NCBI GenBank assembly: GCA_029265085.1 | Contig: JAJUJY010000018.1 | Span: 1 to 44,310 of the forward strand | DNA length: 44,310 bases | Direction: 5' to 3' | From: Chloroflexota bacterium | GTDB lineage: Bacteria; Chloroflexota; Anaerolineae; Anaerolineales; Anaerolineaceae | In this document: positions 1 to 44,310 of the stretch, piece by piece | How positions within the stretch are numbered: the stretch's first letter is position 1 | Layout: each line of letters opens with the position of its first letter | Made by a program: the position numbers and the translations under genes | Notes under the pieces: model-generated | The model's database searches: none | Seen by the model: only the letters and a program-made list of their open reading frames with translations | Told to the model about the DNA's origin: nothing

Positions 1-167
1 ATTTAAAAAATCGCCAGGCTGGACCGCTGGATATGTCAAAATCATTAAAGTTAATGCCAATGGGACGCGGCGTATTGAAAATGATGGACTTTTTTGGCCT
101 CTCCAAAGAACCCAAACCAGCCGCTGCAAAAGAGCCAGAACAGCCGGCTGAGGAGCAGAACCAATGA
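1..167 (+). CDS. C-terminal end of an unknown protein (partial)
   Basis: A frame is open from the left edge and ends with TGA at 165-167. The stop overlaps the ATG of the next gene in an ATGA arrangement, so the two are probably translationally coupled. About 54 residues are visible. The tail is rich in Pro, Ala, Glu and Gln after a basic, Met-rich stretch (MGRGVLKMMDFFGLSKEPK). No domain can be recognised from this remnant and the start lies outside the window. Reality as a coding end is supported by the tight ATGA junction and by the SD-like GAGGAG inside its last codons, which serves the downstream gene. Confidence 0.5.
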   Translation, partial: LKNRQAGPLDMSKSLKLMPMGRGVLKMMDFFGLSKEPKPAAAKEPEQPAEEQNQ

Positions 168-2533
168 CCTCTACCGTCCTGGCTGTCTTGAAAGCAAGTT
201 CTCGCAAGCCCCCGCCGTCTATCGGGCGGAAGGCAGAGCATCTGCACCAACTGATGCGCCTGGGTGTGCGAGTTCCGGTCACCTATGTCATTCCCTGGGA
301 GCTGTTTGAGCGCTACCGGCAAGATGATCTCTCCGTGGTAGAAGCGCTGCGCCGCAGCCTGGGGCAAGCTTTGGACAGCAGCAAAGCCTATGCGGTGCGT
401 TCCTCCGCAAACCTGGAAGACCACTTCGAACAATCGTTTGCCGGACAGTTTAAATCCGTATTGAATGTACGCGGTGTAGATGCGGTTATCCAGGCGATCT
501 GGTCTATTTGGGGCACCACCGATTCGGCCGCCGTCCAACAATACGTACAACGCCTGCCAGAAAACCAGCGCCGCCTGCGCATGGCGGTCATCGTCCAGGA
601 AATGGTCAATCCGGTTGTTTCAGGCGTTGCTTTCAGCCGCAATCCGCTGACCGGCCTGGATGAAACGATTGTGGAAGCGGTACGCGGTCCCGGCACACTA
701 TTGGTGCAGGACGGCAGTACGCCAGCGCATTGGGTGAATAAATGGGGCAGCTGGATTGAAACCCCGCCAGAAAGCGGCATTCCCCTGGAATTAATCAGCC
801 GGGTGGTGGATGAAACCCAAACGGTAGCGAAAAGGCTGAAAGCACCGCTGGACCTGGAATGGGTCTTTGACGGCCAGCAGTTATACTGGGTGCAATTCCG
901 GGAAATTACCGCCTTGCATTCTCCAAACATCTATTCCAATCGCATCGCAAAGGATATGCTGCCGGGGATTATTAAACCGCTGATCTGGTCGGTCAATATC
1001 CCGCTGGTCAACGGTGCCTGGGTGCGTGTACTGACCGAAATGGTCGGTCAGCACGGCATTCACCCGGAAGAACTGGCCAGGCCATTTTACTACCGCGCAT
1101 ATTTCAATATGGGTGCCCTCGGACGCATCTTCCGGCTGGCCGGGCTACCGGAGCAAAGCCTGGAAATGATGAACGGCATTGCCCCCAAAGAAGCCGGGAA
1201 ACCCGCTTTTCGCCCGTCCGCAAAAACATTTCTGCTGCTGCCGCGCTTGATCGGTTTTGCAATCAACCGCTGGAATTTTGCGCGCAAGTTCAGGAAAGAT
1301 ATTCCAGCACTTGCCAGCCGGATCAAAACCATCCACTGGCAGCAAACTTCCGAATTAACCGACCAGCAGCTGCAAGCGGAAATTGAACGCCTGTATGCGC
1401 TGGTGCAGGAAATGGCCTATTACAATATCAATATTCCATTATTGATGTTAATGTATAATGCCACCTTTAACCGCCAGCTGGCAAAATTAGGGGTCGATTT
1501 TGCCCGCTTTGATCTAGAAGACGGCCTGACCGGACTGGAAGACTATCACCCTGGCTTCCATCTAAAGAAACTCAACCAGGTTTTCCGCCAGCTGGATCCA
1601 GCTGTGCAGCAAGCAATACGCGAAACGTCGTACAGTGATCTACCAGACCTGCCAGGGGCAGCGGTATTTTCAAGCCAACTGGTTGACTTTTTAGAGCGCT
1701 TTGGCCACCTGAGTGATTCGGGTAACGATTTTTCTATTCCGCTCTGGCGTGAATCTCCAGAGATGATATTGAAACTGGTGCTGGATCACCCCGAATCTTC
1801 CGAACCCTCCGATGGCAAATTAAAATGGGCTGACCTGCCAGTAAAAGGACTGCGCAAAAAATTGGTGCACCTTTTCTACCAGCGCACGCGCCAGTTCCGC
1901 GTCTTTCGCGAGCAGATCAGCTCAAAATACACCTATACCTACGGGCTGTTTCGCGTGTATTTTCTGGAGATTGGCCGCCGGTTGGTAAACCGCGGCCTGC
2001 TGCAAGCGCCGGGAGATGTGTTTTACCTCACAAACACTGAAGCTCTATCTGCACTCGCTTTCACAGGCAGCCAGGAAAACCAATCCTGGCAAACCCTGGC
2101 TGCCCGGCGTAAAGCAGAAATTGAAGCCGTGCGGGAGGTGAACCTTCCAGTTGTGATTTATGGTGAAGTTGCCCCGCCGGTAAACGCCAACGGCGGAAAA
2201 ATTCTATCCGGTACTCCCACCTCCCGCGGATATTACACCGGCACAGTCAAGGTGGTGCTGGGTATCGAGGATTTTAACAAACTGGAACATGGGGATGTGC
2301 TGGTGGTGCCTTACTCCGATGTCGGCTGGACACCGCTGTTTAGCCGCGCTGGGGCGGTGGTCGCTGAATCAGGCGGGCTGCTTTCTCACAGCTCCATCAT
2401 TGCCCGCGAATACGGCATTCCGGCGGTGGTTTCTGTGCCGCAGGCTACCCGGTTAAAAGATCACAGCCGGGTAATCGTTGATGGCTTCAAAGGAGAAGTG
2501 ATCCTGGTCTCAGCGGAAGATGACGCAGCATAA
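164..2533 (+). CDS. PEP synthase/rifampin phosphotransferase-like enzyme (ATP-grasp plus swivelling His domain)
   Basis: The protein has 789 residues. The N-terminal third is a PEP/pyruvate-binding ATP-grasp domain with the signature AVRSSANLEDHFEQSFAGQ near residues 77-95, followed by SGVAFSRNPLTG and LEWVFDGQQLYWVQFRE. The C-terminus is the PEP-utilising mobile domain, with GGLLSHSSIIAREYGIPAV carrying the expected phospho-accepting His742. The PEP/pyruvate TIM barrel of true PEP synthase or PPDK is absent, so the order ATP-grasp, linker, His domain resembles rifampin phosphotransferases (about 860 residues). The real substrate is unknown. The start at 164 has GAGGAG 8 nt upstream. The ABC transporter genes follow directly, suggesting one operon. 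Confidence 0.85.
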   Translation: MTSTVLAVLKASSRKPPPSIGRKAEHLHQLMRLGVRVPVTYVIPWELFERYRQDDLSVVEALRRSLGQALDSSKAYAVRSSANLEDHFEQSFAGQFKSVLNVRGVDAVIQAIWSIWGTTDSAAVQQYVQRLPENQRRLRMAVIVQEMVNPVVSGVAFSRNPLTGLDETIVEAVRGPGTLLVQDGSTPAHWVNKWGSWIETPPESGIPLELISRVVDETQTVAKRLKAPLDLEWVFDGQQLYWVQFREITALHSPNIYSNRIAKDMLPGIIKPLIWSVNIPLVNGAWVRVLTEMVGQHGIHPEELARPFYYRAYFNMGALGRIFRLAGLPEQSLEMMNGIAPKEAGKPAFRPSAKTFLLLPRLIGFAINRWNFARKFRKDIPALASRIKTIHWQQTSELTDQQLQAEIERLYALVQEMAYYNINIPLLMLMYNATFNRQLAKLGVDFARFDLEDGLTGLEDYHPGFHLKKLNQVFRQLDPAVQQAIRETSYSDLPDLPGAAVFSSQLVDFLERFGHLSDSGNDFSIPLWRESPEMILKLVLDHPESSEPSDGKLKWADLPVKGLRKKLVHLFYQRTRQFRVFREQISSKYTYTYGLFRVYFLEIGRRLVNRGLLQAPGDVFYLTNTEALSALAFTGSQENQSWQTLAARRKAEIEAVREVNLPVVIYGEVAPPVNANGGKILSGTPTSRGYYTGTVKVVLGIEDFNKLEHGDVLVVPYSDVGWTPLFSRAGAVVAESGGLLSHSSIIAREYGIPAVVSVPQATRLKDHSRVIVDGFKGEVILVSAEDDAA

Positions 2534-2543
2534 GGAGGCTCAC

Positions 2544-3287
2544 ATGGCTGTCTTGCAGGCCAACAACTTGCGCAAACAATATTTACTGGGTGAACACGCC
2601 GTAGATGCGCTGGGCGGCGTAGATTTTGCGGTGGAGGCCGGTGAATTTGTGGCCATCATGGGACCATCCGGCAGCGGCAAATCCACCTTGCTGCACTTGC
2701 TTGGCGGCCTGGATAACCCGACATCCGGCTCCGTGCACCTGGCAGACCAGGAACTATCAAAATTAGATGACCGGCTGGCCACGTTAGCCCGCCGCCACCA
2801 TATTGGTTTTGTTTTTCAATTTTTTAATTTGCTGCCCACCCTCACCGCTGAAGAAAATATTCTCCTGCCCGTGATGATTGACGGGAAAGAGGTGCGCCAG
2901 TACCAGGCGCGGCTGGACAGATTGGTGAAACTGGTTGGCCTGGAAGAGCGCCGAAACCACCGCCCCGACCAGCTCTCCGGCGGCGAGCAGCAGCGGGTCG
3001 CCCTGGCGCGGGCTTTAATCACCGAACCAGCCGTTTTACTGGCCGATGAACCTACTGGCAATCTGGATTCAAAAACCGGCACGGTCATTATGGAATTACT
3101 GCGCCGCTCCTGTGACGAGCTGGGGCAGGCTATTGTGGTGGTCACCCACGATCCGCGCGCAGCAGCCTACGCTGACCGGGCAGTTTTTTTGCGCGACGGG
3201 CAAATTGTCCAGCGGCTGCCGTTGGAAGGCGAACTATCGGAACGAGTCCGCCGGATTATTGAGATGATGGAACAATTGGAAGTCTAA
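2544..3287 (+). CDS. ABC transporter ATP-binding protein (MacB/LolD type)
   Basis: A 247-residue ATPase with all nucleotide-binding motifs: Walker A GPSGSGKST, the Q-loop in FVFQFFNLLPTLTAEEN, signature LSGGEQQRVALARAL, Walker B VLLADEPTGNLD and the switch His in VVTHD. FNLLPTLTAEEN and the DEPTGNLD form are typical of the LolD/MacB/FtsE group, which drives mechanotransmission or lipoprotein/drug export rather than classical import. The start at 2544 is chosen because AAGGAGG lies 8 nt upstream. An earlier in-frame start at 2520 would overlap the preceding gene and has no ribosome site. The gene lies 2 nt before its FtsX-like permease. Confidence 0.93.
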   Translation: MAVLQANNLRKQYLLGEHAVDALGGVDFAVEAGEFVAIMGPSGSGKSTLLHLLGGLDNPTSGSVHLADQELSKLDDRLATLARRHHIGFVFQFFNLLPTLTAEENILLPVMIDGKEVRQYQARLDRLVKLVGLEERRNHRPDQLSGGEQQRVALARALITEPAVLLADEPTGNLDSKTGTVIMELLRRSCDELGQAIVVVTHDPRAAAYADRAVFLRDGQIVQRLPLEGELSERVRRIIEMMEQLEV

Positions 3288-3289
3288 CC

Positions 3290-5875
3290 ATGGCCATGCG
3301 TTTATACCGCCTGCTTGCCGTACGTTCGCTAAAATTGCGCCCTCTGCGCGTTCTGCTCAGCGCATTTGGTATTGTGCTGGGGGTGGCAGGCATGCTGGCC
3401 ATCAGTATCACCAACCAGACTGCCCTTGAATCGATCACCCGCCTGTTTGAAAACACCTCCGGGCGGGCAGACCTGAGTGTGATTCCGGCCAACAGCGGGG
3501 ATGGGCTGCCGGAACAGGTGCTGCGCAACACATCGGCTTACCCCGGAGTGAGCCTGGCGGCTCCGGTCACCCAGGCACAAACCGTGCTGGGTGATAAGCT
3601 GGCCGAAGAAGAAATCGGCCTGTCTTTTTTTGGTACCAGCAGCGGCGGTCTGCTGCTGTATGGAATTGACCCGTCTGCCGACCCGCAATTGCGCGATTAC
3701 CGCCTGACCGCTGGCAGCTTTCTCTCAGACGGCCTGACAGGCCGCGAAGTGGTCCTGGTGGAAAACTTTGCCCAGGATGAAGAAATTGAGGTTGGCGACC
3801 GTTTGCAAATTCTGACACCCAACGGCATTGAAGTGCTGCGCGTGGTTGGACTGATCGCCCGGGAAGGCGCCGGGCAGACCAATAACGGTTCCTTTGGCGT
3901 CGTTCCGCTGCAAACCGTACAGGAATTGTTCAACCGCGAAGGAGAACTGGACCAGATTGACCTGTCCGCAGTGGAAGGTGCCACCCGCAGCGGGCTGGAA
4001 GAACTGCGCAGCGGTCTGCAAAACCGGCTCGGCAAAGACACATCGGTCATCTACCCAGCCGGTCAGGGCCAGCGGATGACTCAAATGCTCGGCAATTACC
4101 AGATTGGATTGAATTTCCTCAGCGGGATTGCCCTGTTCGTGGGAGCTTTTCTGATTTATAACGCCTTTGCCATGACGGTGGTCGAACGGACTCGCGAATT
4201 TGGCATGCTGCGCACGGTGGGTATGACACGCCAACAGGTTACTGCTCAGGTGGTGGTGGAAGCAGTCGTGCTTGGTGTATTGGGCTCTGCAGCCGGGGTT
4301 GGCCTGGGGATTGCGCTGTCACGCGGTCTGGTGCAATTAATGGGCGTGATTCTGGGGCAGGACCTGGGCAGTGTCAGTATCCCTCAAACCTCGCTGGTTA
4401 CCAGCCTGGTGATCGGTATCCTGGTGACCCTGGCAGCGGCATTCTTGCCTGCCTGGCAAGCCGGGCGCATTTCTCCGCTGGCCGCACTGCGCATTCGCGG
4501 AAGGCAGCGTGAGGGCTGGCTGCTGCGCCAGGGTTGGAAGCTCGGTTTGCTGCTCCTGGCCGCCTCCACCGCCATCTTGATCTGGAATCCCTTCCCCTTT
4601 GATGTGCAGTTCCGCATGGGCAGCCTGACCGTATTTTTGCTTTTTTTGGGAGCTTCGCTCATCATCCCGGTCTGCGTCGAACTTTGGGAACGGCTCACCC
4701 GTCCATTGATGGGGCTGTTGTACGGCAGCAGCGGCAGCCTGGGCAGCCGGAACGTGCAGCGCTCACGCCAGCGCACGACCCTGACGGTGGCCGCTTTAAT
4801 GATTGGCGTGGCAATGATCTTGATTGTGCGGGCAATGACAGCTTCCTTCGCCGGAGATTTGCTCACCTGGATTGAAGCCTACCTCGGCGGAGACGTTTAC
4901 GTGACATCCAGCGTGCCCCTGCGCGGAGACATCGGCCAGCGGATTGAATCTGTGCCGGGGGTTGCCGCGGTAGCAGCCATCCGCTACCTGCCGGTCGAAT
5001 GGCGTTTACCGGATGGCGACCTGGACCCGGTGACCTTCATGGCAGTGGACCCGGCCGCGTATACCCAGGTAACCAATTTTGTTTTTAGCGATTCACAGGT
5101 GGACCCCAACGCAGCCCTGGCGCGGCTGTCTCAGGGTGATGCTGTGTTTATTTCCAGCGTGTTATCAGAAAAATATAACCTGCAAGCCGGCGACAGCGTA
5201 TGGATTAAAACACGCGGCGGGATAAAATCCTTTGAAGTTGCCGCCGTGGTGGTGGATTTCTTCAATCAGGGCCTGGTGGTAAGCGGCTGTTGGAGCGATC
5301 TGCGCCGTTATTTCCGAGTCAATGACGCCAGCACTTTCCTGGTACGTGTAGAAGATGGACTGACAGCAGCTCAGGTAGAAACCCAAATTGATACGTTGTA
5401 TGGCAAACGCTACCGCCTGACGATGGAAAGCAACGCGTCCATCCGCAGCCGGGTGCTCACCTTAATGAACCAGGCCTTCAGCATGTTTGACGTGATGGCC
5501 GTACTGGCGGTGCTGGTAGCCTCGCTGGGGGTAGTCAATACCCTGACCATGAACGTCATCGAACGCACACAAGAAATTGGCATGCTGCGAGCCATCGGCC
5601 TGACCCGCGGACAGGTTGTGCGGATGATTCTTGCTGAAGCTGCCCAGATGGGCGCAATTGGCGGGCTGCTGGGGCTGGGGCTGGGCGTGCTGTTGGCACG
5701 CATCTTTTTACAGGCCATGACCGCCATGTCTGGCTACCGCCTGGACTTTATTCTGCCCGCCCAGGGGATTGCTGCCGGATTAGTGGTAGCACTGGTCGTT
5801 TCGCAGCTCGCCGCGATTCTTCCGGCACTGCGCGCTGCCCGCAGCCAGATTTTAGAGGCAATTCATTACGAATAG
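3290..5875 (+). CDS. FtsX-like ABC transporter permease (duplicated unit)
   Basis: An 861-residue membrane protein made of two FtsX-type halves. Each half has a first transmembrane helix, a large extracytoplasmic domain and a cluster of three helices. The helix clusters are near residues 275-400 and 735-855, and both contain the conserved tract ERTREFGMLRTVGMTRQQV (first half) or ERTQEIGMLRAIGLTRGQV (second half), followed by an Ala/Gly-rich helix. Extra helices lie near 415-470. This is the LolC/E- and MacB-like ABC3 permease architecture. With the preceding ATPase and the convergent HlyD-like lipoprotein it could form a tripartite-like exporter. The substrate cannot be told from sequence. 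Confidence 0.92.
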   Translation: MAMRLYRLLAVRSLKLRPLRVLLSAFGIVLGVAGMLAISITNQTALESITRLFENTSGRADLSVIPANSGDGLPEQVLRNTSAYPGVSLAAPVTQAQTVLGDKLAEEEIGLSFFGTSSGGLLLYGIDPSADPQLRDYRLTAGSFLSDGLTGREVVLVENFAQDEEIEVGDRLQILTPNGIEVLRVVGLIAREGAGQTNNGSFGVVPLQTVQELFNREGELDQIDLSAVEGATRSGLEELRSGLQNRLGKDTSVIYPAGQGQRMTQMLGNYQIGLNFLSGIALFVGAFLIYNAFAMTVVERTREFGMLRTVGMTRQQVTAQVVVEAVVLGVLGSAAGVGLGIALSRGLVQLMGVILGQDLGSVSIPQTSLVTSLVIGILVTLAAAFLPAWQAGRISPLAALRIRGRQREGWLLRQGWKLGLLLLAASTAILIWNPFPFDVQFRMGSLTVFLLFLGASLIIPVCVELWERLTRPLMGLLYGSSGSLGSRNVQRSRQRTTLTVAALMIGVAMILIVRAMTASFAGDLLTWIEAYLGGDVYVTSSVPLRGDIGQRIESVPGVAAVAAIRYLPVEWRLPDGDLDPVTFMAVDPAAYTQVTNFVFSDSQVDPNAALARLSQGDAVFISSVLSEKYNLQAGDSVWIKTRGGIKSFEVAAVVVDFFNQGLVVSGCWSDLRRYFRVNDASTFLVRVEDGLTAAQVETQIDTLYGKRYRLTMESNASIRSRVLTLMNQAFSMFDVMAVLAVLVASLGVVNTLTMNVIERTQEIGMLRAIGLTRGQVVRMILAEAAQMGAIGGLLGLGLGVLLARIFLQAMTAMSGYRLDFILPAQGIAAGLVVALVVSQLAAILPALRAARSQILEAIHYE

Positions 5876-5888
5876 ACCGCAGTCTATT
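5871..5888. terminator. Hairpin built from the stop codons of two convergent genes
   Basis: AATAGAC at 5871-5877 and GTCTATT at 5882-5888 form a perfect 7-bp stem with a 4-nt loop. The TAG of the plus-strand permease (5873-5875) is in one arm and the TAG of the minus-strand adaptor (5884-5886) is in the other. The arms are short and T-tracts are weak, so bidirectional termination is possible but not certain. Confidence 0.4.
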
Positions 5889-6840
5889 CAATTTGAATTA
5901 TCACAAAAGCACTCATTCCCCACCGCAGCCCGGCTGGGATTTCATCCAGGGCAACGAAGGTGGTGTAATACACCCCGGCACCCGCGGAGGCTTTTTCGGC
6001 AATTTGCACAACTTTTCCAGTTACTGTGCGGTCCGGCAGTGCATCAAAAGACACCTGCACCGTATCCCCAACCTGCACCCGGCTGGCATCCACTTCGCTC
6101 AAGTCCGTAGTTTCCACCTGCAGAGTGGTTAAATCGGCCAGCAAAATCAGCGATTGGCCAGGTGAGACCGTTTCAAAGTCTCGCGCATAGACTTCGATCA
6201 CCGTACCTGCAAAAGGTGCTCTTAATTCGGCTGCATCCAGAGCAGCATTGGCCTGTTCCAATGCAAGGCGGGCTGCCGATAGATCCGTTCGGGCAGCAGC
6301 CAATTGCTGCTCGCTGGCTCCAGCATTCAAAGCATCCAGGCTGGCCTGGGCACTGTCGATCTGAAGCTGGGCAGCATCTTGCTCGATTGTCCGCGCTTCA
6401 GCCCGTTTCAGCCGGTCAAGATTTACCTCCGCATTGGCTAAAGCCGCTTCAGCCGCAGCCACTGCCTCTGCACTGGGCAAATCCTGCAGCTGCTGCAAGG
6501 CCAGTTCAGCGCGCTGGTAGGCCGCCTGTGCCTGGGCGGCTGCACTCTCCAGCGCAGTGGGATTCACCTGGGCCAATACCTGCCCGGCCTGCACCACATC
6601 ACCGGCTGCGACCAGGAGTTTTAACTGGTCACCGCCGTTAATGAATCCCAAATTTGCCCGGCGTGCCGGAATCACCTCCGCGCTGGCGCTGACTGTAGTC
6701 TCCGGAAGCTGCACACTGGCCGGACGGGTAGGTTCTGCTTGCGATGCGGCTGTACTGCTGCAGCCCATCAAGGTCACTGCAGCCAGAATTACGCCCAGAA
6801 ATACCAGTGAAAATCGATACGCGGCGGTCAAGCGATTCAT
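5884..6840 (-). CDS. HlyD/MacA-type membrane fusion lipoprotein
   Basis: A 318-residue periplasmic adaptor. The N-terminus is a lipoprotein signal (hydrophobic stretch, then LMGCSS with the modifiable Cys27). It continues with a biotinyl-lipoyl-like half (GDVVQAGQVLAQVNPTALE), a long Ala/Gln-rich alpha-hairpin coiled coil near residues 95-205, the returning half (LRAPFAGTVIEVYARDFETVSPGQSLILLADLTTLQV) and a beta-barrel with GDTVQVSFDALPDRTVTGKV. These are the standard parts of MacA/HlyD adaptors. It converges on the MacB-like permease, with 8 nt between stop codons, and probably serves that transporter although transcribed separately. Confidence 0.9.
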   Translation of the reverse strand: MNRLTAAYRFSLVFLGVILAAVTLMGCSSTAASQAEPTRPASVQLPETTVSASAEVIPARRANLGFINGGDQLKLLVAAGDVVQAGQVLAQVNPTALESAAAQAQAAYQRAELALQQLQDLPSAEAVAAAEAALANAEVNLDRLKRAEARTIEQDAAQLQIDSAQASLDALNAGASEQQLAAARTDLSAARLALEQANAALDAAELRAPFAGTVIEVYARDFETVSPGQSLILLADLTTLQVETTDLSEVDASRVQVGDTVQVSFDALPDRTVTGKVVQIAEKASAGAGVYYTTFVALDEIPAGLRWGMSAFVIIQIE

Positions 6841-6963
6841 TGGTGAGTCCTTTCCGGAAGCGGCACTTGCTTCCCCCCGGCCAAAGCAGCTGAATTGATC
6901 ACAAAACTTGTGGATATTATCGCATAATCGCTAACCCATCACAAGCGAGGATGCAGACAAATT

Positions 6964-9123
6964 CTATTCAGCGGCCCACTGGATTTCCCACAAATGCACA
7001 TGCGCCGGTTCCGGCACCCCCACATCCAGGAGCGACAGGCGCAGCGTATTTACCGGCAGCGCTGCCCCAAAATCCACAGCCAGTTCTTTATAGCCTTCCA
7101 CCGGATTGCCAACCACAGCGTATGTACGCGAAGTACGCTCGCCCTGCACGTTAATCGTGACCTGCAATTCCACCGGCTCTGCCCCGACCCGGACAGATAA
7201 ACTGCTCATCGGCTGCGGGGAGGGAAAGTCTATTTCAATCACCAACGGGTTCGCCTCCGCAGTACGCAGTACGCTGTTCAAATCCCCATCAAAAGCAGCC
7301 TCAATTCCGCCCATGTCTAGCGATGAATAACGCACCTGCACAGACTGCCCGTCAAGCATCAAATTTTGGGGCACCAATATCCGCCGCTTCTGCGCTTCTT
7401 GATCTAAAATTGCCTGGATATTTGGTTTATACGCCAGGCTTACCAGCATAAATCCCGGCGCACCGTTTGGATAGGGGATATTCTTCTCCACATGAAGATC
7501 AAATTTGCCCGTTTCTAAAACCTTGCGGGTTTCTTCAGCCGTCAGCAGAAAGACCTGGCTGGTCAGGTCTTCTTTGATTTCATAGGTATACGCTTCGGGT
7601 GTGCCGCTCTGGATGTTCGACTGGCCGCGCGCAAAAAACTGCTGCAGCACATCACTGCGAGATGTCCAGTTCGGCGAGATCCACACCTTCATTTGCGGGT
7701 TTTCTACGGCAAATTTTTTCGCAGCAGCATACACCGGCTGCGCACCATATTGCAGCCCTTCTATGCCGTAGTTGGTGATCCAACCTGGGCCGCTGACCAG
7801 TGCAGTTTCCAGCAGCACAAAACTACCCAGACCAAGCGCAGCCGCCGCCGCCCCATCCGCCCAACGGGCAGGCAAACGCAGATTAATTTTCACCCAACGG
7901 ATCAATTCAGCCAGGCCAAGCCCGGCCAGCAGCAGCCATCCAGCCAGCATCAAAGCCCGCTCCGGCAAACGCGCCGGGAAAAAGGCCGCCCCAACCGGTG
8001 CAGAAAGAAAAACAGCCAGGGTCAGGCGGTGCAGCGGCTCACGCCAACCGGTAAACACCCGCCGCAAGCCAACCAGGATCAGCGGAATCCAGACCCAATG
8101 TACCAACGGGTAATCTCCGGGCGTGTAACGTACAGGCTGGCGCGGATGCGGCAGAAACCAGAAGGTCGGTGTAAAACTGGAAAGATAACCAGAAACCCAC
8201 TGAGAGAATCCTTTGCCTGGTGTGAGCGGGTCGGACCAGGGCGGGCCTATGGCCTGGAGCTGACGCACATACAAATCGGGAACCTCAACCAGCCAGCGCA
8301 GCAGCGGCAGCAAAAACAATAAACCCAAAACCAAAGCGGTTAACGCCGCCCGCTTATGCGAAAGATGGTAGCGCAAATCAAAAATCGCCAGCAGGAAACC
8401 GGTCAACAGCACAGCCAATTGTGCAGAAGGCATGGCATAAAAAGCCAGCATCCCCAGGCAAACAGCCGGGTAAAGCCAGTTAGTTTTCCCGCTGCGATAA
8501 AACAGGTAACCACCCAATGAAGCCGTGTAAAAAGCCAGTGCCTGGGCAGCCTCCAACCCCGTGCGCGCCAGGAAAAACCACCCCGGCAGACCGGCAGCAA
8601 TCAGCAGCAATATCCAACTGCCCGCATCCTTCCAGGTACGGCGCAGTGCAAACGCCAGGCAGCCCAAAGCGGCCAGGTTAAGCAGCGCGTTCATTCCACG
8701 CACAGCTGTTACCGATGTCTGGAAACCAAACTGCGCCAGCACCTGCACATACACGCTGGTACCCAGGCTGTACGGAAAATCTGTCTGGAAAAAGGTGGGA
8801 AGAAATTGACCACCTTCCCCTTCCAGCCCGCGCTGCACCAAATTTTGGGCTGCAACGCTGCTGGCTGCTTCCTGGGCAGTAAAATGTGCCGGATACCGTT
8901 CTAAACCAATCCCAAAAACCAAACCGGCAGCCGCAAACGCAATCGCAAACAACAGCACAGCTGGCTGGCTCAACCAACGGCGCAGTGAAAAAGTCCGCGC
9001 AGGTGCTGACAGGTGAATGTCCTGCGCGCTCACGCGGGCATCCAGGTGCAGCGATTCGCCTGGGGCAATCCGCAGATCAATCGATTTTTGTCGTGAAGGC
9101 GGTTTATTCGCAGGATCAGACAT
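6964..9123 (-). CDS. Polytopic glycosyltransferase-like membrane protein (GT39/ArnT-like) with C-terminal beta domain
   Basis: About 719 residues. A cytoplasmic N-terminus of about 55 residues precedes roughly ten transmembrane helices, and a soluble C-terminal part of about 280 residues follows. The region after the first helix, with FTAQEAASSVAAQNLVQRG and FFQTDFPYSLGTSVYVQ, resembles the first extracytoplasmic loop of PMT/ArnT-type GT-C glycosyltransferases, which normally use lipid-linked sugars. The last about 120 residues (AFDGDLNSVLRTAEANPLVI onward) look like a discoidin-type beta-sandwich that may bind carbohydrate. The ATG at 9121-9123 is preferred over a TTG six codons earlier; neither has a clear SD. 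Acceptor and sugar are unknown. Confidence 0.7.
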   Translation of the reverse strand: MSDPANKPPSRQKSIDLRIAPGESLHLDARVSAQDIHLSAPARTFSLRRWLSQPAVLLFAIAFAAAGLVFGIGLERYPAHFTAQEAASSVAAQNLVQRGLEGEGGQFLPTFFQTDFPYSLGTSVYVQVLAQFGFQTSVTAVRGMNALLNLAALGCLAFALRRTWKDAGSWILLLIAAGLPGWFFLARTGLEAAQALAFYTASLGGYLFYRSGKTNWLYPAVCLGMLAFYAMPSAQLAVLLTGFLLAIFDLRYHLSHKRAALTALVLGLLFLLPLLRWLVEVPDLYVRQLQAIGPPWSDPLTPGKGFSQWVSGYLSSFTPTFWFLPHPRQPVRYTPGDYPLVHWVWIPLILVGLRRVFTGWREPLHRLTLAVFLSAPVGAAFFPARLPERALMLAGWLLLAGLGLAELIRWVKINLRLPARWADGAAAAALGLGSFVLLETALVSGPGWITNYGIEGLQYGAQPVYAAAKKFAVENPQMKVWISPNWTSRSDVLQQFFARGQSNIQSGTPEAYTYEIKEDLTSQVFLLTAEETRKVLETGKFDLHVEKNIPYPNGAPGFMLVSLAYKPNIQAILDQEAQKRRILVPQNLMLDGQSVQVRYSSLDMGGIEAAFDGDLNSVLRTAEANPLVIEIDFPSPQPMSSLSVRVGAEPVELQVTINVQGERTSRTYAVVGNPVEGYKELAVDFGAALPVNTLRLSLLDVGVPEPAHVHLWEIQWAAE

Positions 9124-9200
9124 ACGATAAGGAAAAGTCAATCAAGAAAAATGGTGTGCTTCTCCTAATCATACACGGAACTGCCTGAATGGAACATCAA

Positions 9201-10778
9201 TTAAGGCTGCAGACGGTAAAACTCCATCCCGTTATCGATTTGCAGCAGCCGGTAGGGTGACTGTGTCTCAATCCAGTACACATCCCGGTTCAACGTGACC
9301 CGCCAGGTTTCCACGACCCCCAATGCGGTGGAAAGTTTTTCTTTTCCATTCACTTTTAAAACCGAGGGCAGCAGCTGCGGTACATTCTGTTGGGTGGCTT
9401 CCTGGTACATTAGCGGCTCGTAAGCGTTCGCTAAATAATTTTTACCGGATTCCAAAACGGCATAGCGCAGGCGCAGCCCCGCCTCAAAGGGCAGCAACGC
9501 ATCCGCAGGGATATCTAAAGCCTGCACCAGTTCCCCGGTCTGAACCGCGGTTTTGAGCAGGTCTCCTTCACGCACAGCCTGGACCGAATAACCACCGCCG
9601 CCATTTCGCGTGTGCGCATCGGTTAGTTCCAAAAGACGCCAATCCGCAGCAGACCAGCGCGCCGAAAGCGCGGCGTTTTCATCCCCATTGGCAAAAAAAG
9701 ATTGGCCCATCTGAATCTGGTATGCCTTTTGATCCAATGTGCATTCCGCTTGAATTTCTTCTCCCGCCGGTGTCATCGTACAGATCCATTGGCCGACCAA
9801 TTCTTCGCTGCGGTTATAAACCTGGTAGGTGAATTGCTCCGGTGCGGTTGGCCGGAAGTCAGCATATGCCACCGGATCTTTTGCAGCCGGTTCAATTTTT
9901 GTAATAATCAAAGCCTCGCGGCTGGCAAACGTAACAAACCCCGCATAGACAGCCAGCGCCAGCAGCAGTGCGCCGTAGGTTTTCAAACCGCGCGGACGGT
10001 CCGCCGGGGCCAATTCAACCGCGGGTTGTTCCGGCGCATTCGGGGTCATTCGTTTCAGCAAGATCATCCCGCCCAGGATCATCAGCAAACCCAGCCCTGC
10101 GGCAGGTAAAGAAGGCACAGGCAGCAGCGCTCCAGGAGTCAGCCCAGCGCTGATCATCACCAGCGCGGCCAGGCTGTTATTCGCAAAATGCGTAACCATC
10201 CCCGCCACCACTGATTGGCTGCGCCAGACCACATAACACAGGATAAATGCCACCGGCAGCAGCGGAATTAATCCGGTCAGGCGCAGGTGATAAAATGCGA
10301 ATATCAAGCTAACCATCACCACCGCAAAACGAGGGCGATAGGCTTCATAGGCACCCTGGATGGCGCCGCGGAAGAGAATTTCTTCACAGATCGGGGCAGC
10401 AATCGCAAATCCCAGGAACAATAACCCCGCCTGCAGCGAATCTTTGGGCAGCATCGCGCCCGCATCCGCCGGCACGTACCCTAGAATACTGGCAAAGACA
10501 GCTTCCAGAAAACTGGCGACCATCCACGCGCCGCTGCCCAGAATCAGGCAGACCACCACCATTTTCCAATCGGGCAGGGTCAGACGCAGGCTGGCGCGCA
10601 GAGGCAGTTTCCGGCTGCGCATAAATAGCAAAGCTGGCAGTAAAATACAAAAAATTTCGGTGCCGATCAGCCCCCAGGTGAAGGACAACGACTGCATCCA
10701 GCTTCCCAGGGTGATGACCAACAGCAGGGAAACCAGGTAAAGGAAGTTGGCGCGAGAAATCGTCAGTTGTTTGAGCAT
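9201..10778 (-). CDS. CPBP-family intramembrane metalloprotease with extracytoplasmic C-terminal domain
   Basis: A 525-residue protein. Eight or so helices fill the first 300 residues. They contain the CPBP (Abi/Rce1-like) motifs EEILFRG at 132-138, His164 in AFYHL, and His197 with Asn200/201 in THFANNS, the predicted metal site. A further helix near 300 is followed by about 220 soluble residues rich in beta structure, which is unusual for the family and may be a substrate-recognition domain. The start at 10778 has GGAG 9 nt upstream; an upstream in-frame start would run through the gldA terminator. The family includes prenyl-protein proteases and bacteriocin self-immunity proteins. The substrate here is unknown. 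Confidence 0.87.
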   Translation of the reverse strand: MLKQLTISRANFLYLVSLLLVITLGSWMQSLSFTWGLIGTEIFCILLPALLFMRSRKLPLRASLRLTLPDWKMVVVCLILGSGAWMVASFLEAVFASILGYVPADAGAMLPKDSLQAGLLFLGFAIAAPICEEILFRGAIQGAYEAYRPRFAVVMVSLIFAFYHLRLTGLIPLLPVAFILCYVVWRSQSVVAGMVTHFANNSLAALVMISAGLTPGALLPVPSLPAAGLGLLMILGGMILLKRMTPNAPEQPAVELAPADRPRGLKTYGALLLALAVYAGFVTFASREALIITKIEPAAKDPVAYADFRPTAPEQFTYQVYNRSEELVGQWICTMTPAGEEIQAECTLDQKAYQIQMGQSFFANGDENAALSARWSAADWRLLELTDAHTRNGGGGYSVQAVREGDLLKTAVQTGELVQALDIPADALLPFEAGLRLRYAVLESGKNYLANAYEPLMYQEATQQNVPQLLPSVLKVNGKEKLSTALGVVETWRVTLNRDVYWIETQSPYRLLQIDNGMEFYRLQP

Positions 10779-10847
10779 GATCAGGAACTCCGAAGGAAAG
10801 TATATAGACTGCTTGATTATAGCCGTGAATTGTGTTCCGAGAAGGGT

Positions 10848-10890
10848 AAAAAAAACAGCGGTCCTCTCTACCATACCGAGAGGACCGCTG
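10848..10890 (-). terminator. Rho-independent terminator of the gldA-like gene
   Basis: CAGCGGTCCTCTC at 10856-10868 pairs perfectly with GAGAGGACCGCTG at 10878-10890 around a 9-nt loop. On the minus strand the stem is followed by a run of eight Ts (As at 10848-10855). It sits 16 nt after the stop of the dehydrogenase gene. Confidence 0.9.
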
Positions 10891-10906
10891 GAATCTTCAG
10901 GCCGGT

Positions 10907-12001
10907 TCAGGCATTTTTACGGCGGCGGCCTTCCACATCCGCAGCTTTTAATGCCTGGAAAACAGCCAGTGGGGTGATCGGAACCAGCTCATTGTAGATC
11001 GTCTCACCCGCTGCACAGGCTTTTTCAGCGGCAAGCATCAAATCGGCATCGCTCGCACCTTCCAGGCCAATTTCCGCCAGAGTGGTCGGCAAACCAACTG
11101 CCTCACAGAACGAATATACCTCGTCAATCACCTCCGGCTCCTTGCCAGTCAGGAAGAGGGAAGCCAGCGTACCAATCGCCACTTTTTCACCGTGGAAATA
11201 ATGGTGGGTGGGCGCCAGGGCGGTCAGGCCGTTGTGGATGGCATGCGCAGCCGCCAAACCACCGGATTCAAATCCAAGGCCGCTCAAAAGCGTATTGGCC
11301 TCGACCACTTTTTCCAGCGCCGGAGTAGAAATGTGCGCATCACAGGCCGCTTTCGCCTGCTCGCCATAGGTGAGCAGCGTTTCATAACACAACTCAGCCA
11401 GCGCATAAGCGGTCATCGAGCCGATCTTACCGGTCATATTGCCGGCGTATTTAATCTTGCAGGATTCGGCTTCAAACCAGGTAGCCAGCGCATCGCCCAT
11501 GCCGCTAACCAGAAAACGCGCCGGGGCCTGGGTTACCACTTTGGTATCCACCAACACCACATTCGGGTTAGAAGGCAGCAGCAAGTAGCGTTTGAACTCG
11601 CCGCTGGGTGTGTAAATCACGGAGAGCGCACTGCAAGGCGCATCGGTTGAGGCAATGGTGGGGGCAATCAACACCGGCACCTTTAAGGTGTAGGCCACTG
11701 CCTTGGCAGTATCCAGGGTCTTTCCGCCGCCAACCCCAACGACCATTTCAGCTTTTGCTGATCTGGCCAGCACGGACAGGCGCTCAATTTCTTCATCCGA
11801 GCACTCGCCGGTAAATTTTTCTACCTGAACATCCAGTTTTGCCTGAACTGCGGGCAAAAAACCAGAAAGAACTTGTTCAAACACAAACGGATCAACCAGC
11901 AGCACGGCGCGGCTGCCAAAGCGTGCCATCTCGTCGCCTAAAGACTGCAGAGCATCGTATCCTTGTACATAACGACCGGGGAAAATGGTTGTTGAAATCA
12001 T
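10907..12001 (-). CDS. gldA: Iron/zinc-dependent alcohol dehydrogenase, glycerol dehydrogenase-like
   Basis: A 364-residue group III alcohol dehydrogenase. The NAD-binding glycine turn is GVGGGKTLDTAK near residues 89-100. The metal ligands of the GldA family are all present at Asp170 (GMGDAL), His253 (AAHAIHNG) and His270 (YFHGEKVAIG). GldA oxidises glycerol to dihydroxyacetone with NAD+, but some relatives act on glycerol 1-phosphate or other diols, so the substrate is a family inference. The start at 12001 has GGAGG 5 nt upstream. The gene is monocistronic, with its own terminator and a promoter with palindromes. Confidence 0.85.
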   Translation of the reverse strand: MISTTIFPGRYVQGYDALQSLGDEMARFGSRAVLLVDPFVFEQVLSGFLPAVQAKLDVQVEKFTGECSDEEIERLSVLARSAKAEMVVGVGGGKTLDTAKAVAYTLKVPVLIAPTIASTDAPCSALSVIYTPSGEFKRYLLLPSNPNVVLVDTKVVTQAPARFLVSGMGDALATWFEAESCKIKYAGNMTGKIGSMTAYALAELCYETLLTYGEQAKAACDAHISTPALEKVVEANTLLSGLGFESGGLAAAHAIHNGLTALAPTHHYFHGEKVAIGTLASLFLTGKEPEVIDEVYSFCEAVGLPTTLAEIGLEGASDADLMLAAEKACAAGETIYNELVPITPLAVFQALKAADVEGRRRKNA

Positions 12002-12035
12002 CGCTACCTCCAAATATTAATCAGTTTACCGTTAT

Positions 12036-12090
12036 TTGTGTTATTTTTCACAATCACACGGATATCATACCATTTCGTGATTAATTTCAC
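12036..12090. promoter_or_regulatory. Two Crp-like palindromes at the gldA promoter
   Basis: GTGA-N6-TCAC at 12077-12090 overlaps the -35 and spacer and matches the core of the E. coli CRP consensus TGTGA-N6-TCACA. TTGTG-N8-CACAA at 12036-12053 lies just downstream of the predicted start site. The spacing suggests binding of a Crp/Fnr-family dimer at one or both sites. The regulator is not identified. Confidence 0.5.
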
Positions 12091-12092
12091 AA
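12064..12092 (-). promoter_or_regulatory. Sigma70-type promoter of the gldA-like gene
   Basis: On the minus strand TTGTGA (12087-12092) and TATGAT (12064-12069) are separated by exactly 17 bp. Transcription would begin near 12057, leaving a leader of about 55 nt before the ATG at 12001. Confidence 0.7.
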
Positions 12093-12148
12093 GCAGTTTT
12101 CCCTGCTTCATATCACCGATTCCTGATGACATTTATCCTGATTGGCTG

Positions 12149-12559
12149 CTAGTGTCCGCGGTGCTTTTCTTTGCGCTTTGCCTGGCGCAGTTCAAACTGC
12201 TGCCCCTGCGCTGTATCACGCTCTGCACGGCTGGTCTGCTTGCGCGCCACTTTCTGCCGCTCGCGCTCCGCCTGCACAGCCGCCTGGGCACGGGTCAAAT
12301 GCCCGCGAAGATCCTCCTGCTGGCGGATTTCCCTCTGGCGGCGCTTAAAATTAAGCGGCGCAGATTTCCTTTCGCGTACCGGACCAGGTTCGCTAAAGCG
12401 CAAAAAGGCATACCGATGCAGCGCAAAACGGAGCAGTTCTGCCTCGGTTGGCTCAGCGCCAAAAACATACCGCACCACAGCATACCCTTTTTCACTGGTT
12501 CGCTCAAAAATGCCCACCCAAAACGGGTCTTCAAAATAAATCATACAAGCGCATTCCAT
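12149..12559 (-). CDS. yjdF: YjdF family protein (DUF2992)
   Basis: About 136 residues. The N-terminal half, with IYFEDPFWVGIFERTSEKGYAVVRYVFGAEPTEAE (residues about 7-41), matches the conserved core of YjdF/DUF2992. The C-terminal half is highly charged and Arg/Gln/Lys-rich with predicted helix (RRQREIRQQEDLRGHLTRAQ), also normal for the family. In Bacillus yjdF is controlled by an azaaromatic-sensing riboswitch; the biochemical role of the protein is unresolved. The start is uncertain among three closely spaced ATGs (12568, 12559, 12544). No recognisable riboswitch could be drawn by eye in the upstream 160 nt. Confidence 0.75.
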   Translation of the reverse strand: MECACMIYFEDPFWVGIFERTSEKGYAVVRYVFGAEPTEAELLRFALHRYAFLRFSEPGPVRERKSAPLNFKRRQREIRQQEDLRGHLTRAQAAVQAERERQKVARKQTSRAERDTAQGQQFELRQAKRKEKHRGH

Positions 12560-12716
12560 CCAAAACATCCTGTTAAATAAAAACTGTCCCGCCGATCTGC
12601 TGCAGAACAGAGAAATCAAAACTGACCGCAAAATAGCGGCCTGAATTAATGTGGATGTCAGAATATGCTGCCTTACGGCGAGTTTACCACAGGATTGACA
12701 ATCCGGTTATTTAGCC

Positions 12717-12758
12717 AAAAAAAATCCCGTTCTCCAGCATTTGGAAAACGGGATTTTT
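12717..12758 (-). terminator. Terminator of the secreted SGNH-like gene
   Basis: A 17-bp stem with one mismatch forms between 12720-12736 and 12742-12758 (core AAAAATCCCGTT with AACGGGATTTTT) around a 5-nt loop. A-runs on the plus strand give a T-run after the stem on the minus strand. It lies 8 nt beyond the stop at 12766 and could also act on the opposite strand. Confidence 0.85.
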
Positions 12759-12765
12759 ACATTCG

Positions 12766-13728
12766 TTACGGCGAAACGCCGTCCCAACCAGCCAGGCGAG
12801 CCATCATAACCCAAAAGGCTTTCGCCATTTGCAATTTTCCATAAGCGTTCAGGTGACCGCCGTTGGTTTCATCGGTATATTCATCACACAACGCGGGCAG
12901 TCCTTGCCCCAGGTTATCGGTGCAGGCGGTGCCATTCGGCAAGTGCGACTGGATCGCTGCAATATCCATCAGGATCAGGTCGTGCTGCTGGGCATAGCTG
13001 CGCATCTGCGTGTTAAAATTTTGCGAGTCAGCCGTGCCCACAGATCGAGCCAATCCCATCGTCCAATAGACGATCTTGCGATTGGGGTACTGCGCCTGCA
13101 GCGCAGTCAGATCATCAATCGAAGGTAAGCTGTCATTGGGATCGTTATTAAAGAATTTTTCATCGATATTGGCACCAGTGATTCCATCCACATAGCCAAA
13201 CTTAAAGCCAACGTATTGGTAGGGCGAGTTGCCCGGCAAACCGTTGACCCGGTCAATGAAATAATTAACCTTATTCCACCAGCCGTTATTGGGATTGGGC
13301 TGGCTGTGAAACTCAAAATCCCAATTACTGCGGTTGTACTTTGAATCATAAATGATCTGGCCGGGCGAAAGCCCGGAATCACAATACGCCGGACGGTCGG
13401 TAAAATTATTCATCAAACAATCCAGCCCATCACTGATGTTGTCACCAACCGAGGCGTGCCGGAACAGCACATGAAGCTGGCTGGCCGCCGTAATATAACG
13501 GGCCGGAATACGATCAAACAACGCCACCGAGGTGTGGTTAATAATGATCTCACCACCGGGAGGCGGAGGAGGTGCGGCATTACCATTCTGCACAAGCGGC
13601 AGATACAAGGTACAGTTGGGCGGTGTGCAGGCCTGTGGAACATCTGCCTGTACAATCTGGACCCGGGCAAAGAAGAGGATGCAGGCGGCAGCGATGAGGG
13701 TCCAGCCCAAAAAGATTCGGAATTTCAT
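12766..13728 (-). CDS. Secreted SGNH-hydrolase-like protein
   Basis: A 320-residue protein. The signal peptide (MKFRIFLGWTLIAAACILFF) ends near residue 28. A Cys-containing spacer with YLPLVQN, a motif common after signal peptides in Anaerolineae, and a Pro-rich linker follow. The main domain begins with VLFRHASVGDNISDGLD, in the place where GDSL/SGNH hydrolases carry their first block, and ends with ETNGGHLNAYGKLQMAKAFWVM, which resembles the final D-x-x-H block with His kept. KIVYWTMGLARS resembles the middle strand. Hydrolase activity is inferred only weakly because the canonical Ser block is altered. The start has AGGAG 7 nt upstream. Confidence 0.6.
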   Translation of the reverse strand: MKFRIFLGWTLIAAACILFFARVQIVQADVPQACTPPNCTLYLPLVQNGNAAPPPPPGGEIIINHTSVALFDRIPARYITAASQLHVLFRHASVGDNISDGLDCLMNNFTDRPAYCDSGLSPGQIIYDSKYNRSNWDFEFHSQPNPNNGWWNKVNYFIDRVNGLPGNSPYQYVGFKFGYVDGITGANIDEKFFNNDPNDSLPSIDDLTALQAQYPNRKIVYWTMGLARSVGTADSQNFNTQMRSYAQQHDLILMDIAAIQSHLPNGTACTDNLGQGLPALCDEYTDETNGGHLNAYGKLQMAKAFWVMMARLAGWDGVSP

Positions 13729-13780
13729 CTTTATACTCCTAATTTCTCCGATAAAAAAACTGGCTGTCCACCTGACCGTT

Positions 13781-13786
13781 ATTATA
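13781..13786 (-). promoter_or_regulatory. Candidate -10 element of the SGNH-like gene
   Basis: A perfect TATAAT on the minus strand lies about 53 nt upstream of the ATG at 13728. The best -35 (TGCACA, 18-bp spacer) is only 4 of 6, so the call rests mainly on the -10. Confidence 0.45.
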
Positions 13787-13897
13787 CAAAAAAACTAGCC
13801 CTTTTGTGCATTACGGCTGCTTAAGGAATTTGTTAAGTATTTCCCACCACCGCAAAAATCCCGATGGAAAAATACCCGCAGGATGAATTAATATGAT

Positions 13898-14620
13898 TTA
13901 CCCTCCCAATCGGGCAGCCAAAAAGCCCGCCTGCGCTAAGGCAGCCTGAACAGCGCGGACAATCTCCAGCGCATGCGGTGAATCGCCGTGAATGCACAGC
14001 GTATCCAACCCGGACTGTGCCAAGCGGACTGCCTGGGCAGCCGCTTCTGCCGGAGATTCAATCAATGCGCCCGGCTGGCTGCGCGGGATCAGGGTCCCTT
14101 CCGGGGTATAACCGCGTTCCGGAAAGCCTTCACTGGCCGTCCGCAGACCCGCCTCGCTGCCCGCCTGCAGACTGAGCGACCCGGCCAGCCCAACCAGAAT
14201 GAGATGCTTGCTAAAGCGGGCTGTTCCGCGTGCCACCGCCTGCGCCAATGCCCAATTTTTTGCCGCCTGGTTATACAACGCGCCGTGAGGCTTAACATGG
14301 GTCAATTCCGCACCGGCAGCACGGGCAAACCCGGCCAGCGCACCGATCTGGTACAGCACCACCGCTTCCACTTCTTCCGCAGACAAATCCATTGCCCGGC
14401 GGCCAAAGCCCTGCAAATCGGGGTAGCCAGGATGCGCACCAATGGCTGCACCGTGTTCCAATGCCAGACGGACGGTATCCCGCATTACCAACGGATCGCC
14501 GGCATGATAACCGCAGGCAATATTTACCGAGGTCACATAGGTCAACAGAGCCTGGTCCTGGCCGAGCGAATAACGGCCGTACGATTCACCCATATCGCAA
14601 TTCAAGTCAATGGTGGGCAT
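13898..14620 (-). CDS. pxpA: 5-oxoprolinase subunit A (LamB/YcsF family)
   Basis: A 240-residue protein starting MPTIDLNCDMGESYGRY, the canonical N-terminus of PxpA. Other family blocks are NIACGYHAGDPLVM, IGAHPGYPDLQGFGRR, THVKPHGALYNQ and DTLCIHGDSPHALEI near the C-terminus. With PxpB and PxpC it forms the prokaryotic ATP-dependent 5-oxoprolinase, which opens pyroglutamate to glutamate. The length is near the usual 244-255. The start has AGGAG just upstream and lies 18 nt after the stop of pxpC, giving the operon pxpB-pxpC-pxpA. All three subunits are intact. Confidence 0.95.
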   Translation of the reverse strand: MPTIDLNCDMGESYGRYSLGQDQALLTYVTSVNIACGYHAGDPLVMRDTVRLALEHGAAIGAHPGYPDLQGFGRRAMDLSAEEVEAVVLYQIGALAGFARAAGAELTHVKPHGALYNQAAKNWALAQAVARGTARFSKHLILVGLAGSLSLQAGSEAGLRTASEGFPERGYTPEGTLIPRSQPGALIESPAEAAAQAVRLAQSGLDTLCIHGDSPHALEIVRAVQAALAQAGFLAARLGG

Positions 14621-14638
14621 TGGTTTCTCCTCTAAGAT

Positions 14639-15625
14639 CTACAATCCTGCGCCGCTCCAACCCAACAGCGGAGCTTCTTCCAGGGCTTGCAAGCCCGTTT
14701 GCAGCCAGTTCTGCATCTCACGCAGACGTGCCTGAGCCGCCTCTACAGTCGTCAGCCGAAAACGCACCCGCCCCAGGCCAGGCGGGCACTGCGCCAGCAA
14801 GGGTAAATCTGCACTGATCACGCAGGCAATTTTGGTGTAGCCGCCCGTGGCGGGACGGTCTGCCATCATCACCAGCGGCTGTCCGCTGGCCGGAACCTGA
14901 ATTGCACCCATTACCAGCCCATCCGATAAAATATCTGCCCCGTTTACCTGCTGCAAAGGCGGTCCCTGCAAACGGTAGCCCATACGGTCAGAATCCGGTG
15001 CAACTTCGTATTCATGATTAAAAAAAGTTTCCACAGCCTGAGCGGTAAAGCGTTCAAACTGCGGTCCAGCCAACACCTCCACCAGCGGCGTATTGCCATA
15101 ATCCGGACGAAATGGACGCGCCAGCGACCTGCCCGCCAGCGAAAGGAAAGAATCCGGCGGCTCGCCAATTTCCAAAACATCCCCGCGCTGCAGTGCACGG
15201 CCCTGCACACCGCCCAACTTGCCGCGTAAATAAGTGGCGCAAGAACCCATCACGGCAGGGATACGAATCCCGCCGGAAACTGCCAAAACCGCCCAGCACC
15301 CGCCCGGCCGTTGGACAAGCTGGGCCACCCAACCCCGGCGCAGCACCACCGCAGTCCAGGCAGGCAGCAGCCTGCCCTGCACCAATAGATCAAACCCTGC
15401 ACCCGCCACCGCGATCAAGCAATCCGAATGCGCGCGCAGTATGCAGCCGGACAGGCCTATCTCCAGCCCGGCCGCACCCGCAGGATTGCCGGCCAACCGG
15501 TTTGCTGCCTGGAGCGCAAACCAATCCATCGCACCGGAAACCGGTACGCCAAACCGCTCATACCCGCGCCGCCCGCCGTCCTGAACAGTGGTTAAAAATC
15601 CAGGATCCAGTATCTCAATCGTCAT
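14639..15625 (-). CDS. pxpC: 5-oxoprolinase subunit C (biotin-dependent carboxyltransferase-like)
   Basis: A 328-residue protein starting MTIEILDPGFLTTVQDGGR, the typical start of PxpC/KipA-type proteins, then GVPVSGAMDWFALQAANRLAG (family block GVPxSGAMD). Later blocks are GGIRIPAVMGSCATYLRGKLGG, SDRMGYRLQG and PLVMMADRPATGGYTKIACV. It is the AHS2/carboxyltransferase-fold half that acts with PxpB. The ATG at 15623-15625 is inside the last codons of pxpB (11-nt overlap), so translation is probably coupled; a longer frame upstream lacks family similarity. Confidence 0.94.
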   Translation of the reverse strand: MTIEILDPGFLTTVQDGGRRGYERFGVPVSGAMDWFALQAANRLAGNPAGAAGLEIGLSGCILRAHSDCLIAVAGAGFDLLVQGRLLPAWTAVVLRRGWVAQLVQRPGGCWAVLAVSGGIRIPAVMGSCATYLRGKLGGVQGRALQRGDVLEIGEPPDSFLSLAGRSLARPFRPDYGNTPLVEVLAGPQFERFTAQAVETFFNHEYEVAPDSDRMGYRLQGPPLQQVNGADILSDGLVMGAIQVPASGQPLVMMADRPATGGYTKIACVISADLPLLAQCPPGLGRVRFRLTTVEAAQARLREMQNWLQTGLQALEEAPLLGWSGAGL

Positions 15626-16301
15626 CGAGCAGCTCCTTTTCCCGCACAGGCACAAAGCGCAGCCGGTCGCCAGGGGCAAGCAAACAGGGCGGCTCATGGG
15701 CTGGGTCAAACAAAGCCAGCGGCGTCCAGCCAATTAATTGCCAGCCGCCCGGTGACTCAATCGAATAAATACCGGTTTGTTTTCCGGCAATCCCTACCGA
15801 GCCAGCCGGAACGCGCGTACGCGGAGTTTCCAACCGGGGGGCAGAAATTTTCGGGTCCATCCCCCCCAGGTACGGAAATCCAGGAGTAAACCCCATCATA
15901 TAGACCTGGTATTCCGCCTGCGAATGAATCCGAATCACCGCCTCTTCGCTCAGGCCAGTATGCCGGGCAACAACGGGCAAATCCGGGCCGTGTGCCCCGC
16001 CGTACCAGGTGGGAATTTCCACCAGGCGCGGAACCGGCGCAAACCCTGCCGTGCTCGCATCGATCTGTTCGCGCACCCAACCCAATACCTGTCCATAGGA
16101 CAGCAATAATGGGTCATAATGAATCAGCAGGGAAGCGTAGGTCGGCACAATCTCGCCAATGCCTTCCAATCGGGAAAGCTGCAAATGTGCAGCCAATGCG
16201 TGCACGCGCCGGTTGGTTTGCAGGTCAATTTCCTGTCCAAACTCAACCAGCAAGGCCGAATCTCCCAGGGGGCAGCAGCGCGGTTGTAGTACCATCATCA
16301 T
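15615..16301 (-). CDS. pxpB: 5-oxoprolinase subunit B (AHS1/KipI-like)
   Basis: About 228 residues from the first of three consecutive ATGs. Family blocks are PLGDSALLVEFG, IVPTYASLLIHYDP, EIPTWYGGAHGPDL, YQVYMMGFTPGFPYLGGMDP, PRTRVPAGSVGIAGKQTGIY and SPGGWQLIGWTP. These match KipI/PxpB. The frame extends farther upstream, but the extension lacks similarity to the family and runs into the divergent promoter region. GGAGA lies about 11 nt before the chosen start, so one of the rare upstream codons cannot be excluded. First gene of the pxpBCA operon. Confidence 0.92.
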   Translation of the reverse strand: MMMVLQPRCCPLGDSALLVEFGQEIDLQTNRRVHALAAHLQLSRLEGIGEIVPTYASLLIHYDPLLLSYGQVLGWVREQIDASTAGFAPVPRLVEIPTWYGGAHGPDLPVVARHTGLSEEAVIRIHSQAEYQVYMMGFTPGFPYLGGMDPKISAPRLETPRTRVPAGSVGIAGKQTGIYSIESPGGWQLIGWTPLALFDPAHEPPCLLAPGDRLRFVPVREKELLDDD

Positions 16302-16490
16302 CTTAATTCGATTCTCCAAAGAGGGCTTTTCATTGAACACAGCCGCAGCGATGCAGCCGACTCCTTTGATTTTAACGCGGTTTTGCCAAACTTTCCGGAT
16401 CTTCACTGCCAGAGGTACCGATCCTTCGACAAGTGCTGGGGTTCTTGCAGGCAATATGGTAAGATAAGGCAGTTTTTTTGGAGCAACATC
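16302..16490. promoter_or_regulatory. Divergent intergenic region of pxpB and the thioredoxin-like gene
   Basis: About 190 nt separate two divergently read genes and must hold both promoters. A TAAGAT at 16462-16467 could be the -10 for the plus-strand gene but no convincing -35 is seen. No clear palindrome was found. Confidence 0.35.
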
Positions 16491-17003
16491 ATGGAAGAAA
16501 TGTTAACCCTACACCAAACTGCCCCACTTTTTGAACTGCCTGATCTGAAAGGCCGGAGGATCCGCCTGGAAGAACTGCGGGGGAAGGTCGTTATCCTTTA
16601 TTTCTGGTCCGCCGATTGCGACTGGTGCAAACGGGTGGACCAGGACATGCTCAGGTTCCTGGCGCAATGGGATGGGCAGGTTGTGCTGCTGCCCGTGGAT
16701 TCAACCCAGGAAAGCACCCCAGAGCAAAATCTCCTGGAAATGCAGGCGCGCGGGCTGCCGGTCATACTGGTTGACCCAAATCAAACCGTCGCCAGCCGAT
16801 ACAGCGCAAAAACCACACCACACTGCTTTGTGATTGATCAGGATGGCAATATCCGCTATCAAGGCGCGTTTGATGATGTCACCTTCCGCAAACGCACCGC
16901 CGAACGCCATTACGTGCGCGAGGCAGTGGAAGCCCTGCTGGCAGGTGATCAGCCGGAAATCAGCGAGACCCCGCCATACGGCTGCGCTTTAATCCTTTCC
17001 TGA
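16491..17003 (+). CDS. TlpA/AhpC-type thioredoxin-like protein
   Basis: A 170-residue redoxin-fold protein. LHQTAPLFELPDLKGRRIRLEELRGKVVILYFWS is the usual start of TlpA/ResA-like proteins, and the redox motif is CDWC at 43-46. The cis-proline loop is KTTPHCFVIDQDGNIRY. A third Cys lies next to that loop and a fourth near the C-terminus. No signal peptide or membrane anchor is visible, so it is probably cytoplasmic, unlike most TlpA proteins. The start has GGAG 9 nt upstream. It reads divergently from pxpB and ends in a terminator shared with the acyltransferase gene. Confidence 0.85.
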   Translation: MEEMLTLHQTAPLFELPDLKGRRIRLEELRGKVVILYFWSADCDWCKRVDQDMLRFLAQWDGQVVLLPVDSTQESTPEQNLLEMQARGLPVILVDPNQTVASRYSAKTTPHCFVIDQDGNIRYQGAFDDVTFRKRTAERHYVREAVEALLAGDQPEISETPPYGCALILS

Positions 17004-17004
17004 C

Positions 17005-17045
17005 AAAAAACCTGGGCATCTCAACGAAGCCCAGGTTTTATTTTG
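17005..17045. terminator. Bidirectional terminator
   Basis: AAAACCTGGGC at 17007-17017 pairs with GCCCAGGTTTT at 17029-17039 around an 11-nt loop, with T-rich flanks on both strands. It separates the convergent thioredoxin-like gene and the PlsC gene that ends the nine-gene minus-strand run. Confidence 0.88.
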
Positions 17046-17059
17046 CGTATTTGCTTAAT

Positions 17060-17782
17060 TTATCCGGCGTTTTGCGCCAACAGCTCTTTTAGACGCGGAT
17101 GGTTGGCATAATGACCGTGATAACTTTCCGGCAGCAGCGCGGCAATCTGGCACATGATTTCATCCGTCTGGCGCAGTAAATCTTCTTCGCGGTTGTCTCG
17201 ATCCAGGCGGGGCAGCGTAAACGGCTTGCCAAAGCGGACAGTAATCTGTCCTTTCCGCAGGGTCATGATGCGGTTCATGGTCGTCTCGGTACCAGCGATG
17301 CCCACCGGAACAATCGGCACTTTGGCCCGCTGTGCCAGCAAAACTGCACCGGATTTTCCCGGCAGGAGCTGGCGAATGGTGCTGCGCGTGCCTTCCGGGG
17401 CAATTCCCAACGGGCGGCCCTGGCGCAGTACCTCAATGGCCGAGCCAAAAGCAGAAAAGTCTGCTTTGGTGCGGTCTAACCAGATACCTCCGGCGGTTTC
17501 GCCAAACCAACGAAAGAAGGGGTATTTGAGATATTTATCCGTCACCAAAGCGGTGACGTCCGGGCGAACCGGATTAATAAACAATACGGGGATATCGAGC
17601 CGGCTGACATGGTTGGTAGCAATGATGACTCCACCCTCGGTTGGAATGTTTTCCAGCCCAAAAAACTGTGTTTTGGTCAAATGCTTAAACAGAAAAACCA
17701 TTGTTTTTTGCAGTTGGGTGCGGTTCATGACCTTGATCCCTTTTTTCGGACGATCCCGAGTGATGGAGGTTGTTTCAGTCAT
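17060..17782 (-). CDS. 1-acylglycerol-3-phosphate acyltransferase-like (PlsC family)
   Basis: About 240 residues from the ATG at 17782, which overlaps the end of the DedA gene by 8 nt. The catalytic acyltransferase motif H-x4-D is NHVSRLD near 57-63 and the lysophosphatidate-binding motif is PEGTRS. GGIWLDRTKAD and PIVPVGIAGTE are further family blocks. It would acylate lysophosphatidic acid at the membrane, although other acyl acceptors are possible. A second possible start at 17728 (MNRTQLQK) has GGGA 8 nt upstream. Last gene of the pdxS-led run. Confidence 0.88.
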   Translation of the reverse strand: MTETTSITRDRPKKGIKVMNRTQLQKTMVFLFKHLTKTQFFGLENIPTEGGVIIATNHVSRLDIPVLFINPVRPDVTALVTDKYLKYPFFRWFGETAGGIWLDRTKADFSAFGSAIEVLRQGRPLGIAPEGTRSTIRQLLPGKSGAVLLAQRAKVPIVPVGIAGTETTMNRIMTLRKGQITVRFGKPFTLPRLDRDNREEDLLRQTDEIMCQIAALLPESYHGHYANHPRLKELLAQNAG

Positions 17783-18476
17783 TGCTGCTGGTGTTTTCCG
17801 ATTGAATATGAGCCGGTTTGGCCGGTTTGCTTTCCGGGCTGCGTTTGGCCTTAATTGCCTCAACTACTGCTGGTATAACTGAAATCAATACAATTGCGAT
17901 AATCACCAGCGAGAAGTTCTTTTCCACAAAGGGCAGGGTGCCAAAGAAGTAGCCGCCAAAAATAAACAAAGCGGTCCATAAAATACCGCCAACTACATTA
18001 TAGGTAATGAAGTATCCGTAGCGCATTTTGCCAATACCCGCCACAAACGGCGCAAAAGTGCGTACAATCGGCACAAAACGAGCTAACAGGATAGTTTTTC
18101 CACCGTGTTTCTCATAAAACGCCTGGGTACGCTCCAGGTATTCGCGCTTAAGCCATTTCACATCTTCGCGGAACACCCGCGGACCGACAAAATGACCAAT
18201 CCAATAATTGGCTGTATCGCCCAGCACGGCGGCAACAGCCAACAACAGGAATAACGGAACCACCTCAAAAGAACCTTTGGCCGCGAATGCGCCCGCCGCA
18301 AAGAGCAGCGAATCACCGGGCAGGAAAGGTGTCACCACCAGGCCGGTTTCAATAAAAATCACCACAAACAGAATGGCATAGGTCCAAAACCCAAAACTGC
18401 GAATGATGATATCTAAATATTTGTCCAGATGCAGGACAAAATCAATCGCTAATTTCACCAGATCAAACAAATTCAT
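17775..18476 (-). CDS. DedA family membrane protein
   Basis: A 233-residue polytopic protein. Family hallmarks are FIETGLVVTPFLPGDSLLF, GDTANYWIGHFVGPRVF, and ARFVPIVRTFAPFVAGIGKM with the conserved arginines, followed by a G-rich helix GGYFFG. DedA/DTT proteins are implicated in flipping undecaprenyl phosphate or phospholipids, and their loss causes envelope stress. The start overlaps the stop of the PrsW gene by 4 nt. The C-terminal tail is basic and cytoplasmic. Confidence 0.92.
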   Translation of the reverse strand: MNLFDLVKLAIDFVLHLDKYLDIIIRSFGFWTYAILFVVIFIETGLVVTPFLPGDSLLFAAGAFAAKGSFEVVPLFLLLAVAAVLGDTANYWIGHFVGPRVFREDVKWLKREYLERTQAFYEKHGGKTILLARFVPIVRTFAPFVAGIGKMRYGYFITYNVVGGILWTALFIFGGYFFGTLPFVEKNFSLVIIAIVLISVIPAVVEAIKAKRSPESKPAKPAHIQSENTSSND

Positions 18477-19795
18477 TCCTCGCTCCTGGGGTTCAACTCC
18501 CCACCTTCAAATTTCATGCCCTCGCTCTGCGGGGTGGTTTCACCAACCACCGGCTGGTTTAAATTCTGCGGAATCCGCGCCAGCACTCGCTGCAGGCTGC
18601 TCTTGCGCAGCCGGGCATTCATCACGAATAATATTACCAGATTAATCACAATGATGACGCCTAACAAAATTGATGAGGCCTGCCCGATTTGCTCGCCCAG
18701 GCGAGTATTCGCAAAAGAGGCGCCCACGGTAGGCGCTAGCCCAGACACCAGGCCAAACATATTCCACAAGCCGTGCAGCAGCACAGCCAGCAGATAGGTC
18801 CAAACCAGGCGTACAATGTGCTTGCGGTCATGCCAGGCAGAGGCCATGCCCCAGCCAATCAGCCCGGTATTGACGCTGTGCAATAAGGCGGTGCCAACCC
18901 GGCCCACCAGGATGATGGTGCCGCTGCCGTCTCCAGCGTTTGCCAGCGCAGAAAGATTTTCCCATAAGGCAAAACAAGCACCGGCAATCAAACCGGCGGT
19001 AAATCCTTGTTCGGGCGTTAATTCACGGCCAGCCAGGAACCACAGTGCCAGTGGTTTAAATAATTCTTCAATCAAGGGAATAATTCCAGAGGCAATCAAT
19101 AAGACACTGAGGATAACCTGGGGACTGGAAATCCAATCCTGGATCAAGCTTTCAATTAACGCCGGATTTGCAGCCGGATTTTGGAGCAATTCCACAAAAT
19201 AGGTTAACTGGTTGACCAGTTCAGGCTGGGATGAAATCCAGACCACCAACGGCATTAGCAACACCAGCAAAGCCACCACTTCAACCACCAGAATGAACGG
19301 CATGGTAGCAACCAGGCTGAAACTGACCACATTCCAGGTGCGCTGCTCGGTGGTGAGCGGAATGGTCCGGCTGCCCGTTTCAACAATCCACCAGATTGGA
19401 ATGATGGCAGCCAGGATTAAGATGGGCGGTAAAACCAGCCAGGCAAACTCCTTGGTTTCCAATGCGCGGAATAACAAAACCAGCAGCGGCCAGAGCAGCA
19501 TCAAGACAGTTGCCGCCAGGTAACGGTGCTTGATCTGCGGAACCTGCACAGGCTTGCCCAGCAAGTCCAAAAGGCTAAACACCGCCGAAGGCAGGCAGAG
19601 CAGCCCGCCAAAACCGGCCGCCCAGGCCAGGCTAAACATAGACAGGGTCTGGGCGGCAGGCAAAGAGGCGCCCAACAGCGTCGTCACGCCAGAAAACACC
19701 AGCAGAGCGGCAATTCCAAAACTCAGGAAAACGCCAATACTGCTGAGAATCAGCATAAGGATCGAACGCCATTGGGAACCCTGGGATGAGCGCAT
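18473..19795 (-). CDS. PrsW-type intramembrane metalloprotease
   Basis: A 440-residue protein with about nine helices. All PrsW-type motifs are present: EELFK at 243-247, FALWEN at 275-280, His306 in ALLHSVNTG and His341 in HGLWN. In Bacillus PrsW starts cleavage of the anti-sigma factor RsiW; here the substrate is unknown and no anti-sigma factor is encoded nearby. The extended N-terminal five-helix part is longer than in Bacillus. The start codon directly follows the stop of the upstream DsbA-cyclophilin gene. Confidence 0.88.
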   Translation of the reverse strand: MRSSQGSQWRSILMLILSSIGVFLSFGIAALLVFSGVTTLLGASLPAAQTLSMFSLAWAAGFGGLLCLPSAVFSLLDLLGKPVQVPQIKHRYLAATVLMLLWPLLVLLFRALETKEFAWLVLPPILILAAIIPIWWIVETGSRTIPLTTEQRTWNVVSFSLVATMPFILVVEVVALLVLLMPLVVWISSQPELVNQLTYFVELLQNPAANPALIESLIQDWISSPQVILSVLLIASGIIPLIEELFKPLALWFLAGRELTPEQGFTAGLIAGACFALWENLSALANAGDGSGTIILVGRVGTALLHSVNTGLIGWGMASAWHDRKHIVRLVWTYLLAVLLHGLWNMFGLVSGLAPTVGASFANTRLGEQIGQASSILLGVIIVINLVILFVMNARLRKSSLQRVLARIPQNLNQPVVGETTPQSEGMKFEGGELNPRSEE

Positions 19796-21073
19796 TTATT
19801 TCTCTTCGATGGTAATTTTTACAATGGTATCACCGGCGGGCAGTTCCGTGCCGGGTTGTGCCTGGGCGGGATCGCGCAGGGTAAGCTGTTGAGCAATGTC
19901 CAATCCTTCCAGCACTTCACCAAATATGGTGTAACCGCCGTCCAGATCAGGCAGCTCTTTGTAGGTGATGAAGAACTGCGACCCATTGGTATCTGCGCCG
20001 GAATTGGCCATACCGAGCAAACCAGCGCGGTCAAACTTCAAGTCATCAAAGACCTCATTCTTGAACTGGTAGCCAGGGCCGCCAAAACCGGTGCCGCTGG
20101 GATCGCCCGTCTGAGCAACAAAGTCTTTAATCACCCTGTGGAAAGAAACCCCGTCAAAATAACCCATCTTTGCCAGGAAAACAAAGTTGTTTACAGCCAG
20201 GGGAGTGCGGTCTGCATACAATTTGACCTTGATATCTCCCTTGCTGGTGGTGATAGTGGCCGTATACTGCTTGGCCGGATCGATGATCATCGGCGGGCAC
20301 TGGGTGTACTGTTTGTCTTTGAGTTTAGCCAGGCTGAGGATCGCATTCAACGTGTCGATATCGTACGGCACCTGGTCCTCGGGGGTAAAGATTAACTGGC
20401 CGTCCACATAAATGAAGAGCGCCGGTGTGCCCTGAAGTCCCAAATCAGTGGCAGCTTTCAAAGCTTTTTCCACTTTGCTGACCACTGCATCACTTTTCAG
20501 GTCTTTTTCAAACCGCTTTTCATCCAGTCCAATGGCCTTGGCCTGTTCCGCCAGGAAAGTTTCAAAATCCGCTGCGGGATTCTGAGTCCAGACCTGCCAG
20601 CTTTCCTGGTTGAAAATGGCGTCATGCATTTCCCAGAATTTGCCCTGTAAACCAGCCGCTTCAGCCGCCTGTGCGCCAAGCATGGCTTTGTCATGGATCG
20701 AGGTCAGCGGGAAGTGCCGGAAAACCACCTGCACTTCATCCGGGTGCTGGGTTTCAAATTCCTTTAAGAAACTGGCCGCCAGCGAGCAGTAGGGGCATTG
20801 GAAATCGCTGTATTCCACCAGCAATATACGCGGATTTTTGGCGCCGCGCACCCAGTCGTCCGCGCTAACCGCCGGAACATTCACGGTAGCCGGGTCTTTG
20901 GGTTCGGGCAGAATGCTGAACACACTGCATTCCATCGGAGGGCCGTCAGGAATGGCGGCTTTGGTCGGTGCGGCGGGATCATTTGCCGCGGGGGTGTTTG
21001 TAGCGGCTGCCTGTCCGCACGCCGCAAGGACGAGGGTAGAGAGCAGCACCAGGATAAGCCAGAATTTACGCAT
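19796..21073 (-). CDS. Lipoprotein fusing a DsbA-like thioredoxin domain to a cyclophilin
   Basis: A 425-residue lipoprotein with signal MRKFWLILVLLSTLVLAACG and lipobox Cys19. Residues about 80-250 form a DsbA/DsbG-like domain with CPYC at 93-96 and cis-Pro loop QGTPALFIYVDG. Residues about 270-425 form a cyclophilin-type peptidyl-prolyl isomerase with FHRVIKDFVAQTGDPSGTGFGG and MANSGADTNGSQFFITY, so the catalytic Arg, Phe and Gln are kept. The protein should couple disulfide chemistry to proline isomerisation outside the membrane. Additional cysteines at 49 and near 257 could pair. The neighbours PrsW and DedA fit envelope protein quality control. Confidence 0.92.
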   Translation of the reverse strand: MRKFWLILVLLSTLVLAACGQAAATNTPAANDPAAPTKAAIPDGPPMECSVFSILPEPKDPATVNVPAVSADDWVRGAKNPRILLVEYSDFQCPYCSLAASFLKEFETQHPDEVQVVFRHFPLTSIHDKAMLGAQAAEAAGLQGKFWEMHDAIFNQESWQVWTQNPAADFETFLAEQAKAIGLDEKRFEKDLKSDAVVSKVEKALKAATDLGLQGTPALFIYVDGQLIFTPEDQVPYDIDTLNAILSLAKLKDKQYTQCPPMIIDPAKQYTATITTSKGDIKVKLYADRTPLAVNNFVFLAKMGYFDGVSFHRVIKDFVAQTGDPSGTGFGGPGYQFKNEVFDDLKFDRAGLLGMANSGADTNGSQFFITYKELPDLDGGYTIFGEVLEGLDIAQQLTLRDPAQAQPGTELPAGDTIVKITIEEK

Positions 21074-21116
21074 AGAAAAAGGTCCTACCTTTCAGGGATA
21101 GATGAAAAGCGGCAGG

Positions 21117-21734
21117 TTACCGCCGCAGCCGGGCAAGAATTGCCTGGCGTAAAGACGATTGTACCACCTCGACCGGTTGGCTGGCATCCACGGTTTGCCA
21201 GCGCTGCGGGTCTTGCTGTGCCAGCTCCAGGTAGCCCTGGCGCACGCGGCGGTGAAACTCCAACTGATAGGCATCCAGGCGGTTCCATTCGCCCCCGCCT
21301 GCCTGGCGCCGGCGCAGACCGGTTTCAGCATCCACATCCAGCAGCATCGTCAGGTCGGGCCAAAGCCCGCCGGTTGCAAAATTAAGCAGCATGCGCAGGG
21401 TTTGCAGATCATAACCGTGACCGTAGCCCTGGTATGCCAGGGTGGAATCGGCGTAACGGTCGCTGAGCACCACTTTCCCAGCCGCCAACGCTGGGCGAAG
21501 CACTTCCTCCACCAGTTGGGCACGCGCAGACAGGAAAAGCAAAATTTCTGTGCGCGGCCGCATGGAGGTGTTTTTCATATTCATTAAAATCTCACGTACC
21601 TGGTTGCTGATTTCTGTGCCGCCAGGCTCGCGGACCGTTAAGACATCATAGCCCTGCTCGCGCAGGAATTGGGCCAGCGGTCCAACCTGACTGGTTTTAC
21701 CGCTGCCGTCGGGGCCTTCCAAGGTAATGAACAC
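21117..21734 (-). CDS. tmk: Thymidylate kinase
   Basis: A 205-residue kinase. The P-loop is LEGPDGSGKTSQ. The dTMP-specific block VREPGGTEISNQVREILM and the DR motif SDRYADSTLAYQG follow, then LLDVDAETGLRRRQ. It phosphorylates dTMP to dTDP. The start codon is GTG at 21732-21734, with AGGAG about 11 nt upstream. It lies 39 nt after the R3H ATPase gene in the same run. Confidence 0.95.
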   Translation of the reverse strand: MFITLEGPDGSGKTSQVGPLAQFLREQGYDVLTVREPGGTEISNQVREILMNMKNTSMRPRTEILLFLSARAQLVEEVLRPALAAGKVVLSDRYADSTLAYQGYGHGYDLQTLRMLLNFATGGLWPDLTMLLDVDAETGLRRRQAGGGEWNRLDAYQLEFHRRVRQGYLELAQQDPQRWQTVDASQPVEVVQSSLRQAILARLRR

Positions 21735-21773
21735 GGTGATTTACACTCCTGTGCGAGCCGGGATGAATACGAA

Positions 21774-23408
21774 TTACTCGCGGAAAATGCGCACGCGCCG
21801 GTTTGGCTCTTTGCCGTAAGAGTGCGAAACCAGGTTGGCCTGTTTGGCCATCTCATGCTGGATGCGGCGAATATTTGCCGAAGCAGGCGGCAGGTCTGCC
21901 CAACGCTGCCCGTTCAACACATTTTGAATCGCCACCTGGGTTTGCGCAGCAATGATGTCCCATTCGGTAGGGTTGCTTTCCGCAGTGATGCTGAACATTT
22001 CTGCCAGCGACTGTTCCATCTGGTTGATGGTGTTGGCACGCAGTACATAAATCGGCATGGAGCGTTCTTCCGCTTCCACAATGGGCTGCTGGCGCGAACG
22101 GTAGTACGTGCGCAAGGTCATCAAGACCTCGGCTTCATCCAGGTTTTGCACGACCAACGCCGGCACGCCAATCCGTTTGGCGGCCTGCTGCAAGCGGTTG
22201 CGCGCCACCCCATACGGATAAATCCGCACTGTCTGCACGGGGGCAGCCGAAGCGCTTACACGAACCTCCGGAGCATTTTCTTCCAGGAAATTAGACTGGC
22301 GGGTAGGCCCGCTTTTGCCAGGACGGCTGAACGGCTGAGCTGACTCGGCATTGCCAACCGGTCCGCGCCGCACACCCTGCGCCATCGGGCGAGTCATGGG
22401 TGGAGGAGCCGGCGGTTTCTCGATATGGATCTGCCCCTGGGCGTCACGCGAACGAATTTCCGGCAGCAGCGGGTAACCGCGCACCAGCGCATCCACCGCA
22501 GCGGCCACATCCGGATGGACAGCCAGGCGGTCGCGTTCCTGCAATTCGATTAATACATCAAAGGTTGGCTGAGAGCGGCGCTCCAGCACCGTTTTTTGCG
22601 TACCGCGGCGGCGCGCCTCTTCATCAGAGAGGGTCACCGACTCGATCCCGCCCACCAAGTCAGAAAGGGTCGGGTTCAGCAGCAGGTTTTCCAGCGTGCG
22701 CCCGTGAGCCGTAGCCACCAACTGCACACCGCGCTCGGCAATGGTTCGGGCAGCCAGGGCTTCCAACTCGCGGCCAATTTCATCAATCACGATCGCTTCC
22801 GGGTTGTGGTTTTCCACCGCTTCAATCATCACCTCATGCTGCAAGGAGGGTGTTGCCACCTGCATACGGCGGGCACGGCCAACCGCTGGATGAGGCACAT
22901 CTCCATCGCCGCCAATTTCATTCGAGGTGTCCACAATCACCACGCGGTTATTTTCCGCCAATATACGAGCCGATTCGCGCAGCATGGTGGTCTTGCCAAT
23001 ACCCGGTTTTCCCAGCAAAAGAATACTCTTGCCGGATTCAATCAGGTCCTGGATGATATCGATGGTGCCGTACACCGCCCGGCCAACCCGGCAGGTCAGC
23101 CCAACGATGCGCCCTTTCCGGTTGCGAATCGCAGAAATACGGTGCAGGGTACGTTCCATACCTGCCCGGTTATCTGCATCAAATTCCCCAATTTTTGACA
23201 CGACCAGGTCAATGTCTTCATGGGTGATTTCCTTCTCGCTGAGCTGCACCTCGTGGTTGACAAAACGGGCCACCGGCAGCCGGCCAAGATCCATCACGAT
23301 CTCCAGCAGGTTGTCCGTGTCATCCGCTTTGACCGCCGCCTTCGAAATATTCAGCGGCAGCACATCGAGCAGGGCCTGTAAATCATCCGTAATACGTTTT
23401 TGTGTCAT
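21774..23408 (-). CDS. SpoIIIAA-like AAA ATPase with C-terminal R3H domain
   Basis: About 544 residues. The N-terminal part holds an AAA-type ATPase of the SpoIIIAA/Ycf45 group: Walker A LLLGKPGIGKTTM, VVIVDTSNEIGGDGD, Walker B AIVIDEIGRE and sensor region LVATAHGRTLENLL. A Pro-rich linker, a domain around AAPVQTVRIYPYGVARNRLQ, and a terminal R3H nucleic-acid-binding motif (RIQHEMAKQANLVSHSYGKE) follow. This architecture is conserved in Chloroflexota and Firmicutes, usually near tmk, and its function is unknown. A GTG seven codons upstream (23429) is an alternative start; neither has a strong SD. Confidence 0.88.
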   Translation of the reverse strand: MTQKRITDDLQALLDVLPLNISKAAVKADDTDNLLEIVMDLGRLPVARFVNHEVQLSEKEITHEDIDLVVSKIGEFDADNRAGMERTLHRISAIRNRKGRIVGLTCRVGRAVYGTIDIIQDLIESGKSILLLGKPGIGKTTMLRESARILAENNRVVIVDTSNEIGGDGDVPHPAVGRARRMQVATPSLQHEVMIEAVENHNPEAIVIDEIGRELEALAARTIAERGVQLVATAHGRTLENLLLNPTLSDLVGGIESVTLSDEEARRRGTQKTVLERRSQPTFDVLIELQERDRLAVHPDVAAAVDALVRGYPLLPEIRSRDAQGQIHIEKPPAPPPMTRPMAQGVRRGPVGNAESAQPFSRPGKSGPTRQSNFLEENAPEVRVSASAAPVQTVRIYPYGVARNRLQQAAKRIGVPALVVQNLDEAEVLMTLRTYYRSRQQPIVEAEERSMPIYVLRANTINQMEQSLAEMFSITAESNPTEWDIIAAQTQVAIQNVLNGQRWADLPPASANIRRIQHEMAKQANLVSHSYGKEPNRRVRIFRE

Positions 23409-23455
23409 TGTCTTTCTATCGTCACTCACTCTGATAAAGGCATTTGATGATGGAT

Positions 23456-24442
23456 CTACGGCTGCTCTTTTGGCAGCCGGTGATGGTGCGGAACCGGCAA
23501 ATGCTTTTCCTGGTGAACAGGTCCAACCAGCGCCGGTTGGCGGTTCTCACTGATCCGGTTGTGATTATTTGCATAGGCCAGCACCCGCTGCGGAGCAGCC
23601 AGCCGTTTGACCATTAATGCCTGGCGGCAAACCGGCCGGGCATCCAGGCTTTGCTCAATAGCGGATTCCAGCCAGGCCTGGTAGGACCGGACGGCAATAT
23701 ACACCGGGCGCCCAAGCTGGAACTGCAGCCCGTGCAGATATGCATTTAATAAAGCAACAATACCGTCCGCAGCCGGATGAAAAACCGGCTGTAAGAAAAT
23801 TCCGCGCGGCCCAAAGGTCGCCTCAATATACGCCACCACCTCGTCGTGCTGGCGGTATAACGAGCCGGTAAAGAGATGGCCCTGCAACGGTTCAGCACCC
23901 TGCACCAGCGGCGGCACCAGCGATTGGTATAACAGGCGCACAGCCAGGTCATCCATATCGCTGATCGGAATCCAGGTCATGGAGCTGTTGGCAATCTGGT
24001 TCTGCGGCTGGCGAATTTCCCAAACGCGCTGCCAGCCGTACACCGTATAACCGGCACGGCGCAGCACTTCAAACGCAGGGCTGTTCTCTTCCACTTCAGC
24101 TACCAGGTTAAACGCGCCGCGGTTACCTGCTTCCCAGGCCAGGTTATCCAGCACCCGGTTCAACGCTGGAGTTTCCAGCGCACGGGTCGGCACCACAAAG
24201 GACATGCGCGCCAACCGCTCTCCGGTGGTGTAATGCATCTGTCCGAAGACCGGCGGCTTACCGCCGCCGGGACGGACAACACTGGTATAACTGCCGTGTT
24301 CCAAACGAAGATGATCCAGCATGGCCCACGGTCCCACCGGGTTACCCCGCGTGAGCACCAATGCGGAATCAAGACACTGTACCTGGTTGCGAAACCGGTA
24401 TAGTGCCAACAGATCATGCCATGCTAAAGGACGAGCTTCTAT
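23456..24442 (-). CDS. GNAT-like acetyltransferase-type protein with an unusual start
   Basis: About 328 residues if initiated at 24442. The text RPLAWHDLLALYRFRNQ is a common opening of GNAT-related proteins, and LVAEVEENSPAFEVLRRAGYTVYGWQRVWEI matches the final acetyl-CoA-binding segment of a GNAT fold. A second, less clear domain fills the C-terminal half. The only standard start in the frame is TTG at 24409, which would remove the conserved opening. An ATA at 24440-24442 overlaps the pdxT stop and has GGAG 8 nt upstream. The substrate is unknown. Confidence 0.65.
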   Translation of the reverse strand: MEARPLAWHDLLALYRFRNQVQCLDSALVLTRGNPVGPWAMLDHLRLEHGSYTSVVRPGGGKPPVFGQMHYTTGERLARMSFVVPTRALETPALNRVLDNLAWEAGNRGAFNLVAEVEENSPAFEVLRRAGYTVYGWQRVWEIRQPQNQIANSSMTWIPISDMDDLAVRLLYQSLVPPLVQGAEPLQGHLFTGSLYRQHDEVVAYIEATFGPRGIFLQPVFHPAADGIVALLNAYLHGLQFQLGRPVYIAVRSYQAWLESAIEQSLDARPVCRQALMVKRLAAPQRVLAYANNHNRISENRQPALVGPVHQEKHLPVPHHHRLPKEQP

Positions 24443-25017
24443 TTTGCCATCTCCACAAAGTAACGATGAAAACGGTCGTCATGGGTTAATTCCGGGTGGA
24501 AAGAGGTCGCCAGCATTTTACCCTGGCGAGCCGCCACAATGCGCCCGTCCGGCAGCGTAACCAGCGCCTGCGCACTGCCTGCCACCGATTCGATCAATGG
24601 AGCGCGGATGAAAACCGCCCGGAAAGGACCATGTGTTCCGTTCACCTGCTGGAGACAATCCGCCTCCAGGTCAATTTCAAAACTATCCACCTGGCGTCCA
24701 AAGGCGTTGCGCTGGACGGTTATGTCCATCAATCCCAGGGTTGGCTGGTCGCGGCCTATGTTTTTTGCCAGGAAAATGGCTCCCGCGCAGGTCCCCCAAA
24801 CTGCCTTGCGGGATGCAAATTCATGCAGTGGTTCCATCATGCCAAAGGCTTCAGCCAGCTTGGCAAAGGTGGTGGATTCGCCCCCGGGCATGACCAGCCC
24901 GTCCAGATCCTGCAGGTGTTCCGGCAGGCGCACCTGGACAACCTCAACACCCAGACCATCTAACATTTTTTGGTGCTCGATAAAGTCACCTTGTAATGCT
25001 AATACACCAATCTTCAT
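24439..25017 (-). CDS. pdxT: Pyridoxal 5'-phosphate synthase glutaminase subunit
   Basis: A 192-residue class I glutamine amidotransferase starting MKIGVLALQGDFIEH. GLVMPGGESTT, the nucleophile Cys in WGTCAGAIFLA, and the His-x-Glu pair in SFHPELTHD are all present. It hydrolyses glutamine and hands ammonia to PdxS. It lies 15 nt after pdxS. Length and motifs are normal for the family. Confidence 0.97.
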   Translation of the reverse strand: MKIGVLALQGDFIEHQKMLDGLGVEVVQVRLPEHLQDLDGLVMPGGESTTFAKLAEAFGMMEPLHEFASRKAVWGTCAGAIFLAKNIGRDQPTLGLMDITVQRNAFGRQVDSFEIDLEADCLQQVNGTHGPFRAVFIRAPLIESVAGSAQALVTLPDGRIVAARQGKMLATSFHPELTHDDRFHRYFVEMAK

Positions 25018-25032
25018 ACAACCTTTTCAGCA

Positions 25033-25920
25033 CTACCAGCCGCGTTGAGCGATTAATTCGGCATCCGGAATCGCGGAAATCTGGCGGCCAACCATCGGCT
25101 CACCCAGGTTGCGGCTCACCTCAGCCAGAATGTGCGGGTCGTTATAGTGCGTAACCGACTTAACGATGGCAGCAGCGCGTTTGGCCGGGTCACCAGACTT
25201 AAAAATACCGGAGCCGACAAAAACACCGTCCACACCCAGCTGCATCATCAGCGCGGCATCCGCCGGGGTGGCAATGCCGCCCGCAGCAAAATTGACCACC
25301 GGCAGGCGGCCTAACTGGCGGGTTTCCATCAACAGCTCAAACGACGCGCCGAGCTCTTTGGCAAACGCCATCACTTCTTCCTCCGGCATATTTTGCAGGC
25401 GGCGAATATCGCCTAATACCTGGCGGGCATGACGAACGGCTTCCACCACGTCACCTGTCCCGGCCTCGCCCTTGGTGCGGATCATGGCCGCGCCTTCGCC
25501 AACCCGGCGCAGGGCTTCACCCAGATTACGCGCACCGCACACAAAAGGCACCTTGAAGTTATGCTTGTAAATATGATGCTCTTCGTCTGCCGGAGTGAGC
25601 ACTTCGGACTCATCGATGTAGTCAATCCCAATCGCTTCCAGGATTTGTGCTTCTACAAAATGACCGATGCGAACCTTGGCCATCACCGGAATGGTCACTG
25701 TTTCCATGATCTTCTGGATCAAATCCGGGTCACTCATCCGAGCCACTCCCCCGTGGGCACGAATATCAGCGGGGACCCGCTCCAGCGCCATCACGGCCAC
25801 TGCGCCGGCATCCTCGGCAATACGCGCATGCTCTGGCGTAACCACATCCATAATTACGCCGCCTTTTAACATTTGGGCGAGGCCTTTCTTTAATTTGAAA
25901 GTGCCCTGTTCTTGATCCAT
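25033..25920 (-). CDS. pdxS: Pyridoxal 5'-phosphate synthase subunit PdxS
   Basis: A 295-residue TIM-barrel enzyme that makes PLP from ribose 5-phosphate, glyceraldehyde 3-phosphate and ammonia. Conserved blocks are [43 protein letters not shown] with the catalytic Lys, [14 protein letters not shown] and [19 protein letters not shown]. The start at 25920 has GGAGGG 7 nt upstream; the frame runs 22 codons farther into the promoter and is not used. First gene of the nine-gene minus-strand run. Confidence 0.97.
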
Positions 25921-25957
25921 TGAAGATCCCTCCAGAAAATAGTATACGTGCAGTTTG

Positions 25958-25986
25958 ATTCTACCACGCCCGCTTAAGCGCGACAA
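25958..25986 (-). promoter_or_regulatory. Sigma70-type promoter of the pdxST run
   Basis: On the minus strand TTGTCG (25981-25986) and TAGAAT (25958-25963) are 17 bp apart. The start site would be near 25951, about 30 nt before the pdxS ATG. A perfect hairpin GGCGCGT-GAA-ACGCGCC (25988-26004) abuts the -35 on its upstream side. Confidence 0.65.
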
Positions 25987-26101
25987 CGGCGCGTGAAACG
26001 CGCCGGGTCGGGAATCGATTAGAAATGGATGAGAAAATGGCGAATTTTTCCCTCTATTCCATCACACCGCGACGAACAGAAAGAAAACAGCCGCGAAAGC
26101 C

Positions 26102-27172
26102 TTAGATATTGAAGCGGATATTGAGAATATCCCCATCCTGCACAATATACTCTTTGCCTTCCAGCCGCAGCCTGCCTTTACTGCGCGCTTCGGTCATGCC
26201 GCCCAGGTCAATCAAGTCCTGGTAGGCCACCACTTCTGCGCGGATAAAGCCTTTTTGCAGGTCGGTATGGATTTCACCCGCCGCTTCCGGCGCAGTTGCT
26301 CCCCGGCGAACCGTCCAGGCGCGGCACTCATCCGGGCCAACCGTGAAGAAGGATTGCAGCCCCAGCAGATCATAAGAAAGGCGGATCATGCGGTTCAGGC
26401 TGGGTTCTTCGATGCCGTACTCCGCCATGAACATTGCCGCATCTTCCGGCGGGAGTTGGGCAATATCCATTTCCAGGCGGCCTTGCAAAGCCACCACGTT
26501 GGAGTGCTGGTGAGCATAATCAATCTTGGGCGCAGATTGGCCTTCGCCCAAATTGAGCACAATCATCAACGGCTTGCGGCTGAGGAAACCAAACCCGGAG
26601 AGGGCTTTTTCTTCCTCGGCAGAGATTTCCATATCGCGCAGCGGCTTTTCTTCAGCCAGCGCGGCGTTCATCCGTTCAAACAGGACGATATCGCGGTCGA
26701 TCAAGCTTTTATCACGGCCTGCGCCTTTTTTGCGCTCCTCAGCCAGGCGCTCCAGTTTGCGCTCCACGGCGATCAGGTCGTTCAGCACAAATTCGCTGTC
26801 CATGATCTGGATATCGCGCAGCGGGTTAACGCTGCCCTGCGGGTGAGCCACGTTTTCATCTTCAAAACAGCGCACCACATGAATTAGCCCGTCCATCTGG
26901 GTGATCTGGTTGAGCAGCGTACCCGAAATACCACTTTTCCCGGCTGAACCGTCTAAACCGGCGATATCCGCATAGGTGACCTTGGTGTAGATCGTCTTTT
27001 TGGGATTAAACATACCCGACAACCGGTCAACCCGTGGATCGGGAACATCGACGACGGCGGTGTGCACTTCAATCCTGCCGGTGGACATGCCGGTAGGCTG
27101 GCTGCCGCGGGTAAGTGCGTTAAAGAGTGTAGTTTTTCCGGATTGCGGGAGACCAATAATTCCCAGGCGCAT
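26102..27172 (-). CDS. ychF: Ribosome-binding ATPase YchF (Obg family)
   Basis: A 356-residue protein starting MRLGIIGLPQSGKTTLFNALT. The G1 loop is GLPQSGKTT, G3 is DIAGL, and the base-recognition motif is NLGE, the NxxE form that makes YchF prefer ATP over GTP. A helical insertion lies near residues 130-200 and the C-terminal TGS domain ends DLGGMTEARSKGRLRLEGKEYIVQDGDILNIRF. The frame is open much farther upstream, through the antisense of the tRNA-Leu gene, but family similarity begins at 27172. Universal translation-associated protein. Confidence 0.95.
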   Translation of the reverse strand: MRLGIIGLPQSGKTTLFNALTRGSQPTGMSTGRIEVHTAVVDVPDPRVDRLSGMFNPKKTIYTKVTYADIAGLDGSAGKSGISGTLLNQITQMDGLIHVVRCFEDENVAHPQGSVNPLRDIQIMDSEFVLNDLIAVERKLERLAEERKKGAGRDKSLIDRDIVLFERMNAALAEEKPLRDMEISAEEEKALSGFGFLSRKPLMIVLNLGEGQSAPKIDYAHQHSNVVALQGRLEMDIAQLPPEDAAMFMAEYGIEEPSLNRMIRLSYDLLGLQSFFTVGPDECRAWTVRRGATAPEAAGEIHTDLQKGFIRAEVVAYQDLIDLGGMTEARSKGRLRLEGKEYIVQDGDILNIRFNI

Positions 27173-27187
27173 ATTGCTTTTAATACC

Positions 27188-27216
27188 TTGACCCTTCTGC
27201 AAATATTCGTTATACT
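27188..27216 (+). promoter_or_regulatory. Promoter of tRNA-Leu
   Basis: TTGACC (27188-27193) and TATACT (27211-27216) are separated by 17 bp. Transcription would begin near 27223, six nucleotides before the mature tRNA. Confidence 0.8.
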
Positions 27217-27228
27217 CAGGACTGCATT

Positions 27229-27314
<86 letters not shown>

Positions 27315-27326
27315 ACATTATAACAC

Positions 27327-27361
27327 ACGCCCTGAGCTGAGCTTACGGGGCGTTTTGTTTT
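27327..27361 (+). terminator. Terminator after tRNA-Leu
   Basis: ACGCCC (27327-27332) pairs with GGGCGT (27348-27353) around a 15-nt loop and is followed by a T-rich stretch. Confidence 0.6.
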
Positions 27362-27427
27362 AACCATAATTTTCACAAACTTCTTCCGGCCGTCTGCAAC
27401 CCACAGTGCAAGAGCTTTCAGGGCGAT

Positions 27428-27442
27428 TTGTCCACCTGGACA
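27428..27442. repeat. Palindrome upstream of the second CPBP gene
   Basis: TGTCCA-CC-TGGACA (27429-27442) is a perfect inverted repeat in the 230-nt spacer between tRNA-Leu and the CPBP gene. It could be an operator or part of a promoter; the 13-mer starting at 27428 recurs at the tRNA-Ser promoter. Confidence 0.35.
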
Positions 27443-27545
27443 GGGGCGAACTATCTTTTCAGACGAGGACAGGAATCTCGTTCCGGCATATACTGGTGAT
27501 GCTTGGGTGGAATAACCACCCGGCAGAAGAAATGTGGAGATTTCA

Positions 27546-28466
27546 ATGGAAAACAAAGTCGATACAAAACGATTAGCGGTTTACCTGGCATTTGCTTTTG
27601 GAATTGCCTGGGTAGTCGGGTTAGTCATTTATCTCACTGGCGGACTGGCCAACAGCCCGGTAATTTTGCCAAATATGACGCTGGCTTTTATCCTGGTGGC
27701 AGTGTTGTACATGGGTGCGCCCGCCCTGGCGCATGTGCTCACCCGTCTGGTCACCCGCGAGGGTTGGAGCAATGTGTACTTGCGCCCGAACTTCAAGCGC
27801 GGTTGGAAATTCTGGCTGGCGGCCTGGTTTGCCCCTGGTCTGCTGGCAGTGGCCGGTACAGCGTTGTACTTCTTGCTCTTCCCGGCCAAATTTGACTCGA
27901 ACCTGACCCAGGTTACCCAGATGCTGGCGCAGTACGGGGTGACCGGCATGAATCCGTGGCTGTACCTTGCTGGCAACTTCCTGCAGGGCATGCTGATTGC
28001 TCCCCTGGTGAACGGTCTCTTCACCTTTGGCGAAGAATTTGGCTGGCGGGCGTACCTGCTGCCCAAGCTGATGCCCCTGGGTGCGCGCAAAGCCACCTTA
28101 ATCTCCGGTGTGATCTGGGGACTGTGGCACGCTCCGGTGATCGCGATGGGACACAACTACGGCCTGGATTACCCCGGTGCGCCGTGGACGGGCATCCTGA
28201 TGATGACCCTTTTCACCACCGTGGCGGGCACATTCCTGAACTGGGCTGCCTATAAAGGCGGCAGTGTCTGGCCAGCCGTGATTGGCCACGCCTCGATGAA
28301 CGGCCTTGCCGCGATCGGTATCTTTATGGTGATCACCCCCATGCAGACTCTGCTTGGACCGGCACCGACCGGTATCGTGTCCATGATCCCCTGGATCCTG
28401 ATGGCTGCGGTACTGTTCTTTGTGCCCTGGGTACGCAAATCCCAGGCGGCTGAAACCGTGCAATAA
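27546..28466 (+). CDS. CPBP-family intramembrane metalloprotease
   Basis: A 306-residue protein with about eight helices. The predicted metal site is complete: FGEEFGWRAYLLP (Glu163, Glu164, Arg168), WGLWHAPV (His195) and GHASMNG (His248, Asn252). The FGEEFGWRAYLLP form is common in bacterial CPBP proteins annotated as CAAX proteases. The start at 27546 has GGAG 6 nt upstream; the frame also opens at a GTG 12 nt earlier without an SD. Monocistronic. The substrate is unknown. Confidence 0.9.
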   Translation: MENKVDTKRLAVYLAFAFGIAWVVGLVIYLTGGLANSPVILPNMTLAFILVAVLYMGAPALAHVLTRLVTREGWSNVYLRPNFKRGWKFWLAAWFAPGLLAVAGTALYFLLFPAKFDSNLTQVTQMLAQYGVTGMNPWLYLAGNFLQGMLIAPLVNGLFTFGEEFGWRAYLLPKLMPLGARKATLISGVIWGLWHAPVIAMGHNYGLDYPGAPWTGILMMTLFTTVAGTFLNWAAYKGGSVWPAVIGHASMNGLAAIGIFMVITPMQTLLGPAPTGIVSMIPWILMAAVLFFVPWVRKSQAAETVQ

Positions 28467-28482
28467 ATTCAATCCAATATAA

Positions 28483-28522
28483 GCAAAAACAGGGCTGGCA
28501 GAAATTATCCGCCAGCCCTGTT
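28483..28522 (-). terminator. Terminator ending the heme-copper-oxidase-like operon
   Basis: AACAGGGCTGGC (28488-28499) pairs perfectly with GCCAGCCCTGTT (28511-28522) around an 11-nt loop. The minus strand reads into a T-run after the stem, which makes it the terminator of the minus-strand operon; it may also stop plus-strand transcripts. Confidence 0.87.
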
Positions 28523-28538
28523 GATTTAATCGGTCACA

Positions 28539-29225
28539 CTAGTGCACCCGCAAAAGCAGCTGCTTCACTTGCGCCCAAGGCAGGCGCGGCTTCCAGCCCA
28601 GCAGCCGCACACCGCCTGCCAGCAGCATACCTGCCCCAACAACCAGCAAGGGAATTAGCAATACATTGACCGTGTTCTCCCCGGCAATGATATGGGTCGG
28701 CGCACCCCACAATGGAGTGGAAATCGTCAGCAGCCCGCAAGTGAACAGCGCCGCCCCGCCCGCGGGAGTCTGGCCTTTGCCTGCGCCGCGCGCACCAAAA
28801 ACCTTTTCGCGAGTCCCTGGCAAACCCAAGAGCAGCAGCACGGCCAGCGTCAGCAGCGTCAGGTACAGGCGCACGTTATTTGGCGCGGTACTGCCGCGCA
28901 GTGTGGCCGAGAAATAATACTGCACCGCCGAGGCTGTCCCGCCCACCAGCAAGAAGATCAGGCTGTAGCGGTAGCCTTTGGCCTTGCCGCGCCCCAGCCA
29001 GACCGCGCTGAACACACCGAATAAGGCCGCAGCAATCGAGATCACCACCAGCACCTGAAAAATTGGTTTGACCGGAATCAGCGGAGCCATGCGTTCACCG
29101 AATTTCTCGGCGTTGAATGCCACACAGGTTGTCCCAATCCCGCCCAACAGGGTAAAAGCCGCCGTCAGTGATAACATGACCAACGCAGCCACCCGCAGCA
29201 CCTTGAACCAAACGTTTGATTTCAC
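28539..29225 (-). CDS. Membrane protein of unknown function, last gene of the oxidase-like operon
   Basis: A 228-residue protein with about six predicted helices (near 8-30, 52-77, 85-105, 117-137, 158-175 and 185-208) and no recognised domain. A GTG at 29223-29225 with GGAGG 8 nt upstream is the preferred start. It begins 18 nt after the CtaB gene and ends in the operon terminator. Co-transcription with the heme O synthase and the oxidase-like protein suggests a role in assembly or as an accessory subunit, which is inference. Confidence 0.7.
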   Translation of the reverse strand: MKSNVWFKVLRVAALVMLSLTAAFTLLGGIGTTCVAFNAEKFGERMAPLIPVKPIFQVLVVISIAAALFGVFSAVWLGRGKAKGYRYSLIFLLVGGTASAVQYYFSATLRGSTAPNNVRLYLTLLTLAVLLLLGLPGTREKVFGARGAGKGQTPAGGAALFTCGLLTISTPLWGAPTHIIAGENTVNVLLIPLLVVGAGMLLAGGVRLLGWKPRLPWAQVKQLLLRVH

Positions 29226-29243
29226 AGCCAATTCCTCCGCGGC

Positions 29244-30140
29244 TCACAGGCCGCCGTAAATAATGAATAACATCGCCAGGAGCATATAAATGGAAGCTCC
29301 TTTATAAAGTGCAAAATTTAACCATCGGGATGGGCGCAGCAGACCGGCAAGCACCAGCCCCACCAGCGCCGCACCGCACACCGCCAACAGTCCTTGCAGC
29401 CCGCGCGAAAGCCCGATCAGCGCTGCCGTCCAGGCCATCACCGCCACTGCCAGCAGCGTAGAAAGCGCAATAATCCAGCGGGTGGCGCGCACCCCCAGCC
29501 AACCCGGAAAGGTCGGCACGCCTGCGCGGGCATAGTCGGCCTGGTATTTGATCGTGAAGGTCATAATGTGAGTTGGAATCCAGAGCAGCACCCCCAACGC
29601 CAGCAGCAGCCCAATCCCATCCAGGCTGCCGGCAGCCAGCGTGCGCCCGGCCAGCGCGGGCATCCCGCCGGACAGCCCGCCGAGCAAGATCGAGAAGGGT
29701 GTGCGCCGTTTTAACCAGACGGTGTACACCACGCCGTCCAAAAAAGCCCCGGCTGCCACCACCCCGGCATACAGCGGATCGATGACCAGCGACCAGGCCA
29801 GCCCGGCAGCCAGCATCAGACCGCCCAACACCCAGGCTTCCTGCGGTGCAATCCGGCCTGAGGGCAGCGGGCGGTGCTTTGTGCGCGCCATACGAGCATC
29901 GATATCGCGGTCGTAGGCCATATTCAGCACCGTTGTGCCGCCCACCGCCAGGAAGAGCGAGCCAAACAGCGCCAGCACCGATCCGGAGGTAAAGCTGGTG
30001 CAGCAGCCGCTGGCATAGCCAGCCAGCGCGGTGGTCAGCAGCAGGCCGGTCTGCAAATCTTTAATCAAAGCCCAATATGCGCGCAGGCGTTCCCAAACCC
30101 TTGCATGGGATTTTGCTGCCGAAATACTGGCCGTGCTCAT
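29244..30140 (-). CDS. ctaB: Protoheme IX farnesyltransferase-like UbiA prenyltransferase
   Basis: A 298-residue polytopic UbiA-superfamily enzyme. The first Asp-rich motif is NMAYDRDIDARMARTKHRPLP, and the second region is VVYTVWLKRRTPFSILLGGLSGGMPALAG, both close to CtaB/CyoE. THIMTFTIKYQADYARAGVPTFP corresponds to the CtaB block with DYxxAGVPMLP. CtaB converts heme b to heme O by farnesylation for heme-copper oxidases. The ATG overlaps the stop of the preceding gene in ATGA, and GGAG lies 8 nt upstream. It supports a heme-related function for this operon. Confidence 0.88.
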   Translation of the reverse strand: MSTASISAAKSHARVWERLRAYWALIKDLQTGLLLTTALAGYASGCCTSFTSGSVLALFGSLFLAVGGTTVLNMAYDRDIDARMARTKHRPLPSGRIAPQEAWVLGGLMLAAGLAWSLVIDPLYAGVVAAGAFLDGVVYTVWLKRRTPFSILLGGLSGGMPALAGRTLAAGSLDGIGLLLALGVLLWIPTHIMTFTIKYQADYARAGVPTFPGWLGVRATRWIIALSTLLAVAVMAWTAALIGLSRGLQGLLAVCGAALVGLVLAGLLRPSRWLNFALYKGASIYMLLAMLFIIYGGL

Positions 30141-31057
30141 TGGGAAGCTCCCTGAACCGCCGCATCCCGCGCACAACGGAAACCGATGTTCGGGCTGGTG
30201 TATTCCGGCTGGACGTTGTTGCGCGTCCAGAGCCGCAGATTATAGGCATAGTCGGCTTTGCTGCCGCCGCGCAGATAGCGGTAATGCACGCCCTCGTAGT
30301 CGTCCGCCACCCACTGCCAGACGTTGCCGGCCATATCATACAGCCCGTAAGGACTGGCCGCATCCAGCGTCTGGTAACCGTCATAGGTTTTTCCGTTAAA
30401 AAAACCAACCGGAGTGGTATCGCCGCCCTTGCCCATCACCTTTTCAAAAATATCGCGGCTGGAATAGTAATTGGCCTGGTTGCGCTCAATCGAATCGCCC
30501 CAGGGATAAGCGCGCTGGTCTGTGCCGCGGGCTGCTTTTTCCCATTCCAGTTCGGTTGGCAGCCGCCCGCCAACCGATGCGCAGTATGCGTTGGCCCCAA
30601 ACCAGGTCACCATCGTCACCGGGTGATTCTCGTATCCGGGCATCACGCTGAAGGACTGGCCGTCATAAACCAACCGGCTGCCTGCCGCATTGACCGGCAG
30701 GTGCAGCCAGTCGCCCGCTTCGATCTTTTCCTCGTGCTTTTTGCCCTGGAACGGATCGCCGCCGTAATAGCCCATGATCTGGCTGTCCACCAGTTTGACT
30801 GTTCCATCTGCAATAGCCCGGTTGAGATAATCAGCGTATTGCTGGTTGGTCACCAGCGTGACCATCATCTCGTACGCCTGGGCAATCATCTCCTCCTCAG
30901 CGTGCCGCCCGTAATAAAACTCCCCGGCCGGGATCAAAGCCCAGCTTTGCGGGTCCACACCGGTATCAATCACCGCGGTCTGCTCCGGCAGTTTAGGCGC
31001 AGAACAGGCCGAACACAGCAGCATCAAACCACACAGCAGCAACAATGCGCGCTTCAT
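30137..31057 (-). CDS. FGE-sulfatase-domain lipoprotein lacking the catalytic cysteines (NirV-like)
   Basis: A 306-residue lipoprotein with signal MKRALLLLCGLMLLCSAC (Cys18). The rest is an FGE-sulfatase/SUMF1 fold: WALIPAGEFYYGR, NHPVTMVTWFGANAYCASVGGRLPTELEWEKAARG, YPWGDS, GLYDMAGNVWQWVADDY, RYLRGGS and IGFRCAR. In formylglycine-generating enzymes two cysteines follow GGS; here that segment reads GGSKADYAYNLRLWTRNN, with none. The protein is therefore not expected to make formylglycine. NirV, found beside nirK in denitrifiers, is a relative with this fold. It overlaps its operon partners by 4 nt at both ends. Confidence 0.85.
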   Translation of the reverse strand: MKRALLLLCGLMLLCSACSAPKLPEQTAVIDTGVDPQSWALIPAGEFYYGRHAEEEMIAQAYEMMVTLVTNQQYADYLNRAIADGTVKLVDSQIMGYYGGDPFQGKKHEEKIEAGDWLHLPVNAAGSRLVYDGQSFSVMPGYENHPVTMVTWFGANAYCASVGGRLPTELEWEKAARGTDQRAYPWGDSIERNQANYYSSRDIFEKVMGKGGDTTPVGFFNGKTYDGYQTLDAASPYGLYDMAGNVWQWVADDYEGVHYRYLRGGSKADYAYNLRLWTRNNVQPEYTSPNIGFRCARDAAVQGASQ

Positions 31058-32541
31058 TTCTTCACCTCCGGCAGGGTGTTCAGGTCGGCCTGTTTGAGTT
31101 CCTTTTTCCAGCGCCCGCCCCGTGAGAACAGGTCCGCCAGCCGCCAGGCCATCAAAATACCCAGCAAGAGCAGCACCGAAGCCAGCCCAACATCGGCCAG
31201 TAAAATTGCGATATCAACCAGCGGCTGCTGGCCAATTTCATCCACAAACAGGCGCTTGGTCTCAAAGACCGCCACCGCCCCAAAAGCCAGGTCCGAACCG
31301 AGGATAATGATCCAGCCAAACCACTGCCGCGCGCGCCCCTTCAACCCGGACAGGTCGGCATAATAGAGCAAAATGATCGTGGCGATAATTCCAGCCAGCA
31401 CATGCCAGTGGCCGGTCAGCGCCACCCGTTCTTCACGGGCCGGCCAGGTACGGATGATCTCATCCAGCATAATGGCCATGAAGATACCCACCGCCGTGAC
31501 CACAAAATTCATGTACACCATCTGCCACAGCGCGCCAAACTTGAGCGGATCGTGCAGCAGCGCGCCCAGCCACTGGAAGAAGTTGGCCTTGACCACCTTC
31601 GTCTCCGCCAGCCGCTGCCGGGCAGACTTGCGCCAGCCAAAAATAACCAGCAGCAGCGAGGCCACCAGCACCGGGAACGAGCCAACATTGATGATGATGT
31701 GCGCCACCGGCTCAAACGGCACCACCGCCCAAACGCCCGCGGTGATAATAATGGTGCCGATGATCATCAACGGCATAGCCCACTGGTGCAGCTTGCCCTT
31801 GAAGCCCATCCAACGGCCAACAATCAAGGTCAGCGCCACAGCGATCAGGGTCAGCATGATGTGCAGGTGGCCGATGATAGCCAGCTCCAGCGGCGTTTTG
31901 TGCGCTTCGCGGATAATGTCTTCGGCCAAAAAGGACTGGAACCCGTTGCCAAACATCGAACCTGCCACCGCGCCAAACAGCGCCGACCCCAGCGTAGCCA
32001 GCGCCATCACAAACAGCGCCACCCGCTCCAGGTCCACCCCGCTGCGCGTGCGCGCCATCTGCGGGTCGGTGGTGTGATATTCCTTGCGCCAGGGCCAGAG
32101 CGCCGCGGTCAGCAGTACCCCGGCCAGAAAGACCAGCACCTGCCCGGAAATAAACAACCCGTGAAAGACGTAGTTGTGCCCAAAATAGGCAAACCACAGC
32201 CCAAAAATCAGCGAAAGGATGTAGCCCGCCGTGATCAGGCCGTTAATGCGCACCTGATCCTCTTTCTTGAAGCGCCACAAAGCCGTGATCAGGTAGGTCT
32301 CAATTGCCACCACCGCCATCGCAATGCTGTGGTAGAGGATGATGATGCGCCCCTCGCGCTCGGCAGGCAGCATGCTTAACCCCAGATTATTGATCATCCA
32401 GGACTTGATCCCGAATTCCTCCATCGGACCGGAAAGCATGCCAAAAAAGACCGTCACCAGCGAGATCAGCGCAATAGCCACCAGCACCAATCCGCGCGTG
32501 GAACGGAACAGAAACTCAAAGCGGTCTTTGATCCAATTCAT
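31054..32541 (-). CDS. 12-helix heme-copper-oxidase-like membrane protein (divergent)
   Basis: A 495-residue protein with 12 predicted helices, the number of a heme-copper oxidase subunit I. Histidines sit where that superfamily binds heme: His71 in helix 2 (LYHSIAM), His225/His227 in helix 6 (IIGHLHIML), and His378/His380 in helix 10 (TGHWHVLAG), the last like the H-x-H of oxidases and NO reductases. The His-His pair of helix 7 is missing; only His252 and His281 border that region. It could be a quinol- or NO-reacting enzyme with an altered binuclear site, or a heme protein without oxidase activity. The start has GGGAG 6 nt upstream. Confidence 0.6.
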   Translation of the reverse strand: MNWIKDRFEFLFRSTRGLVLVAIALISLVTVFFGMLSGPMEEFGIKSWMINNLGLSMLPAEREGRIIILYHSIAMAVVAIETYLITALWRFKKEDQVRINGLITAGYILSLIFGLWFAYFGHNYVFHGLFISGQVLVFLAGVLLTAALWPWRKEYHTTDPQMARTRSGVDLERVALFVMALATLGSALFGAVAGSMFGNGFQSFLAEDIIREAHKTPLELAIIGHLHIMLTLIAVALTLIVGRWMGFKGKLHQWAMPLMIIGTIIITAGVWAVVPFEPVAHIIINVGSFPVLVASLLLVIFGWRKSARQRLAETKVVKANFFQWLGALLHDPLKFGALWQMVYMNFVVTAVGIFMAIMLDEIIRTWPAREERVALTGHWHVLAGIIATIILLYYADLSGLKGRARQWFGWIIILGSDLAFGAVAVFETKRLFVDEIGQQPLVDIAILLADVGLASVLLLLGILMAWRLADLFSRGGRWKKELKQADLNTLPEVKK

Positions 32542-32560
32542 ATAACGCTCCCAGGCAGGT

Positions 32561-32580
32561 TTTGTACAATTTAGCACAAA
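32561..32580. promoter_or_regulatory. Crp/Fnr-like palindrome before the oxidase-like operon
   Basis: TTTGT-N10-ACAAA spans 20 bp, with further symmetric positions inside the spacer, and ends 19 nt upstream of the operon's ATG. A one-base variant is retained in the duplicated copy at 33898-33917. A Crp/Fnr-family regulator gene is the natural candidate to bind it. Confidence 0.5.
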
Positions 32581-32622
32581 CCCGTCGCAGAAGCATTGAC
32601 TTTTGTTATGCGGAGCGCGGGC

Positions 32623-32741
32623 TTACTTCTCTTTGCCCGCCGGGCTGATCTCAGCCACATGCGCCAATTGCTCCGGCTTCAACACCTGGATAGCGCGCTC
32701 TTCCGTTTGAATCCACTGATTGCAGCGAAAGGCTTTGAGCG
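32623..32741 (-). pseudogene. 3' fragment of the Crp/Fnr regulator gene
   Basis: This is the duplicated end of the regulator at 33960-34658. The reading frame and stop are intact (ends HVAEISPAGKEK, where the full gene has HVAEISPAVKEK), but there is no start; upstream the sequence changes abruptly to the inserted DNA. It cannot encode the sensor domain. Confidence 0.85.
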
Positions 32742-32820
32742 GACAGCTGGAAACAAACGATTTGATTTGAAAAATCCAATCCATGACCCAAACTTAAGAT
32801 GGGTGAACGCTATCTTTTGC

Positions 32821-32856
32821 TATGATATATCTATCTCACAGAGAACCTTCGGTTCA
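32821..32856 (+). promoter_or_regulatory. Extended -10 promoter and UUCG leader hairpin of the MBL-fold gene
   Basis: TGCTATGAT gives an extended -10 (TATGAT at 32821-32826) without a good -35. In the leader, GAACC-TTC-GGTTC (32844-32856) forms a short stem closed by a stable UUCG-type tetraloop. The SD GGAG is 6 nt before the ATG at 32880. Confidence 0.45.
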
Positions 32857-32879
32857 AAAAAACGCGTATCGGAGCAGAC

Positions 32880-33728
32880 ATGAAAATCAAGAAGAAAACT
32901 TTTTACCTAATTCTATTCGCCGCAATCGTTGTGATCTTCGGAACGTATTATTACGTTACTGAAAAAACAGGCATTGTCAGCTTACCGGAGAATATTACCG
33001 CCATTGACCATGATGGGCTTTATTCATCCTATCTTGTAAAGATACCAGACGGGTATTTGCTTTTCGATACGGGGTACGATCGAGATTTTTCTTACTTCCT
33101 GTCGTTTATCCAGCAGAATGGCATCAAACCATCTGAAATAAAGTATTTGTTTATCTCCCACGGGCATGACGATCATTCCGGCTATATTGCAAAGATTTTA
33201 GAAATCCAACCCGATTTGCAGCTGATCGTCCATCAAAAAACCGCTGACCGCCTGGCCACAGGCATAAATAATAAAGATAATGGCGGCGGGCTGGTAAATC
33301 CATTCATTTATGCGGTATTTCGGATAAAACAAGCGCTTGACCCAAACTGGACGCTCAGCTTTCCCGCTTATCAAATTCGCGACAGGGATATTGTCCTGGA
33401 AAGGGAAACTGCGGATCTTTCCAGCCTTCTGGGCATCGAATCAAGCGTTATTTACACCCCTGGACACACTTCAGATTCTTATTCGCTCATGATCGGTGAA
33501 GACACCATTCTTGTCGGTGATGCGGCCTCTTATTTTGCCAATTGGGCGGGTACCTGCCACTTAACCATTTTCAATGAAAACGTGGACCAGGTATACACCT
33601 CCTGGGAAAAAATTCTTTCCATGAACATCAATCAAATCGCTCCTTCGCATGGAAAACCATTCATTGCCGAAAAATTACGCAACTGCCTGCACAAATACAA
33701 GCAATCGGACTTAGTTCCCTTTTTCTAG
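32880..33728 (+). CDS. Membrane-anchored metallo-beta-lactamase-fold hydrolase
   Basis: A 282-residue protein with an N-terminal helix (residues 8-26, after a lysine cluster) that should anchor an extracytoplasmic domain. The MBL metal motif is HGHDDH at 94-99, followed by His in YTPGHTSDS, the bridging Asp in LVGDAAS and the last His in APSHGKPF, so both metal sites are complete. The substrate is unknown; lactonases and many other hydrolases share the fold. It is lower in G+C than its neighbours, lies on the opposite strand, and is the only gene of an insert bracketed by a direct repeat, which points to acquisition. Confidence 0.9.
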   Translation: MKIKKKTFYLILFAAIVVIFGTYYYVTEKTGIVSLPENITAIDHDGLYSSYLVKIPDGYLLFDTGYDRDFSYFLSFIQQNGIKPSEIKYLFISHGHDDHSGYIAKILEIQPDLQLIVHQKTADRLATGINNKDNGGGLVNPFIYAVFRIKQALDPNWTLSFPAYQIRDRDIVLERETADLSSLLGIESSVIYTPGHTSDSYSLMIGEDTILVGDAASYFANWAGTCHLTIFNENVDQVYTSWEKILSMNINQIAPSHGKPFIAEKLRNCLHKYKQSDLVPFF

Positions 33729-33878
33729 AACCGGATTCACCGCGTAGAAATTCATCAGCGTTGATGCCTTGCAAAAGCGCTGATGAATTTTCATACTGCT
33801 AGACACGTTCCATGCTGCAAAGCGAGCTCCGCGCGTGGAACGGAACAGAAACTCAAAGCGGTCTTTGATCCAATTCAT
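33711..33878 (-). pseudogene. 5' fragment of the oxidase-like gene
   Basis: The first 17 codons (MNWIKDRFEFLFRSTRG) are identical to the start of the gene at 31054-32541, with the same ribosome site. The frame then runs into inserted DNA and stops after 55 codons, so only a truncated peptide could be made. It is the right-hand partial copy created by the duplication. Confidence 0.85.
33748..33790 (+). terminator. Terminator-like hairpin after the MBL-fold gene
   Basis: AAATTCATCAGCG (33748-33760) pairs perfectly with CGCTGATGAATTT (33778-33790) around 17 nt, 19 nt after the stop codon, with a short T-rich end. It lies near the right border of the insert, so it might also be an element end. 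Confidence 0.6.
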
Positions 33879-34078
33879 ATAACGCTCCCAGGCAGGTTTT
33901 GTACAATTCAGCACAAACCCGCCGCAGAAGCATTGATTTTTGTTATGCGGAGCGCGGGCTTACTTCTCTTTCACAGCCGGGCTGATCTCAGCCACATGCG
34001 CCAATTGCTCCGGCTTCAACACCTGGATGGTGCGCTCTTCCGTTTGAATCCACTGATTGCAGCGAAAAGCCTTGAGCG
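33828..34078. repeat. Right copy of the 251-bp direct repeat
   Basis: Direct repeat partner of 32491-32741. The unique sequence between the copies is 1086 bp and contains only the MBL-fold gene. The right copy is continuous with the full Crp/Fnr gene, the left copy with the full oxidase-like gene. Confidence 0.95.
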
Positions 34079-34658
34079 AGCGGCTGAACGCTTCCGGAAC
34101 GGTTGAAATCTGCGCGGCCAACTGGTGGTTGGGGTGGCGCCGCCGGTCAATCGGCTTTTGCCCGTTCGCAGAAAGCTCCAACAGCAGCTTGGCTGCCCGC
34201 GCCAAGACCGGCCGGAAAGACAAATCCTGAAAATGACCAATCAGGCGGCGGTTGCGCGCAGCCATCACCCGCAGCATACCCAGCGCCACCCGCGGATGTT
34301 TCAACAACAGCTCTTCCAGATGCTCCGGTGCAAGGTTCCAGACCAGGCTGTCTTCCAGCGCAATGGCCGTGGCCGGGCTGGGGCCGCCGTCCAGCGCAGA
34401 GACTTCATTAAACATAATCACCGGCTCGAAGATGGCCAGGATCGAGATCTGCCCCTGCGGGCTGAGCTTGCATAACTGCACCCGCCCGCCCAACAGCACA
34501 TACAACCCGCTGGTTGGCTCCTCTTCAAAAAAGAGGATTTCCCCGGCGGTAAAACGGCGGATTTGCCCGGCAGCAATAATTAGTTTAATTGCCTCGGGAG
34601 TAATCCCCTTGAAATGTTCCACATTGCCAAGCTGTTGTGCCAGTAGGTTGAGATCCAT
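33960..34658 (-). CDS. Crp/Fnr-family transcriptional regulator
   Basis: A 232-residue regulator. Residues about 15-130 form a cyclic-nucleotide-binding-like beta roll (GEILFFEEEPTSGLYVLLGGRVQLCKLSPQGQ, then NEVSALDGGPSPATAIALE). A dimerisation helix and a C-terminal winged helix follow, with HQLAAQISTVPEAFSRSLKAF as the likely HTH. There is no cysteine cluster for an FNR-type iron-sulfur cluster and the cAMP pocket motif is not conserved, so a Dnr-like sensor is possible. It faces the same way as the oxidase-like operon, and before the insertion it lay directly upstream of it. Confidence 0.9.
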   Translation of the reverse strand: MDLNLLAQQLGNVEHFKGITPEAIKLIIAAGQIRRFTAGEILFFEEEPTSGLYVLLGGRVQLCKLSPQGQISILAIFEPVIMFNEVSALDGGPSPATAIALEDSLVWNLAPEHLEELLLKHPRVALGMLRVMAARNRRLIGHFQDLSFRPVLARAAKLLLELSANGQKPIDRRRHPNHQLAAQISTVPEAFSRSLKAFRCNQWIQTEERTIQVLKPEQLAHVAEISPAVKEK

Positions 34659-35017
34659 AGATTTTGCGCTCTCGTTCCGTCAAAGGATGCACTCTGATTT
34701 TATCCAACTAAGTGGGGAAAGTACACCGTAAAAACGCACCAGATTCAAACCACGAATGTGCGTAGATGCACCTCAGCCACACCCGCCGGACCCGGTTTAC
34801 GGATAAAAACGGCTGCCGCGGCAGGAAAAACCCCAAAAATGCACAAATTCCTTAAAATTTCCTTAAATCTCTTGACAAAAATTTAGACTTTTTTTGTACT
34901 AGTATGATACAATAGTACCTGTTCACTCATACATGCGTCTGTGCTTCTTGCCATAGTTCTCAAGAAATGCCTGACCGGATGAGATATTCAATTTTTTTTG
35001 ACAAGGATGAAAGTGTT
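34659..35017 (+). promoter_or_regulatory. Long AT-rich leader and promoter region of the RRM gene
   Basis: About 360 nt without a gene. The stretch 34850-34920 is very AT-rich, with TTGACA near 34873 and TATGAT/TACAAT near 34904-34914, but the spacing is not standard. A leader of about 100 nt then precedes the ATG at 35018, as is common for cold-inducible RNA-binding proteins. Promoters of the divergent Crp/Fnr gene must also lie here. Confidence 0.4.
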
Positions 35018-35383
35018 ATGAATCTGTATGTTGGCAATTTGCCGTATAGCATTAGTGAAGCCGATGTCCGGCAGGCGTTTGAAGCCTATGGTGAGGTTAC
35101 CTCTGTAGTTCTGATCAAGGACAAAGAGACCGGTCAGCCGCGTGGTTTTGGTTTCGTTGAAATGGCAAGCGACGAAGAAGCACAGGCCGCAATCAATGGC
35201 TTAAATGGCAAGGATTTCAAGAATCGCAACCTGGTCGTCAACCAGGCTCGCCCGCGCGAAGAGCGCCCCGATCGCCGTCCCGGCGGTGGTGGTGGCGGCT
35301 TCGGTGGCCAGCGCCGCCCCGGTGGCGGTAGCGGCGGCCCCGGCGGCAATCGTGGTGGCGACAACCGCCGCCGCGGCTGGTAA
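35018..35383 (+). CDS. RRM-type glycine-rich RNA-binding protein
   Basis: A 121-residue protein with one RNA recognition motif: RNP2 LYVGNL at 3-8 and RNP1 RGFGFVEM near 42-49. It is followed by an Arg/Gly-rich tail of about 40 residues (repeats of GGGGG, RRPGG, GGNRGG). This is the layout of the bacterial and cyanobacterial Rbp family, often cold-induced. The start is MNLYVGNL at 35018, with AAGGA 10 nt upstream. The tail is low-complexity coding DNA, not a separate repeat element. Confidence 0.92.
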   Translation: MNLYVGNLPYSISEADVRQAFEAYGEVTSVVLIKDKETGQPRGFGFVEMASDEEAQAAINGLNGKDFKNRNLVVNQARPREERPDRRPGGGGGGFGGQRRPGGGSGGPGGNRGGDNRRRGW

Positions 35384-35403
35384 GCCTCGAGCGTAAAAGA
35401 GAA

Positions 35404-35437
35404 ACAGAGCAGTCGAACGGCTGCTCTGTTTTTTTTT
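35404..35437 (+). terminator. Terminator of the RRM gene
   Basis: ACAGAGCAGTC pairs with GGCTGCTCTGT (one G-T pair) around a GAAC tetraloop, followed by nine Ts. It marks the left border of the AT-rich island. Confidence 0.93.
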
Positions 35438-35540
35438 AAATCACATTTATATATTTTAATTTTTGGGATAAACAATTAGATAAAATTGGACTATCGAATT
35501 TCAATACAATAAATCTTTCTTGGTCAAAATTGTAAATTTT

Positions 35541-36227
35541 TTATACATTATGCTCTTCCTTAATCCTTTTTATTTTGTCAACTAAAAGATCAACCCCTGT
35601 AGATGGATTGCCTTTTGTATCCCATACTCCCTTATTTCGTTTCCTTAATATTTCCGCGTTACTAAGCGCTATTTCAAGGTTATGCCTTAAATTTACATAA
35701 ACGTCCTTAGATTTTTCATATTGTGGTAGAAATAATCGTAACCTTGAAATCACGGCTTTAGCATCCAGAAATTCTCTATCTGTCTTTTCAAAGTGCAATA
35801 AATACCAATATTCAAATGATGGATTTGATACTGCCAACTCTATTCTCTCGGTATCCGCTATAGAATACACATTAATCATTCCACCTCTGTTATTAGGATT
35901 TTCTGTATCAAAGACACACCATACTTCATCGAGTTGATCTTCCCATTCCCTCTTATTTTGCAATTCATTCTTTCTCTTAATTGCCTTTTCAATAATTTGA
36001 CTTGGATCCGTTTTCGCACCACTATCCATAACTAATATTTTTAATGTAGGTATACGAAAATCCTTCTTCAAAGCAGTAAAATAAAGTTTCTCAGTTTCAG
36101 TACCTTCTACAATGATTAAAATTTGTTTTCTATAATATCTCGAGCCAATAGGTTTGCGCGATTCAGAAAGATCTCGTGGTTTTCCAAAAGTTATTTTTCC
36201 CCCTGATGGTTTTGGAACACGCGCCAT
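35541..36227 (-). CDS. rloB: RloB family protein (AbiLii-like, Toprim-type)
   Basis: A 228-residue protein of the RloB family. The first motif is ILIIVEGTETEKLYF near residues 37-51, with the conserved Glu of Toprim-like nucleases, and the second is WCVFDTEN near 103-110, where the usual D-x-D reads D-T-E. SNPSFEYWYLLHFE is a further RloB block. The family includes AbiLii of the lactococcal abortive-infection system AbiL. The start ATG at 36227 overlaps the RloA stop as TAATG, so translation is coupled. Base composition is clearly more AT-rich than in the flanking genes. Confidence 0.85.
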   Translation of the reverse strand: MARVPKPSGGKITFGKPRDLSESRKPIGSRYYRKQILIIVEGTETEKLYFTALKKDFRIPTLKILVMDSGAKTDPSQIIEKAIKRKNELQNKREWEDQLDEVWCVFDTENPNNRGGMINVYSIADTERIELAVSNPSFEYWYLLHFEKTDREFLDAKAVISRLRLFLPQYEKSKDVYVNLRHNLEIALSNAEILRKRNKGVWDTKGNPSTGVDLLVDKIKRIKEEHNV

Positions 36228-37510
36228 TAGCACCCCCCATTTAATAACTCAGTTGCTAATTCGCCAACAAGAGGAATAGCTCCATAACGCCCTTGTAAAT
36301 AACCTTTTGCTAAGGCCTCGTTTTTACGGGGGCTAAACTCTGCCAACGAATAAATTTCAGAAGAGAAATCCGGTTTCCTTTCTACAAACCAAATTTGATC
36401 CCTTCGGAACAAGTCTAAATCCAACAAGGTAGTATCATGAGTGTTAAATATCAATTGCAATTTATTGCAATTGATATCAGGATTTTGAAATAGCTTTATT
36501 ATCTCTCTGGTTAATAAAGGATGAAAACTAGCATCCAATTCATCAATATACACTAATCCTGAACCTTCAAGTGACATAAGTATTAATGCAATAAGTTTAA
36601 AAAACCTTTTAGTTCCCTCAGATTCATCATTTAATAGATCGAGGGAACACAATTTATTATCTTTATCTCTTCGAATTAGAGATACCCGAACCTGCATTGG
36701 CTCATCTCCATCTTCATACAGACTAGAGATAATTTTCTTAACTTTTTCTGGAACATTATCAGCTAAAGCAAGCTTCTCTTCGCGAACTTCGTAATCTTCG
36801 ATAGCAATATCTACCGTGCGAAGCAAAGATATAATGGTTTTTTTGTATTTGTCTTGTCTAAGAATATTCGAAACTACTTCTAAAGGCACATCATTTGATG
36901 GCCAGCCATACAATCCTTCCAAAAACCATTCATATACTAAATGTAATTGCTTATGATTCAAAAAAGCGGCGGTCGAAAGAAATAAAGCATTTGATCTAGT
37001 TGATTCCTTTATTTTTTCCTTATCGCCCTTAAGCGAGTCCCCAAACTTATATAGGTCTACACCATTTTTTTTGTCATAATTTCGCTCAAAAATAATTGCC
37101 TGACGACCACGTGGCCATGCAAATAGCCATTCTTTATGAACTCGGATTCTGTCCACGGTAAAGCCATATTGATATCGAACATCATTTTGAATAAAAGTTA
37201 CTTCAAAATCACTTGGTGAATTTCGTGACTCTTCATCGTATATAAACGGAACAACAGGTATTAATGAATTTGGTTTTCTCGAAAATGAATTCGAAACAAA
37301 CTCATCAACAAAATTAAGGGCCTCAAGAAGTTTACTTTTTCCAGAAGCATTAGCACCATAAATAGAAATAGACCTTAACAAATTAAATTTACTTGTGGGA
37401 ATTGATTTTATTAAATTTTCAGGATGAGAAGCATCACTATTGGCAATCATACTTAATACTTGTTCATCACGAAAACATCTAAAATTCCGCAATCTTAATT
37501 CTACTAGCAT
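36227..37510 (-). CDS. rloA: RloA/AbiLi-like AAA ATPase
   Basis: A 427-residue SMC/OLD-like ATPase. LVELRLRNFRCFRDE starts the fold, Walker A is YGANASGKSKLL near residues 50-61, the signature region is DESEGTKRFFKLIALIL, Walker B is LVYIDELDASFHPLL, and the switch His is in FNTHDTTLLD. Paired with RloB it forms a two-gene unit of the kind found in AbiL and related ATPase-plus-Toprim anti-phage systems. The start has GGAGGA just upstream. Low G+C and a strong private promoter indicate horizontal acquisition. The phage target is unknown. Confidence 0.88.
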   Translation of the reverse strand: MLVELRLRNFRCFRDEQVLSMIANSDASHPENLIKSIPTSKFNLLRSISIYGANASGKSKLLEALNFVDEFVSNSFSRKPNSLIPVVPFIYDEESRNSPSDFEVTFIQNDVRYQYGFTVDRIRVHKEWLFAWPRGRQAIIFERNYDKKNGVDLYKFGDSLKGDKEKIKESTRSNALFLSTAAFLNHKQLHLVYEWFLEGLYGWPSNDVPLEVVSNILRQDKYKKTIISLLRTVDIAIEDYEVREEKLALADNVPEKVKKIISSLYEDGDEPMQVRVSLIRRDKDNKLCSLDLLNDESEGTKRFFKLIALILMSLEGSGLVYIDELDASFHPLLTREIIKLFQNPDINCNKLQLIFNTHDTTLLDLDLFRRDQIWFVERKPDFSSEIYSLAEFSPRKNEALAKGYLQGRYGAIPLVGELATELLNGGC

Positions 37511-37527
37511 ATCTCCTCCGATTTACA

Positions 37528-37561
37528 GTGTAATTTTACACATTATTTACAAAAAAGTCAA
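37528..37561 (-). promoter_or_regulatory. Strong promoter of rloAB with a palindrome over the -10
   Basis: On the minus strand TTGACT (37556-37561) and TAAAAT (37533-37538) are 17 bp apart. The inverted repeat GTGTAA-TT-TTACAC (37528-37541) covers the -10 box. The leader is only about 16 nt. The arrangement is what a repressed or autoregulated toxic operon would show. Confidence 0.7.
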
Positions 37562-38014
37562 ATAAAATGTGTTTCATTGTGGTTTTATCAAATCATACTC
37601 TTGCAAACTTTAAACCACAAGTATCAATACAGGCTTTATGCCATAAATCCACTTCTTGTCTTGTTATTACTTTATACTTTACAACAAAGGAAATGTTTGT
37701 AAATATCCATAAAAACCATTATCAAACTCTCAACAATTTATCACTTTTTTCATTAATTAAAAATCTAAAATCTAATTTTGTGGTACACAAGACTTTTGCG
37801 TGAATCTTTCTGGTTTTCCCTTATTTTTTGCCATCACCCTGTTTTTCTGTCCCTGTTTCAAACAGGGAATGGATAATGGGGTTACAGGAAGGCAAAACAA
37901 AGCAAGATTTAGGTCGTTTGAGTTTTATATTTGGAATTGCTGCACTTTTCCCTTCTGCGTTGCCAATTTCTCCCTCCTGCATTATGATTGCCCCATCACG
38001 GGAGGGCTGTAACA
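37562..38014. other. AT-rich gene-free spacer at the island's right border
   Basis: About 450 nt in which no credible gene is seen; short open frames lack ribosome sites and family similarity. Composition changes from AT-rich to the genomic average near 37980. It contains the hairpin CCCTGTTT-C-AAACAGGG (37851-37867). No tRNA remnant, transposase or obvious target duplication is visible. Confidence 0.5.
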
Positions 38015-38758
38015 ATGCGCCGGTTAATTCAGACCAGCCTGGTCTTTTTGGTGGAATGGTCACTCTATTTGATCCTGGAAACGCTGACGGGCAAAATCCA
38101 GTGGTCTCAACATGCCGCTTCGGCGCTGCTGCCGTTGGGCTTCTTTGGCCTGATCGGGCTGCTGCTCAGCCTGGCGAACTTCTGGCGCAGGCGCGACCTC
38201 AGCGCGGGCTTTTTGGGGGCCGCTGCTGCCGGTCTGCTGCTGCTTGACCAGGCCGCCAAGACCTGGATCAACCGCCAGATGGCCTATCCCAGCGATATCC
38301 CGCTCTTTGGCGGGCTGATCACGCTCAGCCACGCGCGCAATTACGCCGGTTCCTGGGCCTTGCAGCGCCTCAACCTGACCAACGAGATCACTCCGCTGCG
38401 CATTTTTGTGGAAGCGATGCTGATGGTGCTGGTGGTCGCCTGGTTTGTGTACTACCTGCGCGGAGAGCGCGGCGGCTACTGGACCGACATGGCGGCGATC
38501 TTTTTTACCGCGGGCGTGTCCAGTGCGGTGCTGGATAAATTGCTGCGCGGTTTCACCCTGGATTTCATCGGCCTGCCGGGGCTGTTCGTCGCCGACCTGA
38601 AGGATATTTACCTCTTCATCGGCGTGGCTGCACTGCTTGCCGAACTGGTCAGCCAGCCCCAGACCCCCTTAAAGATAAGCTGGCCGGAAACCAGGCAGTC
38701 GATTGCCCGTTTTTTGCGCTACCTGGGCGGCGGGCGCGGTCCCGACCAGCCGGAATAA
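38015..38758 (+). CDS. Signal peptidase II-like membrane protein (divergent LspA)
   Basis: A 247-residue protein with about six helices, longer than usual LspA (about 160). After two extra N-terminal helices, LLLLDQAAKTWINRQM, then PLFGGLITLSHARNYAGSW, match the start of LspA (D-xx-K, then N-x-G-A). AGVSSAVLDKLLRGFTLDFIGL and LFVADLKDIYLFIG match the two catalytic blocks, keeping both aspartates but changing NxxDR to AVLDK and FNxAD to LFVAD. It may be a lipoprotein signal peptidase of altered specificity. The start has GGAGGG 7 nt upstream. Confidence 0.75.
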   Translation: MRRLIQTSLVFLVEWSLYLILETLTGKIQWSQHAASALLPLGFFGLIGLLLSLANFWRRRDLSAGFLGAAAAGLLLLDQAAKTWINRQMAYPSDIPLFGGLITLSHARNYAGSWALQRLNLTNEITPLRIFVEAMLMVLVVAWFVYYLRGERGGYWTDMAAIFFTAGVSSAVLDKLLRGFTLDFIGLPGLFVADLKDIYLFIGVAALLAELVSQPQTPLKISWPETRQSIARFLRYLGGGRGPDQPE

Positions 38759-38838
38759 CTGTGCTTGAAAATGCCAGCCGCCAGAGAGATTGCTTTCTCT
38801 GGCGGTTATTTTGATACCCCAAGGAATAGGGCGGTACC

Positions 38839-40035
38839 CTACACTTTTTGCGGCGCTTCGACCGCGGACTGGCGGGAGGTTCCCCCCGAAAGCAGGCGCA
38901 CCACCAGAATGAAACCCAGCATCAACCAGATGCCCGCACCCACAAACCAGGCCGCTGGCAGCGGACCGCTGCGCTCCAGCAGCACCCCTTGCAGCCAGGG
39001 CAGCAGCATACCGCCCACACTGCCCGCCGAGGCCACCATACTGACGGCCTTGCCCGGCGTGCGCTGAAAAAGCTGGCTGACCAGGGCCATCGTCGTCGGG
39101 TAGATTGCGCCAAAGCACAGCCCGGTCAGCACCACACCAGCCACACTGGCAAAGCGGCTCTCCAGGCCAAGGATCGAGAGCAGCCCGGCAGCCGATGCCC
39201 CGCCCAGGCTGACCAGCAGTACCTGCACCGGTGTGAGCCAGTTCCCGGCCACCGACCAGGCCAGCCGTCCGGCCGTCAACGCCAACCAGAAGAAGGAGGT
39301 GATCAAGGCTGCCTGCGAGAGATCCATGCCGACTGTGCGCTGCATGATGGCGGTCGTCCAGCCGCCAATCCCGTTCTCCACCCCAACATAAACCAGGATC
39401 AACAACCCCAGCAGCCAGATCAACGGCGAGCGCAGCACACCGTCTGCGGCACCAACCGGAGCACCCGCCAGGCTGCCCTGGGGCGCAGGGATGCGCGCCA
39501 GCAGGGGCAATATCAATAACCCGGCCGCCGCGGTGATCCAGATCACCGGAAAGGCCGAGTCAAACAGGCGGAACGAAAATCCGGCCGCTGCCGGACCGGT
39601 AAACGCGCCCACGCCGAAGAACAGGTTCAGCAAATTCAGCGCAGAAACACTGCGCCGGGCAAAAATGCGCGCAACCAGCACATTAATCCCCAGGTCCATC
39701 GGCCCGTGTCCCAACCCGGCCAGCAGAGCAAAGGCCAGGCCCGCCGCCAGCGAACGGCTGAAGGTCAGGCCCAGGGTGCCAGCCACAATCAAGAGCATGC
39801 CGGTCACAATTACCGGGCGCTGACCAATCCGGTCGCTAAGCGGACCGGCAATTAATTGGCCGCTCAAGGCCCCCAAAAACAGGGCCGTGAACAGGCCGCC
39901 AACCTGAGCCAGGCTGGTATTCATCTTTCCGGCAAGTTCCGGCAAAGCAGGTCCGAGAACCGCCGTAGTCAGCCCCAAGACAAAAAACGCGGCGCAGCAC
40001 ACCACTAAAACCCAACGTGATTCCGATTTTGACAT
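38839..40035 (-). CDS. MFS transporter, probably sugar-related
   Basis: A 398-residue protein with 12 helices. The MFS signature between helices 2 and 3 is GPLSDRIGQRPVI, and the fourth-helix block LLAGLGHGPMDLGINVLVA resembles the FHS/FucP-type sugar:H+ symporters, which carry G-x-G-xx-DxxxN there. The sugar identity is unknown. It is transcribed away from a DeoR-type regulator across a 149-nt region full of operator-like repeats, which supports regulated sugar uptake. The start has AAGGA 8 nt upstream. Confidence 0.85.
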   Translation of the reverse strand: MSKSESRWVLVVCCAAFFVLGLTTAVLGPALPELAGKMNTSLAQVGGLFTALFLGALSGQLIAGPLSDRIGQRPVIVTGMLLIVAGTLGLTFSRSLAAGLAFALLAGLGHGPMDLGINVLVARIFARRSVSALNLLNLFFGVGAFTGPAAAGFSFRLFDSAFPVIWITAAAGLLILPLLARIPAPQGSLAGAPVGAADGVLRSPLIWLLGLLILVYVGVENGIGGWTTAIMQRTVGMDLSQAALITSFFWLALTAGRLAWSVAGNWLTPVQVLLVSLGGASAAGLLSILGLESRFASVAGVVLTGLCFGAIYPTTMALVSQLFQRTPGKAVSMVASAGSVGGMLLPWLQGVLLERSGPLPAAWFVGAGIWLMLGFILVVRLLSGGTSRQSAVEAPQKV

Positions 40036-40100
40036 ACATTTCTTCCTTCATTCCGGCAAAAACCGGCAATTGACAACCCAAAACAATCTGGTTACAATAA

Positions 40101-40184
40101 ATTCGTGCAATTTCGTGCATAAACAAGATTATAAATGATTAAAAACGCAATTTCAAGATATTTCGTGCAAACTCAGGCAAACTC
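40101..40184. promoter_or_regulatory. Repeated TTCGTGCA operators between MFS and DeoR genes
   Basis: TTCGTGCA occurs at 40103-40110, 40113-40120 and 40162-40169, the first two exactly 10 bp apart. GCAAACTCA is then repeated in tandem at 40167-40175 and 40177-40185 (second copy overlaps the deoR-like ATG). This fits direct-repeat binding on one DNA face by the DeoR-family protein. Confidence 0.65.
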
Positions 40185-40943
40185 ATGCTTAAAGAAGACC
40201 GCCAAAACCAGATTCTCCAGGCCCTCCAGCGCGACGGCAAGGTTGTTGCCACCGAACTCAGCCAGTTATTGGGCGTTTCCGAAGATACCATCCGGCGCGA
40301 CCTGCGCGAACTGGCCCAGGCCGGACAATTGCAGCGTGTCCACGGCGGCGGGCTGCCGCGCTCGCCTGTATCACCGCTGTTTCACGAACGCGAACACGAG
40401 TCGCCCGATGTCAAAAAATCAATTGCCCGCGCCGCTTTATCCCTGGTGCAAGACGGGCAGGTGATCATCATTGACGGCGGCACCACCCCGCTCTATGCGG
40501 CGCAACTGTTTCCGCGAGAACTGCGCGCCAAGGTAGTCACCAACAGTCTGCCGGTTGCCACCGCGCTGTCCGAACACCCCCACATCGAGATTCTTGTGAT
40601 TGGCGGGCGGCTGCTCAAGCCCTCGTTGGTCTCGGTCGGGGCAGAAACGGTCAGCGGGCTGCAAAATCTGCGCGCCGACCTGTGCCTGATGGGGGTATGC
40701 AGCCTGGATATCGCCGCGGGCATTTCCACCTTCGAATACGAAGAAGCCCTGGTCAAGCGCGCCATGATCGCCGGTTCCAGCCGGGTAGCCGCGCTCTCTG
40801 GCCGGGAAAAGCTCAACACCGCCTCGCCGTTCATCGTTGCCCCCATTTCCTCACTGGATGTACTGGTTACCGAGGCCGGGCTGCCCACAGAAATGCTCGC
40901 TGCGTACCGACAGGCCGGCATCGAGGTCATCGAAGCCGCCTGA
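40185..40943 (+). CDS. DeoR/GlpR-family transcriptional regulator
   Basis: A 252-residue repressor. The N-terminal winged helix is DRQNQILQALQRDGKVVATELSQLLGVSEDTIRRDLRELAQAGQLQRVHGGG, the standard DeoR signature. The C-terminal sensor domain has IIIDGGTTPLYAAQLF, VVTNSLPVATAL and VIGGRLLKPSLVSVG, typical for binding phosphorylated sugars. It ends at 40943 before a shared terminator and probably controls the divergent MFS gene. Confidence 0.93.
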   Translation: MLKEDRQNQILQALQRDGKVVATELSQLLGVSEDTIRRDLRELAQAGQLQRVHGGGLPRSPVSPLFHEREHESPDVKKSIARAALSLVQDGQVIIIDGGTTPLYAAQLFPRELRAKVVTNSLPVATALSEHPHIEILVIGGRLLKPSLVSVGAETVSGLQNLRADLCLMGVCSLDIAAGISTFEYEEALVKRAMIAGSSRVAALSGREKLNTASPFIVAPISSLDVLVTEAGLPTEMLAAYRQAGIEVIEAA

Positions 40944-40957
40944 AAGCCAATCGCCTG

Positions 40958-40994
40958 AAAAAAACTCCCCTCGCAGAACATTCTGGAGGGGAGT
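40958..40994. terminator. Bidirectional terminator
   Basis: ACTCCCCTC (40964-40972) pairs with GAGGGGAGT (40986-40994). A-run 40958-40964 gives a T-run on the minus strand; a shorter T-run follows on the plus strand. It serves the DeoR gene and the convergent small membrane protein. Confidence 0.8.
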
Positions 40995-41007
40995 ACGATT
41001 TTTGGTT

Positions 41008-41322
41008 TTATGAAATATTCCGCCGTTCTTCCATTAAGATGCGCGTGGCGCGGGTATTTTCCTCAATTGCCAGAAGCAAATCAATCACCTCGCCTGTACC
41101 AAACAAGAACAGGCCGGTCAACAGCCCCCACACAAAGGTAAGCAGACCGCCGTACAACCCGGCACCGCGCGGCATGCCAAAGCGCCCGCCAAACAGGTCT
41201 GCGCTGACCAACCCGGTAAAGATTGCAACGATAAATAAAATCACCGACCCAATCAGAACAATGCCGCCTAAAATCTTAAAAATAAGACCCACCGACCGAA
41301 GGGCTTTAAATTTCTTTTCCAT
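41008..41322 (-). CDS. Small membrane protein of unknown function
   Basis: A 104-residue protein with two predicted helices (near 12-37 and 55-75), a glycine-rich connection (GGRFGMPRGAGLYGG) and a charged C-terminal tail (EENTRATRILMEERR). No function is recognised; the layout resembles small DUF4282-like proteins, which is only an impression. The start has AGGAGGAG immediately upstream and the gene has its own terminator. Confidence 0.7.
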   Translation of the reverse strand: MEKKFKALRSVGLIFKILGGIVLIGSVILFIVAIFTGLVSADLFGGRFGMPRGAGLYGGLLTFVWGLLTGLFLFGTGEVIDLLLAIEENTRATRILMEERRNIS

Positions 41323-41410
41323 CTCTCCTCCTATGTGCCATCGATGATGCAAGGAAAATCGCCCGGCCTGGCTGCCGCACTCCCCGCCCAGGACAGGAAA
41401 TTTTTAAAAA

Positions 41411-42310
41411 TTATACTCCCAAGACTGCGCGTGCCACCTGGTAAGTCTGCACATGCGCCTGGACCGTCAGCTCAATCGGCACGGCATACCCGCCCCCCAA
41501 CACCAGGGCTACCGGCACCCCTGCCGCACGGCAGCGCTCCAACACACGCTGATCGCGCCGCGCCAGCCCGTCCATTGTCAAAGAAAGCCGTCCCAAACGA
41601 TCCTCGGCCAGCGGATCTACCCCAGCCAGGTAAAGCACGAACTGCGGGCGGAAGGCAAAGACCTCCTCCAGGCCCGGCTCCAAAGCAGCCAGGTACTGCT
41701 CGTCTGTTGTGCCGTCCGACAGGCCAACATCCAGCGTGGACGGGACCTTGCGGTAGGGATAATTCTTCTCTCCGTGCAAGCTGAGGATAAAAACGTCCGG
41801 CCGCGCACCCAAAATCGCCGCGTTACCGTTGCCCTGGTGCACATCCAGGTCCACAATTGCAATCCGCTCCAGCAGCCCTTCCTGCAGCAGCACCAGCGAA
41901 ACCACTGCCAGATCATTGAACACACAGAACCCCTGGCCTTCTTCGGCCAAAGCGTGGTGCGTTCCGCCTGCCAGGCTGCCGGAGAAACCGGAAGCGAGCG
42001 CCTCGCGGGCAGCAGCCAACGAGCCGCCCATACTGGCCAGTGTACGCTCCACCAGCGCCGGGCTCCACGGCAAACCAATCTGGCGCACAATGCGCGGCTC
42101 CAGACTGCCGTCCAGCACCGCATCCACATAGCCGGGCGTGTGCGCCAGCAAAAGCTGCTCACGCATGACTGGCGGCGAGGGGAACAACTCATCACGAGAA
42201 AGAACGCCCTGGCGCAGCAGTTCCTCGCGCACCCGGGCATATTTTGGCATCGGGAAGCGGTGATCAGCCGGAAGCGCAACAACGTGGTGATCAGAATAAA
42301 AGACCCGCAT
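41411..42310 (-). CDS. Histone-deacetylase-family deacetylase (class IV/AcuC-like)
   Basis: A 299-residue enzyme. HRFPMPKYARVREELLRQG is the usual opening of class IV-like bacterial HDACs. The tandem catalytic histidines are His118-His119 in GGTHHA, zinc ligands are Asp156 and His158 in VDLDVHQGNG, and a third Asp is in LAGVDPLAEDRLG. The end GGGYA contains the conserved glycine loop. Such enzymes remove acetyl groups from small molecules, polyamines or proteins; the substrate is unknown. Start MRVFYSDHH at 42310 is chosen on family similarity, as the SD is weak. Confidence 0.9.
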   Translation of the reverse strand: MRVFYSDHHVVALPADHRFPMPKYARVREELLRQGVLSRDELFPSPPVMREQLLLAHTPGYVDAVLDGSLEPRIVRQIGLPWSPALVERTLASMGGSLAAAREALASGFSGSLAGGTHHALAEEGQGFCVFNDLAVVSLVLLQEGLLERIAIVDLDVHQGNGNAAILGARPDVFILSLHGEKNYPYRKVPSTLDVGLSDGTTDEQYLAALEPGLEEVFAFRPQFVLYLAGVDPLAEDRLGRLSLTMDGLARRDQRVLERCRAAGVPVALVLGGGYAVPIELTVQAHVQTYQVARAVLGV

Positions 42311-42538
42311 AAATAGAATTGTACCCGAGAAGACGGATGGGTTAAAAATAAAACCCGGCCATTCGGGCAGCGCTGTGCGCAGTGATGGAAGGCCGGGGGA
42401 CGTGCCAGGCTGCAATGTGGTGAGCAAAGGCACTGTATATATTGTATATCATATTCAGAAAAAACCAAGTTAAAACGGCAACCAATTTACCGGTTTTTGC
42501 AGATTTGGCAACAATTCCGGCTGAAAAATTTGCATTCC

Positions 42539-42567
42539 TTGTCCACCTGGATTTCTTATGATAAAAT
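42539..42567 (+). promoter_or_regulatory. Promoter of the tRNA-Ser pair
   Basis: TTGTCC (42539-42544) and TAAAAT (42562-42567) are 17 bp apart. The start site is near 42575, 22 nt before the first tRNA. Confidence 0.7.
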
Positions 42568-42574
42568 GATGCCG

Positions 42575-44310
42575 TTAGACGGACCAATCCCCATACGGAG
42601 GGATGGCCGAGTGGCTTAAGGCGCCTGTCTTGAAAACAGGTGTGGGGAAACCCACCGTGGGTTCGAATCCCTCTCCCTCCGCCAGAAACAACTGGGGTTC
42701 GAAGGTTGCAGCCGGTCCGATTAACAAAAGAATACGGGGAGGTGCCAGAGTGGTCGAATGGGGCCGCCTGCTAAGTGGTTGTCGGGGCATAAAACCTCGA
42801 CCGCGGGTTCGAATCCCGCCCTCCCCGCCACTACAACTTTTTTGCGTCACAAGGGGCATAAACGAATCGGTTAGCTGAACGGCCACGATTACGTTGCCTC
42901 GGGCAAAAGCTGCTTGGACTGCCATCCGGAGCAGCTTTTTTCTTTCGATTGGTAATGTGCGGTCCCAATCTTCCAGCGCAGGCCGGATAGAATTAACCAA
43001 TGTTATTGTAGCATTGGGATTGGAATAAGACAAGGTGCTTTGGATGTGCTCGTATCGATTTGATTCTTCCCTGAACTCGTCACGATCAAGTTCCCCCATG
43101 AGATACAGTTCTTTTGCACGTTCGTAGCGTGCCTCAGCTCCCGCCACCACCGCCTTTGATCGCGCCAGGCTTTGATCCTCAGTCCAGCCTTTCAACATAT
43201 CCAACAGAATATTCGCGACTTGACGTTCGGCCACCTCTGCCCTCATCGTATCTTGCTGGCAGTTTGTGGATCGCTCGATCCGTGATGCATCCCGATAGTA
43301 GCGGCGACCAGAAGTGGACACACCTCTCATCGCATTGCCACAATAACCGCAGCGTAATATGCCAGTTAACGGATAAATCTGCGCAGTTGGCTTTTCAGCC
43401 CGCCAATTGCTGCCCAACGTCATCCGCAACTCCTGCACCTTTTGAAAATCCTCTTCACTAATCAGGGCAGGATGTTTCCCTTCATACAAAGTCATTTTGT
43501 TCAATTCACTGCGTTTTGTTTTTCGTACGCCAATCTCGCTGGATGCTTTGTATGGCAGCTTCCCAGTATAAAAAACCCGATTGAGCATATCGCGGATCAA
43601 ATCCTTTTTGAACGGCCCAGCGACCGATACGCCAGGATGACCCTTTTGGCGCACCTTGATGGTAGAGCCATCCGGAAAAGTCATGTGGTAGGAATTCAGT
43701 TTTTCCGCAATGCTTGCGTCCGATTGCTTTCCACTCAAATACCAGTTGAATACCAACTTAACGACCTCACTATCCACTGGATGCAAAACCAGGCGCTTGC
43801 CATCCGATTTATTTGGGTTTCCAAAATCTGGGCAATAACCATTCCCATTCGGATCTTCGCAAGCTAAACATAATCCTTTGCAATATCCGTAGGGTGGCAG
43901 TCCGTTCCATAGACCTTCCCTGGCTCTCTGATGTTTCCCTTTTAGGGTTTCCTGACGGAGGTTATCCAGATAGATTTCCGCGAGAATACCCAGGACAGTG
44001 AGCATCAGCTTTCCCCAGAGAGAAGTAAAGTCCAGGCGCTCTTGGACAGATGCAAAGGAAATATCAATTGACCGGAGTTGATCTAAAGCTGTAAGCAGGC
44101 CTGCCAGGTGTCGATAGAACCGGTCGATCTTGTCCACCACGATCACATCAAACTTCCTGGCGTTTGCATCATGCATCAAGCGTTCCAAATCGGGCCGGTG
44201 GCTGTCTTTTTTGGCTGAGATACCGGCATCGGTATAGATCTCGATCAAATCCCAACCTTGAGAAGCTGCATAATCGCGGATATTCTTCTCCTGTGCGTCG
44301 AGGCTGTGCC
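42575..44310 (-). CDS. Large serine recombinase (N-terminus outside window)
   Basis: The frame is open to the right edge, where SLDAQEKNIRDYAASQGWDLIEIYTDAGISAKKD shows the resolvase domain; the catalytic Ser lies beyond the window. VIVVDKIDRFYRH, the recombinase domain and a zinc ribbon (GILRCGYCGNAM, later Cys in STNCQQ) follow, then a coiled coil near the C-terminus. A Cys-rich insertion, CKGLCLACEDPNGNGYCPDF, is unusual. The native end is probably near 42840; from there the frame runs antisense through both tRNA-Ser genes to a stop at 42575, adding about 85 residues that only reflect tRNA sequence. The recombinase probably mobilised the element beyond the right edge. Confidence 0.88.
   Translation of the reverse strand, partial: HSLDAQEKNIRDYAASQGWDLIEIYTDAGISAKKDSHRPDLERLMHDANARKFDVIVVDKIDRFYRHLAGLLTALDQLRSIDISFASVQERLDFTSLWGKLMLTVLGILAEIYLDNLRQETLKGKHQRAREGLWNGLPPYGYCKGLCLACEDPNGNGYCPDFGNPNKSDGKRLVLHPVDSEVVKLVFNWYLSGKQSDASIAEKLNSYHMTFPDGSTIKVRQKGHPGVSVAGPFKKDLIRDMLNRVFYTGKLPYKASSEIGVRKTKRSELNKMTLYEGKHPALISEEDFQKVQELRMTLGSNWRAEKPTAQIYPLTGILRCGYCGNAMRGVSTSGRRYYRDASRIERSTNCQQDTMRAEVAERQVANILLDMLKGWTEDQSLARSKAVVAGAEARYERAKELYLMGELDRDEFREESNRYEHIQSTLSYSNPNATITLVNSIRPALEDWDRTLPIERKKLLRMAVQAAFARGNVIVAVQLTDSFMPLVTQKSCSGGEGGIRTRGRGFMPRQPLSRRPHSTTLAPPRILLLIGPAATFEPQLFLAEGEGFEPTVGFPTPVFKTGALSHSAIPPYGDWSV
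42597..42684 (+). tRNA. tRNA-Ser (UGA)
   Basis: The acceptor stem pairs GGAGGGA with TCCCTCC. Anticodon stem CCTGT/ACAGG holds loop CTTGAAA with anticodon TGA. Long variable arm, T-loop TTCGAAT, discriminator G, and CCA encoded at 42682-42684. Confidence 0.97.
42736..42830 (+). tRNA. tRNA-Ser (GCU), likely integration target
   Basis: The acceptor stem pairs GGGGAGG with CCTCCCC. The anticodon loop CTGCTAA carries GCT. The long variable arm spans about 42776-42801, the T-loop is TTCGAAT, and CCA is encoded at 42828-42830. Its 3' end abuts the recombinase-bearing element. Confidence 0.96.

What the first reader, a model, noticed from the sequence alone, without database searches (positions are those of the whole stretch)
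28539..32541. Coupled operon of a heme-copper-oxidase-like protein with an altered metal site, a cysteine-less FGE-fold lipoprotein, CtaB and a membrane protein
Seen: four minus-strand genes with 4-nt overlaps (first three) and an 18-nt gap, one terminator, and a 12-helix protein with His in helices 2, 6 and 10 (including H-W-H in helix 10) but no His-His pair in helix 7. Known: CtaB makes heme O for heme-copper oxidases; FGE-fold NirV accompanies nirK; Crp/Fnr (Dnr) proteins control NO metabolism. Inference: this is a compact redox module, perhaps for NO or O2 handling, with a noncanonical binuclear centre. It does not match a standard oxidase or NorB operon, since no CoxB/NorC-type subunit is present.
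Basis: partly seen in the sequence, partly recalled or inferred. Interest (0 to 1): 0.78.

Follow-up and report, generated by a model that had tools for sequence, protein, structure and literature searches.

The report
Unrecognised oxidase-fold heme protein and operon
A large bacterial membrane-protein family that databases leave unnamed is predicted to share the fold of respiratory oxygen and nitric-oxide enzymes but to have a different metal site, and its neighbours suggest it handles nitric oxide or oxygen.

The parts
31054..32541 (-). HCOL: 495-aa, 12-helix heme-copper-oxidase-fold membrane protein with no named family
30137..31057 (-). FGE-fold (PF03781) lipoprotein without the catalytic Cys pair; conserved partner of HCOL
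29244..30140 (-). CtaB-like heme O synthase (UbiA superfamily), Asp motifs conserved
28539..29231 (-). MP4: conserved membrane protein without a family match; invariant C36 and H180
28488..28522 (-). probable intrinsic terminator closing the operon
33960..34658 (-). Crp/Fnr-family regulator belonging to the module
32596..32609 (-). degenerate copy (ATAACAAAAGTCAA, 2 mismatches) of the TTGAC-N4-GTCAA palindrome, 68 nt upstream of HCOL
32500..32749 (.). direct repeat copy A: remnant of Crp 3' end, spacer and HCOL start
33837..34086 (.). direct repeat copy B: intact Crp 3' end, spacer and a truncated HCOL start (ATG at 33878)

Best explanation
HCOL is a deeply diverged, heme-binding protein with the fold of heme-copper oxidase subunit I. 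Inferred wiring: His71 (helix II) and His380 (helix X) hold a low-spin heme; His378 (helix X) holds a high-spin heme, probably heme O made by the operon's own CtaB. Opposite it, one non-heme metal (Cu or Fe) is held by His225 and the single His281, with Met229 and/or His227 completing the site, in place of the three-His CuB/FeB. Most likely the module consumes nitric oxide (reduction to N2O) that arises during nitrite reduction. It is switched on by the adjacent Crp/Fnr regulator. The FGE-fold lipoprotein is an accessory on the outer membrane face (assembly, or a docking site for a donor). Shown: predicted-fold match, invariant residues, synteny, a CtaB that is the only strong one in some genomes, promoter palindrome in relatives, genome-level NrfA/NirK bias. 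Inferred: heme binding and type, metal, substrate, product, electron donor, regulator-site pairing.
Against: Heme O is known from O2 reductases, while cNOR and qNOR use heme b (recalled). No cytochrome c or CuA subunit is in the window's operon. The Glu of NO reductases (helix VI, His+4; recalled) is Met here. The NrfA association may be inflated by shared ancestry, which was not corrected for, and 17 of 40 HCOL genomes lack strong NrfA. The hybrid cluster protein, another NO marker, shows no association (25 of 40 versus 20 of 40, p 0.37). 11 of 15 subfamily-2 loci lack the Asp-variant HCO and 9 of 15 the hemerythrin gene. The palindrome is also reported as an Anr box (PMC4974557, passages), and the window's own copy has two mismatches. 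Foldseek gave no hit at E up to 0.001 (best 3.5e-3), and profile-profile sequence comparison with heme-copper oxidases found nothing.
Confidence: 0.5

Rival explanations
1. HCOL is an O2 reductase or O2 scavenger: a heme-O oxidase with a modified CuB site that protects anaerobic or microaerobic hosts.
For: In six genomes without a COX1 match the only strong CtaB is next to HCOL, and heme O is a hallmark of O2 reductases (recalled). The promoter palindrome also fits an Anr-type box. One subfamily-2 locus has a flavodiiron protein, a family that can also reduce O2 (recalled).
Against: The helix-VI Tyr of A- and B-type oxidases and the three-His CuB are absent. HCOL presence is significantly biased towards NrfA, not towards cytochrome bd or COX1. 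No CuA subunit in the window operon.
Confidence: 0.2
2. HCOL has lost catalysis and is a membrane heme protein for sensing, electron transfer or quinol oxidation, or a helper subunit of another enzyme such as the neighbouring Asp-variant HCO in subfamily 2.
For: Altered metal site. Two HCO-fold genes lie in one cluster in 4 of 15 subfamily-2 loci. Multiheme cytochromes lie beside HCOL in six subfamily-1 loci.
Against: H225, H227, M229 and H281 are invariant or nearly so across two subfamilies that share 34-41% identity, which is hard to explain if no metal is bound. Subfamily 1 usually has its own CtaB, and eight HCOL genomes have no COX1 match.
Confidence: 0.25
3. An ordinary terminal oxidase or NorB operon that annotation missed.
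For: Heme-copper oxidase fold and CtaB next door.
Against: No PF00115 match for any of 40 members; no NCBIfam match for the window protein; no PDB sequence match; no CoxB or NorC in the operon; canonical ligands missing.
Confidence: 0.03

Closest known systems
C-family heme-copper oxidases (cbb3 CcoN) and cNOR NorB
   Different: about 10% identity; no PF00115 match; one His instead of the helix-VII pair; Met instead of Tyr/Glu in helix VI; no CcoO/CcoP or NorC genes in the window operon
NOR families of the HCO superfamily beyond cNOR/qNOR (eNOR, sNOR, gNOR, nNOR)
   Same: NO-reducing or proposed NO-reducing HCO members related to B-family oxidases (PMC11388526, passages); eNOR reported in Chloroflexi (PMC8756737, passages). 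An HCO with Asp in place of the helix-VI His, resembling gNOR (ligand pattern recalled), neighbours HCOL subfamily 2
   Different: the Asp-variant HCO of L083 carries PF00115 and a helix-VII His-His pair; HCOL has neither. That eNOR, sNOR, gNOR and nNOR have both is recalled
NnrS (PF05940), a heme-copper membrane protein of NO regulons
   Same: heme-copper membrane protein in NO regulons (PMC1274295, passages); 12 helices recalled
   Different: no PF05940 match in HCOL and none over the cut-off in 39 HCOL genomes (one sub-threshold match)
NirV and other FGE-fold partners of redox enzymes
   Same: an FGE-fold gene beside a redox-enzyme gene (NirV recalled)
   Different: here a lipoprotein beside an HCO-fold gene and CtaB; no catalytic Cys pair

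Membership tests
Heme-copper oxidoreductase superfamily | 12-helix subunit-I fold | tested here: met
Heme-copper oxidoreductase superfamily | recognisable sequence (PF00115 or NCBIfam oxidase models) | tested here: not met
   profile-profile also negative
Heme-copper oxidoreductase superfamily | heme ligands: helix II His and helix X His-x-His | tested here: met
   by sequence and position only; geometry not measured
Heme-copper oxidoreductase superfamily | three-His CuB/FeB site (helix VI His plus helix VII His-His) | tested here: not met
   single H281 in 240 of 240; next residue never His
Heme-copper oxidoreductase superfamily | bound hemes and metal | not testable with these tools
   needs purified protein
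cNOR/qNOR nitric oxide reductases | helix VI Glu four residues after the metal His (recalled) | tested here: not met
   Met229 in 239 of 240, Thr in one, taking H225 as the metal His
Heme-copper O2 reductases (A and B) | cross-linked helix VI Tyr (recalled) | tested here: not met
   helix VI His+4 is Met; the C-type Tyr in helix VII was not mapped
Heme O synthase CtaB/CyoE | NCBIfam TIGR01473 equivalog cut-off | tested here: inconclusive
   189.3 bits against 210.3; linked copies in some other genomes exceed it, e.g. G021 229.1; Asp motifs conserved
Formylglycine-generating enzyme | FGE fold domain PF03781 | tested here: met
   146.7 bits
Formylglycine-generating enzyme | catalytic Cys pair | tested here: not met
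   conserved Cys are only C18, C159 and C295; motif recalled
NnrS | PF05940 match | tested here: not met

The most novel reading that the evidence does not exclude
HCOL is a new class of NO-consuming enzyme on the heme-copper oxidase fold: a heme-O protein whose second metal is held by two or three His and a Met from helices VI and VII rather than by the three-His site of known families. It would serve nitrite-ammonifying Chloroflexota and relatives.
Probability: 0.33. Interest if true: 0.88.

Novelty: new variant of a known kind. Interest (0 to 1): 0.7.

Why it matters
Heme-copper oxidases and NO reductases are among the best-studied membrane enzymes, and nearly all known families share a three-His metal site and a recognisable sequence (recalled). 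A large unnamed family (3,237 hits) with the same predicted fold but no sequence signal and a changed site would widen the superfamily. It would test how much of the binuclear centre is needed for NO or O2 chemistry. If it handles NO, it would add a step to nitrogen cycling in Anaerolineae that gene surveys based on present models would miss.

Tried and rejected
Standard oxidase or NorB operon: rejected. NnrS: no match over the cut-off. Profile-profile comparison of HCOL with A-, B- and C-type HCO alignments from the same genomes: no signal; these profiles were small, so this does not prove absence of homology. PDB searches by HCOL sequence and by two profiles: nothing. Plasmid search: nothing. 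MP4 model (pLDDT 87.5) has no convincing PDB match. MP4, MP5 and HCOL are not detectably related; MP4 against X275 gave a weak signal (E 0.0034, 9% probability). HCP as NO marker: no association. Literature: the listings of the ten searches showed no title or abstract start describing this family; passages were read in four papers. Most subscription papers are not held, nor is the NOR-diversity paper whose DOI I recalled. The FESNov catalogue paper (PMC10849945, listing only) may contain the family as an unnamed cluster; not checked.

Limits: model coordinates are not exposed, so whether the histidines face each other could not be measured. For the association test the positives were the 40 best-scoring of 44 subfamily-1 genomes (above 700 bits), because the tool takes 80 handles; the negatives were 40 handles chosen by hand at rough intervals of handle number among the 330 genomes without a match, without looking at content. 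Five families were tested; ancestry and genome completeness were not corrected for. L014 and L018 were left out of alignment A1 because of internal stops; L020 was also left out there, without a reason. The palindrome TTGAC-N4-GTCAA was picked after trying six patterns. In notebook entry 3 I wrote a 42-nt Crp-HCOL gap; the sequence gives 81 nt.

Full report
What is there. The window (no whole genome held) carries on the minus strand four closely packed genes: HCOL (32541-31054), an FGE-fold lipoprotein (31057-30137), CtaB (30140-29244) and a membrane protein, MP4 (29231-28539), closed by a strong hairpin (28522-28488). FGE (PF03781) and CtaB (UbiA) have family matches; HCOL has only a chance-level one and MP4 none. 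By record title, relatives are mostly Anaerolineae and other Chloroflexota, with a few MAGs labelled Bacillota (L017, L022-L024) and Calditrichia (L011).

The operon once began with the Crp/Fnr gene. A 250-bp direct repeat (32500-32749 and 33837-34086, 95% identical) holds the end of the Crp gene, a spacer and the start of HCOL. Downstream of the intact Crp gene (34658-33960) lies a truncated HCOL start (ATG at 33878; 17 residues identical, then divergent). So Crp and HCOL were adjacent (81 nt apart) before about 1.1 kb carrying a metallo-beta-lactamase-fold gene (32880-33728) came between. In other genomes a Crp gene lies within 6 kb of HCOL in 21 of 38 loci, mostly upstream on the same strand.

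The metal site. A second search from a divergent member found subfamily 2 (367 proteins at E up to 0.001 among 7,999 candidates); the subfamilies share 34-41% identity. In 240 homologues (the 120 listed by each search) H127, H225, H227, H281, H378 and H380 are present in 240 of 240, H71 in 239 (one gap) and M229 in 239 (one Thr). In a cbb3 oxidase of a related genome the corresponding His are at 60, 202, 252/253 and 340/342; in HCOL they are at 71, 225, 281 and 378/380. The residue after H281 is never His: Ile 75, Met 13, Thr 13, Val 12, other 7 in subfamily 1; Lys 101, Arg 18, Leu 1 in subfamily 2. Helix VI reads H-L-H-x-M; the position four after the first His, Tyr in A- and B-type O2 reductases and Glu in NO reductases (recalled), is Met. 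That His225, His281 and Met229/His227 bind one metal opposite the His378 heme is inferred; distances could not be measured.

The module. Among 38 subfamily-1 loci from 37 genomes (28 from the contig scan, 10), FGE is within 6 kb of HCOL in 37, CtaB in 35, MP4 in 23, a second membrane family MP5 in 22 and Crp in 21. Two of the three loci without CtaB end just after FGE. HCOL was found in 13 of 301 genomes of the phylum (two of them subfamily 2), in 66 of 396 of one class (both subfamilies and fragments included) and in 4 of 299 of another phylum, one by a fragment. FGE keeps Cys18 (lipobox), Cys159 and Cys295 but not the catalytic Cys pair (motif recalled); its best PDB match is sulfatase modifying factor 2. 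CtaB keeps its Asp motifs but scores below the heme O synthase cut-off (189.3 against 210.3 bits). Of 39 HCOL genomes (37 with subfamily 1, two with subfamily 2), 8 have no PF00115 match at E up to 0.001 (7 of 27, 1 of 12). In six of those eight (G003, G004, G013, G014, G021, G099) the only CtaB match above 100 bits is the one next to HCOL; G011 and G012 have a second one elsewhere. So CtaB most likely serves HCOL. These genomes are MAGs or unnamed and may be incomplete.

Regulation. Within 250 bp upstream of HCOL, TTGAC-N4-GTCAA occurs with at most one mismatch in 11 of 38 sequences (0.37 expected from dinucleotide shuffles) and perfectly in 5 of 38 (0.0 expected); upstream of FGE (36), CtaB (30) and Crp (16) it never occurs at that level. 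The window's copy, ATAACAAAAGTCAA at -68, has two mismatches and is weak taken alone. The motif was chosen among six patterns, so the count is somewhat optimistic. A comparative study predicts TTGACnnnnGTCAA as the HcpR site before hcp and norB in two cyanobacteria (PMC1274295, passages seen); another paper gives it as an Anr box (PMC4974557, passages).

Substrate. In 40 subfamily-1 genomes of the class, strong NrfA matches (E below 1e-40) occur in 23; in 40 genomes of the same class without HCOL, in 4 (Fisher p 1.1e-5; 16 of 27 versus 4 of 40 if genomes first met in the contig scan are left out). At the Pfam cut-off it is 26 versus 8 (p 9e-5) and at E up to 0.001 33 versus 15 (p 8e-5). NirK: 13 versus 4 (p 0.027). 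CydA 21 versus 14 (p 0.18), COX1 34 versus 28 (p 0.18), HCP 25 versus 20 (p 0.37). In two genomes NrfA, with a 4-heme NrfH-like gene, lies within 10 kb of HCOL. In six loci (L008, L013, L015, L019, L020, L159) a pair of multiheme cytochromes adjoins the operon. Subfamily 2 sits in other company: of 15 loci, four have a PF00115-like HCO with Asp in place of the helix-VI His where read (L083, L146; L147 partial), three of these with a cupredoxin-like gene; six have a DUF438-hemerythrin-PAS gene, one an adjacent flavodiiron protein, four a CtaB; four (L139-L142) have none of these. Together these favour NO over O2, without proving it. Heme O and the Anr reading of the palindrome point the other way.

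Verdict. Its interpretation is supported as to fold and conserved association, and remains untested as to redox function. By the rule that a tested and unmet defining feature bars membership, HCOL is not filed as a canonical heme-copper oxidase or NO reductase; it is an HCO-fold protein that probably works like one.

Noticed in passing
window 32500-34086: A 95%-identical 250-bp direct repeat flanks an inserted segment with a metallo-beta-lactamase-fold gene; the insertion split the Crp-HCOL pair and left a truncated HCOL start.
   Followed up: yes
L082, L083, L144, L146, L147: Subfamily-2 HCOL near a cupredoxin-like gene and an HCO (Asp for the helix-VI His in L083 and L146) in L083, L144, L146, the HCO alone (partial) in L147; a DUF438-hemerythrin-PAS gene in L082, L083, L144, L147; a flavodiiron protein in L082.
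   Followed up: partly
L008, L013, L015, L019, L020, L159: Paired multiheme cytochromes beside the HCOL operon; the six proteins printed carry a CXXCK motif as well as CXXCH.
   Followed up: partly
L074 11331-11945 and 7173-7775 (minus): MP5: an unnamed membrane family of about 200 residues, often on one or both sides of HCOL-FGE-CtaB, with one invariant His (H125).
   Followed up: partly
L014, L018, L028: HCOL copies interrupted by a stop or split between frames; may be pseudogenes or assembly errors. Left as found.
   Followed up: no
G008:C172:32818-33348, G020:C186:53160-53498: Very weak PF00115 matches (27-28 bits) inside long open frames, possibly further divergent oxidase relatives.
   Followed up: no
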